From Archaeoglobus sp. JdFR-27 (GTDB taxonomy: Archaea; Halobacteriota; Archaeoglobi; Archaeoglobales; Archaeoglobaceae): a stretch of DNA of 64,000 nucleotides. The number at the start of each line of letters is the position of its first letter. Positions within the stretch are counted from its first letter, which is position 1. A program made the translations under genes and the position numbers. The DNA is taken from positions 62,001-126,000 of the forward strand of contig MTMO01000002.1 of the NCBI GenBank assembly GCA_002011235.1. The letters run 5' to 3'. Below the pieces are notes generated by a model. That model did not search any database. It was given only the letters and a program-made list of their open reading frames with translations, and was not told the origin of the DNA. Below, in pieces: positions 1-64,000 of this stretch.

Positions 1-54
1 TCTACTAACAATAATAAATTTAATTAAATTTTTAAATAAAAAAAATTGATGTAA

Positions 55-576
55 TTAAAAGAGGCCTGGCATGTATTGGGGGAGGAACAATATAAATCCG
101 TAGATTCCAGTGAGTACACCTTCACCTATGAGTACCCAAGCGGTAAATCTTGTTATGTTCATCCCTAAACCTAACAGAAGGAAGAACAGGAACCACAGGA
201 AAGCCCAGAGCCACCAGATAACCGCTAAAACTGGACCGTACATAACACTAGTACCCTCTATTAATGTAAGGATACCACTTGGGACAGCAGTAATCGCAAC
301 CATCAAACAGTACCAGCCTAACGCTCGTTGATCTTCTTGGTCTCTTTTTATATTTGTGGCAACCCATAGATATGTGAATGAGAATAACAGTCCTTGTGCC
401 CCTGCTATAATAATCTTGTCAACATAAGCTGTGTAAAATGAATTAAGGAAAGTCACGATTCCTGTAAAGTAGTTCATAATCATAGCATCCTTAGCGACAA
501 GTTTATCAAGAAGCCAAAGTCCATTGATTACAAGAACAAACCCAACATAAACTAATGACATTCCTAAAAGCGACAT
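55..576 (-). CDS. amiS: AmiS/UreI family amide or urea channel
   Basis: This is a small integral membrane protein of 173 residues, almost entirely hydrophobic, with about six membrane segments, which is the size and character of the AmiS/UreI family of proton-gated urea and short-amide channels. It starts at an ATG preceded by a textbook AGGAGGG ribosome site. It lies 47 bases downstream of an aliphatic amidase gene on the same strand, the pairing seen in bacterial amidase operons. I infer that it lets short-chain amides or urea into the cell for that amidase. The family call rests on overall sequence resemblance and context; the transported substrate is not visible in the sequence. Confidence 0.85.
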   Translation of the reverse strand: MSLLGMSLVYVGFVLVINGLWLLDKLVAKDAMIMNYFTGIVTFLNSFYTAYVDKIIIAGAQGLLFSFTYLWVATNIKRDQEDQRALGWYCLMVAITAVPSGILTLIEGTSVMYGPVLAVIWWLWAFLWFLFFLLLGLGMNITRFTAWVLIGEGVLTGIYGFILFLPQYMPGLF

Positions 577-623
577 ATCGAACCCTCCTTTTTAATAAAA
601 TTATAAAAAAATAAATGATTAAA

Positions 624-1616
624 CTAGTCACCTGGGGGTTCGGGGGTAGTCCTTGTTACACTCTCAGACATTTGTTTGGCTTTTTTCACATCTGTTGCCC
701 AAATCTTGTAGAATTCATAGGGACATTCTGCAAACCCTTCCTCAGAGTCTCCAGCTGCTGCTGTTGCTGTATATCCTCTATGAAGGAGTTTGTACAGATG
801 ATTTTGAGACATCCAATTTCTCCTGGCGTTTCTAATTGCAGAAACTGAGAGTTCTGAGTACTGAACCTCGTCCGGAGATGATTCACATTCTGCAAGTACA
901 CGACCATCAAAGTCAATTATTGCTGAATGTCCAAAGTAATAGTAGGTTCCATCCCATCCAGCCATGTTTGCAACTGCGACATAAGAATTGTTGCACCAAG
1001 CCATAACTCTTGCTATTTCGATTTGCTGTACTTTTGGCGGATACATGTATCCCTGGCATCTGACAATTAGTTCAGCGCCTTTCATTGCACAGTCTCGCCA
1101 TATTTCCGGATAGTTACCATCGTCACAGATGATTAGGCTTACTTTCAAACCTTTTGGACCTTCGGAAACATACGTTTCTTTCCCAGGATACCAGGGTTCT
1201 ATAGGTACCCAAGGCATGATTTTTCGATATTTTTGGACTATCTCTCCTTTGTCATTCATCAATATCAAAGTGTTGTAGGGGTTTCTTTTTGGATGGTCTT
1301 CATGTAGTTCACCAGTTAATGAGAACACTCCCCACACTCCAAATTTTCTACAACCCTCCGCGAAGATTTCTGTTTCATCTCCAGGAACCGTAGTTGAAAG
1401 CTCTTTCCACTTAACTGGGTTGAAGCCCTGAGTGCTATACTCTGGGAAAATTATCAGGTCAAGGCCAGGAAGTCCTCTCTTACATCCTTCCATAAAGCTG
1501 ACAATTCTTTCACAGTTTTCTAGAACTTCTTCTTTTGTGCTTAAAACCGGGACTTTGTAGTTCACTACGGCTACACCAACTGTATCTTTCGAGGAGGCTA
1601 TATCTCCATGTGGCAT
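624..1616 (-). CDS. amiE: Aliphatic amidase (nitrilase superfamily)
   Basis: The 330-residue protein closely follows bacterial AmiE over its whole length and should hydrolyse short aliphatic amides to the acid and ammonia (EC 3.5.1.4). The catalytic residues of the nitrilase superfamily are present: Glu59 in FPEYSTQG, Lys132 in QKYRKI, Glu140 in PIEPWYPG and Cys164 in IICDDGNYP. The N-terminus MPHGDI also matches AmiE, and a GGTGAT ribosome site precedes the ATG. It is first in a two-gene unit with the amiS-type channel. The paralogue formamidase AmiF is the main alternative, but the N-terminus and active-site context favour AmiE. The strong similarity to bacterial enzymes suggests acquisition by transfer. 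Confidence 0.92.
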
Positions 1617-1812
1617 TTATATCACCAACAATACGTATTTTTAATTGTATTTACAATTTGTTACTATTAATTATTAAAGATTAATACGATTATTAATTTA
1701 TTGAGTTTTTATTATAATTATTATTGAGAATGTTACCTATCCAATATTAATATTTATGTATTTAATATAAGAAAGAAAAATTATTTATACTTTTAAATCA
1801 ATTAAAGGAAAT

Positions 1813-2379
1813 GTGATTGAGAGGGTCTCAATTTCAATTGATGAAGAAACAAGAAAAAAATTAGAAGTTTTGAAAGAAGGTAACAAAAACGTTAGTGACA
1901 TCTGCAGGAAATTGATAGATATTGGTTTTGAACTACAGAGACTTAACGTCGATCTTGAGACAATAAAAATCTGGCTAGGTTTTCTTGCGGATGGCTGTGT
2001 AACTCTCGACACAGATCATTGGAGAATAATGGTTTCTGAAGTGGAAAAAGATAATAATGAATTTTTCTGGGATAAAATGACAAAAGTAGCATTTGCCCAC
2101 GCAGTTCGATTTGAACTAAAAGGGCTGAACACAATTTACAAAATTTTGAATTACCTATCAAAAGCTAATTGGTTTAAGATGAAAATTGAGGATGAGGGAG
2201 TTTACACGCTCATCTTCGATGATGAATCAGCCAAAAAATTCGTTGTGTTTTTTATCGAAAAAGTTTTCGAAAAACAGAAGTTGTTTTACGAATTAGATGA
2301 TTGCGTTTATAAAGTGATTATTATCGACAAAAGCCAGATACGCGTCAATAGGAAAAAAGTACAACCGATCCTAAAGTAG
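1813..2379 (+). CDS. Ribbon-helix-helix N-terminal domain protein, probable regulator
   Basis: The protein has 188 residues and starts at GTG after an AAAGGA ribosome site. Residues 1-45 have the pattern of a ribbon-helix-helix DNA-binding domain: a short strand (IERVSISID) followed by two amphipathic helices (EETRKKLEVLKEG and NVSDICRKLIDIGFELQRLN). Residues 50-188 are an alpha/beta domain I do not recognise. It is the first of four closely spaced plus-strand genes, the second starting 20 bases downstream, so it may be the autoregulator of that operon. Its operator is not evident, although the AT-rich 196-base space to the divergent amidase gene must hold both promoters. Confidence 0.6.
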   Translation: MIERVSISIDEETRKKLEVLKEGNKNVSDICRKLIDIGFELQRLNVDLETIKIWLGFLADGCVTLDTDHWRIMVSEVEKDNNEFFWDKMTKVAFAHAVRFELKGLNTIYKILNYLSKANWFKMKIEDEGVYTLIFDDESAKKFVVFFIEKVFEKQKLFYELDDCVYKVIIIDKSQIRVNRKKVQPILK

Positions 2380-2398
2380 ATTGGGGGAGGTGGATTTC

Positions 2399-2833
2399 AT
2401 GCCTGAAAGAATGAGAATTATTATTTGTGGATATGATCCGATGCTGGTTAGAGGATATATAAAAACGAAATCTGAGGAGGCCCTGTGGTTTTATTTGCCA
2501 AAAAAATTTTACGAAGATTACGAATTGACATCGGGAGATATAATAAAAGGAACTGTAGAGAAAATATTCTCAGGCTCATCAGGCGAGGTTGTTGCAACTC
2601 CTAATGAAAATTTTGAATGGTCGACCTCGAAATTTACGGGAATGGCTGTAGTGCTGGATACGGAATTTATAAAGAAACACAAATTAACTGCATGGCATTT
2701 TATTGAGATCACTATTGAATCGATTATTAAAAAAGGGGAGGAAATTGAAGTTTATCCAGGTGAAGTCCTGACAAGAAAAATGTGGCCTGTAGAAAAACTC
2801 CAGCTTCATTATTCATTGAATTATGTAGAGTGA
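2399..2833 (+). CDS. Uncharacterised protein, second gene of RHH/MBL cluster
   Basis: I do not recognise this 144-residue protein. The start was set at ATG 2399, which follows the strong ribosome site GGGGGAGGTGG, rather than at TTG 2381, which lies inside that site. It is a soluble, mixed alpha/beta protein. Residues 30-60 (WFYLPKKFYEDYELTSGDIIKG) read like a small beta-barrel or SpoVT/AbrB-like segment with the 'L..GD.v.g' rhythm, but this is only a resemblance. Its stop codon overlaps the start of the next gene (TGATG), so it is probably translationally coupled to the metallo-beta-lactamase/TPR gene. Confidence 0.6.
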   Translation: MPERMRIIICGYDPMLVRGYIKTKSEEALWFYLPKKFYEDYELTSGDIIKGTVEKIFSGSSGEVVATPNENFEWSTSKFTGMAVVLDTEFIKKHKLTAWHFIEITIESIIKKGEEIEVYPGEVLTRKMWPVEKLQLHYSLNYVE

Positions 2834-3927
2834 TGAAGTCTTGGACGCAACTTGCTGACAATTTTTTTCTTGAAAATATTCTTTTCTTACTGGGCTATGG
2901 TAGCTCGTCAAACATCTACCTCATAAAAAATAAGGAATTAACCCTTATTGACACAGGAAACGACTATACTGCGTTTCTAGAGCTCTTTGAAAAATATAAT
3001 CCAAAAAACATAAAAAACATATTCATTACGCATGCACATTACGATCATTCGGCTGGACTGCTTGAATTACTCAGAATGTATCCAAGACTTGAGGGCGTTA
3101 AAGTGTATGTGCATAACAACGTATCACAAGATCTAAAATCAAAAATAGGGGTGTTTGACAGAGACATTGAGATAATACCCATCTCGGGAGGAGAAAAATT
3201 AAAATTGAGTGAGATGAAATTCAAAGCAATTTATACGCCCGGACATACCATCGATAGCATATCTCTGTATCACAAAAAAAGTAAAACCCTTTTTTCAGGA
3301 GATTCGATATCGATTCAACCGATAATAGACAAGATACTCGGTGGTGATCTCCTAAGTTTTATTGCAAGTCTCAGACTTTTTAAGCAACTAAAGATAAAGG
3401 CAATTTTGCCAGGACACGGTTTTCCAGCGCTTAAAGATACAAAAGAGATTATTGAAAAAGCATATTTAAACTCTATACTGGCACTTCATCCGTCTTCTAG
3501 ACTCAAAGATGCAGCTTTGATAGCATTTAAAAAAGGTATGGTCGAAGAGACAATTTATGCTTTAAAAGAGCATTTGAAGTTAGAAAAAGAAGATACCGAT
3601 GCAATGGAATTTTTAGCATCGATTCTGGCTGATGTTGGTAGACATGCTGAGTCACTTGAGATTTTCAAACAAATTACAGATATTACACATAATCCTTTCA
3701 CACACTACTTGGCAGGCATCGCTGCATTAAAAGCTGAGAAGTTTGATTATGCAATAGAAGAGTTTAAAGCTGCTCTTAAGCAAAACGCCAATTTTTCCAA
3801 AGCAAAAATAGGTATTGGAGTGGCACTATACGAGAAAGGACTAATAAAAGAAGCTCTAAACATTTCAGAATTTAGAGAGGCTTTTGAAAAGCTAAAACTG
3901 GGCACCAGAATATCCAAAAAACAATAG
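2833..3927 (+). CDS. Metallo-beta-lactamase fold hydrolase with C-terminal TPR-like repeats
   Basis: The start is ATG 2833, overlapping the previous stop as TGATG, giving 364 residues. Residues 15-200 form a metallo-beta-lactamase domain with all metal ligands in place: H67, H69, D71 and H72 in THAHYDH, H138 in TPGHTID, D157 in FSGDS and H195 in LPGHG. Such proteins hydrolyse thioesters, phosphoesters or lactones with a two-metal centre. Residues 230-350 are helical and contain TPR-like units, for example ALKEHLKLEKEDTDAMEFLA and YAIEEFKAALKQNANFSKAK, a protein-binding module not usual on simple MBL hydrolases. The substrate cannot be told. The fusion and the linked unknown genes suggest a scaffolded role. 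Confidence 0.8.
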   Translation: MKSWTQLADNFFLENILFLLGYGSSSNIYLIKNKELTLIDTGNDYTAFLELFEKYNPKNIKNIFITHAHYDHSAGLLELLRMYPRLEGVKVYVHNNVSQDLKSKIGVFDRDIEIIPISGGEKLKLSEMKFKAIYTPGHTIDSISLYHKKSKTLFSGDSISIQPIIDKILGGDLLSFIASLRLFKQLKIKAILPGHGFPALKDTKEIIEKAYLNSILALHPSSRLKDAALIAFKKGMVEETIYALKEHLKLEKEDTDAMEFLASILADVGRHAESLEIFKQITDITHNPFTHYLAGIAALKAEKFDYAIEEFKAALKQNANFSKAKIGIGVALYEKGLIKEALNISEFREAFEKLKLGTRISKKQ

Positions 3928-3942
3928 GTTTGGCTAGAACAG

Positions 3943-4278
3943 ATGAGGATTAAGATCAAAAAATTTTGTAGAGATATCGAAATAAAAAGATTTGAAAGGG
4001 GTAAAGGGTATGAGACCATTTTAATTTTCGCAGAGATTTATAACGCCAAACACATCGGCTATTTTTTAATTAAAGAAAATACGATGATGACAAAGGGCGG
4101 AATTGCTAAACATATCAGGGACTTAAAAATCCCAAAAGTAGAAATGGTTGCTCCCCCTCCACCCTCCACTAATGCTTTATTAATGATTAGACTATCTGAT
4201 GGATATGATAAATCTCTGTTAATAGAGCTGGGAGAAAAAATTTTTGAGTATCTGTCCTCAAAGGGTTTACTGGATTAG
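3943..4278 (+). CDS. Uncharacterised 111-residue protein, end of RHH/MBL cluster
   Basis: I do not recognise this small basic protein. It begins 16 bases after the MBL/TPR gene and is the last member of the four-gene plus-strand cluster. It has no membrane segment or cysteine motif beyond one Cys near the N-terminus. A PPPPS stretch near the middle (residues 67-71) separates two alpha/beta halves. The coding pattern and tight spacing support it as real; the function is unknown. Confidence 0.5.
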   Translation: MRIKIKKFCRDIEIKRFERGKGYETILIFAEIYNAKHIGYFLIKENTMMTKGGIAKHIRDLKIPKVEMVAPPPPSTNALLMIRLSDGYDKSLLIELGEKIFEYLSSKGLLD

Positions 4279-4319
4279 TTTTTCATATTATTTTGGAAAT
4301 TTATTATAAAAACTTAGCT

Positions 4320-4532
4320 TCACAATTTAAATAATTTTAAAGTATATTTATAAAAATCGGTTGTACTTCTATAACCATCTAAAGCTAGGAAAATAAGAAG
4401 TAAATCGATAGGAATGTTTATGACTAAAAAGGAAAATAGAAAATTCGAGATACCGTACTCTTCAAAGATTATAGAAAGGGGAATAGACATTAACGCAATG
4501 CAAGATATAACGATTACAACTTCTCTGAACAT
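4320..4532 (-). CDS. Possible small membrane protein
   Basis: A 70-residue reading frame with two strongly hydrophobic stretches (VVIVISCIALMSIPLSII and FLFSFLVINIPIDLLLIFLAL) lies in the 320-base space between the MBL cluster and the enoyl-CoA hydratase gene. A TTG precedes the ATG directly. No good ribosome site is visible. An overlapping frame on the other strand looks like its shadow. It may be a small membrane protein or chance; otherwise I see nothing in this space. Confidence 0.25.
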   Translation of the reverse strand: MFREVVIVISCIALMSIPLSIIFEEYGISNFLFSFLVINIPIDLLLIFLALDGYRSTTDFYKYTLKLFKL

Positions 4533-4600
4533 CAAAAAATATCAACGCAAAGACTTAAAAAATTTGGTGGAAATTCTTTATGTTATTCTTACTGAAATAA

Positions 4601-5392
4601 CTATTTGTTAAAAACCGGTTTTCTCTTCTCCAAGAAAGCCTGAATCCCCTCCTTTCCGTCTGGATGAGCTGCACACGTTGAAAGTCCCTTCCGCTCCTTT
4701 TCGAGCTGTACTTCTAGAGGTGTGTCGAAAGATTCTGTCAGCAGCTGTTTTGCCCATCCGAAAGAGCTGAGCGAGATATTTGTCAGCTTTTTAGCCATAT
4801 CCAACGCTTCTTCCACCGATTTCCCATCTTCAACAACCTTCGTTACCAAACCCCACTCTAATGCCTTATCTGCCGGAATTGGTTCATCAAAAGCTGCTAT
4901 TTCTAAAGCTTTTGCCAAACCTACCAATCTTGGAAGTGTAAACGTTCCTCCGCCATCTATGCTAAGTCCGTTAGAGGTGTACGCTTGTCTTAATACAGCA
5001 GATTTCTCTATGACTCTGAAATCACAGGTCAAGGCTAGAGAAAAACCTGCTCCCGCAGCTATGCCATTAATTGCAGCTATAACCGGTTTTTTCATTCTTC
5101 GAATTTCAACTATCGCTGTATGAAGAGTCCCAGCAAGTTTATGAAGGGCCGCTGAGGCGCCTTGAGGGTGGTTTGCAGCCCATCTTATGTCTCCTCCAGC
5201 GCAAAAGGCTTTTCCTCTTCCTGAGATGATAACACCCCTAATCGAAGAGTCCACCGCAATAGAAGAGATCTGCATTGCGAAATTACTTATCATTTCCAAG
5301 TCGAATGCATTATACGCTTTTGGCTTATTTAGGAAGACAATTGCAACTTTATCTTCCACCTTCACTTCCACAGTTTCAACCTTTTCCTCCAT
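4601..5392 (-). CDS. Enoyl-CoA hydratase/isomerase family protein
   Basis: A crotonase-fold protein of 263 residues. The start at ATG 5392 follows a GAGGGG ribosome site; an ATG 30 bases earlier lacks one. The crotonase features are visible: the oxyanion-hole segment ISGRGKAFCAGGDIRW near residue 60 and the second segment AAINGIAAGAGFSLALTCDFRV near residue 110. Of the two glutamates that act as acid/base in true hydratases, the positions are not clearly both present (GGGTFTLPRLVG replaces the more usual E-containing motif), so it could be an isomerase or another crotonase-family enzyme. It would act on acyl-CoA intermediates of fatty or aromatic acid oxidation. It is convergent with the MBL cluster and appears to be transcribed alone. 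Confidence 0.85.
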   Translation of the reverse strand: MEEKVETVEVKVEDKVAIVFLNKPKAYNAFDLEMISNFAMQISSIAVDSSIRGVIISGRGKAFCAGGDIRWAANHPQGASAALHKLAGTLHTAIVEIRRMKKPVIAAINGIAAGAGFSLALTCDFRVIEKSAVLRQAYTSNGLSIDGGGTFTLPRLVGLAKALEIAAFDEPIPADKALEWGLVTKVVEDGKSVEEALDMAKKLTNISLSSFGWAKQLLTESFDTPLEVQLEKERKGLSTCAAHPDGKEGIQAFLEKRKPVFNK

Positions 5393-5504
5393 TTTCAACC
5401 CCTCAGATTTGTTTTTATCCATTTTTTATTGATTTTTGATTTAAATTTTTACATTTATCGTGGTTCAATCAAACCTCTTATGAGGTTTATTGTGAGCTTT
5501 TAAA

Positions 5505-5524
5505 CCAATTTAATCCAATTTAAT
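5505..5524. repeat. Tandem duplication, 10 bp x 2
   Basis: Two perfect copies of CCAATTTAAT lie in tandem across the stop codon of the Cys-cluster protein gene. This is one of several such short duplications in the window. Confidence 0.8.
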
Positions 5525-5954
5525 CCCCTAAAACTTTAAATCTACTTAACAACCTCTGTATAACCTTCTCCACTTTTTCTCCTTTTCCAACTCCGCTGCA
5601 ACTTCCATCAACATAAACGTAAATTTTTTCACTATTATACCGGTAAAAAGCCTCGTCATCGCCTTTTTCTCTGAAGTAAAATGGGTACCTTCTACAAGCT
5701 TCAGGTCTTTCTACATAGATTTCACACTTTCCATCAAAGAAAATGCAATAATCATCTTTTTTCAAATAAACTCCTATCTTGCTTCTTCTAAAAACATCTC
5801 CGTATTTCCTCAATCTTTCCTCTTCTCTATAGGTCAAGGGAACATCTAAAGACGAGCAACACCTTCCACATCTGATACATACCCACCTCTTCACCTTTCT
5901 CCAAGGAAGAAGGTTCACACCAAAGGGCGAGGTCTCTAAGTTGAGACTTTCCAC
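5520..5954 (-). CDS. YkgJ/CxxCxxCC-type cysteine cluster protein
   Basis: A 144-residue protein starting at GTG. It carries the family hallmark CIRCGRCC near residue 26 and two further cysteines (YCIFFDGKCEIYVERPEACRRYPF near residue 70), the arrangement of the PF03692 family, which is thought to bind an iron-sulfur cluster or zinc. The biochemical role of the family is not settled. It lies alone between the enoyl-CoA hydratase gene and the divergent acyl-CoA synthetase alpha gene. The 10-bp tandem repeat across the stop may have shifted its C-terminus slightly. Confidence 0.75.
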   Translation of the reverse strand: MESLNLETSPFGVNLLPWRKVKRWVCIRCGRCCSSLDVPLTYREEERLRKYGDVFRRSKIGVYLKKDDYCIFFDGKCEIYVERPEACRRYPFYFREKGDDEAFYRYNSEKIYVYVDGSCSGVGKGEKVEKVIQRLLSRFKVLGD

Positions 5955-6025
5955 ACCAATTAATTGATTCTAAAATCTAAATTCTTTGCTCAATGATATT
6001 TGAATCTGACATAACAATGACATAA

Positions 6026-6037
6026 CAGTTATATACG
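6026..6037 (+). promoter_or_regulatory. TATA box of acyl-CoA synthetase alpha gene
   Basis: The sequence CAGTTATATACG is a good archaeal TATA element. Its centre is about 25 bases before ATG 6057, which suggests a leaderless transcript and that 6057 rather than ATG 6045 is the true start. Confidence 0.5.
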
Positions 6038-6056
6038 TTTCAAAATGGATTCCAAT

Positions 6057-7502
6057 ATGGATTCTCTCAAGGGAAAAGATATCGAAAAGAGGCCAGAAGA
6101 GATCCTTGCTGCCTTTGAGCTTCTTTTTAATCCGAGATCGGTTGCATTAATCGGAGTTTCAGCGAACTCAAAGAAGATGGGATATCATGTTTTGCGGAGC
6201 TTCCTCAAAAGCGGTTTTAAGGGGGAGGTTTATCCAGTAAATCCATCTTACGAAGAACTTTTCGGATTGAAAGTATACCCTTCGCTGGACTCGATTCCCG
6301 ATGAAGTCGATCTGGTAGTGATTGCAGTACCTCAAAAGGCAGTTTTCGATGTAATGGAAGATTGCGTAAGAAAGGATGTGAGAGCAGCAGTAGTCATTTC
6401 AGCGGGATTCAGAGAGGCTGAGATTGAAGAGGGAGAGGAGCATCATAAAAGGCTTGCAGAGATCGCAAGTAAGGGGAACATAAAGATCGTTGGCCCAAAC
6501 ACTTTCGGGATGGTCAATCTGAATGCAAATCTCAATGCGAGCTTCACACCGGCGTTGTCTCTCATAAAAAGGGGGAAAATAGCCTTAATCAGCCAAAGCG
6601 GTGGAGTTTGCCATGTTATAATGCCTTATGCAATTAAAGAAGGTATTGGATTCAGCAAGATCGTTGGATTGGGGAACAGGGTAAATACAGACTTCCATGA
6701 TATGCTCGAATACCTGCTTTACGACGACGAAAGCAAGAGCATCGCCTTATACGTTGAGGGGATCGACGAACCGAAGAAGCTCATGCTTGCCGCCAGAAAA
6801 GTAAGCCCCTACAAACCCGTTGTGGCTTACAAAGCGGGCAGATTTCAAAGAGCTGATAAAGCTGCCAAATCTCACACCGGCTCTCTTGCGGGGAAGTATG
6901 AGCTTTATGTTTCTGCGTTCAAACAGGTTGGAGTAATTGTAGCTGAAGATTCAGTCGAACTCGTTTCAATCGCAAAGGCCTTGGCATATCAGCCTCCCGC
7001 CAGAGGAGACAGGGTGGCAGTGATATCGCTTGTTGCTGGCTTAGGCATGATTTCTGCGGACATATGTGAGCTAAAAGGCCTCAAGCTTACAGATTTCACC
7101 GAGGAAACCAAGAAAAAGCTGATGGAACTTTTACCACCCTACACGATCAGAACGAACCCTGTCGACCTCGGATATGTTGCAAATGACAGGGAACTTTGCG
7201 GTGAGGTTATCAAAACAGTTTTTGAGGATGAGAACGTCGATGCTTTAGTTGTTAACTATATCTACTCCTGGTCTGAAGACTTTCTCCAGCTTCCGGTTAG
7301 ACAGATAATCGAAGCGAATAGAGAAAGTAGAAAGCCCGTTACGATGTGCCTGAACTTTCCTCCAGGTTTCTGGGATGAGGAAAAGGAAATTCTGGAGAAA
7401 AATGACATTCCAACATTCCCAACCCCAGAACTGTCTGCAAAAGCCCTTGCCGGATTGGTTGAATATGGTAAGATAAAAAGGAAGTTCTCTGAATTACTTT
7501 AA
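6057..7502 (+). CDS. ADP-forming acyl-CoA synthetase, alpha subunit
   Basis: The 481-residue protein is the alpha (CoA-ligase) subunit of an NDP-forming acyl-CoA synthetase, which makes ATP from an acyl-CoA, ADP and phosphate during fermentation of amino acids or pyruvate. It has an N-terminal CoA-binding Rossmann domain (NPRSVALIGVSANSKKMG), the ligase motif LISQSGGVCH near residue 183 and the phosphohistidine site KSHTGSLAGKY with the acceptor histidine at about residue 273. The ATP-grasp beta half is not fused; it is the next gene, oddly encoded on the opposite strand and convergent. The acyl group used (acetyl, aryl or branched) cannot be told. Confidence 0.9.
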   Translation: MDSLKGKDIEKRPEEILAAFELLFNPRSVALIGVSANSKKMGYHVLRSFLKSGFKGEVYPVNPSYEELFGLKVYPSLDSIPDEVDLVVIAVPQKAVFDVMEDCVRKDVRAAVVISAGFREAEIEEGEEHHKRLAEIASKGNIKIVGPNTFGMVNLNANLNASFTPALSLIKRGKIALISQSGGVCHVIMPYAIKEGIGFSKIVGLGNRVNTDFHDMLEYLLYDDESKSIALYVEGIDEPKKLMLAARKVSPYKPVVAYKAGRFQRADKAAKSHTGSLAGKYELYVSAFKQVGVIVAEDSVELVSIAKALAYQPPARGDRVAVISLVAGLGMISADICELKGLKLTDFTEETKKKLMELLPPYTIRTNPVDLGYVANDRELCGEVIKTVFEDENVDALVVNYIYSWSEDFLQLPVRQIIEANRESRKPVTMCLNFPPGFWDEEKEILEKNDIPTFPTPELSAKALAGLVEYGKIKRKFSELL

Positions 7503-7535
7503 CTCATATCAGCTCGCTTAAATCCAATCTTAAAT

Positions 7536-8174
7536 CTAAACCTCTTTCCAAATTCTCGCATCCGCAACAGCATATCCCTCTTCGTAAACAAAAATCGGGT
7601 TGAGATCCATCTCTCTGATCTTCTCTTTTTCGGCCATTTCAGATATTTTAACGAGAAGCTCTACGAGACTCTTTACATCCCCTTTAAATCCCCGATATCC
7701 GCTCAGAATCCTGTAACCTTTTATTTCTTTGATCATCTCTTCTGCATCCCTCTTTGTTATGGGTAAAATCCTAAAAGAAACATCCTGATAGACTTCCACA
7801 AAGATGCCCCCCAGCCCAAACATGATCACTCTGTCAAACTGTTCATCCTTCATTATCCCAGCTATTACCTCAATCCCTTTTTCAAGCATGGGCTGAACGT
7901 TCACACCTTCAGCTTTGGAAATTTTCATCAGGCGACGGAAGGATTCTCTGACTTCTTCTTCGCTTTCTATATCAAGCAAAACTCCACCAACATCACTTTT
8001 ATGAACAATATCCGCTGAAACAACCTTCATCACTACTGGAAAACCTATTTTCCTTGCAGCTTCAACAGCTGCGTCTTCATTTTCAGCAAAAATGCACCTT
8101 GCAGTTTTTATTCTATACTTCTCGAGAAGCTCTTTGGACAGGTGTTCAGGAAGGAAAACCAGATTTCTTTGCAT
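7536..8174 (-). CDS. ADP-forming acyl-CoA synthetase, beta subunit (ATP-grasp)
   Basis: This 212-residue protein matches the ATP-grasp beta subunit that completes the ADP-forming acyl-CoA synthetase: LLEKYRIKTA, GFPVVMKVVSADIVHKSDVGGV with the conserved lysine and HKSDVGG loop, and the C-terminal MDLNPIFVYEEGYAVADARI. ATG 8174 was chosen because a TATA-like CTAAAATATC lies about 26 bases upstream; TTG 8222 would add 16 residues. It converges on the alpha gene with a 33-base gap, so the two subunits are made from separate transcripts, unlike the usual tandem or fused arrangement. Confidence 0.88.
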   Translation of the reverse strand: MQRNLVFLPEHLSKELLEKYRIKTARCIFAENEDAAVEAARKIGFPVVMKVVSADIVHKSDVGGVLLDIESEEEVRESFRRLMKISKAEGVNVQPMLEKGIEVIAGIMKDEQFDRVIMFGLGGIFVEVYQDVSFRILPITKRDAEEMIKEIKGYRILSGYRGFKGDVKSLVELLVKISEMAEKEKIREMDLNPIFVYEEGYAVADARIWKEV

Positions 8175-8385
8175 GAGAAAAAGTATGATTTCTGATATTT
8201 TAGTTTTCCTAAGTTTTATCAATTTTATCAGTTTTATCCTAAAATCTCAGAATCAGAAATTACGATCATATATTATGTTTGTGGATTGTGCCGTGGCAAA
8301 TTTATTATTGCTTTTTGAAAAAAATGGTAATATGGAGAATATGAAAAATATGGAGAATGTAGAGAATGGAAATATAGGTGGAAAA

Positions 8386-8910
8386 ATGGGAGAGTCAAAA
8401 TTCAGGATAGAACTAAAATTAGATGAAAAGGAGAAGGACGAGTACATCAACTTTCTTTTAAGGCAGTACAGGCTTGTTGATGCTTTTTGGTTTCTCGGAG
8501 TGGAGGACAGATTTGGTTTGAATGTGGCAGTAGAGTTGAATGAAGAAGTATGGGAGGAAATGGCCAGAAGATCTGCAAGAGAGATCAAAAGGAGATTTAA
8601 ATTAGAGGAAAGAGGTTTAAAGGGTTTCATAAAGGCTTTGAAGTACTTTCCCTGGGCGACAATCGTTGGCTATGAGGTCGAACGGACTGAGGATGGGAGA
8701 GTTGTTATCAAGGTACCTCATTGTCCACCTCAGGAGGCTAGGCTGAAAAGCGGTAAAAAGGAGTTTCCCTGTAAAGAAATGCACTACAGAGAGTTCAAAT
8801 TCTTTGCAAAGGAGATCGATGAGAGGATAGAAGTGGAGTGTATTTTCGCACCCCCTGATGAGCGACGAGATATTTGGTGTATGTGGGAGTTCAAACTTCA
8901 TGAAAAATGA
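8386..8910 (+). CDS. DUF6125-like cytosolic protein
   Basis: A 174-residue soluble protein. The start at ATG 8386 follows TAGGTGG; upstream, five imperfect 9-base copies related to ATGGAGAAT (8332-8379) read in frame as MENMKNMENVENGN and are probably non-coding leader or a recent expansion. Its conserved features are VDAFWFLGVEDRFG, the helical YFPWATIVGYEVER, PHCPPQEARLKSGKKEFPCKEM and a final IFAPPDERRDIWCMWEF, the pattern I associate with the DUF6125 family of archaea and sulfate reducers. The three conserved cysteines suggest metal or ligand binding, but the function is unknown. Confidence 0.65.
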   Translation: MGESKFRIELKLDEKEKDEYINFLLRQYRLVDAFWFLGVEDRFGLNVAVELNEEVWEEMARRSAREIKRRFKLEERGLKGFIKALKYFPWATIVGYEVERTEDGRVVIKVPHCPPQEARLKSGKKEFPCKEMHYREFKFFAKEIDERIEVECIFAPPDERRDIWCMWEFKLHEK

Positions 8911-8942
8911 TTTTTGCCATCAACCGAGTGTCAGTAACTTAC

Positions 8943-9566
8943 TCAACCATTGCACTTGATGATCTTTTTAGGAGTCAGAATCACGTCAGCTTTGATATCA
9001 TGCTTCCCCATTAAATAGCTCAAATCTTCAAAAATCTGTACTTCATGGGCTATAACCACATAAAGACAGTCTAAATCCCTTATTAACCCATGTTTTTTCA
9101 ATATATCATATTCTTTGTCTCCGTATCCACTACCCTTTCCAATTCTGTTTCCCAGTTTATCGACAGCAACGCATCCTTGGATGAAAACATCAACTTTCCC
9201 AACCCTATTTAACTCACTTTCATTGATTTCAACTCCATTCCTGATCATACCCTTGATGGAGACATCTTTAGTAGTGATATCTTTCCTTCCTTCCAAGAGC
9301 AAAAAACCCGTAATCCTTGGTTTAACGGCAAGCAGATTTTTTCCATCTTCCAAAACTATTTTTCTCGCTGTCAGAAGTGGAGAGTCTGGAGCTGAGAAAA
9401 CAGTTCTCGAGTTTTTATATTCCTCCAGCTCTCTGATCCTTTCACACGCCCTTTTTGATCCTTTGAAGTTGGGTATCCTTCCAGTAACCGGGAATGGAGC
9501 TATGGAAAACGGTTCTATCCTCTTCCAGATGAGCCTTCTTACCTCCTCTTTGGATTTGAATCTCAT
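8943..9566 (-). CDS. 5-formyltetrahydrofolate cyclo-ligase family protein
   Basis: The 207-residue protein has the fold pattern of the MTHFS/5-FTHF cyclo-ligase family: an N-terminal SKEEVRRLIWKRI, the nucleotide loop GNRIGKGSGYGDKEYDIL (in place of GxGGGYYDR) and a final HDIKADVILTPKKII. Bacterial members close 5-formyl-THF to methenyl-THF with ATP. Archaeoglobales use tetrahydromethanopterin, so the true substrate may differ. It is followed by no close partner; the CMD protein gene upstream is 42 bases away on the same strand. Confidence 0.8.
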   Translation of the reverse strand: MRFKSKEEVRRLIWKRIEPFSIAPFPVTGRIPNFKGSKRACERIRELEEYKNSRTVFSAPDSPLLTARKIVLEDGKNLLAVKPRITGFLLLEGRKDITTKDVSIKGMIRNGVEINESELNRVGKVDVFIQGCVAVDKLGNRIGKGSGYGDKEYDILKKHGLIRDLDCLYVVIAHEVQIFEDLSYLMGKHDIKADVILTPKKIIKCNG

Positions 9567-9608
9567 TTTATGATTTAAATTTTAAAGGATTAAATCTCTT
9601 AACAGATT

Positions 9609-9947
9609 TCAGAGATTACCCAAATTTTTCAAACCTTTTAAGCCCTTCGCAGCGGTGTAAAGGCTCCCGGCGCCTCCAATGTAATAAGCAACCCTTACTG
9701 CCTCGGCAATCTCTTTTCTACTCGCTCCCACATCTATAGCAGCCTTCACTAAGCTTCTAACACCCTCATCTGCCCCAAGCACGGCATCTATTGCCATAGC
9801 CATTAAAATCTTGTATTTTATTGGTATCTCTCCATCTGAAAAGGCAAGCTCCTCTAGATTTTTTATGGAGTTAAAAATATCTTCATCCAACTTTTTAATA
9901 ACATCCAAGGGATTTTTCTCCGCTTCCTTTGTTTCCTCCATATTCAT
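9609..9947 (-). CDS. Carboxymuconolactone decarboxylase-like (AhpD fold) protein without cysteines
   Basis: This 112-residue protein resembles the CMD/AhpD family in its central helices (KYKILMAMAIDAVLGADEGVRSLVKAAIDVGASRKEIAEAVRVAYYIGGAGSLY-like order, residues 44-98). Most family members that act as peroxidase reductases have a CxxC at the position here occupied by GADE, and this protein has no cysteine at all, so a thiol-based activity is ruled out. The start ATG follows GGTGAAAAC. The role is unknown; a structural or ligand-binding function is possible. Confidence 0.75.
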   Translation of the reverse strand: MNMEETKEAEKNPLDVIKKLDEDIFNSIKNLEELAFSDGEIPIKYKILMAMAIDAVLGADEGVRSLVKAAIDVGASRKEIAEAVRVAYYIGGAGSLYTAAKGLKGLKNLGNL

Positions 9948-10016
9948 GTTTTCACCACTTTCTCCATTTTTTATCCATTTTTACTCCTCCAAAAACAAAA
10001 ATAATGGAACTAATAT

Positions 10017-10889
10017 CTAATATCTAAAGTCAACCGCTTCAGAATTTCCTGTTCTTTTTCTCGGCAGAGGGAAGAATTCAACCCCTGGATGCCTCTGCAT
10101 CATCGGTTGTGGATACATCTCCATGAGCTCATAAACCTCCGGTGGGACATCTGTTGTAACTTTGAGGCCAAGCTCCCTTGCAACTTCAACGGTTATGGGA
10201 TAATCGTGAGTCCATCTGCCTTCAGTGAGTATCTTTGCGATCTCTCTCGCCTTTTCCTCGCCCATTTTATCCTTAAGCAATTCATAAACAAAGTTCTGAA
10301 CTTGGTTGATGGATTTTTCGGCAAGATCTGCCAATATAAGTGTGCTATCGTCGATATCTTCCGGTTTCTTTTTTGAGACAGCATTCAGAATAGAGGGAGC
10401 TGGATAGTTCATTAACTGGGGATCCACAGGTCCAAGGACTGCATTTGGATCCATTATTATCTCATCTGCAGCTAAAGCAATCAGCGTTCCTCCACTCATT
10501 GAATAGTGAGGAACTATAACGGTGGTTTTTGCGGGGTGCTCTTTTATCGCCTTTGCAATTTGAGTTGAGGCAAGCACCAACCCGCCAGGAGTATGCAGAA
10601 TCAGGTCTATCGCCTGATCATCTGGAGTTCTTCTAATCGCTCTTAGAACCTGTTCAGAGTCCTCTACCGTTATAAAACGATAGAATGGAATGCCGAAAAG
10701 CCCAATACTCTCCTGACGGTGAATCATGGTTATAACATTCGAGTTCCTTTTTTCACCCATCTTTCCCATTAAAGCTTTCCTTGCCATCAAAAGCTGGCGA
10801 TGTTTTAGCTGTGGGCCTAAGATTAGATAAAACAGAAAGAAAAACCACAATATATTGAAGAACACCCCGGTCGTGTCTCCGTTGACCAT
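10017..10889 (-). CDS. Membrane-anchored ClpP-class serine protease (SDH/DUF114 family)
   Basis: The start was placed at ATG 10889 (290 residues) because TTTATTATAAAA lies 22-27 bases upstream and because the membrane helix GVFFNILWFFFLFYLI then sits at the N-terminus, as in relatives. The rest is a crotonase/ClpP-like fold with LHTPGGLVLAS and the nucleophile motif PHYSMSGGTLIALAAD, Ser within SMSGG being the likely catalytic serine, and MDPNAVLGPVDPQ following. Members of PF01972 are thought to be membrane-bound proteases or peptidases of archaea, facing the cytosol. It is divergent from the peptide transporter operon. Confidence 0.85.
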   Translation of the reverse strand: MVNGDTTGVFFNILWFFFLFYLILGPQLKHRQLLMARKALMGKMGEKRNSNVITMIHRQESIGLFGIPFYRFITVEDSEQVLRAIRRTPDDQAIDLILHTPGGLVLASTQIAKAIKEHPAKTTVIVPHYSMSGGTLIALAADEIIMDPNAVLGPVDPQLMNYPAPSILNAVSKKKPEDIDDSTLILADLAEKSINQVQNFVYELLKDKMGEEKAREIAKILTEGRWTHDYPITVEVARELGLKVTTDVPPEVYELMEMYPQPMMQRHPGVEFFPLPRKRTGNSEAVDFRY

Positions 10890-11002
10890 GAATATAAGAT
10901 AGAGTTTTATAATAAATACTTTGCCTTCGAAAACAGTAAGATTTATCATGACTTTTTTAAGTTTTATAGAATATCAAAATTAAACCTGACTCAAGATAAG
11001 AA

Positions 11003-11016
11003 AGTATTTAAATATG
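11003..11016 (+). promoter_or_regulatory. TATA box of peptide-binding protein gene
   Basis: AGTATTTAAATATG is a strong TATA element with an A/G-rich stretch just upstream as expected for a BRE. A start of transcription about 25 bases downstream would give a leader of about 20 bases carrying the GGAGGAG ribosome site at 11044-11050. Confidence 0.55.
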
Positions 11017-11056
11017 AAAGGGTATTGTAAACTCAAAAATTTTGGAGGAGAAAATA

Positions 11057-13186
11057 ATGAGAAGGGAATTGTTCTACTTGCTCGTGATAGGTCTTTTAGT
11101 GATTTCTTTGGCGGGCTGTGCACAGCAAGAGGTAAAGCCAACTCCAACACCTGCACCAACCCCAACTCCGACGCCAACAGCTACTCCAGTGGCAACTCCC
11201 ACACCGACACCAACTCCTATTCCTGCTACAGTAATCGAGACTGACACCTCCGTGGTGATAGTTGGTGAAAAGGGGAAAGTTGAGGCAGTTTCCATCCCAA
11301 CAAGTAAGAAGGTAATCAAGGTAAGCTATGTTGTCGATAAAGAGAACACAAAATCAATTGAGGATCTCATGGAGGCAGGACAGGGATTCGGAGCAATAAA
11401 TCCAGCTTTTTGGAGAAACACAGAGTTTGACGCCCTTGTCAAAGCAGCCAGATTCGAGACAAATCCCGAAATAAGAGCTGAGCTTTTCAAAGCCATGTAC
11501 ATAATCGCGAATAAAGAAGTGCCATTGCTTGTCTTTGGACAGAACAGAATGATGAGAACCTACTGGGACTGGGTTGAAGGAAGATACTACCATCCGACAT
11601 TTACCGAGAGATACGATCTCATTTGGGAAAAACCAAACGCTCCATCCGTTGATATCGGGATAAAGGAGTACAAGAACGATGCCAATACTCTTGTAATCGG
11701 TACAATAGGCTGGCCTGAATCGTTTGACCCAGCTACAACCTATGAAACATTCGGATGGGAAATATGGCACCAGATTGGTGATACACTCGTAACCTATTGG
11801 AAAGAGGAAACAGAGAAGGTTTCTCCGGATTTAGCTGTTGCTTGGGCGCACAATTCCGATGGTACAGAATGGTACTTTATCATAAGGGGCGATGTAGTTG
11901 CTTATGACCCATGGAATGATAAAACCTATCCGATCGATGCTACCGACGTTGCATTCAGCTTCTGGAGGGTGCAGAGAATAGGCCATAGTGTCAGCTGGAT
12001 GCTTGATTTCACAGACCTTAGCAAATCGGCTCCCTTAACGGAAGATGAATTCAAGGATATTCTTGCAAAGGGAGGAATATATGCTGAATACGGTGATAAA
12101 TCAGGAGAAGTAAAATCAATGGATGACTTGCTCTCAATGTTCGGCTACAGTGGTAAGACAGCAGGAGTTTACAAACTCGTTCTTCCTGAGCCATATGCAC
12201 CAATCTTGGGTGTGATAACGGATCCGTTCCTCTCAGTGTTGCCAATGGAATATCTGCTTGGAGACAAGTATGAAGAGGCTTTGGCCGCCTCAGACAACGG
12301 AAAGAACCCATCCGCATGGGAGGCGTACGTTAGCGAGGGCGAAGAAGATGCAACCCACCAGCTCATGCATCAGAAGCCTGTCTGCACCGGGCCATACTGT
12401 GTGGTTGACTACGAAGAGAACAGCTACATCGTTGCAAAGATGAATCCATACTACTGGGGCAAGGCTCTCTGGGATGAGATGTATGCTGATGCTTCAAAGG
12501 CAAAGCACGAAACCGTGATCTGGGTGATCAACAACGATGCCGTCTCGAGAATAAACCTCTTCCAGACCGGAACAGTCGATTTTGTCGCAGCTCCACCTGA
12601 AAGAATAAATGACGTCAAGGGACTTGAATTCCAGGGCTTCCATTCCGTCGTTAAAACGGATCTACTCCAGCCGGTTATAACCTACGGTGTATTCAACACC
12701 TATAAAGAACCATTCAACAACCCGAAGGTTAGAGAGGCCTTAGCTTATGCTGTACCATATGATCAGATAATACAGCAGGTGTATTCTGGAAACCTCGAAA
12801 GGAACTATGCAGCAATTCCAATCGGCTGGCCTGGGTATACGGAATACGGCATCGAAAAGTACACGTTTGATATGGCGAAGGCAAAACAGCTCATCCAGGA
12901 ATCTGGAATCGATCCAACCAAGTACTCAATCGACATCGCCTATAACACCGGAAACTCCGCAAGAGAGAAGATTTCAGCATTACTCCAGAACACATGGAGT
13001 CAGCTTGGATTCAAGTGTACTGTGACAAGTCTCGAATGGCCCGTGTATCTTAGCAAAGGTGAGCACGGACAGTACGACTACTACACCATCGGCTGGGTGC
13101 CTGACTATTTAGACACCGACAACTGGGTTGGACCTCTATACTACGGCGCAACTCAGTTCAAAGAAGTGAAGGTATTGACCGAGTAG
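11057..13186 (+). CDS. Peptide ABC transporter binding lipoprotein, apparently circularly permuted
   Basis: A 709-residue secreted lipoprotein starting at ATG 11057 behind GGAGGAG. Residues 1-22 are a signal peptide ending in the lipobox LAGC, followed by a Thr-Pro linker (about residues 28-57). The remainder is a family 5 solute-binding protein (SBP_bac_5), but the order is unusual. Residues 112-192 (GAINPAFWRNTEFDALVKAA through RYDLIWEK) match the part normally found at the very C-terminus (NPEFD..., ER..LY...I, ...GYYYNP). The normal N-terminal lobe begins only at about residue 207 (NDANTLVIGTIGWPESFDP), and the protein ends at GWVPDYLDTDNWVGPLYYG plus 13 residues, just where the missing segment would follow. 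It binds peptides for the permease encoded downstream. Confidence 0.85.
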   Translation: MRRELFYLLVIGLLVISLAGCAQQEVKPTPTPAPTPTPTPTATPVATPTPTPTPIPATVIETDTSVVIVGEKGKVEAVSIPTSKKVIKVSYVVDKENTKSIEDLMEAGQGFGAINPAFWRNTEFDALVKAARFETNPEIRAELFKAMYIIANKEVPLLVFGQNRMMRTYWDWVEGRYYHPTFTERYDLIWEKPNAPSVDIGIKEYKNDANTLVIGTIGWPESFDPATTYETFGWEIWHQIGDTLVTYWKEETEKVSPDLAVAWAHNSDGTEWYFIIRGDVVAYDPWNDKTYPIDATDVAFSFWRVQRIGHSVSWMLDFTDLSKSAPLTEDEFKDILAKGGIYAEYGDKSGEVKSMDDLLSMFGYSGKTAGVYKLVLPEPYAPILGVITDPFLSVLPMEYLLGDKYEEALAASDNGKNPSAWEAYVSEGEEDATHQLMHQKPVCTGPYCVVDYEENSYIVAKMNPYYWGKALWDEMYADASKAKHETVIWVINNDAVSRINLFQTGTVDFVAAPPERINDVKGLEFQGFHSVVKTDLLQPVITYGVFNTYKEPFNNPKVREALAYAVPYDQIIQQVYSGNLERNYAAIPIGWPGYTEYGIEKYTFDMAKAKQLIQESGIDPTKYSIDIAYNTGNSAREKISALLQNTWSQLGFKCTVTSLEWPVYLSKGEHGQYDYYTIGWVPDYLDTDNWVGPLYYGATQFKEVKVLTE

Positions 13187-13221
13187 CTCGAAAAATGAAA
13201 CTTGAAATTAAATCCCTTAAC

Positions 13222-13250
13222 ATTTTTTAACTATTTTTTATTGATTTTTA
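13222..13250 (+). terminator. T-rich terminator after the binding protein gene
   Basis: Three T runs (TTTTTT, TTTTTT, TTTTT) within 29 bases follow the binding-protein gene, the usual look of an archaeal terminator. With the promoter at 13270 it suggests the binding protein is transcribed apart from the permease genes, or more abundantly. Confidence 0.45.
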
Positions 13251-13268
13251 TCACCCAACTTCTGGAAA

Positions 13269-13280
13269 GCTATTTAAACA
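13269..13280 (+). promoter_or_regulatory. TATA box of permease/ATPase operon
   Basis: GCTATTTAAACA is a good TATA element about 43 bases before the GTG start of the first permease gene, leaving room for a short leader with the GAGGTGAGG ribosome site. Confidence 0.5.
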
Positions 13281-13311
13281 AATTCGTATCTTCGCTCTCA
13301 GAGGTGAGGAA

Positions 13312-14313
13312 GTGGCAGAGCTGAAGAAATTCCTAGTGAGGCGTATGCTAACATTTATACCAACAATAGTAGGTATAACCCTCATAGTTTTTGCAATTGC
13401 TTATCTTATACCAGCCGATCCTGCGAGAGCTTGGGCGGGTGGAGAGAAAGCAAGCCAGAAAGCAATTGAGATAATAAGGCAGAAATATCACATGGATGAA
13501 CCGTGGTACGACCAGTACATTTTCCTTGTTACAGGATTGCTAAAAAACGAGATCATCGATCCAAGAACTTCAAATCCAGTTCTTGATGATGTCGGTAAAA
13601 GATTCCCTGTTACGTTTCAACTTTCCCTATTTGCTTACTTTTTTGTTCTTTCAATAGGCATCCCTCTTGGCCTTGTATCGGCCCTTAAAAGAGACACAGT
13701 AATCGATACATTTGTGAGAATTTTCGCATTAATTGGAGTTTCAACGCCTGTTTTCTGGCTTGGATACATTCTCATTTACATCTTCTTCGTCCATGTGAGG
13801 ATCATAAATCTGGCAGGGGTGCCACCTTCTCCTGAAACGGTCATAACCCACATTCCGGTTATAGACTCGGTCTTAACAGGAAATTTGGAACTTTTCAAAC
13901 AACATGTTGCAAGATTCTGGCTCCCAGGATTCGTTTTGGGATTTATGGGGGCTGGAGTTGTAGCAAGATTTGTAAGAAACTCGTTTCTTGAGGCAATTGG
14001 AGGAGATTACATAGAGTTCTTAAAGGCAAAAGGAGTTCAGAAGCTTAGGATATACAGACATGCAATGAAAAACTCTCTTGTTCCAATTATCACCGTGCTT
14101 GGCTTGCAGTTCGGAGGTTTGCTCAGCGGAGCGCCGATAACCGAAACCGTATTTGGTTTGCCAGGAATCGGACTCTATGCAATCTTTTCAATTAGAACAC
14201 TCGACTTCCCAGCAATTGTTGCTGTTACTTTTATTTTTGCTCTAGTGTATGTTATAGCGAATTTAATAGTAGACATATTCTATGCGGTGGTAGATCCAAG
14301 AGTTAGATATTGA
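13312..14313 (+). CDS. dppB: Peptide ABC transporter permease, DppB type
   Basis: A 333-residue membrane protein starting at GTG after GAGGTGAGG. It has the DppB/OppB layout: an N-terminal helix (FIPTIVGITLIVFAIAYLIPADPA), a periplasmic-side loop of about 70 residues, and five more helices, with the ATPase-contacting EAA loop at FLEAIGGDYIEFLKAKGVQKLRIYRHAMKNSLVP near residue 225. It pairs with the DppC-type permease encoded 30 bases downstream to form the channel for di- or oligopeptides delivered by the lipoprotein. Substrate size cannot be read from the sequence. Confidence 0.92.
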   Translation: MAELKKFLVRRMLTFIPTIVGITLIVFAIAYLIPADPARAWAGGEKASQKAIEIIRQKYHMDEPWYDQYIFLVTGLLKNEIIDPRTSNPVLDDVGKRFPVTFQLSLFAYFFVLSIGIPLGLVSALKRDTVIDTFVRIFALIGVSTPVFWLGYILIYIFFVHVRIINLAGVPPSPETVITHIPVIDSVLTGNLELFKQHVARFWLPGFVLGFMGAGVVARFVRNSFLEAIGGDYIEFLKAKGVQKLRIYRHAMKNSLVPIITVLGLQFGGLLSGAPITETVFGLPGIGLYAIFSIRTLDFPAIVAVTFIFALVYVIANLIVDIFYAVVDPRVRY

Positions 14314-14343
14314 GATTGGAAATAATAAGGATAGGGTGGTTTA

Positions 14344-15483
14344 ATGCAAGAAATACATGAAGGACAGGAAGGACAAAAAACAGGAGAAGAGTATCAGAGA
14401 AGCATATTGGACAGGATTTCTGATTTCTTTATAGAGGTTCTGGTTTCACTTATCTCAACTGTCAAAAAAGGATGGCGTGAGAAAAATAGGTCGAGAGTTG
14501 CAGAATGGAAGCTGATGTTCTATGCTCTTAATCGCTCACCTCCTGGAGTTATAGGTCTTTTTCTCGTAACAATTTTCGTTTTCCTTGGGATCTTTGGACC
14601 TTTTCTTGCCCCTTATAAGTATAACTACTTCCCGATATTCGAGAACGGAGACACATATCTCTCACCACCCGGTCAATTTTTCCCTCTAGGGGCGGATCAC
14701 TTCGGTAGAGATTTAGTGAGTCTTCTCCTTCAGGGAGCAAGAACATCACTTGTCATCTCGATTATAGTTATAATCCTTGGTGTTCCTTTGGGAATCGTTC
14801 TTGGGCTTGTTGCTGGATACTTTGGTGGAAAAATCGATGAACTTATCATGCGTATTACCGATATGTTTCTCGCTTTTCCACCACTTATACTTGCAATAGC
14901 ATTTGCTGCTGTACTGCCAGAAAGAATATCATACCTCATAAACAATAATCCACTCCTTCAGCAGCTTCTGCTATGGCTTTTTGCCCTCGATACCAGAGAG
15001 GCAGGAAATCTAAGTAGACTTCTAGCTGTTATGATAGCAATGGCCATTGTCTGGTGGCCAGGCTATGCCAGAATTACAAGAGGATCTACCTTAACAGAGA
15101 GAGAATCCCTTTATGTGGAGTCTGCAAGGGCAATAGGGTTGTCTTCAGCTAAGATCATGGCAAAACACATTCTTCCAAACATAATTGGGCCAATTTTGGT
15201 ATATGTTACTCTTGATTTTGGAAGTGTTGTCCTGACCGAAGCTGGATTGAGCTTTCTTGGCCTCGGAGCAACACCACCCATCGCAGATTGGGGAAGAATA
15301 GTCTACGATGGTTCCCAGTTCTTTCCAAAAGCATGGTGGCTCATCATTTTTCCAGGTTCAATCGTGCTACTTGATGTTCTCGGCTGGAATTTGCTCGGTG
15401 ATTCCTTGAGAGATGTCTTGGATCCGAAACTCAGGAGAAGCATTGAATTTAAAGTAAAGCGCAAAAAAGGTGAAAAGACATGA
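14344..15483 (+). CDS. dppC: Peptide ABC transporter permease, DppC type
   Basis: A 379-residue inner-membrane subunit. It has a longer than usual hydrophilic N-terminus (about 70 residues, MQEIHEGQEGQKTGEEY...) before the first membrane helix VIGLFLVTIFVFLGIFGPFLAPY. The family signatures follow: PLGADHFGRDLVSLLLQGARTSL, the EAA loop YVESARAIGLSSAKIMAKHILPN and TEAGLSFLGLGATPPIADWG. An insertion around residues 195-220 lengthens the loop between helices. Its stop overlaps the next start as ATGA, so translation of the ATPase is coupled. Confidence 0.92.
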   Translation: MQEIHEGQEGQKTGEEYQRSILDRISDFFIEVLVSLISTVKKGWREKNRSRVAEWKLMFYALNRSPPGVIGLFLVTIFVFLGIFGPFLAPYKYNYFPIFENGDTYLSPPGQFFPLGADHFGRDLVSLLLQGARTSLVISIIVIILGVPLGIVLGLVAGYFGGKIDELIMRITDMFLAFPPLILAIAFAAVLPERISYLINNNPLLQQLLLWLFALDTREAGNLSRLLAVMIAMAIVWWPGYARITRGSTLTERESLYVESARAIGLSSAKIMAKHILPNIIGPILVYVTLDFGSVVLTEAGLSFLGLGATPPIADWGRIVYDGSQFFPKAWWLIIFPGSIVLLDVLGWNLLGDSLRDVLDPKLRRSIEFKVKRKKGEKT

Positions 15484-16457
15484 CAGATAAAGTTCTCGAG
15501 GTCAAAAACCTTACAGTCCATTTTTACACTTATGCAGGAGTGGTTAAAGCAATTGAAAATGTATCATTTGACGTTTACCGAGGAGAGACGTTTGCCCTTG
15601 TCGGTGAAACTGGGTGTGGAAAAAGCGTCACTGCAAGAGCTCTAACCCAGCTGATCGAATCTCCAGGGAGAATAGTTGAGGGGGAAGTTTACTACCATAA
15701 AAATGGTGAGAGTGTCGATTTACTCAAGCTCGAAGAAGAAGAGATAAGGAAATACAGGGGTAAAGAGATTGCATACATCTTTCAAGATCCTCAGTCATCC
15801 CTTGATCCTCTCTATTCTGTAGGATTTCAGGTCTCAGAGGCACTTTATGCCCATAATAAGGTGAAAAGCATAAAAGAAGGTATAAGAAAAGCTGTGGACA
15901 TCTTAAGAACTGTTTTAATGCCAGATCCTGAAAAGAGAGTGAGCAACTATCCACACGAGCTTAGTGGTGGGATGAAGCAGAGAGTAACAATAGGGATAGG
16001 GATTTCGAATGATCCGAAAATTCTAATAGCTGATGAACCCACGACAGCCCTCGACGTTACAGTTCAGGCTCAGATTCTCAATTTAATTAAGGAGATGAAG
16101 AGAAAATACGGGGCTACAGTCCTCTTAATCACCCATGACATGGGTGTCGTTGCAGATATGGCAGATAGAGTGGCGGTGATGTATGCTGGAAAGATAGTCG
16201 AGCTAGCAGATGTCTTCTCTATATTCAAGGAACCTATCCATCCTTACACAGAAGGGTTGCTAAAAGCCGTTCCGAATCCACTGATCAAGATAGAGAGACT
16301 TGAAACGATTCCCGGAACCGTCCCAAGCCTTATCAATCCACCGTCAGGATGTAGATTTAACCCAAGGTGTCCTCTGGCATCGCAGATTTGTAGGGCTAAG
16401 ATACCAGAACTTGAAGAGGTTAAAAATGGGCACTATGTTGCCTGCCATAACAGGTGA
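15480..16457 (+). CDS. dppD: Peptide ABC transporter ATPase, DppD type
   Basis: A 325-residue ABC ATPase with Walker A GETGCGKS, Q-loop FQDPQSSLDPL, signature ELSGGMKQRV, Walker B ILIADEPTTALD and H-loop THD. The C-terminal oligopeptide-transporter domain with the cysteine pattern GCRFNPRCPLASQIC follows, a region that binds an iron-sulfur cluster in related peptide importers. The start overlaps the dppC stop. It works as a heterodimer with the DppF-type ATPase, whose gene begins 4 bases after its stop. Confidence 0.93.
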   Translation: MTDKVLEVKNLTVHFYTYAGVVKAIENVSFDVYRGETFALVGETGCGKSVTARALTQLIESPGRIVEGEVYYHKNGESVDLLKLEEEEIRKYRGKEIAYIFQDPQSSLDPLYSVGFQVSEALYAHNKVKSIKEGIRKAVDILRTVLMPDPEKRVSNYPHELSGGMKQRVTIGIGISNDPKILIADEPTTALDVTVQAQILNLIKEMKRKYGATVLLITHDMGVVADMADRVAVMYAGKIVELADVFSIFKEPIHPYTEGLLKAVPNPLIKIERLETIPGTVPSLINPPSGCRFNPRCPLASQICRAKIPELEEVKNGHYVACHNR

Positions 16458-16461
16458 TACC

Positions 16462-17451
16462 ATGAATTTCGATTCAGGGTATTCAAAATCAAACTCCGAA
16501 CTTCTCATGGTTAAAAATCTGAAGAAGTACTTTCCTTTGAAGGGTTTGCTGTTTACTAAAGGTTACGTTAAAGCTGTTGATAACGTATCATTTGAAATCA
16601 AAAAAGGGGAAACCTTCGGATTGGTTGGAGAAAGCGGTTGTGGTAAAACGACCGTAGGCAGAACGATTCTAAGACTGATCGAACCAACAGACGGGCAAAT
16701 ACTGTATGATGGCAGAGATATAACCAAATTCAAGAAGAATGACATGGATTGGTTCAGGAGAAAAGCCCAGATAATGTTCCAAGATCCATATTCCTCACTC
16801 AATCCAAGACAGACAGTTTTCCAGATTGTTATGGAGCCAGTGAACCATCACGGAATTGACGTAGACGACCCAGAAAGGTTTGTCATTGATCTTCTGGAAA
16901 AAGTTGGTTTGAATGAAGGACACCTCTACCGCTATCCCCATGAGTTCAGCGGAGGACAGAGACAGAGGATAGCCCTAGCAAGAATCCTTTCTCTCAAACC
17001 CGAATTTGTCGTGCTTGACGAGCCAACCTCAGCCCTTGATGTCTCTGTTCAAGCAAACATCCTCAACACACTTAAAGACATCCAGAAAGAACTTAACCTG
17101 ACCTATCTTTTTATAAGCCATGATCTGGCAATTGTAAAGTATATGAGCCATAGATTAGGAGTGATGTACTTAGGAAAGCTTGTTGAAGTAGGAAATTCGG
17201 AAAGAATTTTTGAGGAGCCTTTACATCCATATACTAAAGCCCTCTTCTCTGCTATTCCAATTCCAGATCCGGAGATTGAAAAAAGAAAGGATAAGCTCGA
17301 AGTTAAAGGAGAGCCTCCGAGCCCGATAAATCCACCTTCTGGATGTAGATTTCATCCAAGGTGCCCATTCGCAAAGGAGATTTGCGGTCAGAAAGAACCT
17401 GCATTGGAAAAGGTTGAAAAAGACCATTTCGTTTCATGCTGGCTTTATTAA
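16462..17451 (+). CDS. dppF: Peptide ABC transporter ATPase, DppF type
   Basis: The start is ATG 16462 behind CAGGTGAT, giving 329 residues; a longer frame to 16300 would only overlap dppD. It has Walker A GESGCGKTT, Q-loop FQDPYSSLNPR, signature FSGGQRQRIALAR, Walker B FVVLDEPTSALDV and the H-loop SHD. The C-terminal cysteine motif GCRFHPRCPFAKEICGQKEP is present. KYFPLKGLLFTKGYVKAVDNVSF at the N-terminus is typical of the DppF/OppF subfamily. It is the last gene of the operon; a T-rich stretch follows. Confidence 0.93.
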   Translation: MNFDSGYSKSNSELLMVKNLKKYFPLKGLLFTKGYVKAVDNVSFEIKKGETFGLVGESGCGKTTVGRTILRLIEPTDGQILYDGRDITKFKKNDMDWFRRKAQIMFQDPYSSLNPRQTVFQIVMEPVNHHGIDVDDPERFVIDLLEKVGLNEGHLYRYPHEFSGGQRQRIALARILSLKPEFVVLDEPTSALDVSVQANILNTLKDIQKELNLTYLFISHDLAIVKYMSHRLGVMYLGKLVEVGNSERIFEEPLHPYTKALFSAIPIPDPEIEKRKDKLEVKGEPPSPINPPSGCRFHPRCPFAKEICGQKEPALEKVEKDHFVSCWLY

Positions 17452-17526
17452 GTGAACCCAAACGTTAGTTTCAACTCTGGATTATCGGTTCATTGAACAA
17501 TCCATATTTTTATTTAACTTTACCTT

Positions 17527-18105
17527 TTAACTTTTTTCAGCTTTCATCTTAACAATCTCATCAAAAGCGTCCTTAAATCCTTGGTCAATCTTATAAAGCT
17601 TCTCATAGACCCTATCAGCTGGTTTCCCGTCTATGACCTTCAGTCTAAAATAAGCAACCTCACCAAGGGGAGTTGCAGAAGAAATTGCCTTAAGGATTTC
17701 CTCCGAATACGTTAACTCCCTTTGCAAACCCGATCTGGCTTCATCCTCCTTAATTTTTCTTGACCATCCAAAAGGGATAAAAAGCACTCTTAGGAGATTC
17801 CATCTAGCATAATACCTTCCTCTTTCTGATTTCACCGCTTTAAGCTGTGAATTCACCTTATCCAACGTTCCTAAAACTAACTCCTTAAATTCAGAGGGTT
17901 TAAGGAGTTTTTCGAGCTTATAGCTTTTTTCGTCTGTTACTTCAGTTTCTTCGCTTTCTTTCCCTTCCTTGCCTTCAATGGAGCTTCGTATGAGGCTGGC
18001 AATTCTAAACTCCTCACTTAACTTTTTAGTGAAATAGGCATCTATCCACAATTTTTTACCATTTTTTAGCCGGAAAGAGACAAACGGGACTAAAATGTAA
18101 TTCAT
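17527..18105 (-). CDS. Uncharacterised 192-residue protein
   Basis: I do not recognise this protein. It is soluble and charged, with a beta-rich start (MNYILVPFVSFRLKNGKKLWIDAYF), an acidic low-complexity run (EGKEGKESEETEV near residue 45) and a long helical second half (KELVLGTLDKVNSQLKAVKSERGRYYARW). It could be a protein-protein adaptor. It is convergent with the peptide transporter operon and stands alone. Confidence 0.55.
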   Translation of the reverse strand: MNYILVPFVSFRLKNGKKLWIDAYFTKKLSEEFRIASLIRSSIEGKEGKESEETEVTDEKSYKLEKLLKPSEFKELVLGTLDKVNSQLKAVKSERGRYYARWNLLRVLFIPFGWSRKIKEDEARSGLQRELTYSEEILKAISSATPLGEVAYFRLKVIDGKPADRVYEKLYKIDQGFKDAFDEIVKMKAEKS

Positions 18106-18213
18106 ATCAATAATTTTCTCACTCAGAAGATAAATTTTCGGTAGTCTATGAAGTGTTAGAAGAATACGAAAAATTTCGTTTAATTAAATCCTAAATGGTA
18201 TCTAACCAAAAAA

Positions 18214-18571
18214 TCAAAAGCAAAGTACCTTTCTCTCCATTGTGAGATCTATCAAGGTGTATCCGGTCTCTATCTTTGCAGTTTCGACGAGCTCGTCCTC
18301 TTTTATTTGCCTCGTTGCGACACAGGGTTTACAGACATAAATGGGAACCTTCTTTCTCCAAGAGGTATTCTAAATAGGTCTTAAACTCATCTCCTGTTGG
18401 AGCTTTAACATGCTCAGCCATACCTTTTTTTGCAAGGAAAACTGCATCATCGACAAGAAAAACAATAACATCTATTCCTTTCTCTGCAGCTATTTTTGCC
18501 ATCTGAAAAGCCCTTGTAGCCCTCATTGGATTATCCAATCCATTATTCAAAACTACAAGAAGCTTTTCTAT
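18214..18571 (-). pseudogene. DsrE-family sulfur-relay protein gene with frameshift and ATA start
   Basis: Reading from 18571, an ATA codon five bases after GAGGTG begins EKLLVVLNNGLDNPMRATRAFQMAKIAAEKG, a clear DsrE-type start (normally M-E-K-L-L). The frame continues through VDDAVFLAKKGMAEHV to EYLLEKE and then breaks at a GG near 18348: as written it ends GSHLCL-stop. Dropping one G gives an uninterrupted VPIYVCKPCVATRQIKEDEL through MERKVLCF and a stop at 18214, including the CKPC cysteines of the family. So the gene has lost both its ATG and its frame, or these are sequence errors. DsrE-like proteins carry sulfur as persulfide. Confidence 0.75.
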
Positions 18572-18687
18572 CCTACCACCTCAATTATCTTTGTTTAAGA
18601 TAAATTTATATAACTCTATTCCTTCTTTGGTTGTTCCTGCTATCACTAGATACCACCAGCAAACAGGAAAATGGATAGGCAATACGA

Positions 18688-19191
18688 TCAATCCTTCAGA
18701 TTGACAAACCTTCCATCATCCTTTGAGGATGGTAGTTTTTTGAGATTTTTCTCAAGCCATCCTACCTTTTCTACCTCTCTCGCATCAAATTCCGGAACAT
18801 AAGGCTTTATGTCTAAAAGAGGTGTCCTATCAACGATATCCAAATCCTGAACATAGAGTTTATTCCCTTCAACCGCAAGAAGACGTACAACAGAAAAACC
18901 TATCGGATTCGGTCTGCTAGGAGCTCGTGTTGCGAAAACTCCGTGTTCTTGTTCATCCAAAAATGGTTTTACTTTTAAGGATGGTTTTCCTGAGAGGTGA
19001 AAGTGATAAAGCAAGATTATATGGGAAAACCCTTCGAGATCTTTCAGACCCTCAGCGTGCTCAGGGAATACTTCAACAATCCCTTCTACTCCTATTGCTG
19101 CAGTAGGCTGTATCGGGGTTCCTTTGGGTTCTTTAAAAGGAGAATGGATAACTCCTATCGGTTTATACTTTATCTCGTTTGTTTCATTCAT
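18688..19191 (-). CDS. trmO: tRNA N6-threonylcarbamoyladenosine methyltransferase TrmO family
   Basis: A 167-residue protein of the UPF0066/TsaA family. It has IGVIHSPFKEPKGTPIQ at the start, then LLYHFHLS, FATRAPSRPNPIGFSVVRL near residue 90 and DLDIVDRTPLLDIKPYVPEFD near residue 120, the conserved blocks of TrmO. Bacterial TrmO uses S-adenosylmethionine to methylate t6A37 in tRNA; archaeal members are likely to do something similar, though this is inferred. The start follows AGGGGAAAC. The next gene upstream on this strand is the racemase, 28 bases away, so the two may be co-transcribed. Confidence 0.88.
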   Translation of the reverse strand: MNETNEIKYKPIGVIHSPFKEPKGTPIQPTAAIGVEGIVEVFPEHAEGLKDLEGFSHIILLYHFHLSGKPSLKVKPFLDEQEHGVFATRAPSRPNPIGFSVVRLLAVEGNKLYVQDLDIVDRTPLLDIKPYVPEFDAREVEKVGWLEKNLKKLPSSKDDGRFVNLKD

Positions 19192-19219
19192 AGTTTCCCC
19201 TCCAACTTATTTTGTTATA

Positions 19220-19909
19220 TTACTCTAAAGCAAGTTCAACAGCCTTTTTCGAGTGAATTTCAGTTGTGTCGAAAACCGGGACTTCAACATCTTTCTGTTT
19301 TATAAGCAAGGGTATCTCAGTACATCCCAGAACGATTCCTTCAGCGCCCTTTTTGATTAATCCATTGATAATTTCGAGAAATCTTTCCTTCGAGTCTTCT
19401 TTAAAAATCCCTTTGCATAGTTCGCTGAAGATCACGTTGTGAATGAATTCTCTTTCTTCTCTCTCAGGAATTACGGTTTCAATCCCATGTTTAGAGAACT
19501 GTTCACTGTAAAATCCATCCTCCATTGTGAAAAGCGTTCCTAATAATCCAACTTTTTTCAATCCCTTTCTTTGTATATCTTCTGCTGTTGCATCGATTAT
19601 GCTTATCAATGGGATGGATATCTTCGCCTGAACATCTTCTGCCACTTTATGCATCGTATTCGTGCATATCAGGACAAAATCTGCCCCGGCTTTTTCAAGG
19701 TTTTCCGCTGCATTTCCAAGCATCTCTCCAAGCTCACCCCATTTTCCTGCTTTTTGCTTCTCTGTAATTTCTTCAAAATCGAAGCTGTAGAGCAAACATT
19801 TTGCGGAATGCAAGGCTCCGAGCTTTTTAGATACAAGTTCGTTTATTATCTTGTAGTATTCAAGAGTGGATTCCCAGCTCATTCCTCCGAGTAATCCGAT
19901 AGTTTTCAT
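19220..19909 (-). CDS. Aspartate/glutamate racemase family protein
   Basis: A 229-residue protein of the Asp/Glu/hydantoin racemase superfamily. The N-terminal GLLGGMSWEST matches YgeA-type aspartate racemases. Both catalytic cysteines are present: C82 in ICTNTMHK and C196 in LGCTEIPLL. It should interconvert L- and D-aspartate or a related amino acid without a cofactor. It lies upstream of trmO on the same strand and divergent from the dehydratase pair. Broad-specificity racemase activity is equally possible. Confidence 0.87.
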   Translation of the reverse strand: MKTIGLLGGMSWESTLEYYKIINELVSKKLGALHSAKCLLYSFDFEEITEKQKAGKWGELGEMLGNAAENLEKAGADFVLICTNTMHKVAEDVQAKISIPLISIIDATAEDIQRKGLKKVGLLGTLFTMEDGFYSEQFSKHGIETVIPEREEREFIHNVIFSELCKGIFKEDSKERFLEIINGLIKKGAEGIVLGCTEIPLLIKQKDVEVPVFDTTEIHSKKAVELALE

Positions 19910-20073
19910 GAGGGAGATTTATTTTCTTTTATCTTAAACTTTACTTTCTTGAGCCAAAAAATCTCAGGAATTCTCAGAAAACAAGATCGAAATGATTAAA
20001 TCAGAATTCTCAGTTATATCCACATGTTTGAAAACTTCAGAAATGAAAACTATACAACTAATGAGGTATTCCC

Positions 20074-21087
20074 ATGAAAAAAGTAGGTTATCTCTGTACT
20101 TTCACCCCAAAAGAAATGATATGGGCTGCTGGCTTCTTGCCAGTCAGAATATTAGCAGATAACCAACCAGTAAGCTTAGCAAATTCACACATACAGAGTT
20201 ACAGCTGTTCTCAAGCAAGAGGAAGCCTTGAAAGACTCCTGAAAGGAGATCTGGATTTGTATGGAGTAGTATTTACGAGAAGCTGTGACACGCTCATGAG
20301 GCTGGCGGACATTTGGGAGAAAAACTCGGATATGAGGGTATACAATCTCGAGTTCCCAACCAAAATAAATAATTCCACAAAAAACTTTTTCAAAAAAGAG
20401 CTCTTGGACTTTAAATCAACTTTAGAAGAGTGGACAGGAAGAGAAATTGGGCCTAAAGGTCTCATCGATTCCATAAGATTGTATAACAGATTGGAAGAAC
20501 TACTGGCAAGAATTTTCAGAATATCTCCTGATTACGAGTTGATTACCAGGGCTGAAACTGAAAGTCCCAAGAAAATTGTAGAAGAAGCGGAGAAAAGGCT
20601 GAAAGAGATCGAAAAAAGACGTGGGAATAAAAAAACAGTCCTCGTAACGGGAAGCGTCTGTCCATTTCCAGAAGTGATGCAGTTTATAAGCGATGCTGGG
20701 TTCCATATTGTAGATGACCTCTGCACCGGAACCAGATTTTTCACTTACGAAGGTATCGAAAACGATAAGGCGTTCAATGAAACTAACATCGACTCAGCAA
20801 TTGAATTTCTTGCTACAAAATATTTCGTAAAAGCCCCATGCCCGACCAAAAACTATGAAAAGGATAGACGTTATAAATATGTAATAGAAAAAGCCAAAGA
20901 CGTTGATGCGGTAATATTTCTCCTCCTAAAATTCTGCGAACCTCATTTCTTCGACTATCCGCAGCTAAGAGAGAAGCTGGAGGCCATGGGTAAAAGGACT
21001 CTTTTACTTGAGCTAGAATTCCCTGTATCGGAGGGGCAGCTAAGGACAAGGATAGAGGCCTTCTATGAAACGGTCTCGGAGGGATAA
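20074..21087 (+). CDS. 2-hydroxyacyl-CoA dehydratase / benzoyl-CoA reductase type subunit (shorter)
   Basis: A 337-residue member of the HgdB/BcrC/FldC family (PF06050). The start ATG has GAGGTATTCCC before it. It shows the N-terminal GYLCTFTPKEMIWAAGFLPVRI, cysteines C45 (YSCSQARGS) and C71 (SCDTL), a central GSVCPFPEV and the family ending LLKFCEPHFFDYPQLREKLEAMGKRTLLLELEF. These subunits hold a [4Fe-4S] cluster and remove water from 2-hydroxyacyl-CoA, or reduce an aromatic ring in benzoyl-CoA reductase. The partner subunit starts one base after its stop. The ATP-dependent activator these enzymes need is not in the window. Confidence 0.87.
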   Translation: MKKVGYLCTFTPKEMIWAAGFLPVRILADNQPVSLANSHIQSYSCSQARGSLERLLKGDLDLYGVVFTRSCDTLMRLADIWEKNSDMRVYNLEFPTKINNSTKNFFKKELLDFKSTLEEWTGREIGPKGLIDSIRLYNRLEELLARIFRISPDYELITRAETESPKKIVEEAEKRLKEIEKRRGNKKTVLVTGSVCPFPEVMQFISDAGFHIVDDLCTGTRFFTYEGIENDKAFNETNIDSAIEFLATKYFVKAPCPTKNYEKDRRYKYVIEKAKDVDAVIFLLLKFCEPHFFDYPQLREKLEAMGKRTLLLELEFPVSEGQLRTRIEAFYETVSEG

Positions 21088-21088
21088 G

Positions 21089-22294
21089 ATGTCTAAAATG
21101 CCTGAAAATGAAAAGAAAAAACAGAAAATAAAGAAGCTCAAAGCAACGGCAAGAATGCGGGAGATCATGCTTGGATATTACTTGCAGGGAAGGCAGGCTG
21201 AACGAATATCGTGGGTGACAAGCGGAGCCCCGGTTGAGTTCCTTTATGCAATGGATGTCTATCCTGTCTATCCCGAAAATCATGGTGCGTTGATTGGAGC
21301 TTCCAAAATGGGTCCTCATTTCGCATCCTACGCTGAGGCTAAAGGATTCTCCCAAGATCTATGCTCTTATGCAAGATCCGATCTGGGATGTATCTTTGTC
21401 GGTACAAGTCCCATTGGCGGGCTACCAAGGCCAGACTTCCTTTTCGCATGTAATAACATCTGCAACACAGTGGTGAAGTGGTATGAAGTTCTCAGCAGAA
21501 TTTTTGATGTGCCTATCTTTCTCCTCGACATACCCTTTGTCAGGAAAGAGCTGAAAGAAAGCTACATCGATTACGTTGAGGGGCAGCTCTATGAATTCAT
21601 AAATTTTCTTGAAAAAACTTATGATGCCGAATTTGAAGAGAAAAAGTTTAAAGAAGTTCTCAGACTGTCGATTGAAGGTGTTAAAAGCTATGGTGAAGTT
21701 TTGTTGATGGGAAAACATAAACCTTCACCCCTAATTTGTTTCGACGCCTTCCTTAACATGGCTCCAATCGTCTGTCTCAGAGGAACAGAGGCCCCCCTGG
21801 TCTTTTACAAGGAGATGAAAGAAGAACTCGAGGATAGGGTAAAAAATGGAATCTATGCCGTTGATAATGAAAAATACCGCCTTCTCTGGGATAACATCCC
21901 TGTGTGGTACAGAATGAGATGGTTCTCTGAGTTTTTCATCGAAAGAAACACATGCCTAGTTGCAGACACCTACACCAATGCTTGGACAGCTCTGGTAGAT
22001 CTGAAAAAGAAAAATCCTATAAGAAGCCTTGCAGAAACTTACATTGCAATCTACCTTAACGTCGGATTGGATCTTATGGTTGAAAAAATAAACAGACTTA
22101 TTGATCTTTTCGATGTCGATGGAGTTGTAATCCACAGCAACAGAAGCTGTAAGCCCTATTCTTTCGGCCAGTATGAAATTCAGAAAATGCTTAACATTCC
22201 ATCGGTGGTTATAGAAGCTGACATGACCGATTCTAGAACCTTTTCCGAGTCCCAGATTGAGAACAGACTCGAGGCTTTTCTTGAAACCTTGTGA
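21089..22294 (+). CDS. 2-hydroxyacyl-CoA dehydratase / benzoyl-CoA reductase type subunit (longer)
   Basis: The start is ATG 21089 directly behind GGAGGGATAAG, which lies in the end of the previous gene, giving 401 residues. It belongs to the same family as its neighbour and has the larger-subunit features: SGAPVEFLYAMDVYPVYPENHGA, cysteines C92 (QDLCSYARSDLG), C101, C121 and C125 (ACNNICNTVVKWYE), and the late motif HSNRSCKPYSFGQYE. The length and the CSYARSDLG motif resemble BcrB and HgdA-type subunits. It should form a heterodimer with the product of the preceding gene. Whether it is a true dehydratase or a ring reductase cannot be decided here. Confidence 0.87.
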   Translation: MSKMPENEKKKQKIKKLKATARMREIMLGYYLQGRQAERISWVTSGAPVEFLYAMDVYPVYPENHGALIGASKMGPHFASYAEAKGFSQDLCSYARSDLGCIFVGTSPIGGLPRPDFLFACNNICNTVVKWYEVLSRIFDVPIFLLDIPFVRKELKESYIDYVEGQLYEFINFLEKTYDAEFEEKKFKEVLRLSIEGVKSYGEVLLMGKHKPSPLICFDAFLNMAPIVCLRGTEAPLVFYKEMKEELEDRVKNGIYAVDNEKYRLLWDNIPVWYRMRWFSEFFIERNTCLVADTYTNAWTALVDLKKKNPIRSLAETYIAIYLNVGLDLMVEKINRLIDLFDVDGVVIHSNRSCKPYSFGQYEIQKMLNIPSVVIEADMTDSRTFSESQIENRLEAFLETL

Positions 22295-22363
22295 TTTAAA
22301 TCACCTGATGTTGGACATTTCCAAATCTTTTAATATTCGGTCGTTCATAATTTAAAAACTGGG

Positions 22364-24520
22364 ATGGATAAAATGGTTAAGTCAGAGAAATTAGAAAAAG
22401 AATCATTAAACCCCCCTACAGAACAGCTAACCTCTATTTGGCTGAAGTTATTTGATATGCTCGATCAATTGGTTTCAATTATAGACGACGATTTCAATAT
22501 TGTCAAAATTAACAAGAAAATGTATGAATCTTTCGGAGATGTAGTGGGGAAGAAGTGCTATGAAGTATTTCATTCCACAGACTCTCCTCTGCCTTACTGT
22601 CAGGTTATCGCTTTTAAAGAGGACAGGGGTGATGTGGGAGAATTTTTCGAAAAATCACTTGAGAAGTGGATTAGAGTAAAAGTTAGAGAAGTGGAGCTTA
22701 AAGGGAAGAAATTTTTCCTACATATAGTCGAGGATGTTACCGAGAGAAAGAATCTCGAGCTAGAACTTAGCAGACAGAAAGTTTTCAGCAAATCTATCGT
22801 TGAAAATGCCGCTTCTCTCATACTTGCATTCGATAAAAGTGGAAAAGCTATAATTTTCAATAAAACCAGTGAAAGACTCACTGGAATTCTTAAACAGGAG
22901 GCAAATCTTGAGAGATTCCTTGAATTCATTCCTGAAGATGAAAGGAAGAAAATGATCGAATTTTTCAATAAAGTCAGAAAAGAAGGTCATTCAGAACTTA
23001 TAACCTCATTTAAATCTACTAATGGAAAGAAGAGGCTCTGGTGGCAGGGAAAGAAAATTAGTTGGGATTCAGAAGAGATTATTGTTTTGGTCGGCAACGA
23101 TATAACTGAAGCTGAAAGGATAAAAAGAGAACTCAGAGAATCTGATGAAAAATACAGAACACTCGTTGAAAAAGGTCATGATGCCACCTACATATTCAAG
23201 GATGATAAATTCATTTTCGTTAATGATAGAGCATCAGAACTTACAGGTTACACCAAAGATGAACTCTATTCGATGAACCCGTTCTCTTTAGTCCACCAAG
23301 AAGATAGGGAAAGACTGATTGAGAGTGGTAGAAAAAGACTCCAAGGAGAGAAAGTCCCTGAATTGTTTGATGCAAGGATTGTCACTAAAGATGGTAAAAT
23401 AAGATATGTAAACTTCTCTGTTAGCCGGATAAATTATCACGGTGAGCCCGCTATCCTTGGAACCGTAAGGGACTATACAGAAAAGAAGTTAATAGAGGAT
23501 GAGCTAAAAAAGAGTGAAGAAAAATACAGAAGTCTTGTTGAGACGATGGATGATATCGTTTTCTCCTTAGATCTCAAAGGCAGGTTTACGTTCCTCAACA
23601 AGAAGTTTGAAGAGAAGACTGGTCACAAGATTGAGGAGTTGATTGGAAAACACTTTACTAAAATTCTCATTTCTGACTACATTGGGGTTGCAAAAAAGAG
23701 TTTTGAGACGGGTATTAAAGGAAAAGAGACACCTTTACTCAGAGTTGAAATTATGAAGAGTGATGGAAGCAAGCTTCCTGTTGAGGTTAATGCTACCAAC
23801 CTGTACGATAAAGGGAGGATAGTTGGTAGGATCGGTGTTGCAAGGGATATTTCTGAAAGGGTCAGGATGGAAATGGACATAAATAAGCGAACTGAACTTT
23901 TAAAGTTGATAAACAAGATTTTGAGACATGATATAGCAAATGACCTCGCAGTTATAGCTGGCGCCAAAGACCTACTGACAACTGACATCAAAGACAAAGA
24001 AAAGAAAGAGCTTCTTGAGATTATAGGTTTGGCCGTTAGGAGAAGTGCAGACCTTATAAATAAGATGAGAGAGCTAGAGGATCTTACAATTGGCGGGGAA
24101 CTAAAACCTGTTAAGGTTCATGAGATCGCAAAGGAGGTTTTTAATGAGTTTAAAATTGAGTGTAAACTGAAAGGGGGAGTTAAGGGAGAATGTATAGTTA
24201 AGGCTGATGACGCATTGAAAACCGTTTTCAACAATCTCATAAGGAATGCAGTCGTTCATGGAAAGACGGATAGGGTAGACATAACAATCAAAAAGATGAA
24301 CGGATTTTGTGAGATTAAAATAGTAGATTTTGGTAAAGGAATACCCGATGAAGTGGGAGATAGAGTCTTCGAAGAAGGATTTACCTATGGTGAGACCGGT
24401 AAGGCTGGTTTAGGGTTGTATATCGTCAAAAAAGTTATTGAGAGGTATGGAGGAGAAGTCTTTATTGAAGATAACATTCCGAAAGGGACTGTCTTTGTTT
24501 TAAGAATTCCGTCTGTTTAA
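22364..24520 (+). CDS. Multi-PAS sensor histidine kinase
   Basis: A 718-residue cytosolic kinase with no membrane segment. It has four PAS-type domains at about residues 30-125, 135-255, 260-380 and 385-505, each followed by the usual D.TE.. linker (VEDVTERK, NDITEAER, RDYTEKK, RDISERV). The dimerisation/phosphoacceptor helix has the archaeal form INKILRHDIANDLAVI with the phosphorylatable histidine in LRHDI near residue 530. The ATPase domain carries NLIRNAVVHG (N box), DFGKGIPD (G1) and GKAGLGLYIVKKVIERYGG (G2). The PAS domains probably sense redox or a small ligand. No response regulator lies nearby. Confidence 0.9.
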   Translation: MDKMVKSEKLEKESLNPPTEQLTSIWLKLFDMLDQLVSIIDDDFNIVKINKKMYESFGDVVGKKCYEVFHSTDSPLPYCQVIAFKEDRGDVGEFFEKSLEKWIRVKVREVELKGKKFFLHIVEDVTERKNLELELSRQKVFSKSIVENAASLILAFDKSGKAIIFNKTSERLTGILKQEANLERFLEFIPEDERKKMIEFFNKVRKEGHSELITSFKSTNGKKRLWWQGKKISWDSEEIIVLVGNDITEAERIKRELRESDEKYRTLVEKGHDATYIFKDDKFIFVNDRASELTGYTKDELYSMNPFSLVHQEDRERLIESGRKRLQGEKVPELFDARIVTKDGKIRYVNFSVSRINYHGEPAILGTVRDYTEKKLIEDELKKSEEKYRSLVETMDDIVFSLDLKGRFTFLNKKFEEKTGHKIEELIGKHFTKILISDYIGVAKKSFETGIKGKETPLLRVEIMKSDGSKLPVEVNATNLYDKGRIVGRIGVARDISERVRMEMDINKRTELLKLINKILRHDIANDLAVIAGAKDLLTTDIKDKEKKELLEIIGLAVRRSADLINKMRELEDLTIGGELKPVKVHEIAKEVFNEFKIECKLKGGVKGECIVKADDALKTVFNNLIRNAVVHGKTDRVDITIKKMNGFCEIKIVDFGKGIPDEVGDRVFEEGFTYGETGKAGLGLYIVKKVIERYGGEVFIEDNIPKGTVFVLRIPSV

Positions 24521-24614
24521 TCTTTTTCTTTTACCTCATCGAATCATGCGACGTTTTGCAAAAGCTTAACAGCTTTTAATTCTCAATTTTAATTTTGATC
24601 TAAATGATCCATTA

Positions 24615-24650
24615 GGTTGTGTTATTGGTTATGTTATTGGTTATGTTACT
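24615..24650. repeat. Tandem repeat, 12 bp x 3
   Basis: Three near-identical 12-base units related to GGTTATGTTATT lie in tandem in the 281-base space between the kinase and radical SAM genes. Apart from this and a T-rich run after the kinase stop I see nothing in that space. Confidence 0.75.
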
Positions 24651-24801
24651 GCTAAATCGAAAAATAAAACCACTCTACAATGTTTAACCGAAAAATATAA
24701 GCATCTTGAGATTACACTAAATACTTGGGCTCAGGCTTACTTGATAGTTATTTTCAAAGATTCCTCATGAAATGAAGAGCGAGGCGATTGGGGGGAGCGA
24801 T

Positions 24802-26229
24802 ATGTTAGACAAGCTCTCTGTATTCATGCATCTTATAAACAACCCCGCGACAAAGAGATCCCTCCAAGGCCTGACTGGTTATTGCAATACGTGTGGCAAG
24901 AGCAGAATTGAAGTAGCTTTAGATCTTTTTGTTGGAGAAAAAAAAGATGCCTGCTGGAAGTGCAAGCTCGCTGAGAAGATAATCGAACCAGTTTTACAGA
25001 AAGGAGCAGATACCTTTAATGTTGCTCTTGAAGAATTGAAGAAAAAGTTTAAAGATACTTACTGGAAAAAGGGGCTTGCGAGTGTGATAAAAGGACTTGC
25101 TTATTTTGGGATTAGAAGACCGTTTGTTCCTGGAGCTCCTTTCCAAGTTGTATGGGATGTAACCTATGCATGCAACCTTCGCTGTAAACATTGTTATGCT
25201 ACAGCAGGTAGATCACTGCCAGATGAGTTAACAACCGAAGAAGCTTTAGATGCAATTGACAAGTTTGACCGGCTTGGTGTGGCGATACTCTCCTTTTCTG
25301 GAGGAGAGCCGTTAATAAGAAAAGATATTTTTGAATTGACTAGATATGCTGCAGAAAAGGGTATCTATATAGGAATTGCAACAAATGGGACCCTCATAAC
25401 TGAGGAAATAGCCAAAAAAATGAAAGAAAATGGTGTTAGCTATCTCCAGATAAGTCTAGATGGCACAAGAGAAACCCATGATAATTTTAGAGGAATTCCT
25501 GGATGTTATGACAGGACAATTGCCGGGATAAAGAACGCTGTAAAAGAGGGTTTTTTTGTTAACGTCTCTATGACAGTTACAAAACTAAATCTGGACGAGG
25601 TCTCGAAGGTAATAGAGCTTTGTGAAAAACTAGAAGTAGACTGGTTTATGCATTACAATTTCATTCCCACTGGTAGAGGGGGGAATATAGTTGATCTTGA
25701 CCTGTCTCCTGAAGAAAGAGAGGAACTGCTTAAAATGCTTTACGAGAGCAACAAGTCCAGCTCAAACTCAAAGCTAAATTTACTCTCAACCGCCCCTCAA
25801 TTCGCTAGAGTCGCATTACAGTGTGAAGCAGGATTCATCCCAACCCATTTTTACAACATGAGTGCTGGAGAAAAGCTCAAACAGCTTGCCGAATTCATAG
25901 GAGGATGTGGGGCGGGGAGATTCTACATGTCAATGAAGTCGAATGGTGATATTCAGCCATGTGTTTTCTTCCCGCTAAAGGTTGGGAACATTCACGAGGA
26001 TGATCTTGAGGACTTATGGCTCCACAACAACGTTTTCGAGGAGTTAAGGAACAAAGACATCATAGAAGGTTGCAGAAGTTGCAATTACAATTACTACTGC
26101 GGCGGTTGTAGAGCCAGGGCTTACAACTATTTCGGAGATTACCTCAAACCTGATCCAGGATGTATAAACAACAAAAGATATTGGAAAAAACTCGTCTCCA
26201 ACCTAGTTGAGGTAAGGTTAGAGGCGTGA
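24802..26229 (+). CDS. Radical SAM/SPASM domain protein with N-terminal Cys pairs
   Basis: The start is ATG 24802 behind GGGGGGAGCG, giving 475 residues. Residues 28-54 carry two CxxC pairs (C28/C31 and C51/C54), a likely zinc ribbon. The radical SAM core has C124, C128 and C131 (CNLRCKHC) for the [4Fe-4S] cluster that cleaves S-adenosylmethionine, then FSGGEPL and ISLDG. The C-terminal SPASM part (CGAGRFYMSM, QPCVFFP, CRSCNYNYYCGGCRARA, PGC) would bind auxiliary clusters. Such proteins modify peptides or carry out haem and cofactor chemistry (AhbD-like enzymes are relatives). No small precursor peptide gene is visible beside it. Function unknown. Confidence 0.85.
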   Translation: MLDKLSVFMHLINNPATKRSLQGLTGYCNTCGKSRIEVALDLFVGEKKDACWKCKLAEKIIEPVLQKGADTFNVALEELKKKFKDTYWKKGLASVIKGLAYFGIRRPFVPGAPFQVVWDVTYACNLRCKHCYATAGRSLPDELTTEEALDAIDKFDRLGVAILSFSGGEPLIRKDIFELTRYAAEKGIYIGIATNGTLITEEIAKKMKENGVSYLQISLDGTRETHDNFRGIPGCYDRTIAGIKNAVKEGFFVNVSMTVTKLNLDEVSKVIELCEKLEVDWFMHYNFIPTGRGGNIVDLDLSPEEREELLKMLYESNKSSSNSKLNLLSTAPQFARVALQCEAGFIPTHFYNMSAGEKLKQLAEFIGGCGAGRFYMSMKSNGDIQPCVFFPLKVGNIHEDDLEDLWLHNNVFEELRNKDIIEGCRSCNYNYYCGGCRARAYNYFGDYLKPDPGCINNKRYWKKLVSNLVEVRLEA

Positions 26230-26265
26230 TGTCCTTATCACTCCATGAATGTAAGAGAAGATGAA

Positions 26266-27528
26266 CTACTGCTCTTCTAATTTTCTATTTTTCATGCTTT
26301 TTGCCACAATCCTCTCAAATTCCTCTACAAATTCTTCCTCTTTGCCCCTCTCTATTACGCATGCAGCAGCAATTTTATGGGTTGCATCGGCAAAACCATC
26401 AACTGCCCCGCTTGCTTCTGGAACAAGAACATCCAACCCAGGTGCCACACCTCTGAGTATCATCCTCTCAAGCTGAGTTGGAGCTCTCCCACTCATTTTC
26501 ACTGCATTCCAATCGATTTCACCGATGTCTGGAATTATCTTGGGCATGTTCTGAAAACCGATCAGGTACTTACTGCCATCCACAAACATCATATCCTTTA
26601 TGAGCTGGCAGAATTCGCCAACAGACTTAACACCCAGAGGGGAAAATCTATCCCCAACATGGAACCATTGGGTGTACTCCCCCTCGTCAAAACCCTCACT
26701 TTTCAGCCTTTCAATTTCAGCGTGAAACTTTTCCTCCCTGAGCTTATCGAGTTCTCTTGCTTTCTTAAGGGTTTTTTCATCGAAACCTTCAAACAAAATC
26801 CTTACAGCATCCCTGTAGTATTCCATCTCATAACCACATGCCCCAAGGTCGGTAAGATATTTCGCAACCACTCCGGCAAATTCATCAAAGAAGTTTATGT
26901 AGTATCTTTCCATATACTGTTCTAGTTTGATCTTCACCTGTCCTTCATTAATTGCTTCCTGCAAGGCGAATCTATCAAAGCCTAAAACTCCTCCGCTTCT
27001 GTCATGGTAGTCTCCAACTGCCCCAATAACGGCTATGTATGCGTATTTTTTGGCCTCTTCAGTTATTCTTCTGAAGAATATATAATTGAGCGTGGCAGCT
27101 GAAATGAACATGTCTCCTGAGATGCCACCAAGCTCTGGATCAAGAACAAAGACATAATCACTCTTAATAGGCTTTGCAGGATGGTGGTCTATTATAAAAA
27201 CATAACTTCTCCCTGCATTGATTTTATCAATCATTTTAGCTGCCAGACCACCGAGATCCGTGTACATTATAACGCCGTCTACTTTTTCGTGAATCTTTTC
27301 CACAATCGCCGGATGAACCTTTTCGATACAAATGAGCTTGGGAGAGAATCCGAGGTATTCACAGAGCTTTGAAAGAATCGCTCCTGAACAAATTCCATCA
27401 GCATCGTTGTGGTGGACGATGGTGATGTTCTCTCCTCTAAAACTTTTTATTTTTCTAGCAGCATCATCCACCCAATCGAAGAATCTGCCATCAATGAACT
27501 CTTCCATGGAAATATCTATCTTAATCAA
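26266..27528 (-). CDS. DHH-family phosphoesterase (archaeal RecJ-like)
   Basis: A 420-residue protein with the DHH/DHHA1 layout. The metal-binding motifs are HHNDADGICSG (D42, D44), YTDLGG (D91), IIDHHPA (D114, H115, H116) and GAVGDYHD near residue 170. The C-terminal part has FADATHKIAAACVIERG, of the DHHA1 type. Archaeal members act as single-strand DNA or RNA exonucleases or as nano-RNA/cyclic dinucleotide phosphodiesterases. It is convergent with the radical SAM gene. Which activity applies cannot be told; GAN- and Hef-associated RecJ homologues are the closest idea. Confidence 0.85.
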   Translation of the reverse strand: MIKIDISMEEFIDGRFFDWVDDAARKIKSFRGENITIVHHNDADGICSGAILSKLCEYLGFSPKLICIEKVHPAIVEKIHEKVDGVIMYTDLGGLAAKMIDKINAGRSYVFIIDHHPAKPIKSDYVFVLDPELGGISGDMFISAATLNYIFFRRITEEAKKYAYIAVIGAVGDYHDRSGGVLGFDRFALQEAINEGQVKIKLEQYMERYYINFFDEFAGVVAKYLTDLGACGYEMEYYRDAVRILFEGFDEKTLKKARELDKLREEKFHAEIERLKSEGFDEGEYTQWFHVGDRFSPLGVKSVGEFCQLIKDMMFVDGSKYLIGFQNMPKIIPDIGEIDWNAVKMSGRAPTQLERMILRGVAPGLDVLVPEASGAVDGFADATHKIAAACVIERGKEEEFVEEFERIVAKSMKNRKLEEQ

Positions 27529-27968
27529 CTGAAATATATAGATTGCGATAAAAATCTCATCAACAGAAAAGCCAAAAAAAAATTTAAAAAATAAAAGCCT
27601 AAGATTACTTAACCAATGGATGAGCCTTTATATACATATTACAAACCAGATCCCCAATGCTTGCGACATTATTAAATTTTTAAAGCTTTTTACACATTTT
27701 CAACTTTAAAGACTTTATTTTCTGAGAAATTGATAGTTCTCCCTGAGTGGTTGTTCTATCCACTCTCACTTCAGCATTGAAAGGATAACGGAGGGATCGA
27801 AAAATACGAAGTTATAGCATCGTAGGTAGTCCCTTGGATTTAACAATATTCGGCAATATTAAGGCAATTGAGAAGTGGTGTTGGCAGAAGGAAACTATAA
27901 AGGGTTAAAGAGTTGAGACTGAAAGGATAGGCAAAATATATTTGAACAACTTAAAGAAAGAGTAAGCG
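27529..27968. other. Intergenic region, 440 bases, no clear gene
   Basis: This space holds the divergent promoters of the DHH and cbiA genes. An AT-rich half (27530-27720) is followed by a less AT-rich stretch (27735-27905) in which I can find neither a convincing open reading frame nor a clear cloverleaf. AAAATATATTTG at 27936-27947 is a plausible TATA element about 25 bases before the cbiA ATG. The 27735-27905 stretch could encode a small RNA, but I cannot support one. Confidence 0.4.
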
Positions 27969-29360
27969 ATGGGAATGACTTCAGATGGTACAATCGACAT
28001 TCCAAGAATCTTGATCTCTGGTGTTAAGAGCAAAGTCGGAAAAACGATGATCTCTATCGGTCTGATGAGGGCTTTAGAAAATAGGGGTTTTAAAGTACAA
28101 CCTTTTAAGGTTGGTCCCGATTTTATAGACCCAGGTTTCCATTATTTTGCAACGGGAAGAAAGTCCAGAAATATAGATAGCTTCATGATGGACCCTTACA
28201 GCATCCTAGAAACTTTTCAGAGAAACTCCAGGGATGCAGACATTGCAGTAATAGAGGGGAAAACAGGTCTTTTCGATTCTCATGATGCAGTTGAAGAGGA
28301 AGGAAGCACAGCACATGTTGCAAAAATCATAAAGACTCCGGTTTTACTTGTCGCAGATGTTGAAAGAATGTCAAGATCTGCTGCAGCGATGATTTATGGC
28401 TATAAGATATTCGACGAAAACATCGATTTGAAAGGTGTGATCCTTAATAGAACAGGAAATCCCAGACATTCCTCGAGAGTTAAGCTCGCTGTTGAGGAGC
28501 TAACAGGGTTGAAGGTTTATGGCACGATACCCCGAAAAGAGATAGTAATGCCATACCGACATCTCGGTCTGATCCCTGTCCATGAAAGGGAGGAATACGA
28601 AGATCTTTTTGACTCTCTTGCCTCCCTTATAGAAAAGTACGTCGATGTGGATGAGATTATTGAGATCAGCAGAAATGCTCCCGAAATCGAAGAAGTAGAT
28701 CCCAATCCAATTTTCATTCCCAGAAGAAAAAAGGGGAGTGTAGGAGTTGTGATGGATAAGCCATTTTCTTTTTATTACCAGGATAATCTTGATGCTCTTA
28801 AAGCAAGTGGTTTGGAGATAAAAGTTATAGATTCATTAAACGACAGAAAACTCCCAGAAACCGATGCCCTTTACATCGGAGGAGGTTTTCCAGAGGTTTT
28901 TGCTGAACAACTGGAAGAAAACAAATCTCTAAGGAAGGACATTTACAAATTCTGTGAGTCTTCGAAACCCGTTTACGCTGAATGTGGTGGCTTAATGTAC
29001 TTGGGGGAGAGCATTATCACCGACAAAGGAGAATTTGATATGGTGGGCTTTCTCCCTTACAAAACCGAAATGAATCGAAAATTCCATGCCCTAGGTTACA
29101 CAGTCTATGAATCGATTACGGATACGATAATCAGCAAAAAGGGTGATGTTCTCAGAGGACACGAATTCCACTACTCGAGAGTGATACCATCAGAAAAATT
29201 AAACTTCGCTTTCAAAGTTCAAAGAGGAAAGGGAATTGAAGGTTGGGATGGGATATCTAAAAAATCAACTCTGGCTTGCTATCAGCATCTCAATGTTCTG
29301 AGTTATCCGAAATTTATCGAAAATCTTATAGAAAACATACGAGTCGGAGATAAAGAGTAA
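27969..29360 (+). CDS. cbiA: Cobyrinate a,c-diamide synthase (CbiA/CfbB family)
   Basis: A 463-residue two-domain amidotransferase. The N-terminal ATPase domain has the P-loop-like SGVKSKVGKTMISIGLM (residues 17-33) and KVGPDFIDPGFH; the C-terminal class I glutamine amidotransferase domain has the nucleophile in YAECGGLMYLGE and the late histidine in RGHEFHYS. It amidates the a and c side chains of a cobyrinic acid with glutamine and ATP in the anaerobic B12 pathway. The sister enzyme CfbB acts on Ni-sirohydrochlorin for F430; without methanogenesis genes in view, CbiA is the simpler call. The gene stands alone here. Confidence 0.88.
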   Translation: MGMTSDGTIDIPRILISGVKSKVGKTMISIGLMRALENRGFKVQPFKVGPDFIDPGFHYFATGRKSRNIDSFMMDPYSILETFQRNSRDADIAVIEGKTGLFDSHDAVEEEGSTAHVAKIIKTPVLLVADVERMSRSAAAMIYGYKIFDENIDLKGVILNRTGNPRHSSRVKLAVEELTGLKVYGTIPRKEIVMPYRHLGLIPVHEREEYEDLFDSLASLIEKYVDVDEIIEISRNAPEIEEVDPNPIFIPRRKKGSVGVVMDKPFSFYYQDNLDALKASGLEIKVIDSLNDRKLPETDALYIGGGFPEVFAEQLEENKSLRKDIYKFCESSKPVYAECGGLMYLGESIITDKGEFDMVGFLPYKTEMNRKFHALGYTVYESITDTIISKKGDVLRGHEFHYSRVIPSEKLNFAFKVQRGKGIEGWDGISKKSTLACYQHLNVLSYPKFIENLIENIRVGDKE

Positions 29361-29465
29361 CATCAGGCTGGATCAAAAGCAAAAAGAGTAAAGAAGTTTG
29401 CTCTAAAATTGAGAACATAAAAAATCAATAGTTTAAACGTTTGTTTAAATCAGTTATAAATCAGT

Positions 29466-29957
29466 TTAGATAAACATATTGAGATCTGAAGAGAGTGCAA
29501 GCTTCATGAACTGATTTGCATCCATTACCTCTACGTCCTCTAATAAGTCTTCTTTTTCTATACCCATCATATCCATAGTCATCAAGCAGGCTATGAACTT
29601 TACTCCCTCAAATCGGGTCATTTCTACTAATGATTTAATATCAGGAATCTCAGCACTCTCAATTTTCTTTTTAACCATCATTGTCGCCAGTTTACTCATT
29701 CCCGGAATAGCTCCCATAGCTCCGGGTATGTAAAATTTCACATTTCTATAATCTTTTTCATAGTTCTTTTTCAGTACCATGTCTATACCACTAAAAGTGA
29801 AGAACACTCTAGCTTCTGCTCCATTTCTTGCTGCATTAATCGCCAGAATAAGTGGCGGATACACACCATCAATCGTGTTTCTCGAGCATATTAGGTTTAC
29901 TTTCTTTTTTTCTTTCCGTCCAATAGCAGTATCTTCCCCCTCAATAACGGTGCTCAT
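29466..29957 (-). CDS. DsrE2-like peroxiredoxin-family sulfur-relay protein
   Basis: A 163-residue protein of the DsrE/DrsH-like (DsrE2) family. It has a conserved cysteine in NLICSRNTIDGVYPPLILAINAARNG and another in KFIACLMTMDMMGIEKEDL, the latter being the position used to carry persulfide sulfur in the family. The GAEARVFFTFSGIDMVLKK and PGMSKLATMMVKKKIES blocks are typical. It probably shuttles sulfur together with DsrC, encoded 127 bases upstream on the same strand. The space between the genes is AT-rich and may hold its own promoter. Confidence 0.85.
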   Translation of the reverse strand: MSTVIEGEDTAIGRKEKKKVNLICSRNTIDGVYPPLILAINAARNGAEARVFFTFSGIDMVLKKNYEKDYRNVKFYIPGAMGAIPGMSKLATMMVKKKIESAEIPDIKSLVEMTRFEGVKFIACLMTMDMMGIEKEDLLEDVEVMDANQFMKLALSSDLNMFI

Positions 29958-30083
29958 GTTTTCTAAGTTGATACTTATAGTATAAATATTTTACTGATTT
30001 TTTCAATAGCAATAAAAACCATTTTTAAAAAATTAAGAAATTTAATTAGGACAATTAAAAAATTAATATTTGGATTTTAAAAT

Positions 30084-30434
30084 TCAGACACAACCTGTTG
30101 GCTTAGGTAATCCAGCAATTCTGCAAGCGTCTTTCGCAGGACCCTGTGGAAACAGCTTGTAGAGGTATTTCAAATTTCCTTTCTCGGGACCGAATGCCTT
30201 CTTTACTTCTTTAACAAGAATCCTAATTGGGGGGGCAACACCATATTTCTCATAGTATTGCCTGAGGAATCTTATAATTTCCCAATGTTCGTCTGTAAGT
30301 TCAACTTTGGCACCGGTCCATCTGTCATCAGCTGCAAGAGCCTTGGCTACCTCCTCGTCCCACTCTTCCCAGTCCTGAAGGAATCCATCTTCATCAAGCA
30401 AAAGCTTCTTACCTTTAACTTCAATCTCCGGCAT
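30084..30434 (-). CDS. dsrC: DsrC-type sulfur carrier protein
   Basis: A 116-residue DsrC/TusE-family protein with the two C-terminal cysteines of true DsrC: C104 and the penultimate C115 in DACRIAGLPKPTGCV, spaced by ten residues. In sulfate reducers DsrC takes the sulfur from sulfite reductase as a trisulfide between these cysteines and hands electrons in from the membrane. LTDEHWEIIRFLRQYYEKYG is the family core. The start ATG has AAAGGGGGTGGT before it. It is encoded away from dsrAB and next to a DsrE2 gene. Confidence 0.95.
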   Translation of the reverse strand: MPEIEVKGKKLLLDEDGFLQDWEEWDEEVAKALAADDRWTGAKVELTDEHWEIIRFLRQYYEKYGVAPPIRILVKEVKKAFGPEKGNLKYLYKLFPQGPAKDACRIAGLPKPTGCV

Positions 30435-30477
30435 GTTTGAACCACCCCCTTTCGTTAGGCTTTCCTAGTGCTCTTCG

Positions 30478-30489
30478 AATATATAATTT
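30478..30489 (-). promoter_or_regulatory. TATA box of dsrC
   Basis: Reading on the minus strand, AAATTATATATT is a strong TATA element. Transcription about 25 bases downstream would leave a leader of about 20 bases holding the GGGGGTGG ribosome site. Confidence 0.6.
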
Positions 30490-30584
30490 ACGGTATTTCA
30501 ATTAAGCTTTTCGATTGTTTTCAACCTCTAAAGTGGTATTTTTTTGGCAATCATAACAAAAAATGAATGACTAATTTTTGGGTG

Positions 30585-31133
30585 TTATACTGGATATTGA
30601 TTAGATATTGATCGGATATCGATCGCAAGCCTTACAAAACCCTTCTCATCAAAAACTGATTTTTCAGCCTTAAGCCTTTTTTCCACATTGAAACCCAATT
30701 TTTTGTATATGTGGAGAGCGATTTTATTATCTATAGTACAAAAAGCTATCAATCTCCTGACACCGACATCTCTAGCAAGCTCAATGATCATCTTTACTAA
30801 GTTCTGGCCAAGCTTCATGTTTCTGTAGTCGTCATGAACGATAATCCCAAATTCTGCTGCTGAATCCGAATACCTAATGAGCCTTGCTTCGGCGATAATT
30901 TTATCAGAATTCTCTGCAACCAGCGAAAAAACTCGTTTCCAGTCTACTCTTTCCTGCATCTCTCGGACTTCAGTAGGTGTAAACCTGTAAGGCCTCAAAA
31001 ACATCAGTGTCTCCTCACTCAAAGTAGTGTACATATCCACGAGCTTCTGAAGATCTTCCTTTCTCGTTTTCCTTAGGATTACCTCTTTTCCAGTGGTTAA
31101 CTTTAATTTCTTGTATATTTTTTTAGTATCCAT
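30585..31133 (-). CDS. GNAT-family N-acetyltransferase
   Basis: A 182-residue acetyltransferase of the GNAT fold. It has an N-terminal EVILRKTRKEDLQKLVDMY, the beta-hairpin with FSLVAENSDKIIAEARLIRY, the acetyl-CoA loop VHDDYRNMKLGQNLVKMIIELAR (in place of Q/RxxGxG/A) and the final NKIALHIYKKLGFNVEKRL. The substrate is unknown; similar archaeal proteins acetylate protein N-termini or small amines. Short imperfect repeats of GGATATTGAT cover its stop codon. Confidence 0.85.
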   Translation of the reverse strand: MDTKKIYKKLKLTTGKEVILRKTRKEDLQKLVDMYTTLSEETLMFLRPYRFTPTEVREMQERVDWKRVFSLVAENSDKIIAEARLIRYSDSAAEFGIIVHDDYRNMKLGQNLVKMIIELARDVGVRRLIAFCTIDNKIALHIYKKLGFNVEKRLKAEKSVFDEKGFVRLAIDIRSISNQYPV

Positions 31134-31199
31134 TATTTTCCTCCATGGAACAAAGAATAACCCATGAAATTTGAAAAGTTAGAAAGCAAGCTTAGAGAG

Positions 31200-31296
31200 T
31201 GCGGGGGGAGGGATTTGAACCCTCGGACCCCTTCGGGAGTGGATTTCTCCCTGGGCCTTGAGTCCACCGCCTTTGGCCTGGCTCGGCAACCCCCGC
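31200..31296 (-). tRNA. tRNA-Leu (CAA) with a 12-nt intron
   Basis: Reading on the minus strand from 31296, the acceptor stem GCGGGGG pairs with CCCCCGC, the D arm is GCC/GGC, and the T arm is GAGGG-TTCAAAT-CCCTC. The anticodon stem GTGGA has no partner next to its loop, but TCCAC appears 12 bases late, so an intron (31245-31256, GCCCAGGGAGAA) interrupts the loop after position 37, the standard archaeal place. The spliced loop CTCAAGA gives anticodon CAA. The variable arm TCCCGAAGGGG is the long arm of a type II tRNA. CCA is not encoded. Confidence 0.93.
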
Positions 31297-31423
31297 TTAT
31301 AATGCTTTTATCTAAATGCTTGGGTTTTTTAAAATTTCGTGTTAATAGTTAGATAGCCTTAGGTTTTTGTAATGTTTAGAATTCCTGATGTATGTATCCT
31401 CGCATCTTTGCACTATCTTTGAA

Positions 31424-31435
31424 AACCTTTAAAAG
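31424..31435 (+). promoter_or_regulatory. TATA box of tyrS operon
   Basis: ACCTTTAAAAGC is a TATA-like element centred about 28 bases before ATG 31458. It supports that ATG as a leaderless start rather than the ATG at 31392, which lies upstream of the element. Confidence 0.5.
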
Positions 31436-31457
31436 CCTCCTCAGACACTTTCCTCTC

Positions 31458-32453
31458 ATGAGTTCAGCCGTGTTATCAGGATCAGCAGCAGATCTAGAAT
31501 CAAGAATAAAAATAATCAAGAGAAACCTTGTAGAAGTTGTCACAGAAGAAGAGATGATCGAAGTTCTTGAGAAAAAGAAGCCTAAAGCTTACGTTGGATA
31601 TGAACCAAGCGGAGAAATACACCTGGGCCACATGATGACGGTAAACAAACTAATAGATCTCCAACAAGCTGGAGTGGATATCATAGTCCTCCTTGCTGAT
31701 CTCCATGCTTACTTGAATGAAAAAGGAGACTTTGATGAAATCAAAGAAGTTGCCGAATACAACAGAAAGGCATTCATTGCTCTTGGATTGGACGAGAGCA
31801 AAGTGAAATTTGTTTTAGGGAGTGATTTTCAGTTGGATGAGGACTACGTCCTCGATGTCCATAAAATGGCAAGGATAACCACCGTAAACAGAGCAAGAAG
31901 GAGTATGGACGAGGTGAGTAGGAGAAAAAGAGATCCAGTTGTTTCTCAGATGATCTATCCACTAATGCAGGCTTTGGATATCGCTCACTTAGAGGTTGAT
32001 TTCGCAGTGGGAGGCATAGATCAAAGGAAGATACACATGCTCGCTAGAGAAAATCTGCCCAAACTCGGATATCCGTCTCCAGTATGCCTGCATACTCCAA
32101 TTCTTGTCGGATTGGATGGTGAAAAGATGAGTTCATCCAAAGGCAATTACATCTCCGTCAGAGATCCACCTGAAACTGTAAATCAGAAAATCAGAAAGGC
32201 TTTCTGTCCAGAAAAGCAGATCGAAGAGAACCCGATTATTCAGATCGCCCAATACCACATCTTCCCGAGATTTGAGAGTTTTATTGTTGAAAGACCAGAA
32301 AAATTTGGAGGAGACGTTGAATATCGGACATTTGAAGAACTTTCAAGAGACTATTCTGCTGGAAACCTCCATCCAATGGATCTAAAATTATCCATAGCAA
32401 ATTATTTAAACAAACTCCTTGAAAATACAAGGAGAAAACTGAATGAAAATTAA
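31458..32453 (+). CDS. tyrS: Tyrosyl-tRNA synthetase
   Basis: A 331-residue archaeal/eukaryotic-type TyrRS that charges tRNA-Tyr. The class I signatures are clear: HLGH at residues 55-58 (within YEPSGEIHLGHMM) and KMSSS at 223-227 (GEKMSSSKGN). GGIDQRKIHMLARE at residues 185-198 is the conserved tyrosine/ATP-site helix. The start 31458 gives a normal family length. It is first in a cluster with aIF1A, RIO1 and the KH protein; its 3' end overlaps the aIF1A start by 11 bases. Confidence 0.96.
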   Translation: MSSAVLSGSAADLESRIKIIKRNLVEVVTEEEMIEVLEKKKPKAYVGYEPSGEIHLGHMMTVNKLIDLQQAGVDIIVLLADLHAYLNEKGDFDEIKEVAEYNRKAFIALGLDESKVKFVLGSDFQLDEDYVLDVHKMARITTVNRARRSMDEVSRRKRDPVVSQMIYPLMQALDIAHLEVDFAVGGIDQRKIHMLARENLPKLGYPSPVCLHTPILVGLDGEKMSSSKGNYISVRDPPETVNQKIRKAFCPEKQIEENPIIQIAQYHIFPRFESFIVERPEKFGGDVEYRTFEELSRDYSAGNLHPMDLKLSIANYLNKLLENTRRKLNEN

Positions 32454-32781
32454 AAATGTTAAAAATGGAAAAGGGAGAAGAGGTGATCACCTGACAGAAG
32501 AGGAGGTTATTCGTGTAAGACTTCCAGACAGGCAAAAAAATGAAATGTTCGCCATAGTCGATACGATGCTCGGAGCTGGCCATATCAAGGTTAGATGCGA
32601 AGATGGGGTTGAAAGACTTGCAAGGATTCCTGGAAAGATGAGAAAGAAGATATGGATAAGAGAAGGCGACATCGTGATAATCGTTCCATGGTCATTTCAA
32701 GATTCGAGGGCAGATATTGTCTGGAGGTATACAATACCACAGGTTGAATGGTTGGAAAAGAAAGGGTATCTAAAATTTTAA
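32443..32781 (+). CDS. eif1A: Translation initiation factor aIF1A
   Basis: A 112-residue OB-fold protein with a basic N-terminal tail (KNGKGRRGDH), the core EMFAIVDTMLGAGHIKVRCEDGVERLARIPGKMRKKIWIREGDIV and the ending YTIPQVEWLEKKGYLK. It binds the A site of the small ribosomal subunit and helps scanning or start selection with aIF1 and aIF2. The tandem with tyrS and the RIO1 and KH genes is a common archaeal arrangement. Confidence 0.95.
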   Translation: MKIKNVKNGKGRRGDHLTEEEVIRVRLPDRQKNEMFAIVDTMLGAGHIKVRCEDGVERLARIPGKMRKKIWIREGDIVIIVPWSFQDSRADIVWRYTIPQVEWLEKKGYLKF

Positions 32782-32784
32782 TAA

Positions 32785-32796
32785 TGATTTTTTTTC
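32785..32796 (+). terminator. T-run after aIF1A
   Basis: An unbroken run of eight T bases directly follows the aIF1A stop, the usual archaeal termination signal. Some transcription probably continues into rio1, which starts 62 bases further on. Confidence 0.4.
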
Positions 32797-32842
32797 TTGG
32801 TGAAGAGTAGGTAAAAGATTGGTAAAGATAAGGTAAAGATGA

Positions 32843-33643
<801 letters not shown>

Positions 33644-33657
33644 CGAATGGTGAGAAA

Positions 33658-34293
33658 ATGAATAAAATAAATGGACAGGATGAAAAAACAGGAAAGAACG
33701 AAGAAAAAGAAGGTAGAAATGATTCAAAAGATTCAAATGATTCAAACTTCACCCAGCAAACTCAGGTAAGGGTTCCAGAAGATAGAATCGGAGTCATTAT
33801 AGGTAGGGAAGGTGAGATTAAGCGCAGAATAGAAGATGAAACCGGTTGTAAAATAAGAATATCAAAGGATGGAATTGTAAGTATAAAAGGAAACGATGCC
33901 ATTGGGTTTATCAAAGCCCAGAACGTGATCAAGGCGATTGCACGGGGATTTAACCCCGATGTAGCTTTCAAACTCCTCAAAGATGATTTTAAAGTTCTGG
34001 AAATAATAAACTTAGCAGATTACGTTGGAGAAAGTGCATTAAAAAGGGTTAAGGGAAGGATAATCGGCAAAGACGGAAAGATGAGAACTAGCATAGAAGA
34101 GACCCTCGATGTAAACCTCTCAATTTATGGAAAAACCGTCTCGATAATCGGCGACATGGATAACGTTTATGCTGCCAGAGAAGCAATTCTGATGCTCATC
34201 GAGGGGGCCCAGCATTCAAGGGTTCTCAGATTCATGGAAAAGAAAAAGAGGGAGATAAAAACAAGAGATCTTGACTGGAGACCTTTGATGTAG
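33658..34293 (+). CDS. KH-domain RNA-binding protein, Dim2/Pno1-like
   Basis: A 211-residue protein. After a charged, repetitive N-terminus (residues 1-38, with NDSKDSNDSN encoded by repeats of GATTCAAA) come two KH domains: the first with the GxxG loop in IIGREGEIKRRIEDETG, the second with IIGKDGKMRTSIEETLD. The final part IEGAQHSRVLRFMEKKKREIK is typical of archaeal Dim2/Pno1. It binds the 3' end of 16S rRNA and stimulates RIO1 in related systems. The stop codon lies in a 13-bp tandem repeat. Confidence 0.92.
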   Translation: MNKINGQDEKTGKNEEKEGRNDSKDSNDSNFTQQTQVRVPEDRIGVIIGREGEIKRRIEDETGCKIRISKDGIVSIKGNDAIGFIKAQNVIKAIARGFNPDVAFKLLKDDFKVLEIINLADYVGESALKRVKGRIIGKDGKMRTSIEETLDVNLSIYGKTVSIIGDMDNVYAAREAILMLIEGAQHSRVLRFMEKKKREIKTRDLDWRPLM

Positions 34294-34321
34294 TTCTTTG
34301 ATGTAGTTCTTTGATGTAGTC
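34283..34321. repeat. Tandem repeat, 13 bp x 3
   Basis: Three copies of CTTTGATGTAGTT (the last ending in C) start inside the final codons of the KH gene. Each copy contains the same TAG stop, so the gene now ends at the first copy with two spare stops behind it. Confidence 0.85.
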
Positions 34322-34344
34322 TAAGCTTATCCAGCTTACTCGGC

Positions 34345-36045
34345 TTACTCTGCTTTGAGCTTCTTCAGCTCTTCCTCCCTCAAGGCTCTTCTCAGCACCT
34401 TCCCGACATTCGTCTTTGGCAGCTCCTTCCTAAACTCGATTATCTTCGGAACTTTGTAAGCAGCAAGCCTCTCTCTGCAGAACTTCTCAATCTCCTCAGC
34501 TGTAACTTTCGAGCCCTCTTTTAATACAACGAAAGCCTTTACAGTCTCACCTCTCTTGGGATCTGGCACACCAATAACCGCAGCCTCAAGAATGTCAGGA
34601 TGCTCAAATAATACTTCTTCAACCTCCCTGGGATAGATGTTGTAGCCACCGGCTATGATCATGTCCTTTTTCCTGTCAACGATATAGAAGTAGCCATCCT
34701 CATCCATCCTTCCTATGTCTCCAGTTAGCAACCATCCATTTATCAGCGTGTTTTTGGTTTCTTCTTCCATCCTATAGTATCCTTTCATAACCTGGGGTCC
34801 TTTCACAGCAATCTCGCCAACCTCTCCCGGGGGTAAGATGTTGCCCTCATCATCAACTGTAACGGCTAACGTATCCGAAACTGGAAGACCAATGCTGCCC
34901 TCCTTATTTAGTCCATTGATGGGATTTGCATGAGTAACTGGAGAAGTTTCACTCAAACCATATCCTTCGACGAGCTTACCACCCGTTAATGCCTCGAATT
35001 CTTTTTTCACTTCAATAGGCAACGGAGCAGCTCCGCTAATGCAGGCCTTTATCGAACTTAGATCATACTTTCTGACATCAGGATAGTTATTTATCGCATT
35101 GTACATCGTCGGCACACCACAGTAAATTGTCGCCCGATGCTTCTGAATCGACTCAAGAACTCTCTTCAAATCCCTTGGATCAGGAATGAGCACGATTTTC
35201 GCGCCTAAAGCTATCGGGAGGTTCATGCTTGTTGTCATACCGTATGAATGGAAGTAGGGCAACGCTCCAATAATAACATCTTTATTTGAAAGATCTGGAA
35301 ACCACTCCATCAACTGGTAGACGTTGGCAACAAGATTGAAATGGGTAAGCATCACGGCTTTAGGTAGTCCTGTAGTCCCTCCAGTGTACTGAAAGACTGC
35401 AACATCTTCCTTTGGATCTATTTCTGGCCTTTCCTTTGTGGGAGGATATCTTAAAACGTCTTTCCAGTAAATTACTTCTGGTCTAGAGTCGATTTTAACT
35501 TTTTCTTTTTTCAACGGGTAAAGCAGATTCAACGGGAATTTAAGAAAGTCTTCGATTTTACAAATTATCACCTTTTGAATCGTACCATCGTCTAGCAAGG
35601 GCTTCAGCCTAGGATACATCGCCTCGAAGGCGAACATTATTTTCGCCTCACTGTTTTCGGCGATATGTCTTAACTCTCTCTCAGTATAGAGGGGATTGCA
35701 TTGTACAACTGTCGAACCCGTCTTCAATATGCCATAGTAAACGGCTATGAAATGGGGGGTGTTAGGCATACCCAAAATAACCCTGCCTTTCCTTATACCG
35801 TTATCATAAAGAAAAGAAGCTACCCTATCAGCTAACTCATTCAATTCACCATATCTAATGCTTTTGCCTATGAAGTCCGCTGCTACCGCATCAGGGTAAT
35901 TTTTTGCAGAATTCTCCAGTAACTCGTGTAGTGGAATTGACGGATACTCTATCTCAGGTCTCACACCCTCATCATAATTCTTAACCCATATTTTTTCGAT
36001 TTCCTCACCGGAAACTTCTCTCAGGTTCTTTCCAATAGCACTCAT
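34345..36045 (-). CDS. Long-chain fatty acid-CoA ligase (AMP-forming)
   Basis: A 566-residue member of the ANL superfamily that activates a carboxylic acid to its CoA thioester through an acyl-AMP. It has the AMP motif FQYTGGTTGLPKAVMLTH, GYGLSETSPVTHAN, TGDIGRMDEDGYFYIVDRKKDMI and the C-terminal lysine in LPKTNVGKVLRRALREEE. The overall pattern is FadD-like. In this lineage such ligases feed beta-oxidation of fatty or aromatic acids. ACTATTTATCG about 25 bases before the ATG looks like a TATA element, so the transcript may be leaderless. It is convergent with the KH gene. Confidence 0.92.
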   Translation of the reverse strand: MSAIGKNLREVSGEEIEKIWVKNYDEGVRPEIEYPSIPLHELLENSAKNYPDAVAADFIGKSIRYGELNELADRVASFLYDNGIRKGRVILGMPNTPHFIAVYYGILKTGSTVVQCNPLYTERELRHIAENSEAKIMFAFEAMYPRLKPLLDDGTIQKVIICKIEDFLKFPLNLLYPLKKEKVKIDSRPEVIYWKDVLRYPPTKERPEIDPKEDVAVFQYTGGTTGLPKAVMLTHFNLVANVYQLMEWFPDLSNKDVIIGALPYFHSYGMTTSMNLPIALGAKIVLIPDPRDLKRVLESIQKHRATIYCGVPTMYNAINNYPDVRKYDLSSIKACISGAAPLPIEVKKEFEALTGGKLVEGYGLSETSPVTHANPINGLNKEGSIGLPVSDTLAVTVDDEGNILPPGEVGEIAVKGPQVMKGYYRMEEETKNTLINGWLLTGDIGRMDEDGYFYIVDRKKDMIIAGGYNIYPREVEEVLFEHPDILEAAVIGVPDPKRGETVKAFVVLKEGSKVTAEEIEKFCRERLAAYKVPKIIEFRKELPKTNVGKVLRRALREEELKKLKAE

Positions 36046-36430
36046 ACCAAAGTATCAAATTCTTAACGATAAATAGTTTTCCTTCTATACTTTGTAAAAA
36101 GAATTATAATTCAAAATTAATTAATCTCTCAGCTTTATAAAATGTTTAAATTTTAAGATGTCTCGTATTTAATTCTTAAAGAAAAATAATTTCCGTATGA
36201 CCTCCCTTGAAGTCGAGAATAATAGAAAAATTTATTTACTACTTTATCGAAAGTTTATTGTGCATTTAAAGAATAAGAAGCAACAATCATGCTCATGGAG
36301 AAAAAAAAGATTATCAAAAATTATTGAATTTGTTTCCTTCATAACTCCATGGTCTAAAGCCAATATCACAAGATTTTGGTACATATTTACAAAAATAATA
36401 TTTAATCTAAAATTAACAGGAGTGAAGTAA
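36046..36430. other. Intergenic region, 385 bases, between fadD-like gene and gyrB
   Basis: A very AT-rich stretch holding the divergent promoters. A 77-codon frame (36197-36430) lies directly in front of gyrB but has lysine/phenylalanine-rich, AT-driven composition and no ribosome site, so I do not call it a gene. AATATTTAATC at 36398-36408 is a likely TATA element for gyrBA. No RNA gene was seen. Confidence 0.4.
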
Positions 36431-38311
36431 ATGGATCAAAGTGCAACGGAGTATACCGCAAGGCACATAACAGTACTTTCAGACCTTGAGGCGGTAAGAA
36501 AGAGGCCAGGAATGTATATAGGGGGTACTGGGGTAAGGGGTTTACATCATCTGCTCTGGGAGGTAGTTGATAACTCGATAGACGAAGCTTTGGCTGGTTT
36601 CTGCAGGAGCATAAAGGTAACCCTTCATAAAGATGGTTCAGCAACTGTCGAAGATGATGGTAGGGGTATCCCTACAGAAAAGCATGTTTCCGGAAAAAAT
36701 GCTCTGGAAATCGTATTAACCAAACTACATGCCGGAGGAAAATTTGACAGAAAGGCATACAGAGTTTCTGGTGGTTTACATGGAGTTGGCTTGAGCGTTG
36801 TAAACGCTCTTACAGAGAGGCTCGAGGTTTGGGTGAAGAGAAACGGAAAGATTTACTATCAAAAGTACAGAAGGGGGGTTCCTGAGGGTGATGTCGAAAT
36901 TCTGGATGATTCCAATGAGACGGGCACCATCATAAGATTCAAACCTGACGACGAGATTTTCGAAGTGACTGAATTCAGGTACGATATAATCTCCCAGAGG
37001 CTTAAGGAACTTGCTTTCCTCACAAAGGGGATTAGAATAGAACTTATAGATGAGAGAAGCGGAAAGAGAGATGTATTTTACTCGGAAGGTGGGATGGCAG
37101 AATACATTTCAATCGTTAATAAAAACAAGAACCCCCTCCACGAAGTGATCTATTTCGAAAGCAAAAAGAACGGAATCCAAGTTGAGGTTGCAATTCAATT
37201 CACCGATTCCGATTTTGAGAATGTTCTTGCTTTTGCGAATAACATCCACACAATAGAGGGTGGAACGCATATAAGCGGTTTCAGATCTGGGCTTACAAGG
37301 GCAATAAACGAATATGGCAGGAAATACGTAAAGAGATTCAAGAGCCTTACCGGACAGGACATAAGAGAGGGACTTACCGCAATGATATCCGTCAGGCTAC
37401 CTGAACCACAGTTTGAAGGACAAACTAAGACGAAGCTTACGAATTCGGATGTGAAAACGGTTGTTGAGTCAACCGTATATCTGGAGATGCTTAAATGGCT
37501 TGAAAAACATCCAAACGAGGCGAATTTGATTATAGATAGATGTATGCTGTCTTTAATGGCAAGACAGGCAGCGAAGAGAGCAAGAGAGCTCGTTAAGAGG
37601 AAAAACGACATATCTATAACCCTCCCCGGAAAGCTCGCTGATTGTTCGTCCAAAAATCCAGAGGAAAGAGAGCTCTTTATAGTAGAGGGGGAATCTGCAG
37701 GAGGCTCTGCTAAACAGGCAAGGGACAGGAATTTCCAGGCGATTCTGCCTTTGAGGGGAAAGATAATCAACGTTGAGAAATCAGGTCTAACAAAGGCGTT
37801 GAAAAATGAGGAGATAAAGGCAATAGCCTCTGCGATAGGAGCTGGAATTGGAAAAGACTTCGATATCACAAAATCGAGGTACAAGAGAGTAATAATAATG
37901 ACAGATGCCGATGTCGATGGATCGCACATAAGAACTCTGCTTTTAACGTTCTTCTTCAGGCATATGAAGCCTTTGATAGAGAATGGCTACCTCTACATCG
38001 CTCAGCCCCCGCTTTATAGAGTAAAGAAGAGAAATAAGGTTTTTTACGCTTACTCTGAAAGAGAACTCGAAGATCTGCTGAAAAAAATGGGAGATGCGGA
38101 GGTTCAGAGGTACAAGGGCCTTGGGGAGATGAATCCCGAGCAGCTTTGGGAGACGACGATGAACCCGAATACCAGGATTCTTTTGCAGGTGACTGTTGAG
38201 GAGGCTTTGCAGGCAGAAGAGCTGTTTTCAACCTTGATGGGTGAAGATGTCGAGGCAAGAAGACAGTTCATCATAGAGAACTCGAGAGAGGTAAGGAATC
38301 TGGATATCTAA
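36431..38311 (+). CDS. gyrB: DNA gyrase subunit B
   Basis: A 626-residue type IIA topoisomerase ATPase subunit of bacterial type. It has the GHKL motifs WEVVDNSIDEALAG, VEDDGRGIP and SGGLHGVGLSVVNAL, the TOPRIM motifs EGESAGGSAKQARDR and MTDADVDGSHIRTLL, and the C-terminal RYKGLGEMNPEQLWETTMNP. With GyrA it introduces negative supercoils using ATP. The ATG follows AGGAGTG. Archaeoglobales are known to have acquired gyrase from bacteria. The gyrA gene starts 13 bases after its stop. Confidence 0.97.
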   Translation: MDQSATEYTARHITVLSDLEAVRKRPGMYIGGTGVRGLHHLLWEVVDNSIDEALAGFCRSIKVTLHKDGSATVEDDGRGIPTEKHVSGKNALEIVLTKLHAGGKFDRKAYRVSGGLHGVGLSVVNALTERLEVWVKRNGKIYYQKYRRGVPEGDVEILDDSNETGTIIRFKPDDEIFEVTEFRYDIISQRLKELAFLTKGIRIELIDERSGKRDVFYSEGGMAEYISIVNKNKNPLHEVIYFESKKNGIQVEVAIQFTDSDFENVLAFANNIHTIEGGTHISGFRSGLTRAINEYGRKYVKRFKSLTGQDIREGLTAMISVRLPEPQFEGQTKTKLTNSDVKTVVESTVYLEMLKWLEKHPNEANLIIDRCMLSLMARQAAKRARELVKRKNDISITLPGKLADCSSKNPEERELFIVEGESAGGSAKQARDRNFQAILPLRGKIINVEKSGLTKALKNEEIKAIASAIGAGIGKDFDITKSRYKRVIIMTDADVDGSHIRTLLLTFFFRHMKPLIENGYLYIAQPPLYRVKKRNKVFYAYSERELEDLLKKMGDAEVQRYKGLGEMNPEQLWETTMNPNTRILLQVTVEEALQAEELFSTLMGEDVEARRQFIIENSREVRNLDI

Positions 38312-38324
38312 ACTAGGTGGTTAA

Positions 38325-40667
38325 ATGGAGCTAATTAGGGAAATAAGCGAGGAATTAAAGAGTTCTTACATCGATTACGCGATGAGCGTTATCATAGGGA
38401 GAGCTTTACCTGACGTTAGAGATGGCTTAAAACCAGTTCAGCGGAGGATACTTTATTCGATGTACGAAATGGGTTTGCTCAGCAATAGACCTTACAGGAA
38501 ATGTGCAAGAATCGTTGGGGATGTGTTAGGAAAATACCATCCTCATGGAGATTCTGCCGTCTACGATGCCCTCGTGAGGATGGCTCAGGACTTCAGCATG
38601 CGGTATCCTTTGGTTGACGGACAGGGCAACTTTGGTAGTATAGATGGAGATGTTGCTGCGGCGATGCGATACACAGAGGCAAGGCTAACAAAATTGGCAG
38701 AAGAGATACTCGCAGACATAGAAAAGGAAACAGTCGACTTCACCCCAAATTTCGATTCAACGTTGCAAGAGCCGTCAGTTCTGCCTTCTAAGATTCCAAA
38801 CCTCTTGGTTAACGGATCGAGCGGGATTGCTGTAGGCATGGCAACGAACATGCCACCTCACAATTTGAAGGAGATCTGCAATGCGATAATTGAATATGTT
38901 AAAAATCCACTGATAGGTGTAAATGAGCTTTTAAAAATAGTCAAAGGGCCGGATTTTCCTACCGGTGGGATAATCGTTGGAACAGAAGGAATAAAGCAGG
39001 TTTACACAACCGGGAAAGGCAAGCTCGTCGTTAGGGGGAGAGTAGATTTTGAAGAGGATACGATCATCATAAAGGAGATTCCCTATCAGGTTAACAAGGC
39101 TAAACTCGTTGAGAAGATCGCGGAACTCGTTAAAGATGGAAAGCTCGAGGAGGTAAAGGCTGTAAGGGACGAGTCTGATAGGGAAGGTATAAGAATAGTT
39201 GTGGAACTGCGGAGGGGTGATTTCGAGGCGGTTGTAAACAAGCTTTACACCTTCACTCCTTTGCAGACAACCTTCGGAGTGATTAACCTCGCTATAGTGG
39301 GCGGTGTGCCAAAGATCCTTAATCTGAGGGAGCTAATTGAGGAGTTCGTAAACCATAGAAGAGAGGTCATAACGAGGCGAACTAGATATCTCTTAAGAAA
39401 GTCAGAGGAAAGATACCACATCCTCGAAGGTTTGAGAATAGCCCTTGAGAACGTAGATGAAGCCATAACCCTTATAAAATCTTCTCTATCTCCCGATGAA
39501 GCTAGAAAGAGATTAATGGAGAGATTTGATCTTTCAGAGGCGCAAGCCAACGCCATTTTACAAATGAGGTTGCAAAAGCTAACTAGCCTTGAGATGAATG
39601 CAATAATAGCTGAACACAGAGAAGTTGGCCAGAAGATAAAGGAATACAAGGAAATTCTCTCTTCACAAGAAAGGATCGATGGAATTCTGATTGGGGAGAT
39701 CGAGGAGATATCAGAAAAATATGGGGATGAGAGGAGAACCTCGATTGTGTCTGAGAGTGGCGAGATAAGCTTTGAGGATCTCATTTCTTATGAAGATAAC
39801 TTGCTCGTGATAACCTCCCAAGGCTACATAAAGCGGATGAATCTCGAAACTTTCAAAACTCAAAGGAGGGGTGGGGTTGGAGTCATAGGTGTTTCTTTGA
39901 GACAGGATGATGTCCCGAAATTCATTTCAGTTTGCAATACCCACCATAGGCTCCTGTTTTTCAGCAACAGAGGTAAAGCTTATTGGATAAATTCCTATGA
40001 GATACCAAAGCAGGATAGAACGGGTAAGGGTGTGCATCTGAAGAATTTCGTCTCACTAGAGGATGGCGAGAAGATTGTTTCTGTGGTCTCAGTTCCGGAA
40101 TTCGACAGAGAGGTTATTCTGCTTACCGAAGATGGATTCATAAAAAGGACAAATCTGAAGGAGTTTGAAAACGCAAAAAGGGCTGGAGTGGTTGCGGGAG
40201 GTAGAATGGTGGCTGCCAGGCTTGTTAACGGAGATGAAGTGCTCATCGCAACCCGCCAAGGATTGGCTGCAAGATACCGCATAAAAGACATTCCACTCTA
40301 CAGCAGAACGGCTAAGGGAGTAAAAGCCCTAAGACTCCAGAAAGGGGACGAGATTGCTTGGATAACACCCGCTGATGGAGAAGGCCATATCCTAACGCTT
40401 ACAACAAAGGGATACGGAAAAAGAACACCTTTGGATGAATACAGACTTACCAGAAGGGGGGCCAAGGGTGTTAAGAATATTAAGCTCTCGAAAAGAAATG
40501 GAGAAGTAATATTTTCGGAATTTGTAAAGGGAGATGAGGAACTTCTAGCCCTAAGCAAAGATGGATACGCGATAAAAACAGAAGTTAAGAGCATTCCAAT
40601 TCATGGTAGGAATACGGCTGGTGTGAAAGTTAGCAGAAGAGGTGTTAGGTGTGCAACGATTATCTGA
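38325..40667 (+). CDS. gyrA: DNA gyrase subunit A
   Basis: A 780-residue breakage-reunion subunit. The catalytic tyrosine is Y117 in [12 protein letters not shown], within the winged helix that also has the quinolone-site serine S76 or its neighbour in [11 protein letters not shown]. The C-terminal domain forms the DNA-wrapping pinwheel, with a GyrA box at QRRGGVG (residues near 510) and repeats of the type R.GKGV ([34 protein letters not shown]). The box marks it as a gyrase rather than topoisomerase IV. It is convergent with the CBS gene, which ends 8 bases away. Confidence 0.97.
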
Positions 40668-40674
40668 CTAGGAA

Positions 40675-41121
40675 TTATTTTGGTTTTTCTTCCAACCTAT
40701 CTTCCAACCTTTCTTTTATTTCCATAAAAGCCTTGAGCACATCACCAATTGACAGAATCCCTATTAGGTTTGACTTCTCATCCACGACCGGTATACTTCT
40801 CACCCGGTATTCCACCATCAAGTCTGCAGCATACTTTATTGGATCTCTCGGGCTTAGAGTTACGACGGCCCTCCTCATGATATCCTTCACAACTCTGGAT
40901 TCCCAAAAATTGGCGTAGGGGCCTGAGATTAAGGAGTACATTTTGATGAGATCCATCTTGCTCACTATTCCGATGAGTTTTCTTCCTCTAACAACAGGAA
41001 AGGCATTGTACTTCTTTTCGATTATGAGTTTTATAACATCCTCAATCGGAGTACCCTCTTCAACCGATATAACGTCAGATGTCATGAAGTCTTTAACCAA
41101 ACGTTTCTCAATTTCTTCCAT
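40675..41121 (-). CDS. Two-CBS-domain protein
   Basis: A 148-residue protein made of two CBS domains (about residues 8-65 and 75-135): VKDFMTSDVISVEEGTPIEDVIKLIIEKKYNAFPVV, then VKDIMRRAVVTLSPRDPIKYAADLMVEYRVRSIPVVDEKSNLIGILSIGDVL. CBS pairs bind adenosine nucleotides or S-adenosylmethionine and act as energy sensors. No enzyme domain is attached. The C-terminal ERLEDRLEEKPK is encoded by a short repeat. It may be co-transcribed with purD, which lies 84 bases upstream on the same strand. Confidence 0.9.
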   Translation of the reverse strand: MEEIEKRLVKDFMTSDVISVEEGTPIEDVIKLIIEKKYNAFPVVRGRKLIGIVSKMDLIKMYSLISGPYANFWESRVVKDIMRRAVVTLSPRDPIKYAADLMVEYRVRSIPVVDEKSNLIGILSIGDVLKAFMEIKERLEDRLEEKPK

Positions 41122-41150
41122 GGTTTTGGCTTTTAAAAGAAAGATATATT

Positions 41151-41170
41151 GCTTTCGATTGCTTTCGATT
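41151..41170. repeat. Tandem duplication, 10 bp x 2
   Basis: Two perfect copies of GCTTTCGATT lie in the 84-base space between purD and the CBS gene. Confidence 0.75.
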
Positions 41171-41205
41171 CTGTTTCTAGTTCGAGTTACTGGAAACTCA
41201 ATTCA

Positions 41206-42663
41206 TCAATCAGGAACATCTAAGCCAATCGTCTTTCTGTATCTCATTCCTGGAAATTCGATGTTAGAAACGGCTTTGTAAGCTTTATCTCTGGCCTCCT
41301 CCAATGATTCACCCATGGCGGAGACCGTAAGAACCCTCCCACCTGTTGTTTGATAGCTCTCTGTCCTAGATATCCCATTTGCATAGATGAAGGTTGAATT
41401 TGGATTTGAAATCAAGCTTTCTAACCCCTTTATAGGCTGATTTGTGTAGTGATCTGCTGGATATCCAGGCTTCAAACCCTCTCTACCCTTCATGAATCCG
41501 CTTACAGCACATACAGCAACACACCAGGAATTTGAGAACTTCACCTCAGCTTCATCCAGCTTACTCAGTTTACCATCCAGCACAGCCTCAGCCAGAGCAT
41601 ACATATCGCCTTCCAGCCTGGGAAGCTTTGCCTCAGCTCCCGGATCGCAGTCTCTCACATTTATCTCAAGAACCTTAGGAATCATTTCATCATTCTCCTT
41701 AACAAGCATGATAACGGGATAAAGCACCCCTTTGAAGCTCTTCCCTTCCTCCTCTCTGAACTTCCTGATTATGGGCAGGATAACTTCATCCATTATCTTC
41801 TGTTCTATCCCCCCATTAAGGAATGGATGGGGAGAAACTGCTCCCATACCACCCGTATTCGGATTGAGTAGCTTTCCTTCCTTGAAAAGCCTTTCAGCAT
41901 CTTTTAAAGTAAGAAACTTCTTTGTCAGGCCTATGTAGAAGTTCTTTAAGCCTTCGAGATCATCAGGATCGAATGCTCGCTTGTAATCTTTTGCATGTCC
42001 GAAGTTGACAGCATTTCTACCATCGCAGAGGGCCGTAAAGGCAACTTCAACTCCGTGCAATCTCTCTTCTATACAAACTCGGTTCCCAGCATCTCCAAAT
42101 TTCCTCTTTCTCATGATCTCATCAACGGCAAGCAAACATTCTTCCATGGAATCGCAAACGTAAACACCCTTGCCGGCTGCAAGCCCATCAGCCTTTACAA
42201 CAAGGTTCTTTCCCGGGTTCTCGGAGTAATACTCTCTGATATACTCTTCGGCCTCTTCAGCGCTTTCGAAATTTCTGTAATCTGGAATAGGAACGCCTAT
42301 TTTCTTAAGAAAATCCTTAGCCCAGCATTTGCTCGCTTCAAGAATCGTTTCTTCTTTTCTCGGCCCTACAGCCCTTATTCCTTCCTCTTCAAGGGCATCG
42401 ACAAGGCCAAGACTCAATGGTTCCTCCGGTCCGATAAACACGAGATCTATCTCAGCTTTCTTAGCAAACTTCACGATCTCATCTATCGCTCTTATTGAGG
42501 GAATGGTCTTTCCATCAAGCTTAGCTAGCTTGCACTTCTCAAAAAACTCACTTCCAGCATTCCCTGGAGCGACGAAAACCTCTCTGACTTGTGAACTTCT
42601 TGAAAAAGCGTGGGCGATTGCATTACCTCTCCCACCAGCATCAACAACAAGAACCTTAGTCAT
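41206..42663 (-). CDS. purD: Phosphoribosylamine-glycine ligase
   Basis: A 485-residue PurD that makes glycinamide ribonucleotide from phosphoribosylamine, glycine and ATP, the second step of purine synthesis. The N-terminal domain begins KVLVVDAGGRGNAIAHAF, the ATP-grasp domain has GKNLVVKADGLAAGKGVYVCD and NPNTGGMGAVSPHP, and the metal-binding EINVRDCDPGAEAKLP follows. A second-strand frame of similar length is only its mirror. Another archaeal feature is the somewhat longer ATP-grasp lid. The gene has no purine neighbours here. Confidence 0.95.
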   Translation of the reverse strand: MTKVLVVDAGGRGNAIAHAFSRSSQVREVFVAPGNAGSEFFEKCKLAKLDGKTIPSIRAIDEIVKFAKKAEIDLVFIGPEEPLSLGLVDALEEEGIRAVGPRKEETILEASKCWAKDFLKKIGVPIPDYRNFESAEEAEEYIREYYSENPGKNLVVKADGLAAGKGVYVCDSMEECLLAVDEIMRKRKFGDAGNRVCIEERLHGVEVAFTALCDGRNAVNFGHAKDYKRAFDPDDLEGLKNFYIGLTKKFLTLKDAERLFKEGKLLNPNTGGMGAVSPHPFLNGGIEQKIMDEVILPIIRKFREEEGKSFKGVLYPVIMLVKENDEMIPKVLEINVRDCDPGAEAKLPRLEGDMYALAEAVLDGKLSKLDEAEVKFSNSWCVAVCAVSGFMKGREGLKPGYPADHYTNQPIKGLESLISNPNSTFIYANGISRTESYQTTGGRVLTVSAMGESLEEARDKAYKAVSNIEFPGMRYRKTIGLDVPD

Positions 42664-42712
42664 CTTTCAGCTGTTCTCATTGCTTGTTTAAAAAATGTTT
42701 GATTTGATTTTA

Positions 42713-42736
42713 GTTGCTTTTATTGTTGCTTTTATT
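42713..42736. repeat. Tandem duplication, 12 bp x 2
   Basis: Two perfect copies of GTTGCTTTTATT lie between znuB and purD. On the minus strand they fall after the transporter operon only in a region upstream of purD; they are probably neutral slippage products. Confidence 0.75.
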
Positions 42737-42771
42737 GTGATCCCTGAACCCCATAAACAATTCCTAACTTC

Positions 42772-43599
42772 CTAATCCCCACGAAATCTTCTTGCAAGGA
42801 GGCTGAAGAAGTAAATTGTGGTTGCTAAGAGGGATGCGATAGCCCCGGGGGAGACTTCAAAAAAGAAGGAGATCGCTATCCCGACAAAACCGCTCACTAA
42901 GGCGATTATGAATGCGTAGATAAAAACATCTCTAAGGTTTGAAGCTAGCTCATTTGAAGCTGCTGCGGGAGCTACAAGCATGGCGAAAACGAGTATCGCT
43001 CCAACACCCTTCAGAAGCATCACAGCCGAGATGGCGATCAAGGAGAGAAGTAGGTAATTATACCTCCTGGTGTTCAATCCAAAGGCCGTGGCTCCTTCAG
43101 AATCGAAGGATATGAAGAGAAAAGCTTTGTAGAAGAGCAGAGCTATCATCAAGCTCAGGAACGTTACAAAGGTTATGAGGTACAGATCTTCATAGGTGAG
43201 GAGGAAGAGATCGCCGATGAGCAGACTCCACACCTTTGCTGCATACTCCCTTATCATCGAAATGAAAAGAATTGCCAGACTCATCGACATAGCGAAGGAT
43301 ATACCGATAGCTGTGTTCGTTTCTTCCTTCGATGCATATCCAGCTACGAAAGCGGTTGCGATTGCAAATAGCAAGGCTCCTATAAGTGGATTGGCCGGGA
43401 ATCCATAGACTCCAAGAAGGATGAACAGCGCAGCCCCAGCCAAAGCTGAGTGGCTTGCTCCTGCTACGAGAAAGGAGACGTTTCTGAAGATTGTAAAGGA
43501 TCCAGCAACCGAAGCGTTTATCGCTATCAGAATGATCCCTGCTATCGCTCTCAGCATGTAGGGTTGTACGAGAACTTCCGAGATCTCCATATCTGGCAT
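42772..43599 (-). CDS. Metal ABC transporter permease (ZnuB/MntB type)
   Basis: The start is ATG 43599 behind AAGGTGGGAGA, giving 275 residues; TTG 43614 lies within that ribosome site. The protein has about eight membrane helices and the ABC-3 family marks FTIFRNVSFLVAGASHSALAGAALFI and NTRRYNYLLLSLIAISAVMLLKGVGAILVFAMLVAPAAAS. It carries zinc, manganese or iron(II) across the membrane with the ATPase encoded immediately upstream. The DtxR-type regulator in the operon favours manganese or iron over zinc, but this is inference. Confidence 0.9.
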   Translation of the reverse strand: MPDMEISEVLVQPYMLRAIAGIILIAINASVAGSFTIFRNVSFLVAGASHSALAGAALFILLGVYGFPANPLIGALLFAIATAFVAGYASKEETNTAIGISFAMSMSLAILFISMIREYAAKVWSLLIGDLFLLTYEDLYLITFVTFLSLMIALLFYKAFLFISFDSEGATAFGLNTRRYNYLLLSLIAISAVMLLKGVGAILVFAMLVAPAAASNELASNLRDVFIYAFIIALVSGFVGIAISFFFEVSPGAIASLLATTIYFFSLLARRFRGD

Positions 43600-43614
43600 T
43601 CTCCCACCTTTCAA

Positions 43615-44430
43615 TCAACCATGGATGTCACTGTAAACGGGATGCGCGTAACCTTCTTCGCAATAAATTATCGGAATCGATGCCCCATAAGCAGAGATCA
43701 GATTTTTGTCCGTAAGAACCTCATCAGGCTTCCCGAAGGCCACGATTCTGTTTTTGAGAAGCATGATCTTGTCGATGTGATGGAGAAGAGGATTTACGTT
43801 ATGCACGACAAGCAAAACTGTAACGCCCTTTTTTCTTAGATCGGAAATTAGATCAAGAATCTTGTTCTGACTCGGAATGTCCACACCATTGAACGGCTCA
43901 TCAAGAAGGAGGATTTCAGGCTTTATTGCTAAAGCTCTAGCTAGAAGAACCCTTTGTTGCTGGCCTCCGCTTAACTCTGCAAATTTTTCCATCCAGATTT
44001 CCTCATCCAATCCAACGGATTTAATCGCCTGAATTCCTTCTTCCTCATCGGCCTTCCCTGTGGGCTTCATTATACCTTTCCTCGCTCCTAAACCAAGCAT
44101 CACAACATCCCTGACGAGGATAGGGAAATTGGATGATATATGCTCTTTCTGGGGCATGAATCCTATCAAGTTCATTATCTTGTCCCTTTCCTTCGTGCTA
44201 TAGCCCATGACCCTTATTTCTCCCTTACGAGGTTGTAAAATTCCGAGGATGAGCTTAAGGAGAGTTGTCTTACCCGAGCCATTCGGGCCTGTAATAGCAA
44301 CAAACTCCTCCTTTTTGATAGTGAAGGTTATATCAAAAAGTACGGGCTGTTCACCATAACCAAATTCAACACCTTTTGAAGTAATAGCATCTATTTCTAT
44401 GTCTTCCTTTTCATTTTTACCTTTTACCAT
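43615..44430 (-). CDS. Metal ABC transporter ATPase (ZnuC/MntA type)
   Basis: A 271-residue ABC ATPase of the metal-import family with Walker A TGPNGSGKTTLLKL, Q-loop GFMPQKEH, signature ELSGGQQQRVLLARAL, Walker B ILLLDEPFNGVD and a late histidine in LLVVHNVNPLLHH. It drives the permease encoded 15 bases downstream. The operon order from the regulator is dtxR, binding protein, ATPase, permease. The 131-base space before it has AGGTAGGTCAGGTAGGTTAAG-like repeats. Confidence 0.92.
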   Translation of the reverse strand: MVKGKNEKEDIEIDAITSKGVEFGYGEQPVLFDITFTIKKEEFVAITGPNGSGKTTLLKLILGILQPRKGEIRVMGYSTKERDKIMNLIGFMPQKEHISSNFPILVRDVVMLGLGARKGIMKPTGKADEEEGIQAIKSVGLDEEIWMEKFAELSGGQQQRVLLARALAIKPEILLLDEPFNGVDIPSQNKILDLISDLRKKGVTVLLVVHNVNPLLHHIDKIMLLKNRIVAFGKPDEVLTDKNLISAYGASIPIIYCEEGYAHPVYSDIHG

Positions 44431-44439
44431 CTTATCACC

Positions 44440-44561
44440 TTTAATTCAGGTTTCAAATCAAGCCAAGCTAGTCCAAATCAGTTCACCTTCTTTTTACTTT
44501 ACTTAACCTTTAACCCAATACTTAACCTACCTGACCTACCTCACCTGTCTTTACCTCCCAC
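44440..44561. repeat. Low-complexity repeat between binding protein and ATPase genes
   Basis: The space is made of short irregular repeats; on the minus strand it reads as AGGTGAGGTAGGTCAGGTAGG followed by GTTAAGTATTGGGTTAAAGGTTAAG. The units resemble half-sites of the DtxR operator (AGGTTA), so a regulatory role is possible, but slippage is equally likely. Confidence 0.35.
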
Positions 44562-45566
44562 CTACTTAACACCCTTCCACAGGACAAAAATTACCACCGC
44601 TTCGATACCAACCATGAGAACCAACATGAGAAGTAACCACTGGTTAAAATGGTTAAAATAGTTAAAATGATAACCTTTGTTTCCTGATTGCAATCTATCA
44701 AATGATTTTGCGAATGCGATTAGATTGTACATCTGAATCTCTGCGAAATCCGTTTCCTCACTTCCAACAACGAATTTCACATACACAACAGGCTTTCCCG
44801 AGTCCTTAGACAGTTGTTCTGCTATTTCTCCAGCTTTTGATTTTTTCATCGATTCTGGGACTACTATGCAAGCGTATTCCGATGTTTTCAGTTTTCTCTG
44901 AATTTCTGCATACTCCTTCCCGCTTGCAAAACCCAAACCTTCCCCCAATAGAACTGCTCCAACCTCAAGACCAAAATTTTCAATAATGTACGTAACTCCA
45001 GGAATAACAGCTACACAACTTGCATTATGTTTTTTGATTATCTTTGCTGAGACTTTTTTTAACTCCATCATTTTAGTCTTGAATAAAACGAAACTGTAGC
45101 TAAAATTCTCTTTTTTGTCTGGAGAGAGATCAGACAATCTCTTTTCAATTGCCTTTGCAATCGATACAGCATTCTCAATTTTAAGCCAGTATCCATGGGG
45201 ATTATGGTTAAATCCTGGAAAATCATCGAGCTTTGCTCCTTCTGCTGCGTAATCCTCGAAATCGAGCACTTTTGCCGGATATTCATTCTTAATCTTTTTC
45301 TCAAAACTGAAGAGTTCTGAATTTGTAAGGACTATCAAATCTGCACTCTTCAACTTATCAACGTCTGATTTGGAAAGGGAAAAAGAATGGGGATCGCTTC
45401 CTGGAGGAAGAATGGAGATGACGTTAACATCCCCACCAACTTCCTTTACTATCGGCAAAAAATCGGGATTCGTGCATACAACATCCAGAGCGGGGATTGG
45501 TTTGATGAAGAAAATGAGAATTAAGCTGGAGAGTAAGAACCTGAATAGTACCTCATTTCTTCGCAT
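44562..45566 (-). CDS. Metal-binding ABC transporter protein (ZnuA/MntC type), membrane-anchored at both ends
   Basis: A 334-residue exported protein of the cluster A-I metal-binding family. Residues 1-25 are a signal peptide or anchor (LFRFLLSSLILIFFIKPIPAL). Likely ligands are the histidines in LPPGSDPHSFSLS near residue 61 and NHNPHGYWLK near residue 123, with PGVTYIIENFGLE later. Instead of a lipobox there is a C-terminal membrane helix (QWLLLMLVLMVGIEAVVIFVLW), so it is probably tethered from the C-terminus, as often in archaea. The gene begins immediately after the dtxR stop (TAAATG). Confidence 0.87.
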   Translation of the reverse strand: MRRNEVLFRFLLSSLILIFFIKPIPALDVVCTNPDFLPIVKEVGGDVNVISILPPGSDPHSFSLSKSDVDKLKSADLIVLTNSELFSFEKKIKNEYPAKVLDFEDYAAEGAKLDDFPGFNHNPHGYWLKIENAVSIAKAIEKRLSDLSPDKKENFSYSFVLFKTKMMELKKVSAKIIKKHNASCVAVIPGVTYIIENFGLEVGAVLLGEGLGFASGKEYAEIQRKLKTSEYACIVVPESMKKSKAGEIAEQLSKDSGKPVVYVKFVVGSEETDFAEIQMYNLIAFAKSFDRLQSGNKGYHFNYFNHFNQWLLLMLVLMVGIEAVVIFVLWKGVK

Positions 45567-45971
45567 TTATGTCCCCTCTTCAAGCTCTTCCTCGATTCGA
45601 TTCCCACAAGGACACAATCTTCGACCGTTGAAAAGCACCCTTAACCGAGCTATTAACTCTCCACTAACGTGCTCTTCCAGCCTTGTAGCTTCTCTGCAGG
45701 CGAATTCCGAGCTCAGACCAATATCGTAAAAAAGACATTCCATAAGTCTGTGTTTCATTGTAATCTCTTTGCCCTTTGCTATACCTTCTCTGTTCAACTT
45801 AAATCCTTTCTTTGGGATGTAATCCCCGTAATTATTTTCTGCAAGTTTTATCAGAGCTTCCTGGGCTGTGGGTTTTGAGATCCCCAATCTATTCGAGAAG
45901 TAACTTGGACCAACAACTTCAACCCCATCTTTCAAAGCCTTATAGGCCAACCTGATGTAGATCTCCCTCAC
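45567..45971 (-). CDS. DtxR/MntR-family metal-dependent repressor
   Basis: A 134-residue regulator with an N-terminal winged helix (YFSNRLGISKPTAQEALIKLAENNYGDYIPKKGFKLNREG) and a metal-binding dimer domain containing KHRLMECLFYDIGLSSEFACREATRLEEHVSGEL and the typical ending LCPCGNRI. It should bind Fe(II) or Mn(II) and repress the metal transporter that follows it. The start is GTG 45971; the nearby ATG is followed by a stop. A TATA box and a DtxR-like operator lie within the 25 bases upstream, so the transcript is probably leaderless and self-repressed. Confidence 0.9.
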   Translation of the reverse strand: MREIYIRLAYKALKDGVEVVGPSYFSNRLGISKPTAQEALIKLAENNYGDYIPKKGFKLNREGIAKGKEITMKHRLMECLFYDIGLSSEFACREATRLEEHVSGELIARLRVLFNGRRLCPCGNRIEEELEEGT

Positions 45972-45974
45972 ATC

Positions 45975-45998
45975 GTTAGGCTAACCTAACTATATATA
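45975..45998 (-). promoter_or_regulatory. DtxR-type operator and TATA box of the metal uptake operon
   Basis: On the minus strand TATATATA (45991-45998) is followed at once by GTTAGGTTAGCCTAAC (45975-45990), then the GTG start. The core TTAGGTTAGCCTAAC is identical to the first 15 bases of the bacterial DtxR consensus (TTAGGTTAGCCTAACCTAA). Sitting between TATA and start codon, it would block polymerase when the metal-loaded repressor binds. Confidence 0.8.
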
Positions 45999-46110
45999 AC
46001 ATTTGGGGAAAGTTGAAGATGGTAAATTATGAAGGTAAATTAACGTATTCCTATATATTAAACACAACGAAATTAATGAATTATATTTTAATTATCCTCA
46101 GTGAATTAAC

Positions 46111-46132
46111 CTAACTTGGAATTCCAATTTAG
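46111..46132. promoter_or_regulatory. 22-bp palindrome, possible second operator
   Basis: CTAACTTGGAATTCCAATTTAG is an inverted repeat with a perfect 12-base centre TTGGAATTCCAA and outer arms CTAA/TTAG. It lies about 115 bases upstream of the dtxR promoter and just after a further DtxR-like half-site (TTAACCTAA). It may be an operator for the same or another regulator, or a hairpin. Confidence 0.4.
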
Positions 46133-46225
46133 AGTGGACTGAGTTTTGCTGGGTTTTCCTTTTCACTCAAAAGATTTGTAGTATATAGTCAATATAACCC
46201 ATACTATTTTGCATCCCATATGGAA

Positions 46226-46513
46226 TCAAACTAAAAAACTATACCAGTACCGTATTTCAAGTTCATCCCCGAGAAGAGCAATGTAATCGCTCATGATAGT
46301 TGCCTTAACTTTCAGTGGATGTAACTCGAAGATTCCTATGTCATAGATGGGTCTTGCTTTGCCAATCCACCCTTTCAAAAGTTTCATATTCTTTTCCTTA
46401 TCTTTCAACTTTATAATATTTATATCCGATCCTCTCCTGAATTCACCTGTGATGGATGAACCATAATAACCACACTCACTTAAAAACTCAAGATCTCTTT
46501 TGATTTTATTCAA
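46226..46513 (-). CDS. MNT-like minimal nucleotidyltransferase, degenerate
   Basis: A 95-residue protein starting at TTG. It keeps the GSx10Dx signature of minimal nucleotidyltransferases in YYGSSITGEFRRGSDINIIKL, but the second catalytic aspartate is replaced by asparagine (DIN instead of DID), and the C-terminus lacks the usual ending. Intact MNT proteins are antitoxins that modify the partner HepT. Here the adjacent hepT is broken, so this is most likely a decaying or inactive copy. Confidence 0.6.
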   Translation of the reverse strand: MNKIKRDLEFLSECGYYGSSITGEFRRGSDINIIKLKDKEKNMKLLKGWIGKARPIYDIGIFELHPLKVKATIMSDYIALLGDELEIRYWYSFLV

Positions 46514-46770
46514 CCCCCCTATCCTCTATCAACTCCATATTAGCTCTAATTCTTTCTTCATCTAGAAACCTCTCCACAATTTCTAAAAATTCATACAAGG
46601 TTTCCTGAACCTCATCGATCGATCCAAGCGCTAACTCATCGTCAACCCTGTTGTATCTGTGAACCAGATAGCTCCTCAGACATTACATTTTTTCAGCATT
46701 TCTGCCAGGTTCCCCTCTAAAATCCAGACTCAGCAAAGGACATTATGTTCGAGTAATCACCCTCAACTTC
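46506..46770 (-). pseudogene. HepT (HEPN) toxin gene remnant
   Basis: Reading on the minus strand, the C-terminal half of a HEPN/HepT protein is intact in one frame: LRSYLVHRYNRVDDELALGSIDEVQETLYEFLEIVERFLDEE, with the RNase motif R-x4-H-x-Y. Upstream, fragments GDYSNIMSFAESGF and ILEGNLAEMLKKC read in other frames, separated by frameshifts and stops (a TAA lies just before the LRSYLVHRY part). The 3' end overlaps the MNT-like gene by 8 bases, the normal hepT-mntA order. The 5' limit is approximate. Confidence 0.7.
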
Positions 46771-46991
46771 TCTACTTTTACCTTCAAATCATTGTTATTA
46801 AGTCCATCGTAGCTCCAACAGATGTATGAAGCATGTAAAACCCTACATTTCAATTTTATTTAATTTTGCTTTCGCATTTGGCACATAACATTCTGCACAC
46901 AGTATATACATTGAGTTATACATCTGCCCAATTCATCTTTTATCTTGATTTAATCTTGATTTAGAGAATTTAATACCGAAAGTTTAATTAG
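46771..46991. other. Intergenic region with an 11-bp duplication
   Basis: No gene is evident. ATCTTGATTTA occurs twice in tandem at 46942-46963. GAATTTAATACC at 46966-46977 is a likely TATA element about 22 bases before ATG 46992, which would make the next transcript leaderless. Confidence 0.4.
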
Positions 46992-47444
46992 ATGATTCAA
47001 TCCCAGCAACTTATGCCAGTCGAAAAGGACAACTCAGATTCTGAGACTATCTTACACCTCGGCCCCATAATGCTGGATCAACCTGAAGAATACAGCTTTA
47101 AAGAATTGTTGATGAAGGCTATAGCCCTCGAATCTGGCAAGCTTTACTACTCGAATGGGAGGCTTTACATTCTTGATTACGATACGATTCATGGTGTGAT
47201 GGATGGAAAGTTTGCGATTGTCGAGATGATAATCGACTCATCCTTCTGTGAGGTTGGAGAGTACAGGCGATGGGCTCTTTACCACAGCAGCGAGGATGAG
47301 GTGGAGTATGTTGACGAAATAGAGGACATCAGAGGTGGAACAACAGTTCTGCCCGTGTTAAGAACGGGAAACAGGTTTATAAGGAAAATCGAGGAATATA
47401 TCGAGGAAGGAAAGTACAGATCTGCTGACACTCCAGATGTTTGA
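46992..47444 (+). CDS. Uncharacterised 150-residue protein
   Basis: I do not recognise this acidic soluble protein. It has a mixed alpha/beta pattern (SFKELLMKAIALESGKLYYSNGRLYILDYD, then VMDGKFAIVEMIIDSSFCEVGEYRRWALYHSS) and an acidic middle (EDEVEYVDEIED). The TATA element about 22 bases upstream and normal codon use support it as real. It stands between the decayed toxin locus and the TctA-like permease and has no obvious partner. Confidence 0.55.
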   Translation: MIQSQQLMPVEKDNSDSETILHLGPIMLDQPEEYSFKELLMKAIALESGKLYYSNGRLYILDYDTIHGVMDGKFAIVEMIIDSSFCEVGEYRRWALYHSSEDEVEYVDEIEDIRGGTTVLPVLRTGNRFIRKIEEYIEEGKYRSADTPDV

Positions 47445-47642
47445 TTTTAGTTGATGAAACGGGATTAGAAGATTTAGAAGAAATATCAGTTGTACTATCA
47501 TGAACTTCATGAATTTCATAAATCCCATAAAGATCTCATAAAAACTCACAGCTCACTTCCTTTCAGTTTTCTCAGTTCCTCAATCCCCTCGTCTTTCCAG
47601 TTTCCCAGTTTTTTCAGTTCATTTAAGAACTCTTACCTAACA

Positions 47643-48902
47643 TTAAACATAACCAAGCCTGTAGAGCAATACAGGGAGAATTATGCAACCCATACATGCT
47701 ACCCTTTTCACATTTAGCTTCACAGTTAGCAATCCTGTAAAAGATGAGGCTAAAAGGATTAAAATTCCAAAAACACCTGTCATGTAAAAGCTATACAAAA
47801 ATACGAAAACTAAGATAGCCAGAGAAAGCCTGGAAACTCTCTCCGTTTTTACAACAAATTTAGAAAACAATGCTCCCAAAAGCAAGGTTATGCAAAGGGA
47901 TAAAACTGCAACGAACAAACCGATAAAAATCAGATTCATTATTTCGTTATTGTTAAAATGACTTCCTATAACATACTTGAAAGCATTTGCCGCCCCACTT
48001 CTTGTAAATCCTGTTGAAAAGAGAACAGAGAAGCATAGCATCACATTGGATGTATTTGCAGCTGAAATTGCTGAAATGTAAGCTTCTCTGCTTTTGAGCC
48101 TCGCAGTTGATATCGCTGCAGCTATCCCAGAACTCACACCAGGAAAAAGCGAAACCAAGGCTCCAGAAAAGGATCCAGGAAGCACATGCCTTACTTTCGG
48201 AACGTTCAATGTTACTCTCTGCTCCGGAATTTCCGATCTGTTTTGCATTCCTGCATAAACAACTGGAACAGCGAAAAATCCAAGCATCATAGGAATAAAA
48301 ACGCTCGAGCCAACTCTTATCTCGACATAAAATGAGTATTTGAAGGCAAAATACCCGATTATTCCGGAGAGGACGATTATGAAAAGGCTATATGCCCTTT
48401 TCAACCAGATGTTTAGCGAAGCAGCATAAATATCTCCTTTCTCAGAAAATACGAGGAAAAAGATCACGAGTATAAGGAAGAATGGGGTGATCTCGTAAAG
48501 AAACTTCCAGTTTGAAGAGAGGAAAAGGTTGAAGAGAAGAAAAACCGGCAGAGATACCAAAAAGGAGAACATGCTGCTGAAAGCGGAGATGGAGACTGCC
48601 TGAAAACCTCTACCCTCGAGCACCATCTCGTGGGAGGGTAGAATCGATAGAGCTGTATCCTCATTGGGCACGCCTATGAAGATAGAGGGTAGAATGTCAA
48701 TGAACGTATGGGTTATCGCATTCGTAAAGATTATCAACGCAACCTCTTCAGGCGAGAAGAATTCAAAAAGAAGGGGCAAATATGCTAAGATGAGAGCAGA
48801 AAAAGTGTTGTTATGAATTCCGGGAATTAAGCCACTAATTATTCCAAGACAAACTCCAATCAGAATTGCCTCGAGCATGCTTTCCGGCATACCCTCAAGC
48901 AT
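47643..48902 (-). CDS. TctA/DUF112-family transporter
   Basis: A 419-residue membrane protein with 10-12 helices. The N-terminal half GVCLGIISGLIPGIHNNTFSALILAYLP and the segment THTFIDILPSIFIGVPNEDTALSILPSHEMVLEGRG are those of the TctA family (PF01970), and a second related half follows around SGALVSLFPGVSSGIAAAIST. Bacterial TctA works with TctB and a TctC binding protein to take up tricarboxylates; archaeal members usually stand alone, as here, and their substrate is unknown. Confidence 0.85.
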   Translation of the reverse strand: MLEGMPESMLEAILIGVCLGIISGLIPGIHNNTFSALILAYLPLLFEFFSPEEVALIIFTNAITHTFIDILPSIFIGVPNEDTALSILPSHEMVLEGRGFQAVSISAFSSMFSFLVSLPVFLLFNLFLSSNWKFLYEITPFFLILVIFFLVFSEKGDIYAASLNIWLKRAYSLFIIVLSGIIGYFAFKYSFYVEIRVGSSVFIPMMLGFFAVPVVYAGMQNRSEIPEQRVTLNVPKVRHVLPGSFSGALVSLFPGVSSGIAAAISTARLKSREAYISAISAANTSNVMLCFSVLFSTGFTRSGAANAFKYVIGSHFNNNEIMNLIFIGLFVAVLSLCITLLLGALFSKFVVKTERVSRLSLAILVFVFLYSFYMTGVFGILILLASSFTGLLTVKLNVKRVACMGCIILPVLLYRLGYV

Positions 48903-49072
48903 ACTCTTGGCTCAAAACAACAGAAGAAATAGCCGAGGCGTTATTGCTCTTTTAGCCCCTATCTATCAAAATCGCTGAAAACTTTGTCATCTCTTGTTGC
49001 TCTAAGCTTTTAATTTTTCAATTTTAACTTCCAATCTTAACTTTCAATCTTAACTTCAACCAAAAAATAAAA

Positions 49073-49777
49073 TCAAAATTCTTCAAGAACTCTTTTCAAC
49101 CTCTCAACTGGCTCACCGATTTTATCTGCTATTTCCTCAAGTTCTTTCTCAGAATAACCTATAAAGAATTGATAAGATCTAAGAAATTCTGCCAGCATGA
49201 GGTCATCGTCCACATCCCAAGCGCCAGAATAAAGTGGATTTGAATCTTCAAATAGGAGATACATCTTTTTCAGGTCTTTACCCTTTGAAAGATCCTGTAA
49301 TCTCTGAAATTCTTGAGGATCGTGTTCTTCAAAAAACATGTTATCTGAGATTATTCTCGCCGCATCGCTTCTAAGCTTTTCAGCATCGTATTCCACACTT
49401 GGAGGAGAATTTCTCCTCACCATCTCATCTATTTCCTCCTTCGAGTACCTGAAGACAGAATCTCTTGAGGAAAGGTTCTCAGAAATTTCTTTGAGAAGTC
49501 TGAAGGTTTTCTCGTCTATTGGCGAGATCCTGGATTTTCCCCCGCTAAAAAGTCTAACAGAATAAAACTTCCCACTCCTTAAATCTCTCTTGGTGAGATT
49601 GCTAATTTCTTCAGGAGTCGCAAGAGCAGAAAGAATCAACCTGATTACGCAGTGTTCTTCATCCACCTTCCTTGAAGCTACTGCAATATAATTGAGAAAG
49701 AACTCTACCTCTAAAAGCTTGCTATCCCTTTCACTCGCGTAAACTTTGTATCCATATCGCTGTCTCTGTCTCTCCAT
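49073..49777 (-). CDS. Tyrosine recombinase-like protein without clear catalytic residues
   Basis: A 234-residue soluble protein. Residues 42-130 read like part of a tyrosine recombinase catalytic domain: RLILSALATPEEISNLTKRDL lines up with the usual L..TGLR.sEi..L...D., and SVRLFSGGKSRISPIDEKTFRLLKEI with the gKg.K.R.vPl strand region. The catalytic arginine is missing (ATPEEI in place of LR.sEl), and no HxxR or active tyrosine is evident. The C-terminal half (YEEFLRSYQFF, GYSEKELEEIADKI) is helical. It may be a DNA-binding relic or an unrelated protein; the resemblance needs a structure search. Confidence 0.45.
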   Translation of the reverse strand: MERQRQRYGYKVYASERDSKLLEVEFFLNYIAVASRKVDEEHCVIRLILSALATPEEISNLTKRDLRSGKFYSVRLFSGGKSRISPIDEKTFRLLKEISENLSSRDSVFRYSKEEIDEMVRRNSPPSVEYDAEKLRSDAARIISDNMFFEEHDPQEFQRLQDLSKGKDLKKMYLLFEDSNPLYSGAWDVDDDLMLAEFLRSYQFFIGYSEKELEEIADKIGEPVERLKRVLEEF

Positions 49778-49914
49778 TTTTGGTACCTCTGCCCGGATGT
49801 ATATAAAACTAATCTAGGAGCCTTGTTCAATAGTTTTTAATACTGGCATTTAATACTAGCGTAATCTTAGCCTTATCAGATAGTTCAGTAAATAATTTAA
49901 TACTGAAATATTGA

Positions 49915-50256
49915 ATGGCCCAAATAACTTCTATAAATACCTTTATTAAACCACATGCTTGCATCTTTTCTGTGATTGGACGAGTTAAGCATCCCTCAAT
50001 ACTCCAACTCAGAGGGATAAAGGAGGAGACCAAAAGGCAGATCATGAGTTACATGGAAAGAAAGTCGTTTAAATATTCAATCGAAAGAAAGAAAAACGGC
50101 TTTGACATATATTTCTCCGATGTAAACGAGGCTAGAAGGTTGATTTCAGTTCTAAGGAGACAATTCAACTTCGATTTGAAGATGAGTACGAAATATGCTG
50201 GGCTAAGAAAGGGCAGAGTGAGAGTTTTGTTTGTGTATTCGATCAGGATGAAATAA
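49915..50256 (+). CDS. Uncharacterised small basic protein
   Basis: I do not recognise this 113-residue basic protein. The conserved-looking part is residues 20-113 (SILQLRGIKEETKRQIMSYMERKSFKYSIERKKNGFDIYFSDVNEARRLISVLRRQF and the Arg/Lys-rich end), which could bind RNA. ATG 49915 is used here, but TATA-like elements lie between it and a GTG at 49972 (for example TTTATTAAACC about 25 bases before that GTG), so the protein may start at 49972 with 94 residues. Confidence 0.5.
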   Translation: MAQITSINTFIKPHACIFSVIGRVKHPSILQLRGIKEETKRQIMSYMERKSFKYSIERKKNGFDIYFSDVNEARRLISVLRRQFNFDLKMSTKYAGLRKGRVRVLFVYSIRMK

Positions 50257-50437
50257 AGGTGAAAATAGATACATAGATACAGATAGATGTAGATATGAGA
50301 ACAAAAATGAGGACCGAATCCCTTTAACTTGAATCCTCAACTTTAAATAACCCTCCTAAATTAAATGATTCTTAACAATTTCAATAACTTCAACAAAATC
50401 ACAACAAATCAATAAATCCCAATCCATAGGTGAAAAA

Positions 50438-51505
50438 TTGGAAATCAAATTGGAAGAATTCAAAAAACTGAGGAAAGGATTAAGGTACATATCCGATCTA
50501 TCGGGATTTAATTACCCGAGAGGGATGCTATTCACGATTCTCACCCAGAAAAAAGTGGACCAGGTTAAGCAGGATTATGGAAAGGTTTGTGATCAATTGG
50601 AAGAACTCTCAAACTTCTGGAACACCCACAAGAAAATACCGAACTGGGTTAGGTTGACTCCAATGATGAGGGTCAGGCTTTTGCTGAAGGCCCTTGAGTA
50701 CACCAAAAGGGAGATCAGGGATTCACTCAATGATCCAGAGAAGATCGATGACGCCAACCTTAGAAGGTTGATCTGGAAATCCGTCTTCACCGACTACATC
50801 TATTCCCCCCTTGCTGTAAAACATCAATTCGCCAGAGGCAGATTGGGGGAGCTGATAATCGAGAGATGGCTTGATAACAGGGACATAATCTATAAAACTG
50901 AAAAAGATCTTAGGAAAGAGAGCATAAAAACCCCCGATTTTTACTTCTCAGATCCGATACAGATCAACGGATTTGAAATAAACTGGATAGAGAGCAAGGC
51001 CCTTTTTGGAGATCCAAGAACCCATTGGATCTACTGGAAAAAGCAATTTTCGAAGTATCTCAATCTCTTTGGCCAGGGATTCGTTGTTTACTGGTTTGGA
51101 AAGATCAAAGAGCTGGATAAAAACGTGAAAGTCTGGGAGGAAGAATTCTTTAAAGATGATCTCATGCAGAATCTCCTTGACATGAAGATATTCACATTGG
51201 GTATCAAAGGCAAATCTAAACAGGAAATTGTGAGGATTCTAAGAAAGTTCTCGGTCTCATCGGTGTTCGAAGTGGGAGACGTAGACACAGGCTTGGAGAA
51301 AGAAATGGATGTAGACATAGTGCATCTGGATTTCGAGAACCCCTATTCCAAGGAGTTTATTCAGGCTGTTGGCAGAGTTATTGACGCCTACTCAAAAGGC
51401 AGAGTAATCCTGATCGGCCTGAACAGAGACTGGAGGAGATGTAAGAGAAGAAATCTCTCACTTACCCTTCGAAACATGGGTTTTAAAGTTTTTCACTTGA
51501 GGTAA
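50438..51505 (+). CDS. CDIN1/C15orf41-like TPD-motif nuclease-fold protein
   Basis: A 355-residue protein whose centre has the TPD signature: RGRLGELIIERWL, then KTPDFYFSDPIQINGFEINWIESKALFGD near residues 165-190, followed by YWKKQFSKYLNLFGQGFVVYWFG. The glutamate of RGRLGE, the aspartate of TPD and IESKA give the PD-(D/E)xK nuclease pattern. The same blocks define the eukaryotic CDIN1 (C15orf41) family, mutated in congenital dyserythropoietic anaemia type I. The N-terminus (residues 1-120) is helical and may bind DNA; the C-terminus is a Rossmann-like domain. Function in archaea is unknown. Confidence 0.8.
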   Translation: MEIKLEEFKKLRKGLRYISDLSGFNYPRGMLFTILTQKKVDQVKQDYGKVCDQLEELSNFWNTHKKIPNWVRLTPMMRVRLLLKALEYTKREIRDSLNDPEKIDDANLRRLIWKSVFTDYIYSPLAVKHQFARGRLGELIIERWLDNRDIIYKTEKDLRKESIKTPDFYFSDPIQINGFEINWIESKALFGDPRTHWIYWKKQFSKYLNLFGQGFVVYWFGKIKELDKNVKVWEEEFFKDDLMQNLLDMKIFTLGIKGKSKQEIVRILRKFSVSSVFEVGDVDTGLEKEMDVDIVHLDFENPYSKEFIQAVGRVIDAYSKGRVILIGLNRDWRRCKRRNLSLTLRNMGFKVFHLR

Positions 51506-51521
51506 ATCCTTGAGGTAAATC
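51496..51521. repeat. Tandem duplication, 13 bp x 2
   Basis: Two perfect copies of CTTGAGGTAAATC lie across the stop codon of the TPD-protein gene, the TAA being part of each unit. Confidence 0.8.
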
Positions 51522-51539
51522 CCTAGGTAGTCCTTGGAA

Positions 51540-51660
51540 AGAAGTTAGAAAACAAAAGCAAAAAATAAAAAGTAAAAAGCAACAAAGGCACAAAAGCTAA
51601 AATGCTAAAAAGCTAAAACAATGAAAAATAAAAATAAAATAAAAATTTAGAAATTAAATA
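51540..51660 (-). terminator. T-rich region after the hexuloisomerase gene
   Basis: On the minus strand, downstream of the hexuloisomerase stop, at least eight runs of four to six T bases follow within 120 bases, with repeats of TTTTAGC. This is a strong archaeal terminator. On the plus strand it is simply A-rich and contains no gene. Confidence 0.55.
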
Positions 51661-51671
51661 ACTGGACTAAA

Positions 51672-52286
51672 TCAGACTGAATCCCTGAAATGCTCCTTTA
51701 CAACAGCACTTTTAGTGATGCTTTTATACCTGCCAATAGCCATTATAAGCGTTTCTTGGAGCAGATACGCCATTAACTCGAATTCCCCACCGCCGTAGAA
51801 CTCAGCATCCTCGGAGACCTGAGCCTCGAGATACTTCCATCCTTTGGCCTTCTCCATTCCCCCTGGGAGCCTGATTATTAGATCTGAAATTTCTCCGATA
51901 GAGGATTCGGGATAGGAGGTAATGAGCACAAGCTTTGCTCCGGTCTCTTTTCCTTTCTTCGAGATAAAATAGGCTTCAGCCGTCTCTCCTGACCCAGAGA
52001 AGATTATTAAGACATCACCTTTTTCAATCTTTTCCCTGACTTCATCTCCCAGCCACCATACTTTATGCCCAAAATCCCTTTCAAAGTGCTTGAGCCTTAT
52101 CGCAAAACATAGAGCTACCGCCCCACTCCTTCCAACTCCGAAAATGTGTATTGCTTTCCCTTCTTCAAGCATTTTTATGAATTCGTCGAACTTCTCTTTT
52201 TGTTCTCTTAGGATTTCAGGAAAGGATGCAATATGTCTGATAAGCCTGTTTGAGCTATCAATTACAAGATATGAATACTCTTCCAT
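51672..52286 (-). CDS. 6-phospho-3-hexuloisomerase (SIS domain)
   Basis: A 204-residue SIS-fold isomerase. The marks are IHIFGVGRSGAVALCFAIRLKHF (residues 47-69), the sugar-phosphate site IIFSGSGETAEAYFISKKGKETGA and the C-terminal ETLIMAIGRYKSITKSAVVKEHF. It converts 3-hexulose 6-phosphate to fructose 6-phosphate in the ribulose monophosphate pathway, which archaea run in reverse to make ribose phosphates and release formaldehyde. The synthase gene is not next to it. Related SIS proteins are the alternative. Confidence 0.88.
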   Translation of the reverse strand: MEEYSYLVIDSSNRLIRHIASFPEILREQKEKFDEFIKMLEEGKAIHIFGVGRSGAVALCFAIRLKHFERDFGHKVWWLGDEVREKIEKGDVLIIFSGSGETAEAYFISKKGKETGAKLVLITSYPESSIGEISDLIIRLPGGMEKAKGWKYLEAQVSEDAEFYGGGEFELMAYLLQETLIMAIGRYKSITKSAVVKEHFRDSV

Positions 52287-52498
52287 AGTATTAATAGTAC
52301 GTCAAGATATTAAAAGTTTGATTTATAATTTTTGAAGTAAATACTACCTCATAAAGTCCCAAAGGAATATACTTCTAAAGCAGTAGTTAACTACTGGAGT
52401 AGCAACAGCAGTAGAATGAACCGAGGTTCAAGATAACTTCAATACTCAGCAAAGAATCCTAAAGCGACCATTCATTTTCAAGAGCTTAATCGCTTAAA

Positions 52499-53944
52499 CT
52501 AACCCTCAAGAACCATTGACTTAATCTCCTCCCAAATCCTCAACGCCCTTTTTTCAATCTCAGGATCCATTTCCACAACTTCGGGCCACTCCCTCTCAAA
52601 ACCTTCCTCCTTCCACTTCTTTGTCGCATCTATCCCAAGCTTTCCTCCATAATTTTGCAGGTATATAGAGTGATCCAGAGAGTCTATGGGAGCGCCCTGG
52701 ATGACTACAAGATCTCTGGAGGGGTCGAACCTGCTCGTAACGGCCCAGAGAACCTCCCTAAGGTTCTGAACGTTAACGTCATCGTCAACAACGATTATAA
52801 CCTTAGTTAGAGAAAGCATTCCAATACCCCACAACGCAAACATCACCTTCTTTGCATGTCCAGGAAAGCTTTTTCTTATCGAGACGATCGCAAGGTTGTG
52901 GAATGTAGCCTCTACAGGAAGGTTTATGTCCACAATTTCGGGAAAGAGCATTCTTAACACTGGAAGAAAAATTCTCTCCGTTGCTTTCCCGAGCCAAGCG
53001 TCCTCCATTGGTGGCTTGCCAACTACAGTAGCATGATAGATCGGATTTTCCCTCCGAGTTACAGCTGTGACATGGAAAACCGGATAAGGTTCAGCTGGTG
53101 TGTAATAACCCGTATGGTCTCCAAAAGGGCCTTCCATTCTTAATTCATCGGTTTTGACATATCCCTCCAAGACTATTTCCGCATTAGCCGGAACTTTAAG
53201 ATCGACCGTTTCGCAGTTAACCAGCTTTACCCTCTCCTTTCTTATGAAGCCCGCGAACATGAACTCATCCAAGCCTAAAGGCAGAGGAGCGGTTGAAGCG
53301 TAAAGAATGGCAGGATCAACGCCTATAGCAACTGCAACCTCAAGCTTATCTGATTTTGCTTTCCTGAAATGTTCAGCCCCATGCTTGTGTATCTGCCAGT
53401 GCATGCCAGTGGTTTTAGCATCAAACACCTGCATCCGATACATTCCTGCGTTGAAGTTTCCGGTTTCAGGGTCCTTTGTAATTACAACAGGCAAAGTTAT
53501 GAATCTGCCAGCATCTCCCGGCCAGCATTTCAGAATTGGGAATTTCATAAGATTTGGCTCTTCAACAACTTCCTTACATGCCCCTTTCTTCACTGTTTTG
53601 GGGATGAAGCTCATAGCATCCTTCAAAACGGAGAGACTCTTTATCCCCTCAATAATTCCCGAAGGTCTAACCTTTGTCATTCCGATGAGCCTCTCTCCGA
53701 TTTCCTCAAATCTATCAACCTCCAAGGCCATTTTCATTCTTTTTTCAGTTCCGAAGGCATTCATAAGCACGGGAATGTTGTAGCCCTTGGAATTCTCGAA
53801 CATCAAAGCTTTTCCACCAGCCTTGACCGCTTTCTCAGCGATAACTGTCATCTCAAGAATGGGATCGACCTCATGTTTTATCCTTACGAGCTCATCTTCC
53901 GTCTCGAGTTTGTTTACAAAATCTCCGAGACTATCATAGGGCAT
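52499..53944 (-). CDS. UbiD-family decarboxylase
   Basis: A 481-residue member of the prenylated-FMN-dependent UbiD family, which removes or adds carboxyl groups on aromatic or unsaturated acids. It has the cofactor region FNAGMYRMQVFDAKTTGMHWQIHKHGAEHFRKA near residues 165-195 and the acidic site EGPFGDHTGYYTPAEPYPVF near residue 278, with VVDDDVNVQNLREVLWAVTSRFDP later. Known archaeal uses include quinone synthesis and aromatic acid metabolism; neither can be chosen from the context. The UbiX partner that makes the cofactor is not in the window. Confidence 0.92.
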   Translation of the reverse strand: MPYDSLGDFVNKLETEDELVRIKHEVDPILEMTVIAEKAVKAGGKALMFENSKGYNIPVLMNAFGTEKRMKMALEVDRFEEIGERLIGMTKVRPSGIIEGIKSLSVLKDAMSFIPKTVKKGACKEVVEEPNLMKFPILKCWPGDAGRFITLPVVITKDPETGNFNAGMYRMQVFDAKTTGMHWQIHKHGAEHFRKAKSDKLEVAVAIGVDPAILYASTAPLPLGLDEFMFAGFIRKERVKLVNCETVDLKVPANAEIVLEGYVKTDELRMEGPFGDHTGYYTPAEPYPVFHVTAVTRRENPIYHATVVGKPPMEDAWLGKATERIFLPVLRMLFPEIVDINLPVEATFHNLAIVSIRKSFPGHAKKVMFALWGIGMLSLTKVIIVVDDDVNVQNLREVLWAVTSRFDPSRDLVVIQGAPIDSLDHSIYLQNYGGKLGIDATKKWKEEGFEREWPEVVEMDPEIEKRALRIWEEIKSMVLEG

Positions 53945-54172
53945 AATCGTTCCTTTCTTGATAGGTTAAAAACGTTTTGTAAATGAAGGATAAAAGGATG
54001 TGAGGTTAGCAAAATCCTAATTATAATAGCTCTGGTGAAACAGAAAAGGTTGATACCAATTCTGAGGATCCATTGAGGGTTCTCCTTTAAGCAGAGTGTA
54101 TCAAAATATCAAAACTTCCTAACTTCCAAGCTTACAAACTACTAACCCTAAGTTATTCAACTTCTAAAAAAA

Positions 54173-54583
54173 CTAAATCTCCGAAATGTGCACGACAAAA
54201 TTGAGATTTACTTTATCTATGAGTTTTTTGTCAGATGTGTAGAACTTGGAGTTTAAACTCTCTGCCAAGGCAATGTAAGAAGCGTCATAAACTGTAATTT
54301 CTTTCTCTACAGCTACTTCAACAGTTCTCTCAGCCAGCTTTCCCGATAAGGAGTGCAACTTAAAGCCATAAAGACTCAGAGATCTCGCAACTATCTTGAG
54401 TTCATCTTTAGTGAAGAGCCCAGTATATTTTAGAGCGTTCAGAACTTCATAAGGCATCAGCTCCGGAGATACGATCTCAATGCTACCATTTATGTAATCA
54501 TCCCTCAACTTTCTTGCATTCTCAGTATATATTTCATCCACAAACCACTTCACAATCACACTGGCATCAGCCACTACTTCCAT
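54173..54583 (-). CDS. vapC: VapC-type PIN-domain toxin
   Basis: A 136-residue PIN nuclease. The start is ATG 54583 behind GGAGGGACAGCAG, which lies in the end of the antitoxin gene. The four acidic residues of the active site are present: D6 (VADASVIV), E46 (PYEVLNAL), D100 (VYDASYIAL) and D118 (FYTSDKKL). VapC toxins cut tRNA or rRNA and are held by the VapB protein encoded just upstream, here with a 10-base overlap. The pair looks intact. Confidence 0.92.
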   Translation of the reverse strand: MEVVADASVIVKWFVDEIYTENARKLRDDYINGSIEIVSPELMPYEVLNALKYTGLFTKDELKIVARSLSLYGFKLHSLSGKLAERTVEVAVEKEITVYDASYIALAESLNSKFYTSDKKLIDKVNLNFVVHISEI

Positions 54584-54801
54584 CTGCTGTCCCTCCAAGC
54601 GCGAATGATTTCTGTCGTATCTCTGTCGGATTTCTTCCTTACTTTTTCATTAATCAGAAGAGCTTCAGCGATGTTTCTACTCTCGAGTTTCTCAACGATT
54701 TCTGTCAGTTCCCTCCTTATTATTTCACTCCAGTTAATATATGGGAACCTTTCCATCTTCTTTTTCAATTTATCGTCGATTCTTACACTCACTACAGGCA
54801 T
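54574..54801 (-). CDS. vapB: VapB-type ribbon-helix-helix antitoxin
   Basis: A 75-residue protein. The N-terminus MPVVSVRIDDKLKKKMERFPYINWSEIIRRELTEIVEKLE is a ribbon-helix-helix DNA-binding domain, and the C-terminal tail (EKVRKKSDRDTTEIIRAWRDSRWK) is of the kind that wraps round the toxin. It neutralises VapC and probably represses its own operon. TATATACTTCTCGATTG directly before the ATG, on the minus strand, holds a TATA box (TATATACTT), so the transcript may be leaderless or nearly so. Confidence 0.88.
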   Translation of the reverse strand: MPVVSVRIDDKLKKKMERFPYINWSEIIRRELTEIVEKLESRNIAEALLINEKVRKKSDRDTTEIIRAWRDSRWK

Positions 54802-55228
54802 ACATTTATTACAATCGAGAAGTATATAAGATTTGAGGGGAAGGCTAAATTTACAACATTACGATGTAAACACTTACTGAAGTAAATGAAATACTGAGAT
54901 GGCACGCAAATAAACCCCTACAAATCAACTTAATGTTTGCTAAAGCTAGCCAATAGTTATCAGAGACCATACAATTAAGAAGGTACGAAGCTAAAACAGC
55001 TCCACTCAACTTCAAAAAATTAAAATCATGATAACCAAGACAAGCTAAGATAATTGATGCTATTGATTTAAATTGATGTAATCGGTAATTGAAGTGAATC
55101 TGTGTAGGGCAAGCACCGAGTAAACCGAAGTATAAACTAGGTATCAATCCAAGATAACCATTTATCGAGGTAAACATTTTATAACCCTCAACTCTGAATT
55201 AAAAGCGATTCGTTTTAGGGGTGAGAAA
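54802..55228. other. Intergenic region, 427 bases, no clear gene
   Basis: This space holds the divergent promoters of vapBC and leuA. A 108-codon frame on the minus strand (54851-55177) is hydrophobic, but I recognise no domain, ribosome site or start, so I leave it uncalled; it could be a decayed gene. The last 30 bases before leuA hold the GGGGTGAG ribosome site. No tRNA-like or leader-peptide structure was seen. Confidence 0.4.
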
Positions 55229-56746
55229 TTGGAGAAAAATGTAAAAAGAATCTCAGTATTCGATACGACATTGAGAGACGGTGAACAAACACCAGGGGTT
55301 TCTTTTCCCCTTAGTTACAAGATACAAATAGCAAAACAGCTTGACAAACTCGGAGTTGATTACATCGAGGCAGGTTTCCCTGCCGCATCAAAAGGTGAGT
55401 TTGAAGCTGTAAAGACCATAGTGGAATTGGGCTTGGAATCGAAAATATGTGGGCTTGCAAGGATCGTTAAGGAAGATATTGATGCTGCGCTTGATTCCGG
55501 TGCCGATCTAATTCACATTTTTATTTCTACGTCAAAAATCCAGATAGATCATACAATAAAAAAGAGCAGAGATGAGATTGTAGAAATTGCAGTTGATGCA
55601 GTAGAGTACATAAAAAACCATGGCAGAAAATGCATGTTCTCTGCGATGGATGCAACGCGGACAGAAATCGACTACCTCAAAAGGATATACAAGGCCGTTG
55701 AGGGGGCTGGAGTTGACATAATAAACGTACCCGACACGGTTGGGGTTGCAACACCCTTCAGATTCCACAACCTCATTAAGCAGCTAAGAGAGCACCTTAA
55801 AGTTCCAATAGATGTACATTGCCACAACGATTTTGGTTTGGCTGCTGCAAACACCTATGTTGCAGTTTTAGCAGGAGCGACTCAAGTTCAGGTAACCATC
55901 AACGGAATCGGTGAGAGAGCTGGAAATGCAAACCTTGCTGAAGTTGTGATGATTCTGGAAAGCATCGAGGGAATAAAAACCGGAATCAAAACGGAATTCC
56001 TTGTTGAAACTTCAAAGCTTGTTGAGAGATTCTCCGGATTAAAGCTACCCCCGAACACACCCATCGTTGGAGAGAACGCCTTCAGCCATGAGAGCGGAAT
56101 CCATGCTCATGGAGTTATTAAGGAGGCCTCAACCTTTGAGCCCGGCGTCATAACACCTGAGATGGTTGGGCACAGAAGGAGAATCGTCCTTGGAAAGCAT
56201 GCGGGAAGACATCAGATAAAGAAGATCCTTGAAGAAGCTGGCTATCATGTTTCAGAGGAGAACCTATCCAAGATAGTTGAGAAAGTCAAGGAGATCGGAG
56301 ATAGAGGCAAAAGGGTTACAGATCTAGATCTTTTCACGATTGCAGAAGTTGTAATTGGAGAGTTGAAGAAAGAAGAGAGGGCAATACTAGTTGATGAAAT
56401 CACAGTTCTAACTGGAAATAAAATAACTCCGACAGCTGTCATAAACGCGAACGTAATGGAAGATAAGAAGGTTACATCCGCTATAGGAGTTGGCCCGGTG
56501 GATGCTGCCCTCAAAGCCGTCACAGATTTAGTTGGGAAGAGAATCAAGATTACAGAGTTCAAAATGGATGCAATAACTGGTGGTAGCGATGCTCTCGCAG
56601 AAGTTTATGTCACAGTGGAAGATGAGACGGGTAGATCCTTTACAGCCAGAGCTGCTGGGCCGGATATCGTTATGGCATCAATTGATGCCGTAATAAATGC
56701 TGTAAATTATCTCCTTATCAAGAAAAAGATCAACAATTCAGAGTAA
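55229..56746 (+). CDS. leuA: 2-isopropylmalate synthase family protein
   Basis: A 505-residue enzyme starting at TTG behind GGGGTGAG. The catalytic domain has the family marks FDTTLRDGEQTPGVSF, CMFSAMDATRTE, DVHCHNDFGLAAANT (metal ligands) and NGIGERAGNANLAEVVM, then the GENAFSHESGIHAHG motif, and residues 385-500 form the regulatory domain that binds the leucine-type inhibitor. It joins acetyl-CoA to 2-oxoisovalerate in leucine synthesis. Citramalate synthase and homocitrate-type synthases are close relatives, so the substrate is not fully certain. TatD follows 18 bases later. Confidence 0.85.
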   Translation: MEKNVKRISVFDTTLRDGEQTPGVSFPLSYKIQIAKQLDKLGVDYIEAGFPAASKGEFEAVKTIVELGLESKICGLARIVKEDIDAALDSGADLIHIFISTSKIQIDHTIKKSRDEIVEIAVDAVEYIKNHGRKCMFSAMDATRTEIDYLKRIYKAVEGAGVDIINVPDTVGVATPFRFHNLIKQLREHLKVPIDVHCHNDFGLAAANTYVAVLAGATQVQVTINGIGERAGNANLAEVVMILESIEGIKTGIKTEFLVETSKLVERFSGLKLPPNTPIVGENAFSHESGIHAHGVIKEASTFEPGVITPEMVGHRRRIVLGKHAGRHQIKKILEEAGYHVSEENLSKIVEKVKEIGDRGKRVTDLDLFTIAEVVIGELKKEERAILVDEITVLTGNKITPTAVINANVMEDKKVTSAIGVGPVDAALKAVTDLVGKRIKITEFKMDAITGGSDALAEVYVTVEDETGRSFTARAAGPDIVMASIDAVINAVNYLLIKKKINNSE

Positions 56747-56764
56747 AAATCTGGGAGTGTTTTC

Positions 56765-57520
56765 ATGGAGCTTGTGGACTCTCACTGCCACCTACAAATG
56801 GATAGCTTTGACAGGGACAGGGAAGAAGTGATTAGAAGGGCACTGGCAGCGGGTGTTGTAGACATCATTGTTTCTGGATTTGACTCAATCTCCAATTTTA
56901 AGGCACTTGAACTCGATTCAAGGCAGCTTCTCCATGTAACTCTGGGCTTGTCCCCAAACATGAAAAGGAACGAAAGTGTCGAGTTCATAAAGTCTCAGAT
57001 ACTCGAAAATGTGGAAAAAATAGTTGCTGTCGGTGAGATTGGGCTGGACAGGGTGAAAAGCAGAATTCCATTCGAGAAGCAGAAAGGGATTTTTAAAGAA
57101 TTTTTGAGTCTTGCAGAGGAGATTAACAAACCAGTTGTGATTCACGCAAGAGAGGCTGAGATCGACGCTATTGAAATAGCAAGAAAATACGATGTTGAAT
57201 GCATGCTCCATTGCTTCAACGGAAGCTTTAAAGCGTTAAGGATGGCTCAAGACTCCGGATACGTTGTGTCGATTTCAACTATGGTTGCATTCTCTGAGAA
57301 ACAGAAAAAAATAGCCAGAGAAGTTGAAGTGGAGAATCTCGTTATCGAAACAGATAGTCCCTTTCTCTCACCAAAGAGGGGGAGAAACGAACCTGCCTTC
57401 GTCAAATTCGCCCTTGAGGAAATCTCAAAATTAAAAGAGATCGATGAAGACGAACTTGCAACTTTTCTAACCGAGAACTCAAGAAATTTTTACGGACTTA
57501 GCGAATCAGGTATTTTTTGA
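56765..57520 (+). CDS. TatD-family metal-dependent hydrolase
   Basis: A 251-residue TIM-barrel hydrolase of the TatD family. Metal-binding residues are visible in LVDSHCHLQMDSFD (HxH), VGEIGLDR (glutamate), VIHAREAE, CMLHCFNGS and IETDSPFL. TatD proteins act as 3'-5' DNA exonucleases in repair and apoptosis-like DNA loss. It lies 18 bases behind leuA and is probably in its transcript, with no functional link apparent. Confidence 0.9.
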   Translation: MELVDSHCHLQMDSFDRDREEVIRRALAAGVVDIIVSGFDSISNFKALELDSRQLLHVTLGLSPNMKRNESVEFIKSQILENVEKIVAVGEIGLDRVKSRIPFEKQKGIFKEFLSLAEEINKPVVIHAREAEIDAIEIARKYDVECMLHCFNGSFKALRMAQDSGYVVSISTMVAFSEKQKKIAREVEVENLVIETDSPFLSPKRGRNEPAFVKFALEEISKLKEIDEDELATFLTENSRNFYGLSESGIF

Positions 57521-57661
57521 ACTTAACTTTTCAATCGGAAACATGACAATAAAAATTAGATAACAAAATAATAATTTCAACCCCACTATGATTATTCGTT
57601 ACTCAAAAATTTTTTAAACATCCTAATCAGAAATCTATTGACTTTTGATGGTAGTGATGAG

Positions 57662-58330
57662 ATGGCACTTAAAAAAAGTATAAGTCTGGGGAAGCTCCAG
57701 AAGATAAGAAGTTACATTTCTTCAAGAAGAACCGACAGAAAAAAAGTAGGTCTTCTTATCGATGGCCCAAATATGCTAAGAAAGGAATTTAATATAAATC
57801 TTCACGAAATAAGAGAGATAATAAACGAATATGGCGACATTAAAGTTGCAAGGGTCTTTCTGAATCAGTATGCAGGAGACAAGCTTGTAGAAGCGATAGA
57901 AAACCAAGGCTTTGAACCGATAATCACATCCGGTGATGTTGATGTGAGAATGGCCGTTGAGGCCATGGAACTTATCTACAATGAATCAATCGATGCCTTG
58001 GCCCTTGTAACAAGGGATGCTGATTTCAAAGCTGTGCTTAAAAAGGCAATGGAGATGGGAAAGGAAACAATAATAATTGGAGCCGAACCAGGATTTTCTG
58101 CCGCTCTTAAGAACTCAGCAGATATCGCGATAATCCTAAATCAAGAGGATTTAGAGGATGTTGTAGAGGAGAGAGAGGCTGAAGTAAGAGAGGCTGAAGT
58201 GAAACTCAGCTCGAATCCCGATGTAGATGAAGTCGTTGCAGAGGTTCCAGATAAAACAACTTCAGCCCTTAAGTCCGTTGAATCTACTAAATCCATTAAG
58301 CCGGAGGATTTTTTGTTTAAAGAACAGTAA
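57662..58330 (+). CDS. NYN/PIN-like domain protein (TIGR00288 type)
   Basis: The start at ATG 57662 gives 222 residues and fits archaeal relatives that begin MALKK. A TTG at 57638 lies about 25 bases after a TATA-like TTTTTTAAAC, so a longer, leaderless start is possible. The NYN fold has its acidic residues in GLLIDGPNMLRKEF, SGDVDVRMAVEAMEL and LALVTRDADFKAVLKKA, the likely metal-binding nuclease site. A repeated REAEV segment (encoded by a 15-base duplication at 58172-58200) leads to a disordered acidic tail. It probably acts on RNA. Confidence 0.8.
   Translation: MALKKSISLGKLQKIRSYISSRRTDRKKVGLLIDGPNMLRKEFNINLHEIREIINEYGDIKVARVFLNQYAGDKLVEAIENQGFEPIITSGDVDVRMAVEAMELIYNESIDALALVTRDADFKAVLKKAMEMGKETIIIGAEPGFSAALKNSADIAIILNQEDLEDVVEEREAEVREAEVKLSSNPDVDEVVAEVPDKTTSALKSVESTKSIKPEDFLFKEQ
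58172..58200. repeat. In-frame tandem duplication, 15-bp period
   Basis: AGAGAGGCTGAAGTA is followed by a second copy (last base differing) inside the NYN-protein gene, duplicating the peptide REAEV in frame. Confidence 0.75.
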
Positions 58331-58359
58331 AGTAAGTTTTAAGGAATAAAAAATCCAGA

Positions 58360-59406
58360 ATGACCATGGACGTCTTTCTCTTTGAATACGTAACCTCAGG
58401 CGGTGAGGTTCCTGAAGAGATTATCACTGAAGGCCTAGGGATGTTCAAATCTCTCTATGCAGGTTTTAACAAATTTCAAGGCGTTAGAAAAGTTAATTCA
58501 TTTGTAAAACCAGAGTACAGAGACTCATTGGGTTTTAATGGCATTGAAATAGGTAGATTCGAAGCCACATTCGATGTCATCCAGAAAGTTGAGGAGTTTG
58601 CTGAGAAATCAGATTGCTCACTTATAATTGCTCCAGAGGATGATGGTCTCCTTCTTAATCTTACGAAAATAGCTGAAAATAAAAGCGAAAACCTGGGTTC
58701 AAGCGTTAAAGGGATTTCAGTCACCTCAGACAAATGGGAGATGTACAAAAGGCTAAAGAAGAGGGTCAATGTGCCATTAACCTCAAAAAAACCCCTTGAA
58801 CCACCTTTTGTTCTGAAACCCAGAATTTCATGCGGTGGTGAAGGAATCCAGATTATTAAGACTAAAGAGGAAAACCCAAAAATTGAATCGGAATTCATTG
58901 CTCAGAAGTTGATAAAAGGGAGAGATTTGAGTGTTAGTTTGCTCGTTGGAGAAGAATTAAACGTGATAAGTGTTAATGGTCAACTGATTGAGAATTTCAG
59001 ATATAAAGGTGCTGAAGTTCCAGCTCAAATCGATAAAAAGGATTTCAAACTCGTTTTTGAGGAAGTAACAAAGGCCGTTGAATGTATAAAGGGTTTACAT
59101 GGGTATGTTGGGGTTGATGTGGTTCTGGCTGAAGTGCCCTACATAATCGAAGTAAATGCCAGACTTACAACCCCATCCATAATCTTTGATAGGGTTTATG
59201 GGATAAACTTAGCTGAGATGATTTTCAAAAATCATTATGGTGGACTTGAAAGCAATCTTGGAAGCAATCTTAGAAGCATCAAAATGAGTCACAAGCGTCC
59301 ATTTAGATTAAAAAAAGTTGAAAAGGACAAGATCAGAGGCAAAATACGAGATTGGGAAGTGATTGTAGACTACCGAAAAAATGCATTGGTCTTCCACAAA
59401 ATTTAG
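58360..59406 (+). CDS. mfnD: ATP-grasp ligase, tyramine-glutamate ligase (MfnD)-like
   Basis: A 348-residue ATP-grasp enzyme. The N-terminus VFLFEYVTSGG and LIIAPEDDGLL are typical of MfnD, which joins glutamate to tyramine in the side chain of methanofuran. The ATP-grasp part has PPFVLKPRISCGGEGIQII, FIAQKLIKGRDLSVSLLVG and YVGVDVVLAEVPYIIEVNARLTTP. Methanofuran is used by Archaeoglobales for CO2 reduction and formyl-group oxidation, so the call fits the lineage. TTTTAAGG about 25 bases before the ATG suggests a leaderless transcript. Other carbamoyl-phosphate-like ATP-grasp enzymes remain possible. Confidence 0.75.
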   Translation: MTMDVFLFEYVTSGGEVPEEIITEGLGMFKSLYAGFNKFQGVRKVNSFVKPEYRDSLGFNGIEIGRFEATFDVIQKVEEFAEKSDCSLIIAPEDDGLLLNLTKIAENKSENLGSSVKGISVTSDKWEMYKRLKKRVNVPLTSKKPLEPPFVLKPRISCGGEGIQIIKTKEENPKIESEFIAQKLIKGRDLSVSLLVGEELNVISVNGQLIENFRYKGAEVPAQIDKKDFKLVFEEVTKAVECIKGLHGYVGVDVVLAEVPYIIEVNARLTTPSIIFDRVYGINLAEMIFKNHYGGLESNLGSNLRSIKMSHKRPFRLKKVEKDKIRGKIRDWEVIVDYRKNALVFHKI

Positions 59407-59454
59407 AAATACCATTCAAGCAAAGCTTATCTACTTGAAGACAATCTCTGCATT

Positions 59455-60072
59455 ATGCTTGAAGTCCAGATCAAAACCTCTCTACCAGAATCATGTGTAC
59501 TTGGAGCTCTAAATGAAATTTTAAGCCAGGCAATAATGGAGGTTGAGGGACTTACAAAGGTAAACAATGAAATTAAAGGACTTTTAAATGTCAGAGCGAG
59601 AAAAATCGAGGATTTAATTCAGAACCTTCCTTCTTACTGTGAGGGTATAAGTCTTTCATCCAAAGAGGCTAAGGTACTTGTCAAAGAGCATACCTGTTTG
59701 CTGGCCCATTCCATAATAGCCTCCGGATGTCTGATCACCAAAGCCACCTTAGATGGGAGAGAAATCATTTGGAATGTTATTTGTGATGATGAGTCTTTTC
59801 TTCAGCTCATGAAGAACCTTGAGGAGACTGAAGTGAATTTTGAGATCCTTTACAAAGGAAAACCGGTTGAAAGTGGTAAAAAATCTAAGATTACTTATAG
59901 GGAAGAAGAAATTCTCAAGATCGCCCTGGAGAAGGGATTTTTTGATTTTCCGAAAAAAATAAAGCTTGAAGAGCTTGCGGAAATCTTTGGTATAGCGCCA
60001 TCTACTCTTTCGGAAATCCTCCGAAGAGGACAGAAAAAAGTTTTGAAAAGTTATTTTAGACTGGAGACCTAG
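59455..60072 (+). CDS. Bacterio-opsin activator-type HTH regulator
   Basis: A 205-residue regulator. The C-terminal 55 residues (ITYREEEILKIALEKGFFDFPKKIKLEELAEIFGIAPSTLSEILRRGQKKVL) are the HTH_10 domain of archaeal Bat-like transcription factors. The N-terminal 145 residues form a small ligand-sensing alpha/beta domain with three cysteines (CVLG, YCEG, HTCLL), perhaps redox or metal sensing. It is monocistronic, convergent with the next regulator gene. Targets are unknown. Confidence 0.87.
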   Translation: MLEVQIKTSLPESCVLGALNEILSQAIMEVEGLTKVNNEIKGLLNVRARKIEDLIQNLPSYCEGISLSSKEAKVLVKEHTCLLAHSIIASGCLITKATLDGREIIWNVICDDESFLQLMKNLEETEVNFEILYKGKPVESGKKSKITYREEEILKIALEKGFFDFPKKIKLEELAEIFGIAPSTLSEILRRGQKKVLKSYFRLET

Positions 60073-60117
60073 ATTTCTTGTTATTACACCCACATTGAAT
60101 GTATAAACCAAGTTATG

Positions 60118-60444
60118 CTAAGTTATGATACCATCCTTTCTTAGAATTTCACAAATTCTACATACGTATTCAACTTCCTGATCGACATTGAAGTCCCCCT
60201 TAACGATCCTTTCAACCAGTTCATCAATTACCGTTTCTGCATCCTTAGAGCTTTCAATGAGATCTATCCCCTGCTGCCCTCTTTTGCTACTCATATACTG
60301 AGATATCGCAGCCTGAGTCAATCCGAGCATTTCAGCTGCATCTTTGCTCCTAAATCCATGTTTTTCAATGAGCTCCTTTGCTAGCTTAGCTCTTATTGCC
60401 GGTAGGATGTATCTCACTATGATCATGCACGGTGGTTTTGTCAT
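60118..60444 (-). CDS. Archaeal HTH transcription regulator
   Basis: A 108-residue protein with a helix-turn-helix at residues 31-52 (FRSKDAAEMLGLTQAAISQYMSSKRG). The N-terminus carries MTKPPCMIIVRYILP, the mark of an archaeal regulator family (COG2522) in which this leading cysteine is conserved, and the C-terminus has YVCRICEILRKDGII with CxxC, so a metal or Fe-S site is possible. TTTAAAT about 25 bases before the ATG suggests a leaderless transcript. Its target is unknown; the divergent Fe-S gene pair is a candidate. Confidence 0.82.
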   Translation of the reverse strand: MTKPPCMIIVRYILPAIRAKLAKELIEKHGFRSKDAAEMLGLTQAAISQYMSSKRGQQGIDLIESSKDAETVIDELVERIVKGDFNVDQEVEYVCRICEILRKDGIIT

Positions 60445-60588
60445 TGTAAATACATGTATCTATCAAGATTTAAACCTTCGGGTTTTTGTGATGTTTTTTG
60501 TTCCTAATTATGGAACATAAACCAGCAGAACTGGAAACCAAACAATTTAGGGAAAAGCATGATATGATCACAAGCTAAATTTAGTTTC

Positions 60589-61017
60589 ATGAAACAATGG
60601 CCGTTAAAAATATTGCTAGTCCACCCGAGAGCACCTTTCATGCAGGAAAAAAGGATTACAATAGCTGCGGATTGCGCTTTGCTTATCCATAAAGAGCTCG
60701 TGGATAAATTCGATGAGGAAACGATTATAATCGGCTGTCCGATGCTTGAAGATCCAAAAAGGGTTTTCGAGAAGATTAGGATGGTCGTCAACGAATCGCA
60801 GGCAGAAGAGATGGATATTTACACAATGGAGGTGCCATGCTGCCACGCCATACACTTGATGGTAGATAGGGCCAATCAGGAAAGAGAAGATGGCGGAAAA
60901 GAAAAAATCAGGCTGAACAAGAAGATCATAAGAGTAACTGGAGAGGTCGAAGAGTATTCTGGCAAGGTCGACAAAAGCATGGTCGAGGCTGAGATAAGAG
61001 CTCACAAAGGATTGTAG
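60589..61017 (+). CDS. Iron-sulfur-associated protein, C-terminal half of a two-domain ferredoxin family
   Basis: A 142-residue protein. PLKILLVHPRAPFMQEKRITIAADCALLIH, IIIGCPMLEDPKRVFEKI and IYTMEVPCCHAIHLMVDRA match the C-terminal part of a common anaerobe protein whose N-terminal part is a 2[4Fe-4S] ferredoxin. Here the two parts are separate genes and in the opposite order: this one comes first and the ferredoxin is 84 bases downstream. The cysteines C29, C50 and C84/C85 (approximate) are conserved in the fused form. Function is unknown but linked to electron transfer. Confidence 0.78.
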   Translation: MKQWPLKILLVHPRAPFMQEKRITIAADCALLIHKELVDKFDEETIIIGCPMLEDPKRVFEKIRMVVNESQAEEMDIYTMEVPCCHAIHLMVDRANQEREDGGKEKIRLNKKIIRVTGEVEEYSGKVDKSMVEAEIRAHKGL

Positions 61018-61101
61018 TCCGGTTATGGAGAAATCAGAAAAATCAGAAGTTCAGTTAGAGAGTGAACGGAAGTATCATAGATATAGTCGGAGGAGATTCG
61101 T

Positions 61102-61401
61102 ATGAAAAAAGTGGAAAGAATGATAATCGCCATAGACGAGGACTTATGCATTGGCTGTGGGAGATGTGTCAACTCATGCCCCACCAACGCCCTTGAGCTG
61201 AGAGACGACAAAGCATCTCTGAAGGACGAGAAACTTTGTGATGGATTTGGGTCATGCATTGCAGTTTGCTCAGAGAATGCCCTTTACATCGAGGTGAGAG
61301 AGGCTGAACCATTTAACTGGGATGTTCTATCCCAAATTGATTTTGAAGATTTTCTAGAGAAACTCTCCTTACACTACAAACCTGAAGTGATGCAGGAGTG
61401 A
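61102..61401 (+). CDS. 2[4Fe-4S]-type ferredoxin, N-terminal half of the same family
   Basis: A 99-residue protein with GGAGGAG ahead of its ATG. The first cluster motif is normal (CIGCGRCVNSCP); the second is the family's shorter form CDGFGSCIAVC, so one cluster ligand is in an unusual place. In other organisms the sequence VREAEPFNW is followed in one chain by the domain encoded at 60589. It probably forms a complex with that protein. Confidence 0.85.
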   Translation: MKKVERMIIAIDEDLCIGCGRCVNSCPTNALELRDDKASLKDEKLCDGFGSCIAVCSENALYIEVREAEPFNWDVLSQIDFEDFLEKLSLHYKPEVMQE

Positions 61402-61508
61402 ATTTTCTGTTAATCCAAATTAATTCAAACATTTTCGGGTTTTGCCAACAACCCGATAGAACTTTAAGTTATAAAAAATAAAAAAATAATAGAAATGAGG
61501 TGTTTTAT

Positions 61509-61895
61509 ATGGAAGGTTTGTTCCAGTCTGCTGATTGGAAAAAGGAAAAGCATGTTCCGGTTATAGAGATACCAGAAAAAGTAGGAAAAGGAGAAATCCT
61601 GGAGGTTAGAGTCAGCGTTGGTAAAGAAATCCCCCACCCAAATACAACGGAACACCACATTAGGTGGATCGAACTACTTTTCCTGCCTGACGGAGAAAAG
61701 TTTCCGTATGAAATCGGAAGGGCAGAATTTCTAGCCCATGGGGAATCGGTTGAGGGGGCAAATAAGAGCACTGTTTATGCCGAGCCGATTGCCCTCTTCA
61801 CTTTCAAAACAGAGAAGTCCGGGAAGTTAATCGCCGCGTCCTACTGCAACATCCATGGGTTATGGAGCAATGAGGTCGAGCTAAAAGTTGAGTGA
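61509..61895 (+). CDS. Superoxide reductase (neelaredoxin)
   Basis: The start is ATG 61509 behind GAGGTG, giving 128 residues. The protein is very like Archaeoglobus fulgidus neelaredoxin. The iron centre ligands are H15 (KEKHVPVIE), H43 and H49 (GKEIPHPNTTEHH), C113 and H116 (SYCNIHGLW), and E13 or its neighbour is the sixth-site glutamate. It reduces superoxide to peroxide without making oxygen, the usual defence in anaerobes. No N-terminal desulforedoxin domain is present, so it is a one-iron enzyme. The Fe-S gene pair precedes it on the same strand. Confidence 0.97.
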   Translation: MEGLFQSADWKKEKHVPVIEIPEKVGKGEILEVRVSVGKEIPHPNTTEHHIRWIELLFLPDGEKFPYEIGRAEFLAHGESVEGANKSTVYAEPIALFTFKTEKSGKLIAASYCNIHGLWSNEVELKVE

Positions 61896-62176
61896 TTTTT
61901 AAGAATTGAGTTCAATTTACTGAACTTTACTTAATTTCTATATTTTTATCATTTTTTGGCTGAAATTGCGACAAACTATACAAGTTGTAACAAATCCCTA
62001 AAACCCCTTAGTCCAAAACATGCTTTTCAAAAACCTCCATACTATAGATAAATCTCTCGGTTTCAATTTCTCGAGTTCCGTACCTAAATTTTTAATAACA
62101 TCTTTCATCGCTTTATACTAAATCACATTGAGAAGAAAATCGAGATTAAAAACTTGCAAAAAGAAGAGGTGGTAAC
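61896..62176. other. Intergenic region, 281 bases
   Basis: A T-rich run (61912-61960) after the superoxide reductase stop is a likely terminator. The rest is AT-rich and holds the promoter of the arsenate reductase-type gene; AATTTTTAATAAC at 62088-62100 is one TATA candidate. I see no gene. Confidence 0.4.
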
Positions 62177-62593
62177 ATAGGAGATAAGAAAAAGAGGAGA
62201 GTTCTCTTCGTTTGCACCAATAACTCAGCCCGCTCCCAAATGGCAGAAGGGTTACTAAAAAATCTTTATGGAGACAAATACGAAGTTTACAGTGCCGGTA
62301 CTTTTCCAACAACGGTTAACGAGTATGCGATCAGGGTAATGGCTGAACTGGGAATCGATATATCGAAAAACCGCTCAAAAAGTGTTGAAGAGTTCAGAGG
62401 AATGGAGTTTGACTACGTTGTCACGGTTTGTGATGATGCGAGAGAGAGCTGTCCTTTCTTTCCCAGCAGACAACAGATTCACAAGAGTTTTGATGATCCT
62501 GCACTTGTAAAAGGAATTGAAGGGGAAACCCTCAATGCTTTCAGAAGGATAAGAGACGATATTAAGAACTGGATCATTGAGAAGTTTGGCTAA
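62177..62593 (+). CDS. arsC: Thioredoxin-type arsenate reductase/low-MW phosphatase, apparent ATA start
   Basis: The conserved N-terminus [20 protein letters not shown] lies before the first ATG (62240), and no ATG, GTG or TTG is found in frame between the stop at 62147 and that point. The only fitting start is ATA 62177, which follows GAGGTGGTAAC, a strong ribosome site. This gives 138 residues with the phosphatase loop C13-x5-R19-S20 and cysteines C85 and C92, spaced as C82/C89 in thioredoxin-linked ArsC, and DDPAL. It reduces arsenate with two cysteine transfers. A low-MW tyrosine phosphatase is less likely because of the extra cysteine pair. Confidence 0.85.
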
Positions 62594-62749
62594 TTAGACA
62601 GGTTACTAGATTAATGTTAGATTTCAATAAGAAAATGAAAAGATATCTCCATTACAGATTTCAAAGGGAATGAGACCCTTGACACTTAAAGAGAGACTAT
62701 AAAAAATTATTTATAACAAATTTTGAAAATAAATAATTTCTCTAAACTT

Positions 62750-63367
62750 TTAAATAATTCTATATGAAGACATCACCAAAATACTATCTTCAAATTCTAG
62801 GGTGTATGAGTCTGAAAACTCTTGCTGTTTTAAAGATAGGTTATTCTCGTGGAACTCTACGAGTAGTTTATCCAGAACATTGTCGTACAAATTTTCTCTT
62901 GAGGTGAAAAATAAAGTGCAATCAGGCAAACTTTCATACAAATCCTTTAGCTTATTTAATACAGATTGGCCTTTTAAAGCTACTAAAATATCGAAACCAC
63001 ACAAAATTATCACATCTTTTTCTGTTACATCTTTAAAGATTGATTGTAATTTCCTGAAAATAGCGTCAATATCCTCAGTTTCAGGTATGATTTTATGGAG
63101 TTTGCCGAATGGGACGGACTCAGTTTTACCGATTTTTATCACATTAATGCCCCTAAATTGACTATCATCGATTCCAACTAATTTCATTAGTTTATAAAGT
63201 TTTTTACACTTAAGTTCTGTATATATGGTATAAAAAATTCTTTTCTCTTTCAGATAGTATGGCAAAATTTTCTGAAACAACAGTTTCCCTAGAACTGTTG
63301 AAAAATCATACGTTATCCTTGTTTTTAACCCTTCAAATTGTGGAATGACATTACTAATATTTTCCAT
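62750..63367 (-). CDS. DUF257-like protein (degenerate RecA/KaiC fold)
   Basis: A 205-residue protein. The pattern YDFSTVLGKLLFQKILPYYLKEKRIFYTIYTELKCKKLYKLMKLVGID, then GINVIKIGKTESVPFGKLHKI, and VIILCGFDILVALKGQSVLNKL resembles the archaeal DUF257 family, thought to be a RecA-superfamily fold without a working P-loop. I am only moderately sure. The coding region is more AT-rich than its neighbours. Function unknown; no partner gene is nearby. Confidence 0.45.
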   Translation of the reverse strand: MENISNVIPQFEGLKTRITYDFSTVLGKLLFQKILPYYLKEKRIFYTIYTELKCKKLYKLMKLVGIDDSQFRGINVIKIGKTESVPFGKLHKIIPETEDIDAIFRKLQSIFKDVTEKDVIILCGFDILVALKGQSVLNKLKDLYESLPDCTLFFTSRENLYDNVLDKLLVEFHENNLSLKQQEFSDSYTLEFEDSILVMSSYRII

Positions 63368-63633
63368 GTATATTGTTCAAGTGATTAAAACATAAAAATT
63401 TTTAGATTTAGAAATGAAACAATCAAGAAGTTAAAACCTCCGTTTTCAAAGTATTATGTGCGGTTTCTATTAATGACTCAAGTTACTAGGTTTTTATAAG
63501 ATCCCATATAATCCCTTTTTGAGAAATGAGAAATTATCCATCTCTTTATCGAGAATAATGGCAAAGATTTTTCCTTTTTTATTCTCATCTATCTCTATAA
63601 ACTAACCACTACCTATGCTTTCCCACCTCCCAA
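63368..63633. other. Intergenic region, 266 bases
   Basis: An AT-rich space between the DUF257-like gene and the hydrolase gene, on the same strand. It is expected to hold the terminator of the hydrolase transcript and the promoter of the DUF257-like gene. No open frame, tRNA or repeat was seen. Confidence 0.4.
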
Positions 63634-64000
63634 TTACTTTTCAACAAACTCCAAAATAGCTCTGCTAACCTCTTCAGGCTTCTCAAGCATTACCATGTGA
63701 CCAGCATTTTCAACTACAACAACCTCTGCATTTATCGTCTTCTTGAAGAATTCGGAGTATTTTGGAGGAGTCATGATGTCGTCACTTCCAACTACACACA
63801 AAACGGGAACATCAACGGAGATTTTTCCTTCTTTGTAATCATTTAGCAGATCAAATTTATCACATGCGTTAAAATCCCGATAAGTTATCTCACTTCCACA
63901 CTCGAGAATCTCTTTCAGCACCTCCTCTTTGATTTCTTCATCTCCAAAGTTCTTCGAAAAGAGCATGTTAACGAGTTTTTTAGCAGTGTTCTCAAAACCA
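63634..64000 (-). CDS. Alpha/beta hydrolase, 3' part (cut by the window edge)
   Basis: The frame runs off the end of the window, so only the C-terminal 122 residues are seen. VPVLCVVGSDDIMTPPKYSEFFKKTI and EVVVVENAGHMVMLEKPEEVSRAILEFVEK hold the acid (DD) and the histidine (GH) of the catalytic triad of an alpha/beta hydrolase; the nucleophile lies beyond 64000. The substrate is unknown. Confidence 0.85.
   Translation of the reverse strand, partial: GFENTAKKLVNMLFSKNFGDEEIKEEVLKEILECGSEITYRDFNACDKFDLLNDYKEGKISVDVPVLCVVGSDDIMTPPKYSEFFKKTINAEVVVVENAGHMVMLEKPEEVSRAILEFVEK

Follow-up and report, generated by a model that had tools for sequence, protein, structure and literature searches.

The locus lies in a window of 64,000 nucleotides from Archaeoglobus sp. 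JdFR-27 (contig MTMO01000002.1, positions 62,001 to 126,000), to which all coordinates below refer. A gene on the + strand (11057..13186; 709 amino acids from the ATG) encodes a substrate-binding lipoprotein of family 5, read here as circularly permuted. Residues of this protein, called the window protein below, are counted from a TTG at 11042, so that the ATG at 11057 is residue 6 and the chain covers residues 6-714. The single frame 11042-13186 was open throughout, as had been stated in an earlier reading made without database searches (the sequence-only reading). ATG 11057 is probably the real start of the gene and is preceded by a GGAGG ribosome-binding site (11044..11048, +); a putative TATA-like box, TATTTAAATAT, stands at 11005..11015 (+), about 42 bases upstream of the ATG. 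Downstream on the same strand follow a DppB/OppB-type permease (13312..14313; Pfam BPD_transp_1 and BPD_transp_1_N), a DppC/OppC-type permease (14344..15483; BPD_transp_1 and OppC_N), a DppD/OppD-type ATPase (15480..16457; ABC_tran and oligo_HPY) and a DppF/OppF-type ATPase (16462..17451), the last an open reading frame with its start inferred from the sequence and syntenic in relatives. Permease and ATPase genes (dppBCDF) were also found downstream of the permuted gene in the relatives' loci examined.

The window protein begins with a signal peptide carrying the lipobox LAGC (residues 6-26, 11057..11119; Cys 26) and a Thr-Pro rich linker (residues 27-61, 11120..11224). These are followed by a small beta module of about 50 residues (residues 62-112, 11225..11377) and by the segment that is C-terminal in canonical family 5 binding proteins but displaced here (residues 113-196, 11378..11629). 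A short fusion linker from the old C-terminus to the old N-terminus (residues 197-210, 11630..11671) then leads into the N-lobe and the rest of the protein through the GW.PDY strand (residues 211-701, 11672..13144); within this part the codon of Asp 688 (13103..13105) was aligned with mature Asp 408 of DppA, which is D436 of the precursor. The chain ends in a new C-terminal tail (13145..13183, all on the + strand) with the strand FKEVKVLT, predicted to share a beta module with the new N-terminus (local pLDDT about 76-86). The sequence-only reading had placed the C segment at residues 112-192, the start of the N-lobe at about residue 207 and the end of the chain at GPLYYG. The C segment is indeed present, but the roughly 50 residues before it form an extra module; the canonical-profile match to the N-lobe begins slightly later, at 211, and the chain runs on for 12 residues beyond GPLYYG (ATQFKEVKVLTE).

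The window protein was compared with DppA (5f1q) by phmmer, and three stretches aligned in rotated order: query 213-310 with chain 27-125, 438-700 with 199-448, and 120-191 with 458-529. A canonical profile of 498 positions, based on 15 family 5 proteins of normal order from archaea, gave the same picture; residues 211-701 matched positions 10-413 once (225 bits), and residues 121-196 matched positions 421-496, also once (28.3 bits, independent E 3.5e-11). Each part thus occurs once and the order is rotated, and the earlier proposal that all parts are present once in rotated order was borne out. Relative to the canonical fold, the cut falls in the loop that connects the GW.PDY strand to the last helical segment, at about 422/430 of mature DppA, and the module 62-112 is extra relative to DppA, from which it is absent. 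The comparison with PF00496 (SBP_bac_5) that had been suggested gave a match in normal order (205.1 bits against a curated cut-off of 32.4; residues 259-704 to model 1-365 of 368), but this model ends just before the displaced segment and thus neither shows nor refutes the rotation. Of the refuting outcomes named in the sequence-only reading, none applies. The DppA equivalog NF043070 was missed (122 bits against a cut-off of 1005), and no NCBIfam cut-off was reached.

The same order was found in relatives. It was present in five other genomes of the same genus (84-96% identical), in G018, a Geoglobus-type genome of another genus (77% identical), and, with a span of at least about 650 residues, in 56 of 94 Thermococcaceae genomes, of which one has an in-frame TAA; many of these carriers are on long contigs or single chromosomes. 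Other Archaeoglobales thus carry the order, as the sequence-only reading had expected, but the expected scope was far too narrow, with permuted family 5 proteins also in Thermococcaceae, Halobacteria and alphaproteobacterial plasmids. A pattern-based scan of contigs gave only six loci, the whole-genome searches being far more sensitive. Substitutions between pairs of window-type genes were mostly synonymous (dN 0.02-0.09 against dS of at least 0.8; 0.016 and 0.81 in the comparison with L001), and the frame is under strong purifying selection.

Three Thermococcaceae genomes of Palaeococcus type (G061, G062 and G063) carry an ortholog of the window protein with a different cut, at 482/485. Its order is lipobox, 485-711, the module of about 61-112, the C segment, and the N-lobe up to 482. 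L006, a protein of this type, was 82-83% identical to the window-type L005 in both halves, and the same permease genes lie downstream as in the window type. The C-N fusion linker APSVD.GIK.YKND is common to both types, and the Palaeococcus-type proteins nest within the window-type clade in the trees; for these two reasons the simplest explanation is that a gene already rotated was rotated once more. In these relatives the module 62-112 lies between GATNFKELNV and the C segment, that is, between the canonical segments E and C, and the pieces that are split in the window protein are joined in L006, L083 and L084 as in canonical proteins. From this placement, the cut of the window protein would fall in the first loop of the small beta module, which would hold both new termini. 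The AlphaFold models of the window protein and of L006 agree locally on this module, with confident strands and both new termini in it, though they are otherwise poor. A natural circular permutation, as first proposed, is supported by the order of the segments, by the dozens of independent assemblies and by the relatives with the split pieces joined.

For the occurrence of such rotation elsewhere, the archaeal phyla of the window and of the Thermococcaceae were surveyed, plus plasmids. A profile of the C-to-N junction was searched in 394 genomes of the phylum and separated two classes, canonical proteins with about 160 bits over one half and permutants with 270-285 bits over the whole. Besides the window type, permutants were detected in G035, G028 and G274 (A. 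fulgidus type) and in G017. L048, of the A. fulgidus type, is a near-residue-perfect rotation of the canonical L033 of the same genus: residues 215-539 correspond to 39-363 (86% identity) and 49-211 to 363-525 (83%), with the cut between AGYSE and DNKLKLELWW. No synteny was found between the A. fulgidus-type gene and the canonical copies in G008 and G019, the neighbours being different. Weaker hits pointed to haloarchaeal permutants. Most of these share the A. fulgidus-type cut, at about profile position 333; two other cuts among them, near position 115 in L134 and near position 437 in L223, were confirmed pairwise against the canonical L229 (50/59%) and L219 (56/59%), respectively. There are at least five cut points in family 5 permutants. 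Of 117 Halobacteria genomes, 111 were matched at E 1e-40 or better by a full-length profile whose segments stand in rotated order, and most of the matches listed span nearly the whole profile. About 15 of 60 SBP_bac_5 matches in eight haloarchaeal genomes end at profile position 261-297, the mark of the cut at about 333, and so do five of the seven in G435. Detecting rotation by doubling each sequence worked in 19 of 115 cases (short linkers only), and the order of profile hits was used instead.

Permutants were also obtained from bacteria. When one haloarchaeal permutant was searched against plasmids by tblastn, single-piece, near-full-length matches were found in Nitratireductor, Microvirga, Maritalea, Ketogulonicigenium, Roseomonas and Neorhizobium, together with many haloarchaea. 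The annotated plasmid permutants that were examined precede permease and ATPase genes and are named plainly 'ABC transporter substrate-binding protein', with the rotation unremarked; the bacterial signal peptides that were read lack a lipobox, and the Pfam match to these proteins is split in two, with the main stretch ending at 284-285. The same tblastn with the window protein gave bacterial DppA-like proteins in normal order, with 80% of the query covered in one record only. It was observed in the tree that the bacterial permutants (L234-L239) lie inside the haloarchaeal clade with the cut at 333, to which loci of L142 type belong. This position suggests gene transfer between haloarchaea and Alphaproteobacteria, in either direction.

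The number of events was estimated from a careful tree of 77 de-rotated proteins, which is unrooted and in which the placement of L133 is unsure. Six changes between canonical and permuted order were counted (6-6 across sampled bootstrap trees), or seven with the cut types kept apart. There would thus have been about six independent permutations, an estimate that could shift slightly because of L133 and because the root was not inferred. Read as origins, the six changes would belong to the haloarchaeal-alphaproteobacterial clade, the A. fulgidus type, G017, L134, L223 and the window type with its re-permutation. A larger quick tree had eight changes, five of them forced by the starred branches. 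A single origin of the commonest cut, with all its carriers held together, was rejected (p-AU 2.4e-42).

Judging from the sequence data, the window protein is very probably a genuine, functional circular permutant that serves a complete ABC peptide importer of the Dpp/Opp type as its binding lipoprotein. Its chain would fold into the usual three-domain Venus-flytrap, with the displaced segment packing back in cis; we only infer an unchanged fold, since the AlphaFold models came from shallow alignments (8-11 sequences) and were poor, with a mean pLDDT of 43 for the window protein and 45 for the re-permuted L006. The old termini of the DppA fold are close together, and a rotation would therefore be structurally cheap. 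Each permutation probably began with a tandem duplication, after which the copies were fused in frame and trimmed while the signal peptide remained where it was; no tandem or doubled copy was found among the proteins examined, none of which was classed as 'odd' by the order of profile hits. The lipid anchor would now emerge at the E-C loop, on the side of the C-lobe, and no longer at the N-lobe. Peptides would be bound through their amino group at Asp 688 and then handed to DppBC. In DppA, D436 (precursor number) binds the dipeptide (PMC12136057). No arginine of the window protein was aligned with Arg 355 of DppA (R383 of the precursor), the residue that binds the carboxylate group of the dipeptide; since this residue is not conserved, the ligand may not be a dipeptide, and longer or other peptides are likely.

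It could be argued that the permutation was selected for moving the membrane anchor to another face of the protein and so changing the docking on the permease, a view we regard as unlikely. A change of docking had been raised as a possibility in the sequence-only reading. The archaeal cases seen do keep a secretion signal or lipobox at the new N-terminus, and a lipid anchor must in that case emerge at another loop. However, the alphaproteobacterial permutants have plain signal peptides, the archaeal L029 of G017 has a C-terminal membrane segment instead, the protein would be free to turn on linkers 30-60 residues long, and the scattered cut points are explained equally well if a tolerant fold is permuted neutrally; permutants that have no lipid anchor speak against altered docking as a general cause, and it is not needed. 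We would propose, as a tentative idea more than an expectation, that the family 5 fold rotates repeatedly at preferred cuts, second rotations included, and that the rotation is functionally used (through anchor position, docking or opening kinetics) and not neutral; rotation at such frequency may indicate a particular DNA route, for example tandem arrays or circular intermediates.

Three other explanations bear on the circular permutation itself. The displaced segment might be exchanged between two molecules to give a domain-swapped dimer, and the long flexible linker ahead of it makes such an exchange compatible with the sequence. Packing in cis is nevertheless the better fit, with only about 14 residues joining the C segment to the N-lobe and with L048 being almost without a linker (RYYLVYSEEQKDTITIGV); to our knowledge, domain swapping is not known for family 5 proteins, and we hold this explanation to be improbable. 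It is more improbable still that an N-terminal domain merely resembling the C segment was added and the true C-terminus shortened. The module 62-112, being extra relative to DppA, would agree with an addition, but the single C segment takes up the profile at 421, just where the main match stops (413), and the Palaeococcus-type relatives join both in one stretch with the module between them, on which grounds this reading was rejected. Finally, an assembly artefact in which the real gene is normal, or a collapsed tandem repeat opened wrongly, had been allowed for in the sequence-only reading and could be suspected from the draft state of the window genome (67 contigs) and from several relatives being MAGs, but it has next to no probability and is refuted for the family by the same cut in dozens of independently assembled genomes, many of them single chromosomes, by the open frame under strong purifying selection and by the lack of a doubled copy in any protein examined.

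Compared with known systems, the circular permutant of the window resembles DppA and SBP_bac_5 (PF00496, cluster C) in having all canonical segments once and an N-terminal secretion signal, in adjoining dppBCDF and in keeping the ligand Asp (mature D408 of DppA). It differs from DppA in its rotated order, in carrying an extra module, about 50 residues long, where the new termini lie and in having no equivalent of Arg 355. Natural permutants formed by duplication and fusion are known in saposin/swaposin, concanavalin A and DNA methyltransferases. As in those, the old termini are fused, the new ones lie in a loop and the segments occur once; unlike those, family 5 had several events within one family, five cut points, one second rotation, and one case in which canonical homologs are still about 85% identical. 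Most natural circular permutations are encountered as isolated ancient events. For use in biosensors, periplasmic binding proteins have been circularly permuted by engineering (for example PMC6335823); such work likewise relies on SBP folds tolerating new termini but is artificial and sensor-directed, unlike the natural family 5 permutants. No permuted chain was seen in the best 60 of 117 PDB matches, and no published description of a natural family 5 permutant was found in the open-access literature, so that a prior mention elsewhere is possible. Natural permutation and the fold family are already known; in that literature we found no description of the recurrence, of so many cut points, of a double rotation or of canonical and permuted pairs that are nearly identical.

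Within one genus, canonical and permuted homologs are nearly identical (83-86% between the A. fulgidus type and G008/G019), and one protein has been rotated a second time (the Palaeococcus type as compared with the window type). It thereby becomes testable how permutations arise, what they cost and whether the position of the chain ends and of the membrane anchor matters in an ABC importer. Routine annotation is blind to the order of segments in SBP_bac_5: the product name is the same for permutants, and their Pfam matches are either full or split.

Some minor observations were made alongside. Four window-type copies in Thermococcaceae (G068:C1:1818146-1820287, G075:C1:884000-888500, G139:C1:841293-841985 and G089:C1:410994-411844) have in-frame stops or two frames and are possibly decaying or split. 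The family 5 permutant L029 (G017:C2:103915-105387) starts with a plain signal and ends in a PGF-CTERM-like segment (PGFGVIAVIAGVMAATYLLRRRR), and it is probably archaeosortase-anchored at its new C-terminus. The divergent neighbour of the window gene (10017-10949, -) encodes a ClpP-like SDH-type serine proteinase (Pfam SDH_protease, E 4e-148), and this gene is conserved upstream of the permuted gene in the genomes of the same genus. Just after the operon, on the - strand (17527-18105), lies a gene for a 192-aa protein without a Pfam match; its position is kept in Archaeoglobus, Geoglobus-type and Palaeococcus-type loci (33-57% identity), and it is a possible partner of the importer.

Follow-up and report, generated by a model that had tools for sequence, protein, structure and literature searches.

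CDIN1 (C15orf41) is mutated in an inherited human anaemia, congenital dyserythropoietic anaemia I, and is a suspected nuclease. An archaeal open reading frame (ORF) described as its homologue raises the question of whether it is a true family member and, if so, what its product acts on. The ORF lies in a stretch of 64,000 nucleotides from Archaeoglobus sp. JdFR-27 (contig MTMO01000002.1, positions 62,001 to 126,000), which we call the window and whose coordinates we use throughout. Archaeal homology to human C15orf41/CDIN1 is already known, since orthologues have been reported from Euryarchaeota and, according to the passage cited, are absent from other archaeal phyla (PMC7092493). The window protein itself is an ordinary member of this known archaeal family. 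What we add here is a C-terminal domain variant, a QxxxY signature, an Nmd3-like companion, and recurrent repair and translation neighbours. We tentatively read the protein as a metal-dependent nuclease of DNA maintenance, a prediction to which we give slightly less than an even chance.

Family membership, active site and predicted fold

The ORF is a genuine member of the TPD/CDIN1 family, as a preliminary description of this DNA had proposed. The comparison with TPD (PF14811) suggested there gave 132.3 bits (E 1.3e-38, cut-off 27) over residues 105-229 in a Pfam scan, in which no other family reached E 1. The sequence blocks on which the proposal relied were all located in the ORF, with TPD at residues 165-167, INGFEINWIESKALFGD at 176-192 and FGQGFVVYWFG at 211-221. 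The TTG start aligns with the starts of relatives in an alignment of 41 TPD family members (A1). The Shine-Dalgarno label of the AGGTGA before it and the TATA-box label of TATAAATA further upstream (Table 1) are our assumptions from the consensus of each signal. The gene is single-copy in the host genome (2.36 Mb). Chance is excluded because the family occurs in 114 of the 392 sampled genomes of the window's phylum and its core is conserved in the 41 aligned relatives.

Table 1. Features of the TPD gene and its upstream region, in window coordinates.
Feature	Position	Strand	Basis or remark
TPD/CDIN1-family ORF, 355 aa, TTG start	50438..51505	+	PF14811 132.3 bits; AF2 model
Presumed Shine-Dalgarno-like AGGTGA before TTG	50428..50433	+	ends four bases 5' of TTG
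N-terminal all-helical region, residues 1-118	50438..50791	+	seven helices in model
TPD (PF14811) nuclease-like domain, residues 105-229	50750..51124	+	Pfam
E138, Glu in helix 124-147	50849..50851	+	invariant 41/41 and 105/105
T165-P166-D167, TPD motif with presumed metal-binding Asp	50930..50938	+	invariant 41/41 and 105/105
E185-S-K187, (D/E)xK motif	50990..50998	+	invariant 41/41 and 105/105 (latter partly by construction)
Q203xxxY207, QxxxY motif	51044..51058	+	invariant 41/41 and 105/105
C-terminal alpha/beta domain, residues 243-355	51164..51502	+	alignment A1; structure search
Small basic protein, stand-alone Nmd3 eL22-like domain	49972..50256	+	PF04981; fold match to Nmd3
Presumed TATA-box-like TATAAATA	49932..49939	+	40 bases before GTG of Nmd3-like gene
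Divergent neighbour of Nmd3-like gene, weakly XerA-like	49073..49777	-	15.7 bits to recomb_XerA_Arch, cut-off 220

The family-model search covered the window's phylum (392 genomes) and 14 control genomes, one of which, Methanosarcina acetivorans, matched. Within the phylum, the family to which the window belongs (f1) had matches in 51 of its 55 genomes, family f5 in 59 genomes and family f31 in four. We infer that f1 is Archaeoglobaceae and f5 Methanosarcinaceae. Named relatives were found with a pattern over WIESKA, which left 80 loci out of 107 relatives. Those nearest to the window protein belong to an Archaeoglobales MAG, at 91 percent identity, and to an Archaeoglobus sp., consistent with the earlier label of a thermophile protein.

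No relatives of the TPD protein were matched by tblastn among 50,697 phage and 72,556 plasmid records, nor were any found in two scans of viral contigs, and a mobile or viral origin of the gene was rejected. This absence says little about the viruses of eukaryotes because family proteins of giant viruses exist in a collection of viral predicted structures (BFVD). There, TPD/CDIN1-like proteins are encoded by giant viruses of amoebae, which form a possible route between the domains of life.

Six presumed active-site residues, E138, D167, E185, K187, Q203 and Y207, are invariant in all 41 relatives of A1. So are they in each of the 105 distinct archaeal proteins from 121 loci (105/105). For the ExK block this second count is partly circular, as the pattern used to choose 80 of the 121 loci covers W183-F190, but E138, D167, Q203 and Y207 are not part of it. 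The claim that all PD-(D/E)xK residues are present held for the presumed ones, E138, D167, E185 and K187 (41/41). QxxxY has been described as common to RecB-like nucleases (PMC4454674, passage cited), so by its invariant QxxxY the TPD family carries a RecB/Cas4-type signature. Neither the preliminary description nor the cited parts of the literature on the human protein mention this signature.

The AlphaFold2 model of the protein has a mean pLDDT of 94.6 and a pTM of 0.91. In its core, E138 lies on helix 124-147 and D167 directly precedes strand 168-176; strand 179-187 bears E185 and K187, helix 193-211 bears Q203 and Y207, and strand 214-218 follows. A PD-(D/E)xK core is expected to show this order. 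The structure prediction suggested in the preliminary description yielded a confident model with helices and strands in nuclease order. A core of this kind would make the protein a nuclease that depends on a divalent metal: E138, D167 and E185 may hold the metal, K187 may activate water, and Q203 and Y207 could help to position the strand in the manner of RecB-like enzymes. The N-terminal helical region is a candidate for binding nucleic acid; for the human protein, an N-terminal helix-turn-helix is named in the cited text of PMC7261414.

Three BFVD structures matched the model below E 0.001 (E 1.1e-9, 1.3e-8 and 2.7e-7). The best was an unannotated viral protein (E 1.1e-9, TM 0.57/0.66), and the other two are named 'TPD domain-containing protein' (Powai lake megavirus) and 'CDAN1-interacting nuclease 1' (mimivirus). 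These names support the CDIN1 identity by fold. Among PDB sequences, single-sequence and profile searches gave no solved structure of a relative better than E 0.19, which counts against a nuclease of DNA maintenance. A search of PDB structures with the whole model gave no match passing E 0.001 (best E 0.028). On a second look, all PDB structure matches listed covered residues 241-355, and no nuclease was among them. Because these matches were filled by the C-terminal domain, they are not evidence against a nuclease fold.

Archaeoglobaceae members have about 50-125 extra C-terminal residues, which members from f5 and f31 lack (A1). In the window protein they form an alpha/beta domain, which matched the N-domain of the class III methyltransferase CbiL (8xj3; Z 11.3, rmsd 2.8, 104 aligned, 14 percent identity) and the dual-specificity phosphatase TpbA (4r0s; Z 9.3, rmsd 2.1, 94 aligned). 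Dual-specificity phosphatases carry an HCxxxxxR signature, and none of this type was seen in the aligned members (A1). Because the signature was not seen there and methyltransferase N-domains score equally high, a catalytic phosphatase role was rejected and we name no role for the domain.

Holliday junction resolution and the human protein

The preliminary description had suggested an overlay on Holliday junction resolvases, and a role of this kind has been proposed for human C15orf41. If the protein were such a resolvase or a branch-specific endonuclease, it might replace the missing Hjc in Methanosarcinaceae, where Hjc gave no match in any of the 59 genomes that carry TPD. Methanosarcina acetivorans, the control genome with the family, likewise gave none. 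A similarity of human C15orf41 to Hjc is also stated in the literature (PMC7261414, passage cited). We nevertheless consider this role improbable. Pfam gave no Hjc (PF01870) match in the TPD protein up to E 1, and a profile of residues 100-240 compared with 21 Hjc proteins of related genomes reached an hhalign probability of 0.2 percent, which is not significant. The best local alignment of the two profiles sets both ExK motifs in register and is itself non-significant. Compared with 19 Cas4 proteins of related genomes, the same profile also reached a non-significant 0.2 percent.

The distribution of Hjc argues in the same direction. Two Hjc matches, one clear (117.2 bits) and one weaker, lie in the window's genome away from the TPD gene, and 53 of the 55 genomes of f1 match Hjc, two of them weakly. 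A simple replacement of Hjc was therefore rejected for the window's family, since Hjc is also present there; Methanosarcinaceae are left open. Across the phylum, 181 of 392 genomes match Hjc and 211 do not. Because most of the Hjc-less genomes also lack TPD, a general swap of TPD for Hjc is not supported. Besides the f5 genomes that have TPD without Hjc, many in the phylum have neither gene.

Anaemia mutations of the human protein are described in papers at Y94, L178 and H230. According to the cited section of PMC7261414, recombinant C15ORF41 with a Codanin-1 fragment had no activity on single- or double-stranded DNA, flaps, forks, Holliday junctions or RNAs. This counts against a junction resolvase, and the inactivity of C15ORF41 on many DNA and RNA substrates, alone or with the fragment, also counts against a nuclease of DNA maintenance. 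No nuclease activity had been published for human CDIN1 by 2026, as the cited text of PMC13370696 has it. The human biochemistry is thus as unsettled as had been claimed. The same silence favours a protein that retains the nuclease fold and serves, without cutting, as a nucleic-acid-binding scaffold or regulator. We think this very unlikely, because a protein that does not cut would hardly keep all six residues invariant in 105 of 105 proteins, a count that for the ExK block is partly built in by the choice of loci.

Gene neighbours and possible substrates

The TPD gene had been said to stand alone beside an unknown basic protein. This did not hold, as the upstream protein is a conserved neighbour and a stand-alone copy of the Nmd3 eL22-like domain. 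Its GTG start, chosen from the alignment, gives 94 residues with a net charge of +16; from an ATG at 49915 it would have 113. It matched NMD3 (PF04981) in Pfam with 39.9 bits (cut-off 24.9), over profile positions 145-242 of 243 only. Its model (pLDDT 88.9) matches Nmd3 residues 155-249 in pre-60S particles (Z 11.7, rmsd 2.5 over 88). The fold search had 15 rows at a Z of 9.0 or more, 14 from Nmd3 and one from a designed protein (Z 9.8), and the next row had a Z of 6.1. The small protein shares the eL22-like part of NMD3 by profile and fold, whereas the N-terminal and eIF5A-like domains are missing, and a separate full-length NMD3 is encoded in the same genome.

Downstream and on the opposite strand lies the gene that had been called a hexuloisomerase. 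This hexuloisomerase-like gene has a SIS match in Pfam, and its RuMP_HxlB score stayed below the cut-off (110.9 against 160).

The divergent gene on the other side of the Nmd3-like gene encodes a 234 aa protein that weakly resembles the XerA catalytic region. It occupies this position in 11 TPD loci and in nine of the 14 loci where the Nmd3-like gene lies away from TPD, and is a steady partner of the Nmd3-like gene. Elsewhere in the window, a 150 aa protein with no Pfam match (46992-47444, +) has relatives near the TPD gene in seven loci, the window included. A PIN-domain protein (Pfam PIN, 49.6 bits) overlaps a small antitoxin-like ORF that has no Pfam match (54173-54801, -), and the two are likely a VapBC pair. 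The tRNA-Pro (anticodon agg) called by ARAGORN at 52710-52796 (-), inside a UbiD gene (52499-53944), is probably a false positive.

Among 105 distinct loci, 30 have the Nmd3-like gene upstream of TPD in the same orientation. Some match to its product was found in 53 of the 55 f1 genomes, in a few to full-length NMD3 only. Both genes occur in 50 f1 genomes; in 33 of them they share a contig and lie no more than about 1 kb from each other, and in 17 they are apart. In f31, the Nmd3-like protein is encoded at a site away from TPD (4/4 genomes). The pair is not obligatory, because f5 has TPD alone, with no match to the Nmd3-like protein in 10 of 10 searched TPD-bearing genomes, and the sister family f2 has the Nmd3-like protein without TPD (2/2 genomes).

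This companion argues for the main alternative, in which the TPD protein is an RNA nuclease of ribosomes or translation. It would act on rRNA, tRNA or ribosome-bound mRNA and be led to the large subunit by the Nmd3-like domain. The eukaryotic holder of this nuclease would be Codanin-1, a CNOT1-like scaffold. The direct upstream position in 30 of 105 loci, the proximity in 33 of the 50 f1 genomes with both genes, and a fold match whose first non-Nmd3, non-designed row falls to Z 6.1 all point this way. In yeast, the eL22-like domain of Nmd3 occupies the ribosomal P site (PMC5536393, passage cited), and in all four f31 loci aRF1 lies 9-51 bases upstream of TPD. Codanin-1 is likened to CNOT1, an RNA-decay scaffold, in the cited portions of PMC11911400 and PMC7092493. 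Against an RNA substrate stand the f5 and f2 genomes that have one gene without the other and the DNA-repair neighbours that dominate in Methanosarcinaceae. We regard this alternative as rather unlikely on balance.

Other recurrent neighbours, identified by Pfam and NCBIfam scans of representatives, include several repair and replication genes. An HhH-GPD glycosylase gene is found upstream in the same orientation as TPD at 31 of the 105 loci, 29 of them in Methanosarcinaceae and two, Nth-like, in Archaeoglobaceae. The 29 are directly upstream of TPD, with ORFs that often overlap, and none is in a record named Methanosarcina. In the two Archaeoglobaceae loci (L048 and L096), the Nth-like, Nmd3-like and TPD genes overlap end to end, with Nth one gene further from TPD. 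Archaeal RecJ lies 166 bases upstream in four loci, and aRF1 accounts for four more, those of f31. Rad50 is convergent with TPD in 26 loci (23 within 400 bases) and MCM in four, though convergence is a weak sign of shared function. Representative scores were 1195 bits for Rad50 (cut-off 1087), 596 for aRF1 (234.7), 311 for the MCM domain (23.3, Pfam), 60.5 for HhH-GPD (26.2) and 329.8 for RecJ_archaeal, which is below its cut-off of 360.

The glycosylases of the two families are nearest to different models. In Methanosarcinaceae the nearest model was 3-methyladenine DNA glycosylase (119 bits, below the cut-off of 192), and at L048 it was Nth (190.4 bits, below 211.7); the L096 counterpart was scanned with Pfam only. 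A single ancestral glycosylase-TPD pair is not supported, and the two pairs look like separate adjacencies. A further conserved family, unmatched in Pfam and with four cysteines close to the N-terminus (L057:6174-6908 and relatives such as L066:6325-6810), is encoded upstream of TPD in 36 of the 105 loci, usually with ribose-phosphate pyrophosphokinase further upstream.

We compared direct neighbours with genes three to six places off in nine representative arrangements picked by the analyst, using the longest non-overlapping ORFs. Repair and replication genes made up 4/18 direct neighbours against 3/59 (raw p 0.048, one of five tests), which speaks for a role in DNA maintenance; the post hoc setting of the classes from Pfam and NCBIfam names counts against it. 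Translation and tRNA genes (Nmd3-like, aRF1, ThiI, TGT-like) were at least equally enriched, with 6/18 against 5/59 (raw p 0.016, or 0.09 when the Nmd3-like gene enters only once), and this also counts against that role. Together with TFE, the repair/replication and translation/RNA classes reached 11/18 against 8/59 (raw p 0.00015). In all these counts, several control genes (for example L032 +5, L049 +5, L057 -3 to -5 and L066 -3) were classed from the sequence start or a scanned relative. Replication and repair genes often adjoin translation genes in archaea (PMC2643942, passage cited). Because such mixing is common, a mixed DNA and translation neighbourhood is not unusual, and it weakens the case for an RNA substrate. 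The safe reading is that the TPD family lives among information-processing genes, in a context that fits DNA or RNA alike.

Our preferred reading remains a nuclease of DNA maintenance. The PF14811 score, the six invariant residues, the nuclease-order core with its matches to virus TPD/CDIN1 proteins, and the glycosylase, Nth, Rad50, RecJ and MCM neighbours in several lineages argue for it. The enzyme would most likely cut damaged or structured DNA in repair or replication, and if it is a nuclease, DNA is a more likely target than RNA. In Archaeoglobaceae the Nmd3 eL22-like protein encoded beside it, which is a small domain of RNA-binding type, would probably help to target or regulate it. We also considered, as a long shot, that CDIN1-family proteins are ribosome-linked RNA-surveillance nucleases, with a stand-alone Nmd3 P-site domain as their adaptor to the large ribosomal subunit in Archaeoglobaceae and the CNOT1-like Codanin-1 in that role in animals. 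If so, congenital dyserythropoietic anaemia I would partly be a disease of the ribosome or of RNA surveillance.

Relation to known systems

In the open-access literature searched, we found no papers that join CDIN1 and NMD3, or C15orf41 and Archaeoglobus, so the evidence from TPD neighbours may be unused. Thermophile members offer testable hints, as they combine an intact predicted active site and a confident model with a small co-encoded partner and neighbours from repair or translation. Candidate substrates or partners suggested for the CDIN1 family are AP-site, alkylated and branched DNA, and the large ribosomal subunit and rRNA.

Among nucleases, the TPD protein shares with Hjc (PF01870) an ExK motif of the PD-(D/E)xK type, but the two have no significant sequence or profile match and are separate genes in the same genome. 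With RecB and Cas4 it shares QxxxY after ExK. The Cas4 of the same genome has its Q, with the Y four on, 12 residues past the Lys, although no significant profile match joins the TPD protein to Cas4. The TPD proteins of Methanosarcinaceae (about 260 aa) are 31-36 percent identical to the window protein and share its invariant residues. They lack the C-terminal domain, and an HhH-GPD glycosylase or an uncharacterised protein, not the Nmd3-like gene, is encoded upstream.

Codanin-1, the partner of the human protein, is stated to be absent from archaea in the cited passage of PMC7092493. CDIN1/C15orf41 and the window protein share the TPD motif, the presumed catalytic residues, and a helical N-terminus followed by a nuclease-like core. 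The window protein differs by some 110 aa of additional alpha/beta domain at its C-terminus and by the Nmd3-like neighbour of its gene.
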